Assembly: GCA_007695195.1 (NCBI GenBank)
Contig: REEG01000185.1
Coordinates: forward strand, 1 to 33,815
DNA length: 33,815 nucleotides
Origin: Gemmatimonadales bacterium
GTDB taxonomy: Bacteria > Gemmatimonadota > Gemmatimonadetes > Longimicrobiales > Gaopeijiaceae
Direction: 5' to 3'
Below, piece after piece: positions 1 through 33,815 of the stretch; position 1 is the first letter of the stretch, and each line of letters begins with the position of its first letter. Under the pieces are notes generated by a model. That model saw only the letters and a program-made list of their open reading frames with translations. It searched no databases and was not told the DNA's origin. Position numbers and translations under genes: made by a program.

Positions 1-2
1 CG

Positions 3-788
3 GCCACGGCGCTCATCGCCTTCGTGGACGGCTTCAACCCCTGCTCGCTCTGGGTCCTGGGGGTGCTGCTGGCCATGATCATGGGAACCGGATCCCGACG
101 CCGCATCGCCGCCGTGGGCCTGACCTTCCTCCTGGTCACCGCCACCATCTACGGTGCCTTCATCGCCGGGGTGTTCGCCGCCATGACGGTTCTGGAGCAG
201 ATCGGATGGATCCAGGTGGCAGTCGCCATCCTGGCCCTGGGGTTCGGCCTCATCAACGTGAAGGACTTCCTGGCCTTCAAGCGCGGTCCCTCCCTCACCA
301 TCCCGGACCGCTTCAAGCCCCGCATCTACCGGGGGGGGCGGGCCATCCGGGAAGAGCGATCCCTCCCGGCCACCCTGGCCATCACGGTGGCATTGGCGGC
401 GGGGGTTGCGTTGGTAGAACTCCCCTGCACCGCCGGCTTCCCGGTGATCTGGACGACGCTGGTGGCGGAGGCGGGCGTTCAGGGGGCCGGGTTCGTGAGC
501 CTCCTCCTCCTGTATGTAGGCGTCTATCTCTCGGTGGAGATTGTCATCCTGGTGGGGGCGGTGGTCACCCTCAAGGCCACCCGACTCCAGGAGCGGCAGG
601 GCCGGACCCTCAAGCTTTTCGGGGGCATGCTCATGATGGCCCTTGGCGTGGTCCTGCTGGTGGATCCCTCCCTCATGGAGAGCCTCACCGGGTCGCTGGC
701 GGTGGTGGCCGGCGCCACGGCGGCCTCGCTGGTGGCGCTGGTGTTGGATGCCAAGCTCCGCAGGGGAAGCAAGGAGGCACGGAGCTGA
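3..788 (+). CDS. CcdA/DsbD-like membrane thiol-disulfide transporter (5' partial)
   Basis: The reading frame is open to the left edge, so the N-terminus is missing; the GTG at 24 is internal to the first membrane segment. The visible protein is strongly hydrophobic with about six membrane helices. An NPC motif lies at the start of the first visible helix and a second Pro-Cys (ELPCTAGFP) lies in the middle. Paired Pro-Cys helices are the hallmark of the CcdA / DsbD transmembrane family, which moves reducing equivalents across the inner membrane to periplasmic partners (cytochrome c maturation, disulfide reduction). A charged loop (about residues 80-115) separates two three-helix halves, as in that family. 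No partner thioredoxin is visible here. The family call is fairly sure; the substrate is not known. Confidence 0.7.
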   Translation, partial: ATALIAFVDGFNPCSLWVLGVLLAMIMGTGSRRRIAAVGLTFLLVTATIYGAFIAGVFAAMTVLEQIGWIQVAVAILALGFGLINVKDFLAFKRGPSLTIPDRFKPRIYRGGRAIREERSLPATLAITVALAAGVALVELPCTAGFPVIWTTLVAEAGVQGAGFVSLLLLYVGVYLSVEIVILVGAVVTLKATRLQERQGRTLKLFGGMLMMALGVVLLVDPSLMESLTGSLAVVAGATAASLVALVLDAKLRRGSKEARS

Positions 789-842
789 GGCGGTCCAGGC
801 GGGAGGTCCCCAGGTGGGAGGCCTCCCGCCCGACGCAGAGGA

Positions 843-1814
843 TCAGCGACGCCCTGCCGCCGACATCCCACGGCTCAGCGCTTCGGCTGTTCCTGGGGTG
901 ATTCCGCCGGCACCGCCCACGGTGACGAAGCGGAAACCCTGGGAGATTCGCTGCTCCACATTCCCGGCCCCGGTGGTGAGGCCACAGGGGATGTTGTGGG
1001 CCAGGCAGCTGGCCAGCACCGTCTGGATGGCCGCTTCCACATCCGGGTGTCCGGTGTTGTCGCCGTACCCCATCTGAGTGGCCAGATCCAGGGGTCCGAT
1101 GAAGATGGCTCCCACGCCGGGGACGGTGATGATCTCCTCGATATTCTCCACCGCCTGGGGCGTCTCGATCTGGATGGCGGCCAGGAGTTCACCCCGGGGA
1201 TTCAGGGGCCACACATCGGCCCGCTGGAAGTACTCGCCCCCGGAGATTCCCCAGAACCAGGTCGCCACGCCGGGCGAACGCCCCCTCCACCCGTGGGGCT
1301 CGGCGATGTCCGAGCCGCGGGGCCGGGGATAGCGCATGGAGGCTACGGCGTGAATGGCTTCGTCCCGGTTGTTGATGAAGGGGAACATGATCCCGAAGGC
1401 CCCCATGTCCAGCGCCTGCTTGACGATGAAGTCCAGCATCTCCCGACCGTTCTGGGGGACCCGGACGATGGGGGTCACCGCCATCTGAAGATGCCCGTTC
1501 CGAACGATGGAGGCCTTGTCGGTCATTCCCAGGAGGAAGGCCTGCAGCGTTTCCGAACTCCACGGCCCGTGCTCCATGTCGATGAGGACGAAGTCCAGAC
1601 CGGAGTTGGCCAGAGATCGGGCATTGGCCAGGGAGAAGTCGCCGTTGAAGATCCCGAATGTGGCTTCTCCTCGATCCAGCGTTTCGATGGTCCGATTCAG
1701 TCGGATGTCCTGCCCCGATGCCTGGGCCTGGGCCTCGGCGACGGGAACGGTCGCCGCGAGGGCGGCCACGGGAAGGAGGAGAGAGCGTCGAAGGGCGGCA
1801 GCCGCGTGGCGCAT
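843..1814 (-). CDS. Exported HpcH/HpaI-type aldolase
   Basis: A 323-residue protein of the HpcH/HpaI aldolase / citrate lyase TIM-barrel family. Members cleave or form 4-hydroxy-2-oxo acids using a divalent metal. Active-site signatures are present: IDMEHGPWS (general-base His), PIVRVPQN (Arg), AIQIETPQAVENI (metal-binding Glu) and GPLDLATQMG (metal-binding Asp). Unusually, about 28 N-terminal residues form a classic signal peptide: basic start, long Ala/Leu core, AEA-QA cleavage site. The mature enzyme should therefore be periplasmic or secreted, whereas characterised HpaI enzymes are cytoplasmic. A GGAG lies 9 nt before ATG 1814, which supports this start. It is divergent from a fumarylacetoacetase-fold lipoprotein. 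The family is secure; the substrate is unknown. Confidence 0.88.
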   Translation of the reverse strand: MRHAAAALRRSLLLPVAALAATVPVAEAQAQASGQDIRLNRTIETLDRGEATFGIFNGDFSLANARSLANSGLDFVLIDMEHGPWSSETLQAFLLGMTDKASIVRNGHLQMAVTPIVRVPQNGREMLDFIVKQALDMGAFGIMFPFINNRDEAIHAVASMRYPRPRGSDIAEPHGWRGRSPGVATWFWGISGGEYFQRADVWPLNPRGELLAAIQIETPQAVENIEEIITVPGVGAIFIGPLDLATQMGYGDNTGHPDVEAAIQTVLASCLAHNIPCGLTTGAGNVEQRISQGFRFVTVGGAGGITPGTAEALSRGMSAAGRR

Positions 1815-2050
1815 GGCGGATCACTCCGGATACTGGGAAGAGGAGGCCGAGCCCGGAGCGTCGCGCACCGTCCCGGCCCGTGGATCGAGGCGCGGACTCC
1901 ACGGAGACCCGGGAACCCGCACTGTCCGCCACACTACCGCCATGGGCGGTGGCGGCGCCAGCCCCGGTTCCGCTTGCCGCCTCCGGAGTCCGGGATTACG
2001 ATTCGCCCCGTCGATCCGCTCATGTCCCGCTTCCAACCGGAAAGGATCCC

Positions 2051-3112
2051 ATGTCCCGCCCAGCATTCACTCCCCTCGCGGCGCTCCTCGTCGCATACTC
2101 TCTCCTGCTCATTGGATGTGGCGATACGACGAATACCGCCAATGCCGGATTCGATACCCGGGCCGCGGTCGCCGTTTCCCCCGCCGGCACCTACGGAAAT
2201 CATGCACTTCCCGGTGACCCGGTCATCCCCATGGAGACGCTCCGGGAAGACTACGCCCACCTGGCCGAGACCACCCGGGCCAACCCGGACGTCACCTACT
2301 ACGTCCGGTACCTTGAGGACGGTGCGGTCCACTACGGAATCCTCGAAGGCGAAACCATCCGCCAGCTCTCGTCCCACTACTTCGACAACCCGTCACCCAC
2401 CGGCCGGACCGCCGACCTCATGGATGTCCGCCTCGTCTCGCCGCTGGACCCGGACCGGGTCTCCAAGGTGCTGGGTGTGGCGGTGAATACCATGCGGCCG
2501 CAGCTGGCGGATCTCCCGTCGGAGGCGCATCCGCGCTGGTTTGCCAAGCTCCCCAACTCCATCATCGGCACCGGCGAAGGAATTGAACTCCCGGAAGAGT
2601 CGGGGAACCTCAACTACGAGGCGGAACTGGTCCTCATCATCGGACGAGAGGCTCGCCACGTCTCGGTAGAGGACGCCCCGGACTACATCTGGGGGGTAAC
2701 GGCGGGGAACGACATGAGCGAGAACACCTGGTACGGAGAGGGAGCAGGCCGGGAGGGACCCACCCGCCTCATCTCCAAGGGGACCGATACCTGGGCGCCC
2801 ATCGGGCCGGCCATCGCTGTGGGGCTGGACTACGACGACGTCCGAATCATCCACCGCCTGAACGGCGAGGTCACGCAGGACGGTACCGCCTCGCAACTTG
2901 TCCAGACGCCCGCCGAACTGGTGGCCTACCTGAGCCGCTACATGACGCTGCTCCCGGGGGATATCCTTTGGACCGGGACGGTTCTCTTCGAAGAAGGGGC
3001 CCGCCGGGCCATGGAGGTGGGCGACGAGATCACTGTGGAGGTGGAGGGGATCGGGATCGTCCGGAACCAGATCATCCCCATGGGCGGGACCCGCTGGGAG
3101 GATCGCTGGTGA
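2051..3112 (+). CDS. Fumarylacetoacetate hydrolase family lipoprotein
   Basis: A 353-residue protein. The start at ATG 2051 is chosen because AAAGGA precedes it and a lipoprotein signal follows: a hydrophobic stretch ending in LIGC, with Cys23 as the probable lipidation site. The frame stays open further upstream, but that extension is Pro/Arg-rich and lacks coding character. The C-terminal two-thirds match the FAH fold: YEAEL supplies two metal-binding Glu, the GNDMSENTW segment the metal Asp, and SKGTDTWAPIGP the catalytic Lys loop. Family members are hydrolases, decarboxylases or isomerases of 2-oxo acids, for example HpaG or HpcE. Anchoring such an enzyme outside the cytoplasm is unusual and parallels the exported aldolase next door. 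trmH follows after 16 nt, probably on the same transcript. The substrate is unknown. Confidence 0.87.
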   Translation: MSRPAFTPLAALLVAYSLLLIGCGDTTNTANAGFDTRAAVAVSPAGTYGNHALPGDPVIPMETLREDYAHLAETTRANPDVTYYVRYLEDGAVHYGILEGETIRQLSSHYFDNPSPTGRTADLMDVRLVSPLDPDRVSKVLGVAVNTMRPQLADLPSEAHPRWFAKLPNSIIGTGEGIELPEESGNLNYEAELVLIIGREARHVSVEDAPDYIWGVTAGNDMSENTWYGEGAGREGPTRLISKGTDTWAPIGPAIAVGLDYDDVRIIHRLNGEVTQDGTASQLVQTPAELVAYLSRYMTLLPGDILWTGTVLFEEGARRAMEVGDEITVEVEGIGIVRNQIIPMGGTRWEDRW

Positions 3113-3128
3113 GGGAGAGGCACCGCTG

Positions 3129-3791
3129 ATGCGGCCCGAGCGATTCCACCGCATCCGGAGCGTACTGGATCGAAGACAACCGGACCTCACGGTCCTCATG
3201 GAACGGGTGAACAAGGAGCACAACCTTTCGGCCATCGCCCGGAACTGCGACGCGGTGGGCGTGCTGGACCTTCACGCGGTGGTCCCCGACCGGGGGCTGC
3301 GGCTGCACCGGGACACGTCCGGGGGGACGGCGAAGTGGATCGATCTCCACCGACACGATTCCATTGCAGGCGCCCTGGAGTCCCTGAAACACCGGGGGTT
3401 CCAGGTGGTGGCAGCCCACCTGGACGACAACGCCGTGGATTTCCGCAAGGTGGACTACACGGTGCCCACCGCCGTCCTGGTGGGCGCCGAACTGTTCGGC
3501 GTCAGCGACACGGCGGCGGAGGCGGCGGACGTCACCGCCGTCATCCCCATGGTAGGGATGGTGCGGTCCCTGAACGTCTCCGTGGCCACGTCCCTGTTCC
3601 TCTTTGAAGCTCTTCGGCAGCGCCAGGCCAAGGGCATGTACGACCAACCCCGGATCCCGCAGGAGCGCTACCGGGAGATCCTCTTTCGTTGGGCGTATCC
3701 GGAGCACGCCCGCCGATACCGTGAAGCGGGGTTGGACGCCCCGACCCTGGGGCCCGAAGGGGAGTTGCCCGACGACCTCTACCGGGGCTGA
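3129..3791 (+). CDS. trmH: tRNA (guanosine(18)-2'-O)-methyltransferase TrmH
   Basis: A 220-residue SPOUT methyltransferase that methylates the ribose of G18 in the tRNA D-loop. The sequence follows E. coli TrmH closely over its whole length: RRQPDLTVLMERV near the N-terminus, HNLSAIARNCDAVGV, a DNAVDFR motif, and the trefoil-knot SAM site VGAELFGVS...VIPMVGMVRSLNVSVA. The C-terminal tail with YREILFRWAYPE is also family-typical. GGGAGAGG lies 8 nt upstream of ATG 3129. The gene is convergent with pdxH, with only 10 nt between the stops and no visible terminator hairpin there. Confidence 0.96.
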   Translation: MRPERFHRIRSVLDRRQPDLTVLMERVNKEHNLSAIARNCDAVGVLDLHAVVPDRGLRLHRDTSGGTAKWIDLHRHDSIAGALESLKHRGFQVVAAHLDDNAVDFRKVDYTVPTAVLVGAELFGVSDTAAEAADVTAVIPMVGMVRSLNVSVATSLFLFEALRQRQAKGMYDQPRIPQERYREILFRWAYPEHARRYREAGLDAPTLGPEGELPDDLYRG

Positions 3792-3801
3792 ACCGCGTCG
3801 G

Positions 3802-4476
3802 TCAGGGATTCAGACGGTGGATCGTCCAGGCTGCAGCGCCCATCCCGAGGTCAGCCAGCCCGTCCCGACCCCCGACTCGCCGATAGACGAATCGATCGTG
3901 GAGCCGGCTCGCCCGACCCTGCCAGAACTCCACTTCCAGGGGCCGGAGCAGGATCCCACCCCAGTGGGGCGGCCGGGGAATCGGTTGATCCTCATACCGG
4001 GCCTGAACCTCCACGACCCGCCCCTCCAACTCACTCCGACTCGCCAGCTCCCGGCTCTGATGGGAGGCCCAGGCCCCGATCCGGCTCCCCCGGGGGCGGC
4101 TGCCGAAATACTCGTCCGACTCCTCATCGGGGACATTCTCGCAAACTCCCCGGATCCGGACCTGACGAGCCAGGGCATCCCAGTAGAAGGTCAGGCTCCC
4201 CCGGGGATCCCGGGTCAATGCTCGCCCCTTGGCGGACTCGCGGTTCGTGTAGAAGACGAATCCCCGCTCGTCCACATCCTTCAGGAGGACGATGCGAGCG
4301 TCGGGAAACCCCGCCGGATCCACCGTGGAGAGGGTCATGGCGTTGGGATAGTCCATGCGGGAGTCCCGTGTGGCTACCTCCATCCAACGTCGGAAGAGGG
4401 GGAGGGGGCCAACAGGGAGGTCATCCCGCTCCAGGGTGGATTCAGGGGTGGACTCGGGGGTCGGATGGGCGGCCAT
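3802..4476 (-). CDS. pdxH: Pyridoxamine/pyridoxine 5'-phosphate oxidase
   Basis: A 224-residue FMN enzyme that makes pyridoxal 5'-phosphate. It shows the family motifs RIVLLKDVDERGFVFYTNRESAKG (FMN and substrate contacts), FYWDALARQVRIRG, GSRIGAWASHQS, and the C-terminal signature EFWQGRASRLHDRF. The length matches the family (about 215-230). Its ATG overlaps the TGA of the upstream hydrolase (ATGA, 4474-4478), so the two are almost certainly translationally coupled. There is no reason to suspect a different activity. Confidence 0.95.
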   Translation of the reverse strand: MAAHPTPESTPESTLERDDLPVGPLPLFRRWMEVATRDSRMDYPNAMTLSTVDPAGFPDARIVLLKDVDERGFVFYTNRESAKGRALTRDPRGSLTFYWDALARQVRIRGVCENVPDEESDEYFGSRPRGSRIGAWASHQSRELASRSELEGRVVEVQARYEDQPIPRPPHWGGILLRPLEVEFWQGRASRLHDRFVYRRVGGRDGLADLGMGAAAWTIHRLNP

Positions 4477-5321
4477 CAGAAGCGTTCCTCGCGGGACAGA
4501 CGGAAAAGACGACGTGCGTTTTCGGACATCACCAGCGCCAGCTCATCCGATGAGAGGCTGCCGGCCAGGGCTGCCTTGAGCGCCCGATAATGATCGTAGT
4601 GACCCCGACCGAAGTAGGTGGCGTCCGTGCCGAAGAGAACCCGCTGGGGCCCGACGCGCCGAAGACCCTCCAGCACCGCTTCCACCGGGGCCTGGGCAGT
4701 CTCCAGATACAGGTCGGCGTCCCCACATTCCAGCGCCTCCTCAACGGCCCGGATGGACGGCTCGTGCGGTCCGCCGAATCCCATGTGGTAGAGCACCACC
4801 GGCACGTCCGGATGCCGCCGGGCCAGGTTGTGGATGCGCTCGGCCGAGGCCTCATCCGCCGACCCGTCACAGTGGAAGACCACCGGGGTCCCGTGCTCCG
4901 CGGCTACCTCCATGTACGGATCGACCCGGGGATCGTCGGCGGGGAAGGCGTTCATCTCCGGATGCATCTTGATGCCCACGAACACCCGGGACGTCCAGGG
5001 GTGCACGGGCGGGAGTCGGAGTCGTTCCGAGAGGAATGTGGCGAGGCAGGCCGCGGATCCCGAACAGGGGCGGGCCCAGAGCAGGCCCCTCAGACGGTCG
5101 GGGTGGCGGCGAACCGCGTGGGCGGCGGCGCGATTGGCGGCAGCCTCCGCCATATCCCGGGTCTTTCCCGGGACGGCGGCGCCATCGATGTTGGAGATGA
5201 GCGCCAGCGAGATTCCACCCCGGTCCAACTCGGAGAGGAGCGTGTCCTCGGCCAGATCGTACCCGATGAACTCCCCCACATGGGCGTGGCAATCGATGGT
5301 GGCCGGTGTCGTGCTCACCAT
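4476..5321 (-). CDS. Metal-dependent amidohydrolase family 2 (TIM-barrel) hydrolase
   Basis: A 281-residue TIM-barrel hydrolase of the amidohydrolase-2 type. The first metal motif is IDCHAHVGEF (HxH) at about residue 10. Further metal or catalytic positions are MHPEMNA, VVFHCDG and LFGTDATYFG (the late Asp). The tail SENARRLFRL is typical of the family. ATG 5321 is preferred over longer starts because AAAGGA stands 9 nt before it; an extra 19 residues upstream look non-coding. Family members hydrolyse or decarboxylate cyclic and aromatic acids, and nothing visible fixes the substrate. The stop overlaps the pdxH start by 4 nt. A glycerolipid acyltransferase gene is divergent, 158 bp away. Confidence 0.85.
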   Translation of the reverse strand: MVSTTPATIDCHAHVGEFIGYDLAEDTLLSELDRGGISLALISNIDGAAVPGKTRDMAEAAANRAAAHAVRRHPDRLRGLLWARPCSGSAACLATFLSERLRLPPVHPWTSRVFVGIKMHPEMNAFPADDPRVDPYMEVAAEHGTPVVFHCDGSADEASAERIHNLARRHPDVPVVLYHMGFGGPHEPSIRAVEEALECGDADLYLETAQAPVEAVLEGLRRVGPQRVLFGTDATYFGRGHYDHYRALKAALAGSLSSDELALVMSENARRLFRLSREERF

Positions 5322-5479
5322 GGTGGTCAGTCCTTTTGCAGCGCAGGGGCACAGGGCGTGAGGCGACGACCATCCCATCCCGATGGACGGACGTCGACCC
5401 GGGGCGTCGTGGTCCGTCTGTTCACCCCTGACCCCGAGGTGGAGTTCCTACCCGATCTCCTCGACGGAAGGCCAAGGTT

Positions 5480-6241
5480 GTGACTCGATTCGAAGCCGGC
5501 GGACCCGGCGCATGGAAAAGCTTCGAGTTCTTCTTCCAACCGTGGCTCCGGCGAAAGCTGAACCGGATCCACATCGCCGGGCTCCCGGATCCGTCGTCGC
5601 TTGCGGACCCGACCCGCCCCCTGGTCCTGGTGGCGAACCATGTGAGCTGGTTCGACGGCTTCCTCCTGCGCGAGATCCAGCGGAGGGTGCGGCCGGCGGC
5701 GGTGTTCAAGACGGTGATGCTGGAGTCGGAACTGCGGGCGAACCCCATCCTCCGGGCGCTGGGGGGCGTGGGATTCGATCCGGACCGTCCCATGGGACTT
5801 CGGGGCGTGGTCCGGGACCTGGCTCGTCTTCCCCACCGGGCTTCGAGGCGAGGAGCTGGTGAGATGGCCGGCTCGGAAACGGCCCCACGGGTGGCACCGG
5901 TGGTGGCCTTCTTCCCTCAGGGGCGCATCTACCCCTCCTTCCGGGAGCCGCTGGGCTTTCGCCCAGGTGTGCGGCTGCTGGTGCGGGGGCTTGCTCCCTG
6001 TACCGTCCTGGGGGTCGGAATGCACCTGGAGCCGGGGAACTCGGTGGCCCCCCAAGCGTTCCTCCATGCGGCGCCGCTCCGGCCGGTGGACCGGGGGACG
6101 GACGTCCCTACGCCCGGCGAGCTGGATGAAGCCGTGGGACGCGCCCTGAGCCTCATCCACCGACATCTCCGAATTCACGGCGAAGCCGCCTCCGAAGCCT
6201 GGCCCCCCCGGCCCACCGAAACCCTCGAGCCGGCTCAGTGA
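5480..6241 (+). CDS. PlsC-like 1-acylglycerol-3-phosphate acyltransferase family protein
   Basis: A 253-residue member of the lysophospholipid acyltransferase superfamily. Motif I is NHVSWFD (HX4D, catalytic His and Asp) at about residue 53. Motif III appears as FFPQGRIYPSF rather than the classical FPEGTRS, so it belongs to a divergent subgroup. There are no long membrane helices, consistent with a peripheral membrane enzyme. The GTG start at 5480 has a GGAAGG-like ribosome-binding site about 9 nt upstream. It probably transfers an acyl group to a membrane lipid or its precursor; whether the acceptor is lysophosphatidate cannot be read from the sequence. It is convergent with the TIGR01777 gene, 20 nt apart. 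Confidence 0.8.
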   Translation: MTRFEAGGPGAWKSFEFFFQPWLRRKLNRIHIAGLPDPSSLADPTRPLVLVANHVSWFDGFLLREIQRRVRPAAVFKTVMLESELRANPILRALGGVGFDPDRPMGLRGVVRDLARLPHRASRRGAGEMAGSETAPRVAPVVAFFPQGRIYPSFREPLGFRPGVRLLVRGLAPCTVLGVGMHLEPGNSVAPQAFLHAAPLRPVDRGTDVPTPGELDEAVGRALSLIHRHLRIHGEAASEAWPPRPTETLEPAQ

Positions 6242-6261
6242 AGGGCGGTGACCGGTGTCTC

Positions 6262-7641
6262 CTACCCTCCCGGTCGTCCCAGCTGATGCCGCAGCGACTC
6301 TTCCAGATCCGGAAAGAGGAAGTCGTATCCGGTCCCCTGGGCTCGCTCCGGGACGGCCCGCTGGCCACTGAGAAGGAGTTGGTCGCCCATCTCGCCGAGA
6401 GCCGCGCGGATGGCCAGCGCCGGGGCCGGGAGGAGAGTGGGTCGGGACAGGACGCGCCCAAGGACGGTGGTGAAGGCGGCGTTGGGCACCGGATTCGGCG
6501 CCGTGGCATTCACCGCTCCCCGTAGCTCCCGGGTCCGGAGCAGGTGAAGAATGAGCCCCACCTCGTCGTCCAGATCGATCCAGGGCACGTACTGCCGGCC
6601 CGAACCGAGGCGCCCCCCGAGTCCCAGGCGGAAGGGGAGTTGCACCGTGTTCAACATCCCACCTTCAGGAGAGAGGACGACGCCGGTGCGCAGGAAGAGG
6701 GTCCGGATTCCCACGGCTCGAGCTGCGTGGGTGGCCTTCTCCCAGGCCCGGCACACATCTGCCAGGAACCCCTTTCCGGCGGGAGCGTCTTCGGTGAGCA
6801 GTTCATCACCCCGGTCGCCGTAGAAGCCCACCGCCGAGCCGGATATGAAGGTTGCCGGTGGGCGGTTCAGATCGGCCAACACCCGGGAGATGAGTTCGGT
6901 GCCCTCCACCCGGCTCTCCCGGATCGCCCGCTTCTTGGCCCCGGTCCAGCGGACACCAGCAATGGACTCTCCGGCCAGGTGCACCACGGCGTCCACCCCC
7001 TCGAGCTCCGATCCGTCCAGGATCCCCTTGGCCGGGTCCCACCGGATCCAATCCGACTCCCCCTCGCCGCGCCCCCGGCTGATGGGAATCACCCGGTGCC
7101 CACCGGTTCGCAGGAAGGCCGTGAGAGCCGATCCCACGAGGCCGGTGGCACCGGTCACGGCCACGGTGAGGCGCGGGCCACCGTAGCGGCGGTGGAGCGC
7201 CAGGTCGTTCACCAGACGCCGCTCCCGAAAGGCGAAGAGTCGCCTGAGCGAGGCTTCGATGAAGGAGCCGGAAAAGGTCCGCCCGAGGGATCCCAGCGGA
7301 GCCTCCCAGTCCACCACATCCTCCACTGCGCTGCGCCCGGAGCCCAGGTCGTGGAACCGATGCTCGTGCCGCCACCGCGAGAAGGGTCCGGTGACCTGCT
7401 CGTCCACGAAGAGCCGATTGGCCTCGAAGGCGGTGTGCTTCACCTCCCACTTGAGCTCGGCCACCCCCTTTCGAAGTCCCAGCACCACCCGGTTCCCCAC
7501 CTCCAGTCCCTCGTCCTGGTGGCGAATGCGTACGTCTTCCCACGGGGGGCTGAGACGTTGGAAGGCGCCGGGGCGGGTATGCCACCGGAACACATCTTCC
7601 ACAGGGTGATCGAGTTCGACGCGGTAGGTGAAGACGGGCAT
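6262..7641 (-). CDS. SRPBCC domain fused to TIGR01777-type NAD-dependent epimerase
   Basis: A 459-residue two-domain protein. Residues 1-150 resemble the SRPBCC / polyketide-cyclase fold (FTYRVELDHPVEDVFRWHTRPGAFQRL...). From about residue 157 a Rossmann fold begins with TVAVTGATGLVGSAL and continues with VVHLAGESIAGVRW, FISGSAVGFYGDRGDE and FLRTGVVLSPEGG, the signature of TIGR01777 proteins (YfcH/SulA-like sugar-epimerase relatives). ATG 7641 is chosen because the N-domain begins there; the open frame upstream overlaps the photolyase gene and has no domain. The reaction is not established for the family. The gene follows the photolyase by 32 nt, and TIGR01777/SRPBCC proteins recur next to photolyases in light-response clusters. 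Confidence 0.88.
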   Translation of the reverse strand: MPVFTYRVELDHPVEDVFRWHTRPGAFQRLSPPWEDVRIRHQDEGLEVGNRVVLGLRKGVAELKWEVKHTAFEANRLFVDEQVTGPFSRWRHEHRFHDLGSGRSAVEDVVDWEAPLGSLGRTFSGSFIEASLRRLFAFRERRLVNDLALHRRYGGPRLTVAVTGATGLVGSALTAFLRTGGHRVIPISRGRGEGESDWIRWDPAKGILDGSELEGVDAVVHLAGESIAGVRWTGAKKRAIRESRVEGTELISRVLADLNRPPATFISGSAVGFYGDRGDELLTEDAPAGKGFLADVCRAWEKATHAARAVGIRTLFLRTGVVLSPEGGMLNTVQLPFRLGLGGRLGSGRQYVPWIDLDDEVGLILHLLRTRELRGAVNATAPNPVPNAAFTTVLGRVLSRPTLLPAPALAIRAALGEMGDQLLLSGQRAVPERAQGTGYDFLFPDLEESLRHQLGRPGG

Positions 7642-7673
7642 TCGGTTCGTGGAAAAGAGGAACGGGGTGGGCG

Positions 7674-9149
7674 TCAGGAGCGCCCGAATTGCTTCAGATA
7701 ATCCTTCAACTCCACCTTCCGACGTGTGGAATCGGAGGTCATGGACCGGACCTTCCCGTACACGGCCCGCTCCGGCCACCCCCGATCGTAGCGACCGAAG
7801 GTCCAGAAGACGCCGGAGGTGGAGTTGGGATTCCGACCATCGAGACTCCAGCGGTTGTTCATCTCCAGGGTCCGGAAGAGGGCATCGCGGGGGTGCGGGG
7901 ACCATTCCAGGATCTTCTTGGCCCAGAGCATCCGGAGATAGTTGTGGATGATCCCCTCACGGCGAAGCTGCCGCTGCGCCGCGTTCCAGAGGGAATCGTG
8001 GGTCCGGGCCTCTTCCAGCTCATCTCGCTGGTAGAGGTGGGGCCGCTGGTCCGCGGCGTGCTCCAGGAGGGTCTCCCGAGCCCACCCCGGGAGGGACTCC
8101 CATGTCTCGTGATCCGGCTCCCGCCAGGCGGTCACATATCCCATTTCCCGCCAGGTGGTGATCTGATCCAGGAACGCCTCGGCATCCGCTGAGAGGCCCC
8201 ACCACCCTTCGCGCTTTCCGTGGGCCTTCTCGGGAATGTGGTCCGGCGACCACCCCTCACGCTCCAGGACCGCCTCGAGAACCTCATGGGCCGAGATGTG
8301 CCCCCAGTGGAGATAGGGGGAGAGGCCGCTGCCGTGATCCCGATCCGGGTGATTTCGACCTTGGGCGTACCCCGGCAGACCCACATCCAGGAATCGCGTG
8401 AGTCGCTTGCGGGCGGGCCCGGAGCCTCCCTGCAGGGACACGGGGCCCACCTCGCGGTCCAGGGGAAGAGCGGTGGTGAGTCCCTGGGGATCAGCCAGTT
8501 CATCCGTCGACGCCCCGCGCCATCTCGTGGTCAACTCCTCGGGAAGCCCGGCGAAGGGCCGGAGCGGATCGCCCACCAGAGGGTGCTCCACAGGTCCCTC
8601 ACCCAGGTGATGGGGGAGGGTCTTCTGCAGGTAACGTCGGAAGGAATAGGCCGTGGTGAACGAACGATCGGGCACGGACAGCGGGAGGATGCCGTTGCTG
8701 TCGGCCGCTTCGAGGCGGACCGGAAGCTTCGCGCCGGCCGCCGCCACCATGCGGGGAATGAAGAAGGACGGGAAATCGTCGGTGACCACCACGGCGGCGC
8801 GGGCGGCCAGGGCCTCCAGAAGCCCCTTCCCCTCATCGGGCCTTCTCTCCACGTAGGGGAGGTAGCCCACCTGCGTATCCCGGAGCCGGGCCTCATGCTC
8901 GGCCATGCCCTGGATGCAGAAGTGGTGAAAGCGAGGAGACGCCCAGCGGTATCCGGAGCGGAGCGCTTCGAAGACCAGAAGGGGGAGGCCCAGATCACGG
9001 GCCCACGCCACCGCCCGCTCGAGGCCGGCGTTCCGGTCCAGGCGGCGGGTGGCGATCATCCAGTACAGGACGAATTCCGCTCCGGGGCGAACCGGAGCCT
9101 GATTCACGGCGCGGATGCGGGTTTCCAGCGCGGGTCGGCTCTTGATCAT
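7674..9149 (-). CDS. Class II CPD photolyase (cryptochrome/photolyase family)
   Basis: A flavoprotein of about 491 residues that should repair cyclobutane pyrimidine dimers using light. Class II features are in the C-terminal FAD domain: LRMLWAKKILEWSPHPRDALF, NNRWSLDGRNPNSTSGVFWTFGRYDRGWPER, and the tail YGKVRSMTSDSTRRKVELKDYL. The N-terminal Rossmann-like antenna domain is also present (FVLYWMIATRRLDRNAGLERAVAWA). The start is uncertain: ATG 9149 gives the compact protein, while a TTG at 9227 would add 26 residues of little character and place it 18 nt after the kinase gene. It lies in one direction with rpiA, rpe and a phosphorelay upstream and the TIGR01777 gene downstream. Confidence 0.9.
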   Translation of the reverse strand: MIKSRPALETRIRAVNQAPVRPGAEFVLYWMIATRRLDRNAGLERAVAWARDLGLPLLVFEALRSGYRWASPRFHHFCIQGMAEHEARLRDTQVGYLPYVERRPDEGKGLLEALAARAAVVVTDDFPSFFIPRMVAAAGAKLPVRLEAADSNGILPLSVPDRSFTTAYSFRRYLQKTLPHHLGEGPVEHPLVGDPLRPFAGLPEELTTRWRGASTDELADPQGLTTALPLDREVGPVSLQGGSGPARKRLTRFLDVGLPGYAQGRNHPDRDHGSGLSPYLHWGHISAHEVLEAVLEREGWSPDHIPEKAHGKREGWWGLSADAEAFLDQITTWREMGYVTAWREPDHETWESLPGWARETLLEHAADQRPHLYQRDELEEARTHDSLWNAAQRQLRREGIIHNYLRMLWAKKILEWSPHPRDALFRTLEMNNRWSLDGRNPNSTSGVFWTFGRYDRGWPERAVYGKVRSMTSDSTRRKVELKDYLKQFGRS

Positions 9150-9245
9150 GCCGGTTCGTACCCGACCGCCGGGCGGGCGTTTCCTTCCTGCGAGGGCCAC
9201 CGACGCCCTTGCCGTGGTGAATGCCAACGCCTTGAAACGGCGAGT

Positions 9246-11444
9246 TCACCCGTCCAGAAGACGCTTGACCTCAAGCGCGATGCGGCCCGTACTGGGAGCG
9301 CTCGTGGCACCGGCTCCCATGGACAAGCGTCGGAGCGAAGCGCGGACGTCGTCACGCATTCCCGACTCCGGGACCACCAGGACCGGAGGGGGGGGACGCC
9401 GGCCTGACCCCGTCGCTGCTCCACCCAGGGCAGCGAGAAGCCCGAAGTGGTCCAACCCGATGCTCCGAATCCTCAGGACCACCAGATCCACCTCCATCCG
9501 GGCCAGGAGTTCCAGCGCCCCCGTCCGACCTCCCACACGGTGGACCACGAGCCCATGATCCCTGAAAAGGGTCGTGGAGGCGTCTCCGGGCTCACACCCT
9601 TCCTCCATCAACAGGACCACGGAACCCTTGTGGATCCGGCTTCGCTCCAGAGCCCGGGAGAGATGCTGCGGAAGTCCACCCCAGGGCTCGAGATCGACCC
9701 TTAGGGTGGAACTGGGCGCACCATCCCATCCGGCACCCGCGCCATTGGCGGGGATCCCGGTGAGCAGAATCACAGGGTCCGGACCACGCTCACCTCGCTC
9801 CTTGGTGCCCGGCGGCATCTCGTCCGGTCCCTCTCCCATACTCCCGGCCTCCTGCTCCCCGACCTCCGGTCGGGATTCGGTCGGGAACGACGCCTCGCCT
9901 CGCCGGAATTCTTCCAGCACCTCCCAACCGGACATCCCCGGCATGAGGAAATCCAGGATGGCCACATCAATCCCGCCGGACCGAAGTCCCAACAGCGCCT
10001 CCCGGCCATGGGCGGGAATGGTCACGCGCAACCCCATCTCGCGGAGGTACTCGGCCAGGGATGAGCGCAACTCGGGTCGGTGACTCACCACCGCGACACC
10101 GAGTTCGCGGAGTGACGAGGCTGAAACCAGGGGGATCCCGGGAGCCGGCTCTGACCCGTTGTCTTCCGGAACCCAGCGATCCCTGGCCGGCGGTTGCGAC
10201 AGGCCCGGTGAGCCGGCAGGTAAGCCATCATCGAGGTACAGGGTGAAGACCGACCCCTCACCCACCTTGCTCTTGACCCCCAGTTGGAGGCCCATCACCT
10301 GGCACAGCGAGCGGGAGATGGTGAGGCCGAGGCCGGTGCCGCCGAAGCGCCGAGCCGTGGTCCCATCCGCCTGCCGGAACACCTTGAAGATGTCTTCCAG
10401 GCAATCCTCGGGGATGCCGATGCCGGTATCCCGGACATGGATGGCAAGGGGTCTGCCATCTTCCGGATCCGCCTCCACCTCCACCGTGACGGTTCCGGCC
10501 TCGGTGAACTTGATGGCGTTGCCCACCAGATTGATGAGAACCTGTCGAAGCTTTCCGGCATCGGCCAGGAACGGCCGGGGAGCCACCGTCCAACCGGCTT
10601 CAAGCCGGAGAGGACGATCCTGCACCTGCCCCTCCAGTTGCCGGATCACCGAGGGCACCAGCTCCCGAAGATCCACATCCTCAAGGTCCAATTCCACCTT
10701 GCCGGACTCGATCTTGGAAAGGTCCAGGATCTGGTTGATGAGGGTCAGGAGGTGATTGCCATTGGCCACGATCCGTTCCAGGAACTCCCGGTCCCGACCA
10801 GATTCTTCGCCTTGATGTCGTTTCAGGAGGATGTTGGCGAATCCGATCACCGAATTGAGGGGGGTCCGCAACTCATGGCTCATGTTGGCCATGAAGTGAC
10901 TCTTGGCCCGGTTCGCCTCTTCCGCCTCCAGCCGGGCCATCTTGAGATCCGCCTCGGTCTGCCGACGACGGGTGATGTCCCGGCTGAACACCACCACCGA
11001 TGGGGCCCCGTCCGGTCCCTCGGAAGGGTGGAAGAAGAGTTCCCAGCTCCGGAGCGTTCCGTCCATCTCCTGGTCCCGATTCACCGAAAAACGGTGTCCG
11101 GCCAGCGCCCGGTCGTAGCAGGTGCGAATGAAGCGCACGAGTTCTTCGGGGACGATCTCTTCGGGCGACTGCCCGACCCGGGGCGCATATCCCGTCAGTG
11201 CCTCCATGGTGAGCGCGTAGGCCGAGTTGAAGGCCTGGAGCCTGTGATGGCGATCCACCGACCAGATGGGATCACCCGTACTCTCGAACACCGCGCCCAG
11301 ACTCTCCAGCGACCCGGACAAACGAAGCCCGGGAGTCACGTCGGACGCGGTGCGGCCCGCCTCCGGCCACCCGCCCGGAGGCGTAACGGCGGAGAAAGTC
11401 CGCCGCCAGGCCGAGAGGGTCGTGGAGGGTGGGGACGGGAGCAT
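9246..11444 (-). CDS. PAS-containing hybrid sensor histidine kinase with two degenerate receiver domains
   Basis: A 732-residue soluble kinase. Residues 50-160 form a PAS domain; no LOV-type flavin Cys motif is visible. A short linker helix (160-185) leads to HisKA with the phospho-His in FMANMSHELRTP (His190). HATPase_c follows with its N box (LINLVGNAIKF), G1 (DTGIGI) and G2 (RFGGTGLGLTIS). A first receiver-like domain (about 448-600) keeps the Asp in AILDFLMPGMSGW (Asp498), but its acidic pair is replaced by Ser-His, and a Glu/Gly/Pro-rich insert splits it. A second (about 605-732) has Arg where the phospho-Asp belongs (LVVLRIRS). With no transmembrane helix it should sense a cytoplasmic signal. 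The stand-alone regulator and HPt protein just upstream are its likely partners. Confidence 0.92.
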   Translation of the reverse strand: MLPSPPSTTLSAWRRTFSAVTPPGGWPEAGRTASDVTPGLRLSGSLESLGAVFESTGDPIWSVDRHHRLQAFNSAYALTMEALTGYAPRVGQSPEEIVPEELVRFIRTCYDRALAGHRFSVNRDQEMDGTLRSWELFFHPSEGPDGAPSVVVFSRDITRRRQTEADLKMARLEAEEANRAKSHFMANMSHELRTPLNSVIGFANILLKRHQGEESGRDREFLERIVANGNHLLTLINQILDLSKIESGKVELDLEDVDLRELVPSVIRQLEGQVQDRPLRLEAGWTVAPRPFLADAGKLRQVLINLVGNAIKFTEAGTVTVEVEADPEDGRPLAIHVRDTGIGIPEDCLEDIFKVFRQADGTTARRFGGTGLGLTISRSLCQVMGLQLGVKSKVGEGSVFTLYLDDGLPAGSPGLSQPPARDRWVPEDNGSEPAPGIPLVSASSLRELGVAVVSHRPELRSSLAEYLREMGLRVTIPAHGREALLGLRSGGIDVAILDFLMPGMSGWEVLEEFRRGEASFPTESRPEVGEQEAGSMGEGPDEMPPGTKERGERGPDPVILLTGIPANGAGAGWDGAPSSTLRVDLEPWGGLPQHLSRALERSRIHKGSVVLLMEEGCEPGDASTTLFRDHGLVVHRVGGRTGALELLARMEVDLVVLRIRSIGLDHFGLLAALGGAATGSGRRPPPPVLVVPESGMRDDVRASLRRLSMGAGATSAPSTGRIALEVKRLLDG

Positions 11445-11455
11445 GGAGGTTCCGG

Positions 11456-11827
11456 TCAGTCCTGTGGGGGAAGCCAGGCTTCAATGGCGTCGAACAGGAT
11501 CTGGTCATCAACGATGGGCTTCGTGATGTAGGCGTCGAATCCCAGGGCCAGGAAGCGCTCCCGATCGCCACTCATGGCGTGCGCCGTGACGGCGATGACG
11601 GGGATGGAAGCAAGATCCGGCTCTTCCTTCATGCGACGGAGCACCTCGGTGCCATCCATCCCGGGCAATGAGATATCCAGCAGAACCAACTCAGGCACCG
11701 AGGCCTCGAACCCCTCCAGGGCCAGGACCCCGGTCTCGTATTCCGTGATGGCGTAACGGTCCCCCAGCAGTACCTGGAGGAGCAGACGGTTATCCGGATT
11801 GTCTTCCACCACAGCAATGTTACGCAT
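11456..11827 (-). CDS. Single-domain (CheY-like) response regulator
   Basis: A 123-residue receiver domain with no output domain. All catalytic positions are present: Glu8/Asp9 (VVEDNPDN), phospho-acceptor Asp51 (LLDISLPGMDG), Thr81 (AVTAHA) and Lys103 (ITKPI). ATG 11827 is chosen because GAGGTG lies 9 nt upstream; an in-frame GTG at 11839 would add four residues. The sequence resembles receivers of multistep phosphorelays (DivK-like: short, ending just after alpha-5). It sits 11 nt before the hybrid kinase and 21 nt after the HPt gene, so it is probably the phosphate shuttle between them. Confidence 0.93.
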   Translation of the reverse strand: MRNIAVVEDNPDNRLLLQVLLGDRYAITEYETGVLALEGFEASVPELVLLDISLPGMDGTEVLRRMKEEPDLASIPVIAVTAHAMSGDRERFLALGFDAYITKPIVDDQILFDAIEAWLPPQD

Positions 11828-11848
11828 GGGCACGAACACCTCGTGTGC

Positions 11849-12268
11849 TTACTCCGACTCGCCCTGGGCAGGCACCGCCCGCTCCAGAGCCTGGGATGTC
11901 TGTTCCCAGGATCGGCAGACGGCCTCCACAAGTTCAGTCAACGTCTCCTGCCCCTCCCCGGCCCGGGCCCCGCGAGCAGCGCTCTCAAGCTCGGCGGCGG
12001 CGGCGGAAAGGCGGAGCGCCCCCACATTTCCCGACGACGATTTGAGAGAGTGGGCGGTACGTTCCAGAAGCTCCAGATCCCCGTCTGACAGGGCGCCCGA
12101 GAGACTGCCGACCCGCTCGGGTCCCAACTCCAGGAAGAGCGAAACCATCCGACCGAGAAGTGCGTCTCCGCCCCACTCCCGGAGTCGGTCCAGGGCTGCC
12201 GGATCCAGGATCACAGGAGCGCCCTGGGACTGCGGATCCCCCGCGCCCCTTGTTGATGAATCCGTCAT
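11849..12268 (-). CDS. HPt domain phosphotransfer protein
   Basis: A 139-residue protein. A flexible N-terminal tail of about 25 residues precedes a four-helix HPt domain with the phospho-accepting histidine in TAHSLKSSSGNVGALRLS (His73). The ATG at 12268 overlaps the rpe stop codon (ATGA), and a GGAGGG precedes it by 7 nt, which fixes the start. It should relay phosphate between the kinase and the receiver encoded next to it, or to a distant regulator. Coupling a phosphorelay protein to a pentose-phosphate enzyme by a 4-nt overlap is odd. Confidence 0.9.
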   Translation of the reverse strand: MTDSSTRGAGDPQSQGAPVILDPAALDRLREWGGDALLGRMVSLFLELGPERVGSLSGALSDGDLELLERTAHSLKSSSGNVGALRLSAAAAELESAARGARAGEGQETLTELVEAVCRSWEQTSQALERAVPAQGESE

Positions 12269-12960
12269 ACCTTCACCCTCCCGGCGGCGTCGCACGCCGT
12301 GCGCAGGCGGGTCATGGCCGCCGAGAGCCCATCCGGGGCACCGTAGAGGGCCGAGCCGGCAACCAGAACCTGGGCGCCGGCCCCCACAACCTGAGGGGCC
12401 GTCAGCGCATCGATCCCGCCATCCACCTGGATTACCGGCCGGTCCTGGACCCCCCACCGATCCAGCGCCTCCCCCAGACGGAGAAGTTTGTCCAACGACC
12501 CGCCGATGAAGCGTTGCCCTCCGAACCCCGGATTGACCGTCATGACCAGGATGAGATCCAGGAGCCCTGCCACCTCCCGAAGGCTCTCCACCGGTGTGGA
12601 CGGGTTGATGGCCACCCCGGGCGAGGCGCCGGCTTCCCGAATCCCCTCCACCACGCGATGGAGATGAGGACAGACCTCCTGGTGGACGGTGATCCGGTCA
12701 GCTCCCGCCGCCGCGAAGGAGGGGATGAGCCGCTCCGGCTCCACAATCATGAGGTGGACATCGACGGGGAGGGACGTGGCCTTCCGAACCGCCGCCGTAA
12801 CCCCCGGACCAATGGTGAGATTCGGGACGAACCGGCCATCCATGACGTCTACATGAATCCAGTCGGCGCCCACCTCTTCGGCCTCCTGCACCTGGGCGGC
12901 GAGGCGCCCGAAATCGGCAGAGAGAATGGAGGGGGCGATAAGGGCTCGCTGATTGTTCAT
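12265..12960 (-). CDS. rpe: Ribulose-phosphate 3-epimerase
   Basis: A 231-residue TIM-barrel enzyme that interconverts D-ribulose 5-phosphate and D-xylulose 5-phosphate. Typical motifs: APSILSADFGRL at the N-terminus, WIHVDVMDGRFVPNLTIG (metal-binding His and Asp), DVHLMIVEPE, LVMTVNPGFGGQRFI, and VIQVDGGID (second catalytic Asp). GGGAGG lies 5 nt before the ATG. The start overlaps the rpiA stop by 4 nt and the stop overlaps the HPt start by 4 nt, so the three are translationally coupled. Confidence 0.97.
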   Translation of the reverse strand: MNNQRALIAPSILSADFGRLAAQVQEAEEVGADWIHVDVMDGRFVPNLTIGPGVTAAVRKATSLPVDVHLMIVEPERLIPSFAAAGADRITVHQEVCPHLHRVVEGIREAGASPGVAINPSTPVESLREVAGLLDLILVMTVNPGFGGQRFIGGSLDKLLRLGEALDRWGVQDRPVIQVDGGIDALTAPQVVGAGAQVLVAGSALYGAPDGLSAAMTRLRTACDAAGRVKV

Positions 12961-13739
12961 TCGGGCCTCCCGGCCGCTTGGATGAAGGTCACTTTTTCCC
13001 TGCCGTCGGAGATCTCCGCTACCACAACCGCGTTGGCGACGCCGAGAAAGAGTCCGGTCTCCACAACCCCGGCCCGGGTGCGGAGAAGGGTCTCCAACTC
13101 CCAGGGATCGGGAATGAAGGGATCGAAGTGGAGATCCAGGATCGGGTTGCCGTTGTCGGTGAGAAGGGGTTCTCCATCGTCACCGGTCCGGAGCCGGGGG
13201 TCCGCCCCCAACGCCCGGAAGAACGGGAGATGGGAGCGCCAGGCGAAGGGCACCACCTCCACGGGGAGGGGAGCACGGCTCCCCAGGTGCTCCACCGCCT
13301 TGCCGCCGTCGGCCATCACCACGAACCGACGAGCCGCCTGCACGACCATCTTTTCCCGGAGGAGCGCGCCGCCCAGCCCCTTTACCAGATCCAGCTCCGG
13401 CGTGAATTCGTCGGTGCCGTCCACAGCCAGATCAAGGGATTCAACCTCGTCCAGCTCCATGAGGGGGATGCCCAGAGCCTCGGCACGGGTCTCGGTGTCC
13501 CGGGAAGTCGCGACGCCGCGGATACCGTCCAGTCGACCCTTGGCGAGGGCCTCGCCCAGGAGATCCAGGAAGTGCCTCACGGTGCTCCCGGTTCCCAGTC
13601 CCAGGGTCATCCCGCTCTTCACCTCACCGAGGGTCCGTCGGGCAGCCGCTCGTTTGGCTGCCTCGATGGGGGACAGTCCCGAATCGGGTGTCAGGGAGGG
13701 AGAGCCATGGGAAGTGGAAGGGGAGGGAGAGGGCATCAT
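12957..13739 (-). CDS. rpiA: Ribose-5-phosphate isomerase A
   Basis: A 260-residue enzyme that interconverts ribose 5-phosphate and ribulose 5-phosphate. Motifs: GLGTGSTVRHFLDLL (substrate phosphate loop), AVDGTDEFTPELDLVKGLGGALLREKMV (catalytic Asp/Glu and Lys region), and VVMADGGKAVEHLG. A Ser/Pro-rich N-terminus of about 22 residues precedes the conserved fold, so the true start might lie further in; two adjacent ATGs (13739, 13736) are the only clear choices and neither has a good ribosome-binding site. It is the first gene of the long minus-strand run through rpe and the phosphorelay, so the run's promoter probably lies just upstream. Confidence 0.95.
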   Translation of the reverse strand: MMPSPSPSTSHGSPSLTPDSGLSPIEAAKRAAARRTLGEVKSGMTLGLGTGSTVRHFLDLLGEALAKGRLDGIRGVATSRDTETRAEALGIPLMELDEVESLDLAVDGTDEFTPELDLVKGLGGALLREKMVVQAARRFVVMADGGKAVEHLGSRAPLPVEVVPFAWRSHLPFFRALGADPRLRTGDDGEPLLTDNGNPILDLHFDPFIPDPWELETLLRTRAGVVETGLFLGVANAVVVAEISDGREKVTFIQAAGRPE

Positions 13740-13868
13740 GGTCCATGGTCAAGGTTGGAAGGAAGGTGCCGACCCACAGGTCCGGTGCTGCGGTCCGGCG
13801 GACCCGGGGCACCGGCCGGGATGCGCATCCTTGTCGTGGGAATGGCCACAAGATAACAACTGCCCGGC

Positions 13869-13898
13869 TTGACACACGACCCTTCCATCCCCATCGTC
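13869..13898 (+). promoter_or_regulatory. Probable promoter of the aroF leader
   Basis: A perfect TTGACA at 13869-13874. At the expected 17-18 nt spacing only a weak -10 is found (CATCGT at 13892-13897). A start of transcription near 13904 would coincide with the ATG of the leader peptide, giving a leaderless message. No other gene starts nearby on this strand. Confidence 0.5.
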
Positions 13899-13903
13899 TC
13901 GGC

Positions 13904-14074
13904 ATGATTCTGTCGAAGCTGAACCATGTCGCCTCTTCATGCCTCCTCCTGGGAAGCGTGTGTCGGTCCCGGTCTGTGCCGGGGCCGTTGACCGACGTGG
14001 ACGGCTGGTATGCGGGCTTTACCTATGCCCTCTTTTGGGGGCCCGGGGATATCTCGCGACTGCAGCCGATCTAG
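13904..14074 (+). CDS. aroF leader peptide rich in Trp, Tyr and Phe (putative attenuator peptide)
   Basis: A 56-codon ORF. Residues 35-45 contain W35, Y36, F39, Y41, F44 and W45; no aromatic residue occurs elsewhere in it. The ORF ends with TAG 26 nt before a strong terminator hairpin, and the aroF gene follows. Aromatic codon clusters ahead of a terminator are the hallmark of ribosome-mediated attenuation (trpL, pheL). Here the residues are all three end products of the pathway that aroF opens. No ribosome-binding site precedes ATG 13904, but a TTGACA starts 35 nt upstream, so leaderless initiation is plausible. In-frame GTG codons at 13958, 13976 and 13997 would also retain the whole cluster. 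The frame continues upstream but without coding character. Function is inferred. Confidence 0.75.
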   Translation: MILSKLNHVASSCLLLGSVCRSRSVPGPLTDVDGWYAGFTYALFWGPGDISRLQPI

Positions 14075-14100
14075 GATCCAGTCACTCGCCAGACGCCCCA

Positions 14101-14136
14101 GGGGCCCCCGGACAATCCGGGGGCCCCTTCTTTTTT
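14101..14136 (+). terminator. Intrinsic terminator / attenuator in the aroF leader
   Basis: The 12-nt arm at 14101-14112 (GGGGCCCCCGGA) is perfectly complementary to 14116-14127 with a 3-nt CAA loop, followed by TTCTTTTTT (14128-14136). It stands between the leader peptide and aroF, so it would stop transcription before the structural gene. The segment 14034-14044, which overlaps the last Phe-Trp codons of the leader, can pair with 14102-14112 over 11 bp including two G-U pairs. That pairing would compete with the terminator stem. The competition is by eye; the arms are very GC-rich and partly self-complementary. Confidence 0.85.
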
Positions 14137-14182
14137 ACCCATTGCGGGAAGAGCCCGCACCTCTTCATGGAGCGCAACCAGC

Positions 14183-15232
14183 ATGATCATCGTCACGAAA
14201 ATCGGGGTCACCGAGGACGAGGTGGACCAGATCCGGGAACGGGTCGAATCGGCGGGTCTCCGCACCCACATCTCCCGGGGCGAGACCCACACCATCATCG
14301 GTTGCATTGGAGAGGAAGATCGTCTCCGGCGCCTGCCCCTCCTATCGCTTCCGGGGGTCGAGTCGGTCCATCCCGTCATGAAGCCCTTCAAGCTCGCCTC
14401 CCGCGAGTTCTCGGCCGGCCCATCCCGGGTGCCCATGGGAGACGTGGAGGTGGGCGGGGACGAGTTGGTGGTGATCGCCGGCCCCTGCTCGGTGGAGGGG
14501 GACGATATGCTTCGCGCCACGGCGCACGCGGTGGCGGCCGTGGGGGCCCGGGGACTTCGGGGCGGTGCCTTCAAACCGCGCACATCCCCCTACGCCTTCA
14601 ATGGGATGGGGACCCGGGGTCTTGAGATCCTGGCCCGGGCCCGGGCCGAGAGCGGCCTCCCCATCATTACCGAAGTCATGGACACCCGGCACGTGGAGGA
14701 GGTGGCCGGACACGCCGACGTCCTTCAGGTGGGCGCCCGCAACATGCAGAACTTCGCCCTCCTCACCGAGGTGGGCCGGGTGCACCGGCCCGTGCTCCTC
14801 AAGCGGGGAATGTCCAGCACGATCCGGGACCTCCTCCTTGCCGCCGAGTACGTCATGAAGCAGGGGAACATGAAGGTGATCTTGTGCGAGCGGGGAATCC
14901 GCACCTTCGAAACGGCGACCCGGAACACCTTCGATCTGGCGGCCATCCCGGTGTTGAAGCGGGAGACCCATCTTCCGGTCATCGCCGACCCCAGTCACGC
15001 CGGAGGGCGACGGGATCTGGTGGCGCCGCTGGCCTTCGCCGCCATCGCCGCCGGGGCGGACGGGCTCATGGTGGAGGTGCATCCCACCCCGGACGAGGCC
15101 CTCTCCGATGGGGACCAGTCCCTGGACTTCCAGACCTTCGGTGACTTCATGAACCGGCTGCGCCCCTTCGCCGCCGCGGCGGAGAGGACCTTGGCCGAGG
15201 GGGCGCCGCGTCCGGTCCGGGCCGCGGTGTAG
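14183..15232 (+). CDS. aroF: 3-deoxy-7-phosphoheptulonate (DAHP) synthase, type I-beta
   Basis: A 349-residue enzyme that condenses phosphoenolpyruvate and erythrose 4-phosphate, the first step of the shikimate pathway. Residues 1-70 form the ferredoxin-like regulatory domain of type I-beta enzymes ([17 protein letters not shown]...). The barrel follows with [64 protein letters not shown] and [14 protein letters not shown] (substrate and metal residues). GGAG lies 10 nt before ATG 14183. Expression is probably controlled by the leader peptide and terminator immediately upstream. Rpe and RpiA, divergent next door, belong to the pentose-phosphate pathway that supplies erythrose 4-phosphate. The gene is convergent with the DUF481 gene, 7 nt apart. 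Confidence 0.96.
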
Positions 15233-15239
15233 TCCCGGG

Positions 15240-16133
15240 TCACATGGTGATGACCAGGGCCACCGACAGCCCGTAGCTCATCCGGCGCAAGGGGGTTCGG
15301 ACCGTCTCGTCGCTTTCGGGCTCTCCCGGGGCGAAGAGGGGGACCGATTCCACGGGAGGATCGTTGTCCAGGAGGACCTGGAGCGTAGTCTTGAGGGCGA
15401 GGCGACTGGTGAGGGAGGTGGACAGGGCCTGCACCAGATCGCCTCGCACCTCCGAGAACTCCTGGGCGTTTCCGTCTACCACCCAGCGAAATTCCACCTC
15501 GGTGTCCTGACCCAGTTCCCGGGCGTAGTCCATGGTGACCTGCACACCTGCGAAGCTCCGGTCCCGGTCCGGATCCGGGGTCACGTCCCGACGGACCGTG
15601 TAGGTGAGGCCCGCGCCCAGCTTCAGCTCCCAGTCTTCTTCGTCCTGGTCGCCCCACCGGGTCCCTGCGCCGGCGGATGCGACAGTCCGGTGGTTGAAGC
15701 CGGCAAAGGTGTTCTGCTCCCAGCCGATGCCGGAAAAGGCGAAGGCCCGGGATCCCAGCGAACGGTCGAGACGGGTACGGAGGCCGTACCGTTCCGCCGA
15801 CCGCTCCGTATCCCGATCCTCTTCCACCCGGAAATCGTCCGGTGAGCCCACCGCCCGCCGGCTGATCCGGGTGGCGTCGGTGCGCAGGGCGGTGGCGTCG
15901 ACGCGCAACTGGGTGCGGCTCCCGCTCCGGCGCAGCGTGTTCCGTAGCCCCAGCGAGCTGGCGGCGGAATTACCCCCGTCCACCAGGAAACTGATCTCGG
16001 CGGCGTTCCGCCACTGGGGCCCATCCCGCTCTCCGCTCTCCTGGGCTTCCAGCTCCGAGGGCAGCAACCCACCGACGATCCAGAGCAGGGAAAGGGCGAG
16101 ACCGAGGGTGACCGACGTCAGATCTTGGCGCAT
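15240..16133 (-). CDS. DUF481 family outer-membrane protein
   Basis: A 297-residue protein with an N-terminal signal peptide (hydrophobic core, cleavage near LEAQES). The rest is alternating amphipathic strands: repeated paired-strand segments such as NAAEISFLVDGGNSAASSLGLRNTLRR, AFAFSGIGWEQNTFAGFNHRTVASAGAGTRW and KLGAGLTYTVRRD, with a hydrophobic C-terminal strand. This matches DUF481 (YdiY-like) predicted beta-barrels. ATG 16133 is preferred over GTG 16151 because GGAG lies 6 nt upstream. It follows argH by 30 nt, but no functional link to arginine synthesis is known. Role unknown. Confidence 0.8.
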   Translation of the reverse strand: MRQDLTSVTLGLALSLLWIVGGLLPSELEAQESGERDGPQWRNAAEISFLVDGGNSAASSLGLRNTLRRSGSRTQLRVDATALRTDATRISRRAVGSPDDFRVEEDRDTERSAERYGLRTRLDRSLGSRAFAFSGIGWEQNTFAGFNHRTVASAGAGTRWGDQDEEDWELKLGAGLTYTVRRDVTPDPDRDRSFAGVQVTMDYARELGQDTEVEFRWVVDGNAQEFSEVRGDLVQALSTSLTSRLALKTTLQVLLDNDPPVESVPLFAPGEPESDETVRTPLRRMSYGLSVALVITM

Positions 16134-16163
16134 GGATACTCCGGGGATCACGACGGGAAATCA

Positions 16164-17552
16164 TCAGGTGGAAATGGCCCCCAGACGCCGTCGGGCTTCG
16201 GCGATCTGGACTTCGACGCTCGCTCTGGACGTGCCCCCGGGGGTCGCCCGGGACTCGACCGAGGACTCCCAGCGGAAGACCTCCCGGAGATCGGCGTCGA
16301 AAGATGGGTGTATTTCACGATATCGATCCAACGAGAGCCGGGACAGGGGAACGGATTCCCGTTCCGAAAGCGCCACCAACCGGCCGATGGCCTCATGACT
16401 CTCGCGGAAGGGCACCCCGCGGCGCACCAGGTAATCGGCCAGATCGGTGGCCAGGAGTTCTTCCGAGAGGAGCTCCCCGGCCCGGTCGGGACGCCACTGG
16501 AGTCCCTCCACGGTCCCGGTCACCGCAGGCAGCACCAGAGCCAACTGATCGAAGGTGTCGAAGAGGAGCCGCTTGTCTTCCTGGAGGTCCCGGTTGTAAC
16601 CGGTGGGTAGCCCCTTCAGGAGGGTGAGGAGCGAAACCAGGTTCCCCGTGAATCGCCCTGACTTTCCGCGAATCAACTCCCCTACGTCGGGATTGCGCTT
16701 CTGTGGCATGAGGGACGACCCGGTGCTGAATCCGTCGGGCACACGGACGAGGCCGAATTCCCGGGAAGCGAACAGCACCAGATCCTCGCCCAGGCGAGAG
16801 AGATGGATCCCCACGAGGGATCCGGCGAAGAGCGCTTCCGCCATCCAGTCCCGGTCGCTCACCGCGTCCATGCTGTTCTCGGAAACCCGGGCGAATCCCA
16901 GCGTCTCGCGCAGGAACTCCCGGTCAACCGGGAAGGGACAACCGGCCAGCGCTCCGGAACCCAGGGGGAGCACCGCCGCACCCTCGCCGGCGCCCACCAT
17001 CCGGTCCCGGTCCCGGAGGAGGGGCCAGAGGTGGGAGAGGGCCCAGTGGGCGGCCCGGACCGGCTGGCCCTGCTGCAGGTGGGTATACCCCGGGATGATG
17101 AGGTCCACCGAACGCTCCGCCAACTCCACCAGCGCCCGGGCCAGCCCCTCGAGCTGGGCGGCCACGGCCTCCAGCGCCTCCATCCCCCAGAGCCGGACGT
17201 CGGTGGCCACCTGGTCGTTCCGGGACCGGCCGGTGTGGAGCTTCCCCGCCACGGCCCCCACCTCCTCCCGGAGAAGTCGCTCGACCAGGGAGTGGATGTC
17301 CTCGTCGGGGACCGGTCCCGCCAGGCCCGTAGCCAGCCGACTCGCCACCGCATCCAGTCCGTCCTGGAGGACCTGAACCTCGTCCAGTTCCAGGACGCCG
17401 GCTCGACCCAGCGCCCCGGCCCACGCCCGGCTCCCTCGGATGTCCTGTGGCCAGAGCCTCAGGTCCACATCCAGGGAGAGGTTGAGGGGCACCATGGCCG
17501 GATCCATCCCTCCTTCGAAGCGGCCGCCCCAAAGGGCCTTGGCGCCGCTCAC
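16164..17552 (-). CDS. argH: Argininosuccinate lyase
   Basis: A 462-residue member of the fumarase/aspartase superfamily that splits argininosuccinate into arginine and fumarate. It shows LWGGRFEGGMDP at the N-terminus, the HTGRSRNDQVATDVRLW motif, GYTHLQQGQPVRAAHWALSH (catalytic His), and the superfamily signature GSSLMPQKRNPD with the catalytic Ser loop. The GTG start overlaps the argD stop (GTGA) and has an excellent AGGAGGTG 5 nt upstream, inside the end of argD. It is the last arginine gene of the cluster; argG, argB, argJ and argF are not in the window. Confidence 0.97.
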   Translation of the reverse strand: MSGAKALWGGRFEGGMDPAMVPLNLSLDVDLRLWPQDIRGSRAWAGALGRAGVLELDEVQVLQDGLDAVASRLATGLAGPVPDEDIHSLVERLLREEVGAVAGKLHTGRSRNDQVATDVRLWGMEALEAVAAQLEGLARALVELAERSVDLIIPGYTHLQQGQPVRAAHWALSHLWPLLRDRDRMVGAGEGAAVLPLGSGALAGCPFPVDREFLRETLGFARVSENSMDAVSDRDWMAEALFAGSLVGIHLSRLGEDLVLFASREFGLVRVPDGFSTGSSLMPQKRNPDVGELIRGKSGRFTGNLVSLLTLLKGLPTGYNRDLQEDKRLLFDTFDQLALVLPAVTGTVEGLQWRPDRAGELLSEELLATDLADYLVRRGVPFRESHEAIGRLVALSERESVPLSRLSLDRYREIHPSFDADLREVFRWESSVESRATPGGTSRASVEVQIAEARRRLGAIST

Positions 17553-18772
17553 GAGGTCACCTCCTGGGGAGTCGAGGTGGCTTCCAGCGCACCCTCGAGG
17601 AGTTCCATGGCCTGTGCCAACTCCTGGTCTGAAATGGTGAGGGGCGGGAGGAGGCGGATCACGTCGGGACCAGCCCCCACCAGGAGAAGCCCCGCCTCCT
17701 GGGCCGCCGCCACCACGGGGGCGATGGGGGTGGAGAGGCGCACCCCCCGCATGAGTCCGCGGCCCCGGATTTCCAGGATGCGTCCAGGGTGTCGGGCCTG
17801 GATCTCTTCCAACAACCCGGTGACCAGATCCCCTTTGCGGCGGACCTCCGCCAGGAAGTCCGGCGCGGCGATCTCGGCCAGGACCGCCCGTGCCACCGCC
17901 GCCACCAGGGGGCCACCGCCGAAGGTGGTCCCGTGGTCCCCGGGCTGCACCGAGGCCGCCACCTCTTCCGTCATGAGGACCGCCCCCATGGGAAGCCCTC
18001 CCGCCAGCGGCTTCGCCAGGGTCAGGATGTCGGGGCGAACCCCGGAAGACTCATGAGCCAGGAGGGTCCCCGTTCGGCCCAGGCCGCACTGAATCTCATC
18101 GAAGATGAGCGCCACCCCATGGCGGGTCGTCCACTCCCGGAATCGCCGGAGCACCTCGTCCGGCAACGGCTGCACTCCTCCCTCCCCCTGGATGGGTTCG
18201 GCGATGAGGGCCGCGATGGTGGACGGGTCCACCGCCTCCAGCGCCGCGGGATCGGCCGGATCCACGAATACGGCACCGGGCATGAGGGGTTCGAACGGTT
18301 CCCGGTAGCGGGGCCGATCCGTCACGGCCAGGCTCCCGAAGAGCCGGCCGTGGAAGGCGTCCTTCAGCGCCACCACCCCGAATCGCTCCGGATTGTCGCC
18401 GCCCCGACGCGCCCAGCGCCGGGCGAACTTGAGAGACGCCTCCACCGCCTCTCCGCCGGAGTTGCAGAAGAAGACCCGATCCAGGCCGCTGTGCTCCGCC
18501 AGCTCCCGGGCCAGCGCCTCGGCAGGGTGGGTGCGGAAGAGGTTCGAGGTGTGGATGAGACCCGACTCGGCAGCCTCTTCCAGGGCGCGACGCACCGCCG
18601 GATGGCCGTGCCCAAGCGCCGTCACCGCGATCCCCGATGTGAAGTCCAGGAAGCGGCGCCCCGTGTCGTCCACCAGCCAGGTGCCCTCGCCACGGACGAA
18701 GAGATGCGGCGTGGGTGCGTAGACTCCCAGCAGGTGGGCCCGAGCCTGGTGGGCCTTGTTCAGTGTTGCCAT
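17549..18772 (-). CDS. argD: Acetylornithine / N-succinyldiaminopimelate aminotransferase
   Basis: A 407-residue class III PLP aminotransferase that makes N-acetylornithine. Motifs: FLDFTSGIAVTALGHGHP, FFCNSGGEAVEASLKFARR, FDEIQCGLGRTG (PLP-ring Asp), and LTLAKPLAGGLPMGAVL with the Schiff-base Lys. ATG 18772 has GAGGGG 5 nt upstream and lies 13 nt inside the end of argC. Although the frame is open for another 570 nt upstream, that part is the shadow of argC. Being between argC and argH makes arginine synthesis its main role. Confidence 0.95.
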   Translation of the reverse strand: MATLNKAHQARAHLLGVYAPTPHLFVRGEGTWLVDDTGRRFLDFTSGIAVTALGHGHPAVRRALEEAAESGLIHTSNLFRTHPAEALARELAEHSGLDRVFFCNSGGEAVEASLKFARRWARRGGDNPERFGVVALKDAFHGRLFGSLAVTDRPRYREPFEPLMPGAVFVDPADPAALEAVDPSTIAALIAEPIQGEGGVQPLPDEVLRRFREWTTRHGVALIFDEIQCGLGRTGTLLAHESSGVRPDILTLAKPLAGGLPMGAVLMTEEVAASVQPGDHGTTFGGGPLVAAVARAVLAEIAAPDFLAEVRRKGDLVTGLLEEIQARHPGRILEIRGRGLMRGVRLSTPIAPVVAAAQEAGLLLVGAGPDVIRLLPPLTISDQELAQAMELLEGALEATSTPQEVTS

Positions 18773-19794
18773 CGAATCCCCTCGTTGAGCTCCCAGCCCA
18801 GCATGGCGTTCATGTTCTGGACGGCCTGCCCGGCCGCCCCCTTCCCCAGGTTGTCCAGCGCGGCGCCCACCGTCACCACCGGCGGATCGATGTCCGCCAC
18901 ATCCTCGGCCCCGAGAATCAGGAGGTCGGTCCGGATGACCTGTCTGAGTTCGGGAAGCCCCTCGGGGAGCACCCGGACGGCGCTGCTCTCCGACGGGTAG
19001 CGCTCCTCCCAGCACCGGCGGACCTGGGCCGCAGTGGTCCCCGGTGGGACCGGGACCGTCATGGTCTCCAGGATCCCCCGGGGCACCGGCAGGAGGTGGG
19101 GCTGGAAGATGAGGGGGAGTCCCGGGAGGAGCGCCCGCATCTCCTTCAGGTGCCGGTGGCGGTTTCCCCAACCATACGCCCGGTAGTTGTCGGCTACTTC
19201 GGCGAAGAGGAGGTCCTGTCGAGGCGTACGGCCCGCTCCGGTGACCCCGGACGAGGCGTGGATGCTCAAGGGGCGTGTGGAGTCGATGAGTCCCGCTTCC
19301 GACAGGGGGAGGAGGGAGAGGATGACCCCGGTGGGATAGCACCCGGGGTTGGCTACGAGCCGGGCCTCGGGCATCCTGTGGGAGGCGATCTCGGCCATGC
19401 CGTAGACGGCGTCCTTCTCGTTCCCCGAGCCGGGACGGTGGTCGGCGGTCAGGTCGATGAGACGGGGTGTGGCGTCACCGAAGGCGTCCCGGAGGTCGGT
19501 GACCCAACGGGCAGCCACTCCGTGGGGGAGGCAGAGGAAGACCACGTCCACCTCGCCGCACGCCTCCATGGACGGCGCACTGTACGGAAGCCCGGGGACC
19601 GGCGACGGAGTCCCGGCCAGGGAGCGGGACGAGGCGAAGGCCACCTCCACCCGGGGATGCCGAGCCAGGAGACCCAGGACTTCCATGCCTGTGTACCCTC
19701 CTCCACCCAGAACCCCTGCGCGCACAGCTCCTTCGCCCACCTGCGAATCCCCTCCGGTGACCTGACTCTCGTCCGTATTTTTTGGAGTATTCAT
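18760..19794 (-). CDS. argC: N-acetyl-gamma-glutamyl-phosphate reductase
   Basis: About 344 residues. It reduces N-acetylglutamyl phosphate to the semialdehyde. GVLGGGGYTGMEVLGLLARHP is the NADP-binding start, VFLCLPHG and LIDLTADHR follow, and LVANPGCYPTG contains the catalytic Cys. SIHASSGVTGAGRTP and the C-terminal VQNMNAMLGW region are typical. Two starts are possible: ATG 19809 and ATG 19794. I prefer 19794 because a promoter with its -10 at 19799-19804 places the RNA start at that ATG (leaderless). On read-through transcripts from argR, 19809 could be used. The first 25 residues are polar and unlike the family, so an even later start cannot be excluded. Confidence 0.94.
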   Translation of the reverse strand: MNTPKNTDESQVTGGDSQVGEGAVRAGVLGGGGYTGMEVLGLLARHPRVEVAFASSRSLAGTPSPVPGLPYSAPSMEACGEVDVVFLCLPHGVAARWVTDLRDAFGDATPRLIDLTADHRPGSGNEKDAVYGMAEIASHRMPEARLVANPGCYPTGVILSLLPLSEAGLIDSTRPLSIHASSGVTGAGRTPRQDLLFAEVADNYRAYGWGNRHRHLKEMRALLPGLPLIFQPHLLPVPRGILETMTVPVPPGTTAAQVRRCWEERYPSESSAVRVLPEGLPELRQVIRTDLLILGAEDVADIDPPVVTVGAALDNLGKGAAGQAVQNMNAMLGWELNEGIRWQH

Positions 19795-19810
19795 AGCATA
19801 ATTATTCATG
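19793..19810 (-). promoter_or_regulatory. ARG box (ArgR operator) over the argC -10
   Basis: CATGAATAATTATGCTAT on the minus strand matches the Bacillus-type ARG box consensus CATGAATAAAAATKCAAK at 15 of 18 positions (my comparison, consensus from memory). It covers the -10 element and the argC start, where a bound ArgR-arginine hexamer would block initiation. argR itself is the adjacent gene. Confidence 0.65.
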
Positions 19811-19828
19811 AATCTGCGCGAGGGTCAA
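19799..19828 (-). promoter_or_regulatory. Probable argC promoter
   Basis: On the minus strand, TTGACC (19828-19823, overlapping the argR stop codon) is followed after 18 nt by TAATTA (19804-19799). The predicted RNA start is about 19792-19794, at the ATG of argC. The stretch is strikingly AT-rich compared with everything around it. Confidence 0.6.
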
Positions 19829-20301
19829 GGCCCCCGTGACCGGGGCCTTCGTCCGGCATCGACGATGGCCTCGATCCGACGGATCACCTCGTCCATCACC
19901 TCTTCGCTCCGGAGCACCAGGAGGATGGTATCGTCGCCGGCCACGCTGCCCAGGACCTCGGGCCACTCCTCCCAATCGATCCCGAGTGCCACGGCCTGGG
20001 CGCCTCCCGTCATGGTCTTCACCACCAGCAGGTTTCCGGCTCCCCGGGCCGAGACGAAGAGGGTGGGAAGAAGCTGCTCCAGGGGAGGGGCGTTCTCCCA
20101 CTCGTCCGGGAGGGTGTAATAGGGCTGTCCGTCGGCGCCCTGCACCTTCACGAGGCGAAGTTCCCGAACGTCCCGGGACAGGGTGGCCTGGGTCACTTCG
20201 ATCCCGCGCCCGCGAAGAAACTCCCGGAGCTGCTCGTGAGACCCCACCCGCTCTTCCCGAACGATCTTCAGGATGGTCTCGTGTCGATTGCGCTTGCTCA
20301 T
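19825..20301 (-). CDS. argR: Arginine repressor ArgR
   Basis: A 158-residue regulator. The N-terminal winged helix carries the DNA-reading motif TQATLSRDVRELRLVKV (about residues 37-53). The C-terminal domain has LGSVAGDDTILLVLRSEEV, with the Asp pair that contacts arginine at the hexamer interface. In the family it represses arginine biosynthesis with arginine as co-repressor. It lies 40 nt after prfC and just before argC, whose promoter region overlaps its stop codon and contains an ARG box. Self-regulation is not evident: I see no ARG box in front of argR. Confidence 0.95.
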   Translation of the reverse strand: MSKRNRHETILKIVREERVGSHEQLREFLRGRGIEVTQATLSRDVRELRLVKVQGADGQPYYTLPDEWENAPPLEQLLPTLFVSARGAGNLLVVKTMTGGAQAVALGIDWEEWPEVLGSVAGDDTILLVLRSEEVMDEVIRRIEAIVDAGRRPRSRGP

Positions 20302-20341
20302 GGTGGCCCTCCGCCGCCCGACGCTGCGGCTCGCAGGCCCC

Positions 20342-21940
<1,599 letters not shown>

Positions 21941-22095
21941 GACGGTACACTCTCCTCGGGTGGTGATGACGCGCTTTCGACCGGGATTGGGGGTTGGAGC
22001 CCCCCATGACCCGCTTCCCCACGAACGATGACGGGATAGTTTAATAGGAATCGGGTCCAACCGCGTTCCCCTCTCCGCTCCCGAGCGTCTTTTCC

Positions 22096-24243
22096 GTGAT
22101 TCTTCACCGGCCTCTCGCCCTGGTGCTCTGCCTGCTTTCCTTGGGCGGCGTGGATCTCGGCCACCCCGCAGAAGTGGGTGCACAGACACCGGACACCGTC
22201 GCGGACACGCTGGACCAAGGTCCCCACGGCACTGCAAGGGGCGAATGGAACGACGCTCGGGTTCGTGACCTCATGACCCGAGCCCACGCCGTGCGCCGGG
22301 GGATCATCGACGATGGCGAGTTGGAGAGCTACCGGGCTGTGACCCAGGGGCATATCTACTTCTTCGTGGACCCCGACGAGGGAGAGCGGTCCCTCATCCG
22401 GGTGGATCAGGTGGCGGTGGAACTCCTCTGGCAGGCCCCCGATGTGGTGCGCCAGCAGGTCATCGGCGAACGCAGCGAGGTCAGGCTCCCGGTCCGGAAC
22501 TTCGACTACTACCTGGATCGACTGACCCTGGTCCAGTACGGCTTCAGTGACGAAATCCAGGTGGGCGCCGGAATGGACGTGGCCGGTGTGCCCAATCCCC
22601 TGGCCGTGGCCCTTCTGGATGGGGAAGATCGGGTCTACGACTATCGAATGGTGGATACGGTAACGCTGACCCTGGTGGGACGCTCGGATCCCATCCGTCT
22701 GGTGGAGGTGGAAGTGCGGCCCGTGGACCCCAGGAGGCCCGGCGCCATGGGCACCGTCCTTCTGGACGAGAAGGACGGATCGCTGGTGAGGATGCACCTG
22801 GGCTTCACGCCGGCCTCCTACGTGGACCGACGCACCGACCGCATCGAGGTAGAGGTGGACTACGGGCTCTGGGAGGGTCGGTACTGGCTGCCCAACCGAC
22901 AGGTCGTTCAGGTGCGCCGGGAAGTACCGGATCTGGACCTTGGGGTGGGAACGGTGATCAGGGCCGTCCTCCGGGTCGGCGAATACGAGCTCAATGTGGA
23001 GTTGCCACCGGAGTTCGAATTCCGGCCTCCGGTGAGCCGCCGTCCCGAGTTCGCCCTTCGGAGCTACGTCTTCGATGAGCCTCTCCTGGCGGGACTGGAA
23101 CGGGATGGGGTGGAGGGGCTTGAGGCCCGACCCGATCCCCGACGTCTCCGTTCCGACGCTCTCCGCCGGTTGGCCGGGGAGTCGGCCTCGGGACTGGCGC
23201 CCCTTCGCCTCCACCTTCCCCGGGCTTCGTCCCTGGTCCGGTACAACCGGGCTGAGGGGCTCTATCTGGGCCTGGGGACCACGCTGGCCCCGTCTCCCGC
23301 ACTCCGTCTCCGGAGCAGTGGCGGATTTGCCCTGGGGGCGGGCCGGCCGGTTCTGGGGGTGGAGGCCGACGGGATCTGGGGCGATGCACGGGGATGGACC
23401 GTCGAGGCGGCGTGGAATGATCGTCCGGACCTCGGTCTGGCTCCGGCGGCGGCTCCGCTGCTTGGCTCGCTGGGAGCCACCTTCCGCGGCGAGGACTACC
23501 TGGACCCGGTTCGCCGGAGCCGGTTCGGTGGGACCCTCGTCCTGGGCGGGAGGAGCGAGGCGTCCGAGCTTCGGCTGCACGCCGGTGTTCGCCGCGACCG
23601 GGACTGGTCGGACGGAGCTGACCGGGCACCGCTGGACCGAGGAAGTGCCTTTCGCCCCCTGCGCCCCATCGAGGAGGGGACCTTCGCCGAGATGGGCGCC
23701 GGCGTCAGCGGTTCGCTCCGGACACCTGGAGGAGGAGTGGGAGGCGGCGAACTCTCCCTTCGCACCGCGTGGGGGCTCGACGGCGAGGGACAGGGGGTGG
23801 CCGGGGCCGGGCGGTTCCGGTCCACATGGCACTCTACGGCTCGGGACCGGGACCTCAGCCTGGGGCTTCTGGGGTGGGCATGGATGGGGGATCCGCTCCC
23901 ACAGGAGCACCGCCTTCTGGGCGGAAGGGGAACGGTGCCCGGCTACCCCTTCCGGGAATGGGCCGGCCGGCGGGCCGGGCTCATCAGCCTCGAGGCGGCC
24001 ACCGACGCGGGAACGCCCTTCTTCCGGGTGCGGGCAGGGCTCCATGCCGCCGCTTCCGGGGGGCTCGATGAACAGGTGGCCGAGGTATGGGGAGTCACAG
24101 GTACCGGGGGGGTCCGACCGGCGGCCACCCTGGGCTTGGGCGTGGGCTGGGACCTTCTCCGCATCGACGGGGCCCGGGGGCTCAGGGGCGGCGAGTGGCA
24201 GCTCCTCTTCTCGGTGGACCCGCGCTGGTGGGATCGGCTCTAG
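22096..24243 (+). CDS. Outer-membrane beta-barrel protein, Omp85/surface-antigen-like
   Basis: A 715-residue exported protein. The N-terminus is a signal peptide with cleavage near VGAQ-TP. Residues 55-310 form a beta-rich N-domain (FFVDPDEGERSLIRVDQVAVELLWQ...YDYRMVDTVTLTLVGRSDPIRLVEVEVRP) reminiscent of DUF5686-type proteins. Residues 370-715 look like a transmembrane barrel. It contains HRLLGGRGTVPGYPFREW, similar to the GG..VRGY lock motif of Omp85-family barrels, and ends in an aromatic residue plus Leu (DPRWWDRL). The GTG start has no clear ribosome-binding site. Its stop shares CTAG with the convergent MFS gene. I cannot name the transported or assembled partner. Confidence 0.72.
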   Translation: MILHRPLALVLCLLSLGGVDLGHPAEVGAQTPDTVADTLDQGPHGTARGEWNDARVRDLMTRAHAVRRGIIDDGELESYRAVTQGHIYFFVDPDEGERSLIRVDQVAVELLWQAPDVVRQQVIGERSEVRLPVRNFDYYLDRLTLVQYGFSDEIQVGAGMDVAGVPNPLAVALLDGEDRVYDYRMVDTVTLTLVGRSDPIRLVEVEVRPVDPRRPGAMGTVLLDEKDGSLVRMHLGFTPASYVDRRTDRIEVEVDYGLWEGRYWLPNRQVVQVRREVPDLDLGVGTVIRAVLRVGEYELNVELPPEFEFRPPVSRRPEFALRSYVFDEPLLAGLERDGVEGLEARPDPRRLRSDALRRLAGESASGLAPLRLHLPRASSLVRYNRAEGLYLGLGTTLAPSPALRLRSSGGFALGAGRPVLGVEADGIWGDARGWTVEAAWNDRPDLGLAPAAAPLLGSLGATFRGEDYLDPVRRSRFGGTLVLGGRSEASELRLHAGVRRDRDWSDGADRAPLDRGSAFRPLRPIEEGTFAEMGAGVSGSLRTPGGGVGGGELSLRTAWGLDGEGQGVAGAGRFRSTWHSTARDRDLSLGLLGWAWMGDPLPQEHRLLGGRGTVPGYPFREWAGRRAGLISLEAATDAGTPFFRVRAGLHAAASGGLDEQVAEVWGVTGTGGVRPAATLGLGVGWDLLRIDGARGLRGGEWQLLFSVDPRWWDRL

Positions 24244-25544
24244 CGAGGTCCATCGCCTCCACCGGCTCCAGCGCCTCCACCGGTTCGAAGGGAGCGAAGG
24301 CGCATCATGGCCAGGATCCCCAGGAAGGGCCCCGGCGCCAGGAGCATCCAGGTCCACCCCCACCCCAGGGCCTCCTGGCCCCAGTGGACGAGCCAGATGC
24401 TCACCGCCGTGGCGGTGAACCCCGCCGCCGTCTGAAGCGTAAGGGCCGTCCCCACGGCGTGGGAGGGGGCCACCTCGGTGACCAGCGCCGAGAACTGGGC
24501 CGAATCGGCCACCACTGAGACGCCCCAGATGAGGGCCACGCCGATGACCAGGGGAGGCGGCGCGTCCAGGAGCCAGCCGGCCACCAGGGCGCACGACCCG
24601 CTCACCGCCATGGCCCACGACGCCACCCGCTCACGCCCCCACCGATCGGCGGCCACACCCGCCCCCACCGCCCCCACACCACCCACGGCGATGGCCCAGA
24701 ACGCCAGGAGCGCCGAGGCCGTGCCGGCGGCGGCGGGCACGGCCCCCTGCCCTACCAGATAGTCCAGGAAGTAGAGGCTGATGGCCGCCCACACAGCGTA
24801 GAGCTCCCACATGTGCCCGACGTAGCCCCAGGTGGCCAGTCGGGTGGGGCGGTGACGGACCACCTGCCCCACCAGGTCCCAGCGGAAGGGCCGCCGCACG
24901 AAGGGGAAGGGCCCGTCGCGGTAGAAGGCCGCCACCAGCGCCGCCCCCACCACCGCGCCCAGCGACGCCCCCAGGACCACGCCGAGCCCCCCTTCCCCAC
25001 CCCCTGCCCGGAGGAGGAAGGGGGCCGCCTTCCCCACGGTGAGGGCACCCACCACCGTCCCGATGGCCATCCCCCGCCGGGCCCTGAACCAGGTGGCGGC
25101 CATCTTCATGGCCGGAGGATAGACCCCGGCCAGGAAGAACCCGGTGAGAAAGCGGAGCGCCAGGAGGGGCAGGTAGGCCTCGGGGAGGAGGAGGAGAGCG
25201 TTGGCCAGCGCCGCCCCCAGCGCCGAAATGGCGAAGTAGCTCCGGGCCGGCACGATGTCGGCCAGATTCAGGAAGGCGGCCACCAGGGTACCGGCCACGA
25301 ACCCCACCTGCACCGCACCGGTGAGCCAGCCCGCCGCCCCCGACGAGAGGGCCAGCCGCTCCCGGAAGAAGTCGGATCCGGCGGCGGAGCTGAACCAGGG
25401 TGACATGGCCAGGAGGACGGCAATGGAGAGAAGGACAAGGGTGCCCCACGCCAGTGCCGTCCCTTCCCTGCCCGTTGCCTCGCTGCCCGTTCCCCCGGTG
25501 CCCGTTCCCCCGGTGCGTCCCGGGGGAGAGCCTCCCTGCGACAC
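24240..25544 (-). CDS. MFS transporter
   Basis: A 434-residue protein with about 12 hydrophobic helices in two halves and a cytoplasmic N-terminus of 30 Gly/Thr-rich residues. The helix 2-3 loop and helix 5 region (RFLTGFFLAGVYPPAMKMAATWF) are MFS-typical, as is GAGVAADRWGRERVASW between helices 8 and 9. The substrate cannot be predicted. The GTG start directly abuts the stop of the ABC permease (25545) and has GGAGGG 7 nt upstream, so it is co-transcribed with the ABC exporter. The N-terminal codons lie in a tandem 15-bp repeat (25470-25514). Confidence 0.88.
   Translation of the reverse strand: MSQGGSPPGRTGGTGTGGTGSEATGREGTALAWGTLVLLSIAVLLAMSPWFSSAAGSDFFRERLALSSGAAGWLTGAVQVGFVAGTLVAAFLNLADIVPARSYFAISALGAALANALLLLPEAYLPLLALRFLTGFFLAGVYPPAMKMAATWFRARRGMAIGTVVGALTVGKAAPFLLRAGGGEGGLGVVLGASLGAVVGAALVAAFYRDGPFPFVRRPFRWDLVGQVVRHRPTRLATWGYVGHMWELYAVWAAISLYFLDYLVGQGAVPAAAGTASALLAFWAIAVGGVGAVGAGVAADRWGRERVASWAMAVSGSCALVAGWLLDAPPPLVIGVALIWGVSVVADSAQFSALVTEVAPSHAVGTALTLQTAAGFTATAVSIWLVHWGQEALGWGWTWMLLAPGPFLGILAMMRLRSLRTGGGAGAGGGDGPR
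25470..25514. repeat. Three tandem 15-bp repeats in the MFS N-terminus
   Basis: Two perfect copies of GCCCGTTCCCCCGGT (25485-25499, 25500-25514) preceded by a degenerate copy (25470-25484). In the MFS frame they encode TGGTG, TGGTG and SEATG. Being a multiple of three, copy-number change would lengthen or shorten the cytoplasmic tail without a frameshift. Confidence 0.8.
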
Positions 25545-28100
25545 CTATCCGCCCTCCCGGAGGAGTTCCAGGGGCGAGACCCGCACCGAGTCGCCCACCA
25601 CGGCCCGTCCCACCACCGCCGCCACCACCGGGACGGCGATCCCCAGGACGACAAGGATGCCCCAGGGTATGGTGCGAAGTCCGTCGAAACTCCAGTGGAG
25701 GAGGGCGGCTCCGGCCCCCACTGCCAGTACGATGCCGACTCCGGCGGCGATGCCCCCCAGCACCAGGAACTCCACCAGACTCCGGCGACGGAGGAGGGCG
25801 GCGGAAGACCCCAGGATCCGGAGAAGCGCCGCCTCCCTTCTGCGTTCGAACCGGGTGGCGAGGAGCGACGCCACCAGTACCGCGCCGCCCACCGCCAGGA
25901 GCACCGCCGAAAGGGCCTGCAGCACGCCGGCCACCCGCGCGGTGAGGTTCTCCAGCGTATCCAGGATGGTGGAGAGGTCCAGGAAGGTGACATTGGGGAA
26001 GTCGGTGGCCACCCGGGTCTGGAGGCGGGCCCGCGCCTCGGCGTCGCCCAGGGGGGCCAGGACCATCCAGGTCGCCGGAGCCCCGTCCAGCGACCCGGGC
26101 TCGAAGATGACGAAGAAGTTGGGCCGGAACGATCCCCAATCCACCTCCCGGAGGCTCGTGACCACCGACGGGACCGGGATGCCCTGCACATCCCACACCA
26201 CCCGACTCCCCACCTCGAGCCCCAACTGCTCCGCCAGATCCACCTCCACCGAGATACGTGCGTCCCCGGGACGGGCGCCTGCCGGTGCGGCACCGCTCCA
26301 CCAGCTTCCGGCCACCAACTCCTCGCTCACCGGATCCAGATCGGAACGCACGGTGTTGCGGTAGAGGCGCCGGAAGGGCCAGCGTTCGCCCGGCGGCAGC
26401 CCCTCCAGGAGATCGGCTATGGCCACCCCGTCGATCTCCCGGAGCGACGCGGGAATCAGGGGGACGGGCTCCGGCTCCAGGCCCTCGTTCCGGAGGAGAG
26501 CCGCCACCGCATCCACCTGATCGGTCTGGATGTCGAAGAGGAGGGCCGATTCGCCGCCCATCCCCCGCTCCAGGGTGAGCCCCGCCCGGAGGTTCGCCTC
26601 CACCATGGCCACGGCGGCCAGGAGGAAGGTGCCGAAGCCCAGCGCCACCAGCACGGATCGGGTCTGGTTGCCGGGGCGGTTCAGGGCCCGGGCCGCGTGG
26701 CGGAGGGCGAAGGGGGCCCCGGCCGGAACCAGGCGGGGGAGCAGTCGGACCGTGAGCGACGATGCCCCGGCCAGGGCGCCCAGGGTCAGCGCCAGAGCCA
26801 CCGTTACGGCAGCACCGGCCATGGGACTACGGAGCTGGATGGCCGCCAGGGCGAAGAGAGAGAGGACCAGGAGCGCGCCCACGGCGCCACGGCGCGCCCA
26901 CTCCCCCGCCGTGGCCCCCTCCCCTGCGGCGGTGGGGCGGAGCGCAGCCATGGGCGGAATGGATCGGACCCGGATCAGCGGAATGAGGGCGAAGAGGAGG
27001 GTCACCCAGGTTCCGGTGAGCATCCCTGCCGCCATGGCGCCGGGTCGGGGCGCCTGGGCCAGGGAGAAGGGGACATCCACCCCTGGCATCCTGGGAACAA
27101 GGAATTGCAGGGCCACGCCGCCCACGACGCCAAGGGCGGCGCCGGCCACCCCCATGAGAAGGGCGAGAAGGACGTAAGCTCCGAAGACGGACCCACGATC
27201 GACGCCCAGACAGCGCAGCACCGCCACCGAAGGGACCCGGTCCTTGAGGAAGGCGTGGATGGCACTCCCCACACCCACACCGCCCAGGAGGAGTCCCGCC
27301 AGCCCCACGAGCCCGAGAAAGCCCGCCAGGTACCCGAAGGCGTTGGCGAGCCCCTCGGCCTGCTCCTGGGCGGTCCGTACCGTGATCCGCCCGTCGGCGG
27401 GAAGGACCTCCCGGAGTTCCTCCGCCAGGGCGTCGGTGGAGGTACCTGTCGCCGTCCGCACCAGGGCCCGGTGCCTGGCCACACTTCCCGGGCCGGCCAA
27501 CCCCGACGCCTCCATGCGGTCCAGGGACAGGTAGAGGGGCGAGCCCACCACGGTCCGGGCCCCGGGATCCACAGGAAGCCCCCCCACCACCCCCACGATG
27601 GGCACCCGGAACCCGCCCAGGGAGAGGGTGTCACCCACCTCCAGTCCGAACTGGCCCAGGAGGGAGGGATCGCCGATGGCCACACCCTCGCCCCGAAGAA
27701 CGCGGTCCCAGGCCCCGGCCGGGTCCGCGGTGGGGGAGCCCCGGAGAGGGAAGCCCGGGCCGACCCCTTCGAGCTGTACCAGCCGGGAGAGATCGGTGCC
27801 GGGCACGGTGGCGACGCTGGCCACACTCACCACCCGAGCGGTGGCGTGTCCCCGCATCTCCAGGGAGTCCAGTAGCGCCGTCACCTCAGGGGAAAACGGG
27901 ACATTGGCCTCCAGGCGGATGTCTCCACCCAGGAGCTGGCCCGCCTCGGCCCGGGCCCCTTCCTCCACATCGACCTGGAGCGACCGGAGGCCCACCAGCA
28001 CAGCCACGCCCAGGGCCACAGCCAGGGTGAAGAAGCCCACGCGACGAATGCCGCTCCGGCTCTCCCGGAAGGCGTGACGAACCACGAAATCGAGATTCAC
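25545..28100 (-). CDS. FtsX-family ABC transporter permease (YbbP-like)
   Basis: An 851-residue membrane protein with the layout of the YbbP branch. One N-terminal helix (VGFFTLAVALGVAVLVGLRSL) precedes a large periplasmic domain (about 45-240). A FtsX core of several helices follows (AFGYLAGFLGLVGLAGLLLGGVGVGSAI...), then a second periplasmic domain (about 500-700) and a final FtsX-type helix bundle (VLQALSAVLLAVGGAVLVASLLATRFERRREAALLRILG). Its GTG start overlaps the ATPase stop (GTGA). Related systems are exporters or mechanotransmitters acting on lipids or lipoproteins. The divergent TesA-like esterase mirrors the E. coli tesA-ybbA-ybbP arrangement and suggests a shared, still undefined lipid-related role. 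Confidence 0.9.
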   Translation of the reverse strand: MNLDFVVRHAFRESRSGIRRVGFFTLAVALGVAVLVGLRSLQVDVEEGARAEAGQLLGGDIRLEANVPFSPEVTALLDSLEMRGHATARVVSVASVATVPGTDLSRLVQLEGVGPGFPLRGSPTADPAGAWDRVLRGEGVAIGDPSLLGQFGLEVGDTLSLGGFRVPIVGVVGGLPVDPGARTVVGSPLYLSLDRMEASGLAGPGSVARHRALVRTATGTSTDALAEELREVLPADGRITVRTAQEQAEGLANAFGYLAGFLGLVGLAGLLLGGVGVGSAIHAFLKDRVPSVAVLRCLGVDRGSVFGAYVLLALLMGVAGAALGVVGGVALQFLVPRMPGVDVPFSLAQAPRPGAMAAGMLTGTWVTLLFALIPLIRVRSIPPMAALRPTAAGEGATAGEWARRGAVGALLVLSLFALAAIQLRSPMAGAAVTVALALTLGALAGASSLTVRLLPRLVPAGAPFALRHAARALNRPGNQTRSVLVALGFGTFLLAAVAMVEANLRAGLTLERGMGGESALLFDIQTDQVDAVAALLRNEGLEPEPVPLIPASLREIDGVAIADLLEGLPPGERWPFRRLYRNTVRSDLDPVSEELVAGSWWSGAAPAGARPGDARISVEVDLAEQLGLEVGSRVVWDVQGIPVPSVVTSLREVDWGSFRPNFFVIFEPGSLDGAPATWMVLAPLGDAEARARLQTRVATDFPNVTFLDLSTILDTLENLTARVAGVLQALSAVLLAVGGAVLVASLLATRFERRREAALLRILGSSAALLRRRSLVEFLVLGGIAAGVGIVLAVGAGAALLHWSFDGLRTIPWGILVVLGIAVPVVAAVVGRAVVGDSVRVSPLELLREGG

Positions 28101-28792
28101 GACGAGGCATCCTCGGGAAGGAGCGCACCGGCCCCGAAGCGGAACACCCGGTCACTCCGGGCAGCCAGCGTCAGGTCGTGGGTGACGGTCACCAGGGTGG
28201 TCCCCTCGGCGCGGTTCAACTCCTCGAGCCCGTCCACCACCCGGGCTCCGCTCTCGGCGTCCAGATTCCCTGTGGGCTCATCGGCGAAGAGGATACGGGG
28301 TCGGGCCACGAAGGCCCGGGCCACCGCCACCCGCTGCTGTTCACCGCCAGAGAGCTGCGAGGGGAGGTGCTGGAGGCGATGGGCCACACCGACCCGATCC
28401 AGGAGCGCCTCTGCACGGTCCCGGATCTCGTGGCGGGACGGACGTTCCCGCCGGGGTAGAAGCTCCAGCGGAAGCTGGACATTCTCGGCTGCGGTGAGGG
28501 CGGGCAGAAGCTGGAAGGTCTGGAAGACGAAGCCCACGTTCCGAGCCCGAAACCCGGCGCGCTCCTCCTCGGTAAGAGCCGTGACATCGGTCTCACCCAG
28601 GAGTACCCTTCCGGAGGTGGGGGGCTCCAGTCCGGCCATGATCCCCAGGAGGGTGGTCTTGCCACTGCCCGAGGGCCCGGTGATGGCCGCGGTGGTCCCC
28701 GAGGGGATCTCCAGGGTAATGCCCCGGAGCACCTCCACCTTGCCTCCACCACCTGTGAAGGACTTACGGATGTCATCCAGAACAATGCGCAC
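28097..28792 (-). CDS. ABC transporter ATP-binding protein (YbbA/LolD-like)
   Basis: A 231-residue ATPase subunit with Walker A GPSGSGKTT, Q-loop FVFQTFQLLP, signature LSGGEQQRVAVARAF, Walker B ILFADEPTGNLD and the switch His in VTVTHD. The sequence belongs to the MacB/LolD/YbbA group that pairs with FtsX-type permeases, here the gene directly downstream. The GTG at 28792 is chosen because the family N-terminus (VLDDIRKSF) begins there; the frame is open far upstream but that is the shadow of the esterase gene. Its start overlaps the divergent esterase start by 8 nt, so the promoters must lie inside the neighbouring genes. Confidence 0.95.
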   Translation of the reverse strand: MRIVLDDIRKSFTGGGGKVEVLRGITLEIPSGTTAAITGPSGSGKTTLLGIMAGLEPPTSGRVLLGETDVTALTEEERAGFRARNVGFVFQTFQLLPALTAAENVQLPLELLPRRERPSRHEIRDRAEALLDRVGVAHRLQHLPSQLSGGEQQRVAVARAFVARPRILFADEPTGNLDAESGARVVDGLEELNRAEGTTLVTVTHDLTLAARSDRVFRFGAGALLPEDASS

Positions 28793-29660
28793 GCTGATGG
28801 TTCTCCTGCTGCCGGCCATCCTGACGGTGGCCGCGGGATGCGGGGATGGATCGACGTCGGACTCGGTGCCGCAGGCGCCAGGGGCCGGCGCCGACTCCCC
28901 ACATCCGGAAGCGGGGGTCTCGGACACGGGTTCGACCGGGGATGGCGCGGTGGTACGCCGGGAGGGCCTGGAAGGTTCGACGCGTGCCGGTGCCACCGAC
29001 GCCGCCGCCCCGGCCGCCGGCGCCGAGAATTCCACGAGGGATGCGGCCCGGGTCATCTTTCTCGGCACGAGCCTCACCGAAGGATATGGGCTGGACCATC
29101 CCGATACCGAAGCCTGGCCCCACCGGATCGCCCATCGGGCGCTGGAGGCGGGAATCACCGGGATCGAAGTGGTGAATGCCGGTCTGGCGGGCGAGACCAG
29201 CGCTGCCGGCGCACGGAGGATTGGGTGGATCCTCCGAGCTGAACCCGACCTCCTTGTTGTGGAGCTTGGCGCCAATGACGGCCTGCGGGGAGTACCCGTA
29301 TCGGAAATGGAAGCCAACCTGGAACGCCTCCTGGACGAGATCGCCTCCACGGCCCCGGGGACCTCCGTGGCCCTGGTCCGCATGGAGGCGCCACCCAACA
29401 TGGGAGACGAATACACCGCCGACTTCCGGGAGGCCTTCGAGCGGGTGGCCAGGAGTCGGGACGTGCCACTCCTCTCCTTCCTCCTGGACGGCGTGGCCGG
29501 GGACCCGTCCCTGAACCTTTCCGACGGCATCCACCCCACGGCCGAAGGGCACCGACGCATGGCGGACAATGTCTGGGACGAACTGCGCCCGCTCCTGGAA
29601 CGGGTGGCCCGGTCGGCTCCATCCCATGGCGCCTCCCCAGGGGACGGCGGGATGACATGA
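28785..29660 (+). CDS. TesA-like GDSL esterase/lysophospholipase, lipoprotein
   Basis: A 291-residue SGNH hydrolase. The N-terminus MRTLMVLLLPAILTVAAGC ends in a lipobox with Cys19, followed by a linker of about 65 low-complexity residues. The catalytic domain has block I as FLGTSLTEGYGL (Ser nucleophile, with Thr replacing the usual Asp of GDSL). Block III is GANDGLRG (oxyanion Asn) and block V DGIHPTAEGH (catalytic Asp and His). E. coli TesA is periplasmic and hydrolyses acyl-thioesters and lysophospholipids; this protein is probably lipid-anchored instead. Two in-frame ATGs (28785, 28797) are possible; neither has a strong ribosome-binding site, and the first is given. Its 5' end overlaps the divergent ATPase gene. 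Confidence 0.88.
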   Translation: MRTLMVLLLPAILTVAAGCGDGSTSDSVPQAPGAGADSPHPEAGVSDTGSTGDGAVVRREGLEGSTRAGATDAAAPAAGAENSTRDAARVIFLGTSLTEGYGLDHPDTEAWPHRIAHRALEAGITGIEVVNAGLAGETSAAGARRIGWILRAEPDLLVVELGANDGLRGVPVSEMEANLERLLDEIASTAPGTSVALVRMEAPPNMGDEYTADFREAFERVARSRDVPLLSFLLDGVAGDPSLNLSDGIHPTAEGHRRMADNVWDELRPLLERVARSAPSHGASPGDGGMT

Positions 29661-29813
29661 CGGGTCCGGGGTTGACGTGTTCGCCCCCGCGGTGAGTTTT
29701 CCCTCACTGCCGCGCTGATCGCGGCTCCTCGCCTTCGTCCCTTCGGCCACCGCGTGGATCCAGTCCATGGCAAGGGTCGTTCCCCCGGTAGCCCCTCCTT
29801 CCCCGGAGTTCCC

Positions 29814-30434
29814 TTGACCAAGTTGATCCGTCTGGCCGGCATCATCCTCGGGGTGATGGGCCTCATCCTCATCAGCGTCATGGTAATCGGGTTTCTCCTG
29901 CCCAGTGGATGGTCCACGGAGCGGGAGGCCCTCATTCCGGCCGAGCCCGAAGAGATCTTCGTACATCTGGAGAGTGCCCGGGGCTGGGAGCTCTGGACTC
30001 CATCCCCCACCACCGGCTTCCAGTTCTTCGGACCGGAGAGCGGGGAGGGGTCGGGCCGACGATGGGATGATGACCAGTACGGCGAGGGTGAGTTCGTCAT
30101 CACCGTATCGACACCGCCGGATTCCATCCGCTACGAGGTGGAGGTGGAAGGGGGGGCGATCCGGATCGAGGGCCGCATGCGGCTCGAGCGCCGGGAAGAG
30201 GGTGGAACCCGGATCCACTGGCGGGAAGAAGGGGACTTCGGTTGGAATCCGCTCCTGGGATTCCTGGCCGGGCGCATGGACGACCTCCAGGGGGCTCAGC
30301 TCGAGGCCTCCCTCGAGTCCCTGCGGCGACTGGTGGTGGAGGGGCGACCGTTTGAACCGGAGGAGGATCAGGGACCGGGCGGAGTTCCGGCTCCGAGTGG
30401 AGCCCCGTTGATGGAAGATCCAGGGGCCCCGTGA
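29814..30434 (+). CDS. Membrane-anchored SRPBCC (START-like) protein
   Basis: A 206-residue protein. A single N-terminal helix (IRLAGIILGVMGLILISVMVIGFLL) is followed by a SRPBCC / polyketide-cyclase-like domain. That domain starts with REALIPAEPEEIFVHLESARGWELWTP, the usual start of this fold, and ends in a long C-terminal helix (GRMDDLQGAQLEASLESLRRLV). The fold binds hydrophobic ligands. TTG 29814 is favoured: GGAG lies 5 nt before it and the membrane helix follows at once; a GTG at 29754 would add 20 Pro/Gly-rich residues. It is convergent with rho across a terminator. Function unknown. Confidence 0.75.
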   Translation: MTKLIRLAGIILGVMGLILISVMVIGFLLPSGWSTEREALIPAEPEEIFVHLESARGWELWTPSPTTGFQFFGPESGEGSGRRWDDDQYGEGEFVITVSTPPDSIRYEVEVEGGAIRIEGRMRLERREEGGTRIHWREEGDFGWNPLLGFLAGRMDDLQGAQLEASLESLRRLVVEGRPFEPEEDQGPGGVPAPSGAPLMEDPGAP

Positions 30435-30450
30435 AGGGCCCATGAAGAAC

Positions 30451-30487
30451 GGGGGCCGGAGAGGTGGTCACACCCCTTCCGGCCCCC
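30451..30487. terminator. Bidirectional terminator between the SRPBCC gene and rho
   Basis: GGGGGCCGGA (30451-30460) pairs perfectly with TCCGGCCCCC (30478-30487). An additional inner GGTG/CACC stem (30463-30466 with 30471-30474) can form. Short T-rich stretches follow on both sides. It lies between two convergent genes and could serve both; the T-tracts are weak, so strength is uncertain. Confidence 0.65.
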
Positions 30488-30554
30488 TTCTCCATCCCCT
30501 CCCGGCGTCGAGCCGGCCCACCGACCAGATCAACGGACTTCAGCCCGTCACTCC

Positions 30555-31697
30555 CTACAGATTCGCCCGGCTCAGTCGGAGGAGTTCTTCGTTGGTCTGG
30601 GTGCGGCGCATGACGCCCAGGAGCTCGCTCATGGCGTCGGACGGGTTCGATCCCACGAACTGCCGCCGCATGGCCCGGGAGAGGAGCAGGGCTTCCTCGC
30701 TGAGGATCAACTCCTCCCGACGCGTGGCCGAGGCCACAATGTCGATAGCGGGGAAGATGCGGCGATCCGCCAACTCCCGGCTGAGTAGCAACTCCGAGTT
30801 CCCGGTCCCCTTGAACTCCTCGAAGATGACCTGATCCATGCGGGACCCCGTGTCCACCAGGGCCGTGGCCACGATGGTAAGGGAACCTCCCCCCTGGGAC
30901 GGGTCGATCTTCCGCGCACTCCCGAGCAAGCGCTTCGGCCGTTCCAGCGCATTGGCGTCCAGTCCACCGGACAGAGTCCGACCACTGCCGTCTTCCACCG
31001 TATTGTAGGCTCGCGCCAGCCGAGTGATGGAGTCGAGGATGATGACCACATCCTGCCCCATCTCGACGCGGCGACGCGCCCGCTCCAGGGTGATCTCCGC
31101 CAGAGCCACGTGCCGCTCGGAGGGGAAATCGAAGGACGATGCCACCACCTCACCGAAACCGCACATCTCCATTTCGGTGATCTCCTCAGGGCGCTCATCC
31201 ACCAGAAGGAGGAGGAGGGTGCACTCGGGGTGGTTCCGGACGATCCCTTCCGCAACCCGCTGCAGGACCGTGGTCTTCCCGGCTTTGGCCGGCGCCACGA
31301 TCATGGCGCGCTGGCCCTTCCCCAGAGGGCAGAACAGATCGATGACCCGGTTCGTGAAGTCCGGCCCGCCGGGGGCACGGATGTCGCATTCCAACCGGAG
31401 TTGCTCGTCCGGGTGGAGCGCACTGAGTCGGTCGAAATTGGGTCGATTCTTCGCCTCTTCGGGCGGACGCCCATTCACGAGGTCAAGGCTGGTGAGCGGC
31501 GGGGCCTTCCCGTTCCGGGGACGACCGCCCACGGAGCCTGAGATCTCGTCTCCGGTGCGGAGGCCGAAACGGGAAACGAGCTTCCCACTCACATACACAT
31601 CGTCCGGTCCGGCCACGTAGCCGGATTGAGGGCGCCGAACGAAACCCGAGCCGCCTGAAAGCACCTCGAGAACGCCCAGCCAGCGGTCTTTGCTCAC
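30555..31697 (-). CDS. rho: Transcription termination factor Rho, short form lacking the Rho_N helical domain
   Basis: A 380-residue RNA-dependent helicase. It starts almost directly with the RNA-binding OB fold ([16 protein letters not shown]...[25 protein letters not shown]). The ATPase core follows: Walker [13 protein letters not shown], Walker [18 protein letters not shown]-loop region [17 protein letters not shown], and R-loop [26 protein letters not shown]. The roughly 45-residue N-terminal helical bundle present in E. coli Rho is absent. The GTG at 31697 has no good ribosome-binding site, but the frame upstream offers no Rho_N sequence. The core is complete, so it should be functional. 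Confidence 0.95.
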
Positions 31698-31882
31698 GTT
31701 CTGCTGTGGTTCTGGGGAAAAGGGGAGGGTACCATCGGGTCGATGACCCAGGGAAGGAACCCGGGAGTCCAGCGCGGGTTCGAAAAAAGTCCAGCGGACT
31801 CAAATGCAACTGCGAGCCTCAACGCTATACAGACCGGCGTTGCGAAACAAGAGAAACCAGGAACGACGGAGTTCCCAACCAC

Positions 31883-32068
31883 ATGACGAGCCCCTCCCTC
31901 GACCCCGATCCCGTCGGCGAATCCCAAGCGGAGGATACGCCCGCTCCCACGGGGGATCCACCCACCATGGGAGCGGTGGTACGGCATGGGATGGTCCTGT
32001 TCCTCATGGCGGCCACCCCCTTTCTCCTTCTTGCGGGGATGTTTCTTCTGGACGGGTTCATTCGTTGA
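31883..32068 (+). CDS. Possible small single-helix membrane protein
   Basis: A 61-residue ORF. The first 33 residues are polar and Pro/Asp-rich; residues 37-57 form one hydrophobic helix (MVLFLMAATPFLLLAGMFLLDG). A GGAG lies about 12 nt upstream of ATG 31883, slightly far. A TATACA element at 31826-31831 could serve as a -10. It resembles no family I can name. The stop overlaps an ATG (TGATG) of a further ORF with poor coding character. Confidence 0.45.
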   Translation: MTSPSLDPDPVGESQAEDTPAPTGDPPTMGAVVRHGMVLFLMAATPFLLLAGMFLLDGFIR

Positions 32069-32350
32069 TGGACACCCAGGAGCGTCCTCTTCCGGGGACA
32101 GGGAGTGATTCGTTCCGGGACAGCGGGAAGCCATTTCCGGAAAGTTGCAGCTTCCTCCGCCTGAAGGGACTTGGGCGGTCCGGAAGAGTGATGGGAGAGG
32201 AAGTAGCCGAATCCCGGGGGCTTTCGGGGATCCTCGACCAGGTACGAACTCTCGCAAAGCCAGGTCGCACGGACGCCGGTATGAATCCTGCCACCCGTTT
32301 GAACAAGATGCCGTCGGTTCCCTCCACCTGACCGAAACAGGAGTCCTACC
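32069..32350. other. Hairpin-rich stretch without a convincing gene
   Basis: About 280 bases between the small membrane ORF and the secreted protein. An 87-codon ORF (32068-32331, plus) spans most of it, but by my count only 57 of its 87 third positions are G/C, well below neighbouring genes, and no domain is visible. Possible hairpins: GGAAGC/GCTTCC (32126-32155), CCGCC/GGCGG (32157-32178) and ATCCC/GGGAT (about 32211-32231). It may be the structured 5' leader of the next gene; I cannot match it to a known riboswitch. Confidence 0.4.
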
Positions 32351-33815
32351 ATGGCCAGCCCCACCCCGCCTCCGCCACTCCGCCGCGCGCTCCTCCTGCT
32401 GGCGGCCTTGGTCGTCTGTGGCGTTGTACCCTCCGGGGCTCTCCATGGCCAGACGGCCGTTTCCTTCTCCGCCTGGAGCAGCGGAGGTTCGGGTCACGTC
32501 TTTGATGGCGCCTCCTTCGGGCTCGCCCACCACTCGCCGGCGACCGGCGTGTTCGCCGACCTGTCGTTCGCTTCGGGGATCCCGGCCCAGGCCGTTCCGG
32601 TGGCCCCCTATTCCGCCCGGAAGCTTCCCCGCGGCAAGCGCTTCCGGGATATCTACGTCTATGACCCGGCCATGTACTGCTGGGACCCGTGGGATCCCTG
32701 GTACGGGTATCGGCCGTGGTGCGACGGGTATCAATGGGCACACGCGTGGGTGCCGGTTCGCCCCTTCCCCGTAGTCCCGGCCTATGCCTGGGCTCCGCCC
32801 CGGTATCGCTCATCCGGCTTTTCCGTCGGATTCTCCTGGTCGTCGGGATGGGGGTCCGGATGGCATGCCGGGTGGCATAGTGGATGGATCGATCCGTGGT
32901 GGGGACCGCCCCCGGTCCGGTGGGCTCGTGGCCACCGTGTTCGCGTCCACCCCGTCCACCGGTGGCCCTCGCACTCGACCTTCGTCTATGCTCCGACGAC
33001 CATCTTCGTGAATTCGCCTCCGGTGGCCGTCCACCGACCCCAATATGTGGTTCGCAGCGCTGGGCTTGGCCTGCAGCCGACGCCCCGGTTCAAGGAAGAG
33101 CCCGGTGTCGCTCCAGCCAACCGGACCGCCGTTCGCCGGTCCGTGGGTAGCGCCGCCCCCGCTCCGGCCCCGGCTCACAGCGCCGCGGCCCGTTCCACCG
33201 GCGCGGCCAGTCAGGCTTCAGCCGCCCCGGCTCGTGCCGGAGTTCCATCGGCTCGGACTCAGCCCACTCCGGCTCGCGCCGGCGGCGCGCCCGCCCGGGC
33301 CGAATCGAATCCGAGTCGTGCCGGCCTGGCCCCGTCGCCGGACCTACGGACCCGAACTGGCGCAACGCCAACCGCTCGGGCGACACCGTCCACTGGTGCG
33401 GCGCCTTCCAGCCGTGGGGCACCCACAGCACGGACCACGCCGGATGCCCGATCGCCGGACGCCCGATCGGAGGGTCGCGCCGTGCCCTCTTCCCGGACTG
33501 CTCCGGAGGCCCGGCCATCGACGGAGGCACGGCCTTCAACGGGGAGCCGCGCCTCGCCTTCCCCGTCCCGGCAGGCCGGACCGACCCCGTCCACCCGCAC
33601 CACCCCGCCTGCGGCACCATCGTCCCGTACAAGCCCGTCGGCCAATACGCCCTCTCGGGCGGCGCCGAGCGCTCGGGGCACCACCAGCCCGGCTCCGAGT
33701 TCCAGGGCCACTCCGGCTCCGGCGCCGCAGACCCGGCAGCAGCCCCAGACCCGGCAGCAGCCCCAGACCCGGCAGCAGCCCCAGTCTCGCGCCCAGCCCC
33801 AGCAGCGGTCCGCTC
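32351..33815 (+). CDS. Secreted Trp-rich protein with Pro/Ala/Arg/Thr low-complexity tail (3' partial)
   Basis: A frame open for 488 codons to the window edge. AGGAG stands 7 nt before ATG 32351. A signal peptide (about residues 1-35, RRALLLLAALVVCGVVPSG...) is followed by a compact region to about residue 235. It is rich in Trp, Tyr, Gly and Pro, with clusters such as YCWDPWDPWYGYRPWCDGY and WSSGWGSGWHAGWHSGW. From about residue 255 the protein becomes long, basic and disordered, made of Ser, Pro, Ala, Arg and Thr, ending in QTRQQP repeats. This suggests an exported, possibly cell-surface or envelope-associated protein; no catalytic family is recognisable. The high Arg content of the tail would make it strongly cationic. 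Confidence 0.8.
   Translation, partial: MASPTPPPPLRRALLLLAALVVCGVVPSGALHGQTAVSFSAWSSGGSGHVFDGASFGLAHHSPATGVFADLSFASGIPAQAVPVAPYSARKLPRGKRFRDIYVYDPAMYCWDPWDPWYGYRPWCDGYQWAHAWVPVRPFPVVPAYAWAPPRYRSSGFSVGFSWSSGWGSGWHAGWHSGWIDPWWGPPPVRWARGHRVRVHPVHRWPSHSTFVYAPTTIFVNSPPVAVHRPQYVVRSAGLGLQPTPRFKEEPGVAPANRTAVRRSVGSAAPAPAPAHSAAARSTGAASQASAAPARAGVPSARTQPTPARAGGAPARAESNPSRAGLAPSPDLRTRTGATPTARATPSTGAAPSSRGAPTARTTPDARSPDARSEGRAVPSSRTAPEARPSTEARPSTGSRASPSPSRQAGPTPSTRTTPPAAPSSRTSPSANTPSRAAPSARGTTSPAPSSRATPAPAPQTRQQPQTRQQPQTRQQPQSRAQPQQRSA
33728..33781. repeat. Three perfect 18-bp tandem repeats (QTRQQP)
   Basis: CAGACCCGGCAGCAGCCC occurs three times in a row (33728-33745, 33746-33763, 33764-33781) and then decays into QSRAQPQQRS. 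It is in frame in the secreted low-complexity protein. The array may continue past the window. Confidence 0.9.

Follow-up and report, generated by a model that had tools for sequence, protein, structure and literature searches.

The closest described relatives of the two enzymes considered in this work belong, on the one hand, to the class II pyruvate aldolases of the HpcH/HpaI type, exemplified by HpaI/HpcH (2v5j, 4b5s in the PDB), GarL (1dxe), YfaU (2vws) and a protein from Burkholderia (4mf4), and, on the other hand, to the FAH superfamily, exemplified by HpaG/HpcE (1gtt), FAHD1 (6fog), YcgM (1nr9) and the Rv2993c-like proteins. Small 2-oxo acids are taken to undergo aldol chemistry in the cytoplasm, and in the FAH superfamily a His/Glu dyad in the lid marks the hydrolytic enzymes such as FAHD1 and FAH. 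A gene of each kind is found side by side in the stretch of DNA analyzed here (hereafter the window; 33,815 nucleotides from a Gemmatimonadales bacterium), and the products of both genes carry N-terminal export signals.

Layout of the locus

The preliminary description of this DNA reported a divergent pair of genes coding for an HpaI-type aldolase and an FAH-fold lipoprotein, and its anatomy is as claimed, with the respective Pfam domains matched in both products (Table 1). Sequences resembling the Shine-Dalgarno element can be read 9 nt upstream of the aldolase start (GGAG) and 4 nt upstream of the FAH start (AAAGGA). A shared promoter was considered and set aside, no sigma-70-like site being seen in the intergenic region, a result that is uninformative in this phylum. 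A foreign island recognizable by its composition was likewise rejected, since the G+C content of the pair (65-69%) is similar to that of its surroundings. The FAH stop codon is separated by 17 bp from the gene for a TrmH-type methyltransferase. To the left of the aldolase the gene order is visible for one gene only, because the source is a fragmented MAG of 306 contigs. In this genome the aldolase is the sole PF03328 protein, and the FAH lipoprotein is one of two PF01557 proteins.

Table 1. Positions of the genes, sites and signals discussed in the text (numbering of the window)
Feature	Position	Strand	Basis
HpcH/HpaI-type class II aldolase, exported, 323 aa	843..1814	-	PF03328 E 1.6e-30; AlphaFold model
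Aldolase signal peptide, aa 1-28, likely cut AEA/Q or AQA/Q	1731..1814	-	sequence; orthologue leaders; model
Motif D79-M-E81-H82, active site with the catalytic Asp/His dyad	1569..1580	-	invariant in 74 exported sequences; aligns with 1dxe, 2v5j, 4b5s
R118, counterpart of the pyruvate-binding Arg70 of HpaI	1461..1463	-	conservation; alignment to solved homologues
E217, metal ligand	1164..1166	-	conservation; alignment to solved homologues
D243, metal ligand	1086..1088	-	conservation; alignment to solved homologues
Cys270/Cys277, invariant and probably disulfide-linked	984..1007	-	conservation; alignment; model
Intergenic region between the divergent genes, 236 bp	1815..2050		sequence
FAH-fold lipoprotein, exported, 353 aa	2051..3112	+	PF01557 E 9.7e-49; PF10370 E 1.8e-12
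FAH leader of the lipoprotein type, lipobox LIG/C23 with Gly at +2	2051..2119	+	sequence
FAH lid segment VNTMRPQLAD, without the His(-Glu) of NYxxH(xxE)	2483..2512	+	FAH alignment; contrast with cytosolic paralogue L002
FAH metal ligands E190, E192	2618..2626	+	at least 90% conserved in FAH alignment
FAH metal ligand D221	2711..2713	+	invariant in FAH alignment
TrmH-type methyltransferase, start of the block conserved in congeners	3129..3791	+	synteny

The aldolase and its family

The aldolase belongs to the PF03328 superfamily (106.5 bits, cut-off 25). Its AlphaFold model (mean pLDDT 86; residues 1-34 unstructured, which fits a signal peptide) has the barrel fold in common with the solved HpcH/HpaI enzymes listed above (Foldseek E 1e-21 to 1e-18), and the best PDB matches in the structure search are 4mf4 (E 1.2e-21), 2v5k and 4b5w. 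At about 30% identity, it also has in common with the solved class II pyruvate aldolases every catalytic and metal-binding residue: D79, E81, H82, R118, E217 and D243 are invariant across the 74 exported aldolases aligned and are present in five solved cytosolic homologues. Unlike the solved enzymes, it possesses a signal peptide, an invariant pair of cysteines and family-specific insertions near residues 96-113 and 164-209. The connection to the 4-hydroxyphenylacetate pathway drawn in the preliminary description holds only at the level of the fold: neither protein of the pair reaches the NCBIfam cut-off of the corresponding pathway enzyme. The aldolase scores 118.6 against the 368.8 bits of the HpaI equivalog (TIGR02311), and the FAH protein 108.7 against the 276.4 bits of HpaG/HpcE (TIGR02303). 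The aldolase also falls below the cut-off of the GarL equivalog (109.7 vs 406.75).

The N-terminus of the aldolase reads MRHAAAALRRSLLLPVAALAATVPVAEA/QAQA, with the leader sequence MRHAAAALRRSLLLPVAALAATVPVAEAQAQA, and contains no later start codon that would spare the barrel. Export was judged by the conservation of the N-terminus among orthologues, with cytosolic genes as controls. Searches with a profile of the exported aldolases yielded 80 loci in named genomes (49-68% identity), mostly from marine Gammaproteobacteria such as Pseudohongiella, as well as from Acidobacteriota, Vicinamibacterales, a Verrucomicrobium and Gemmatimonadota. The orthologues do not start downstream of the signal: 78 of these loci encode a hydrophobic leader, in most cases with xAQ at its end, and the remaining two (L128, L205) start at a contig edge. 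A crude signal picker flags 80 of 91 aldolases, 47 of 52 of the propeller proteins described below and none of 36 malate synthases; as it also flags 10 of 38 ABC ATPases, it is a rough guide only. Export by the Tat route was rejected, since the RRS of the leader is not conserved across the family.

The cysteine pair constitutes a second, independent sign of export, likewise read from the sequences. Cys270 and Cys277 occur in all 74 exported aldolases aligned and are absent from the five solved cytosolic homologues. In the model they mark a helix end and the start of the next strand, respectively, so that a periplasmic disulfide between them is likely. Judged by its signal peptide and cysteines, this protein departs from the cytoplasmic location typical of the characterized PF03328 members. 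A literature search returned no description of a periplasmic aldolase, which is a weak negative, as the slash in the family name limits such a search; the exported subfamily is apparently undescribed.

We propose that the window protein is a member of a broad Sec-exported family of HpcH/HpaI class II aldolases, with a barrel that would be held by the Cys270-Cys277 disulfide, and that it probably cleaves or makes small 2-oxo acids in the periplasm. In the putative reaction, which would be metal-dependent, a 4-hydroxy-2-oxo acid would be split into, or formed from, an aldehyde and pyruvate or another oxo acid like it. Asp79/His82 would serve as the base, Arg118 would bind the carboxylate of the oxo acid, and the metal would be coordinated by Glu217/Asp243. 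One branch of the exported aldolases, made up of lipoproteins (L023-L033, 35-40% identity), keeps both cysteines and has D79 replaced by Ser, H82 by Gly, Arg or Asp, R118 mostly by Lys, and D243 by Thr; judging from these substitutions, it is probably a non-aldolase derivative.

The FAH-fold lipoprotein and its relatives

The FAH protein (N-terminus MSRPAFTPLAALLVAYSLLLIG/C, lipobox LIGC, Cys23) matches PF01557 with 166.4 bits (cut-off 23.9) and contains the expected metal ligands Glu, Glu and Asp, which places it in the superfamily. The FAH domain, the ligands E190/E192/D221 and the residue K243 are common to it and to HpaG/HpcE, FAHD1, YcgM and the Rv2993c-like proteins, and the Rv2993c-like N-terminal domain is likewise found both here and in known members of the superfamily. 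It differs from these proteins in being an exported lipoprotein, in the loss of the lid His/Glu, in a linker of ~60 residues and in a WYGE insertion. The lid dyad of the hydrolytic, acylpyruvase type (NYxxHxxE) is absent from the window protein, which has VNTMRPQLAD at the position of the NYxxH of its relatives, in contrast to the cytosolic paralogue encoded in the same genome, in which the lid reads RNYRAHASELG. Hence, the earlier statement that both proteins keep their metal and catalytic residues is correct for all six residues of the aldolase, and in the FAH protein it extends to the metal ligands and K243 but not to the lid. The presence of the metal ligands without the lid His makes hydrolysis of an acylpyruvate less likely, and we suggest that the enzyme would rather isomerize, decarboxylate or hydrate a 2-oxo acid.

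The WYGE insertion was found in only three other proteins (from genomes G105, G007 and G037), and the lid His is missing from all four. In G007 and G037 the WYGE-type FAH gene adjoins a gene for an FAD-dependent oxidoreductase (DAO) with a leader of its own; in the loci L084 and L085 the exported WYGE-type FAH is located beside the exported DAO, with the genes overlapping by 4 bp in L085.

The relatives of the FAH protein in the order carry signal peptides, and a leader is present in 36 of 40 further exported-FAH loci from Gemmatimonadota and other phyla. The lipobox Cys is found in the window protein and a few others, and is missing from most relatives, though these are exported. Together with the leaders kept in the relatives of the aldolase, this renders the export of each of the two proteins a well supported prediction, in agreement with the Sec signal and the lipobox originally read in their sequences. 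The exported FAH family ranges from Gemmatimonadota to marine Gammaproteobacteria; it is large, as widespread as the exported aldolases, and apparently undescribed, and the window protein would be a lipid-anchored member of this separate family. Among other exported FAH proteins, double-domain forms (L243-L252, frames of 589-661 codons) occur in about ten Pseudomonadales genomes and exhibit a bifunctional layout like that of HpaG. In marine Gammaproteobacteria (L255-L265), single-domain forms follow an FAD-linked oxidase, an SDR, a nitroreductase and a small unknown protein in a fixed block.

Neighborhoods, co-occurrence and rival explanations

The adjacency in the window had been taken to suggest that the two proteins act together on small oxo acids outside the cytoplasm. 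We inspected flanks of up to ~8-10 kb, shorter at contig edges, around ~89 distinct other aldolase loci (about 11 of the 80 profile loci repeat genomes of the order) and 60 loci of the exported FAH family. Within these flanks, an exported-type FAH gene was found near the aldolase in none of the 89, and an aldolase near the FAH gene in none of the 60, and a conserved divergent pair is thereby rejected. The order itself contributed 20 aldolase regions without FAH and 20 FAH regions without aldolase; the other 40 FAH regions, from the phylum and from the genomes behind the profile loci, lack the aldolase as well. Two NHL proteins (L078, L079), initially grouped with the FAH relatives, turned out on direct reading to be propellers, their clustering having arisen from long spurious frames.

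At the level of whole genomes the outcome of the survey is different. Among 146 genomes of the order, the aldolase family is present in 18 others, the exported FAH in 27, and both in eight, i.e. FAH accompanies the aldolase in 8/18 genomes vs 19/127 in the rest of the order (Fisher p = 0.006, kinship ignored). Elsewhere, an exported-type FAH (E <= 1e-45) occurs in 23 of 50 aldolase-bearing genomes, a count without a matched background. Both genes are absent from the congeners G080, G097 and G128, in which the block TrmH-PdxH-amidohydrolase-PlsC-SDR-photolyase is retained (in G128 up to the contig edge), and to the left of TrmH G080 and G097 carry different genes. The boundary at which the window pair is located is thus variable, and the two genes may have arrived in this genome together. 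On the far side of TrmH (window 3112-3129; L209, L210) the genes differ among the readable genomes of the genus, which marks this point as a variable site of insertion.

The partner that does recur beside the aldolase is another protein. Of 100 loci searched, 51 encode an exported NHL beta-propeller near the aldolase, and the two genes almost always share a strand; the propeller gene is directly upstream in 27 of these, with gaps of -16 to 57 bp that point to one operon. In marine Gammaproteobacteria, the gene for malate synthase G (35 of 100 loci) is often located just upstream of the propeller and the aldolase, and an OpuC-like ABC transporter recurs at aldolase loci (the ATPase in 37, a permease-binding protein fusion in 23). 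The order of genes can be seen in L126-L205 (e.g. L175:6735-8876), with the propeller directly upstream of the aldolase, often after malate synthase G, and the transporter downstream. We located no published description of an operon composed of such an aldolase and an NHL propeller. The aldolases of these operons belong to the same exported subfamily and exhibit ~49-59% identity to the window protein, but the window genome differs in that neither a malate synthase nor an NHL propeller was found in it (the propeller search had no positive control), and no propeller is adjacent in the window.

These data bear on several explanations of the locus. It is improbable, though worth keeping in mind, that a 2-oxo acid made or used by the lipoprotein is then cleaved by the aldolase, with both enzymes in the periplasm and both genes driven from one divergent promoter region. 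The divergent arrangement with 236 bp between the starts, the absence of both genes from the congeners, the above-chance co-occurrence in the order and the 23 of 50 aldolase-bearing genomes elsewhere agree with such a functional pair; against it stand the lack of adjacency in all other loci inspected, the distance between the two genes where it can be measured (~1.5 Mb in the single-contig genome G037 and 0.4 to >1 Mb in Pseudohongiella chromosomes), and the conservation of a different neighbor of the aldolase. The adjacency is peculiar to the window genome among those examined, and as such it is no evidence that the two proteins work together; with the congeners devoid of both genes, the paired activity originally deduced from it is left unsupported. 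It is less plausible still, and in our view very unlikely, that the leaders are not working signals (owing to wrong starts or to a role as membrane anchors) and that both enzymes serve ordinary cytoplasmic breakdown of 2-oxo acids. Functionally characterized HpaI and FAH proteins are indeed cytoplasmic or mitochondrial, but the leader is kept across several phyla, usually with a cleavable xAQ end, the aldolase has no usable later start, the invariant cysteines are peculiar to the exported aldolase family, and the partner propeller is exported too.

The recurrent malate synthase G and OpuC-like transporter suggest a glyoxylate-yielding reaction in the organisms that possess them: the exported aldolase, together with its propeller partner, would act on 4-hydroxy-2-oxoglutarate or something similar to yield pyruvate and glyoxylate, the latter being taken up and used by malate synthase G. 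As an account of the window locus we regard this as unlikely and give it low weight, since neither a propeller gene nor one for malate synthase was found in this genome, and the glyoxylate route was rejected for the window organism for want of the synthase. The likeness of the propeller to peptidyl-alpha-hydroxyglycine lyase (PAL) is only a general NHL similarity, and the identification of the propeller as a PAL was also discarded.

The explanation that we favor, and consider probable when taken as a whole with the chemistries proposed above, is that of two independent exported enzymes that have become neighbors through local genome history. The features that count against independence are the presence of both genes here and their absence from three congeners, in line with the possible joint arrival, and the genome-level co-occurrence in the order, which is above chance when kinship is ignored.

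The window thus corrects a tempting two-gene story, and what is surprising extends beyond the pair, to a family of exported, Cys-paired aldolases with a conserved operon partner of its own. It is conceivable, and we propose it tentatively, that in marine Gammaproteobacteria these aldolases and the NHL propellers form the core of an undescribed periplasmic pathway of C-C cleavage for dissolved oxo acids, with the exported FAH proteins as a loosely co-occurring second arm; the window organism would possess the aldolase without the propeller. Each of the two exported families has enough members for tests in cultured relatives. If a family of exported, disulfide-stabilized aldolases with representatives in Gemmatimonadota, marine Gammaproteobacteria, Acidobacteriota and Verrucomicrobiota is confirmed, it would follow that the making or breaking of carbon-carbon bonds is, in some bacteria, not confined to the cytoplasm.
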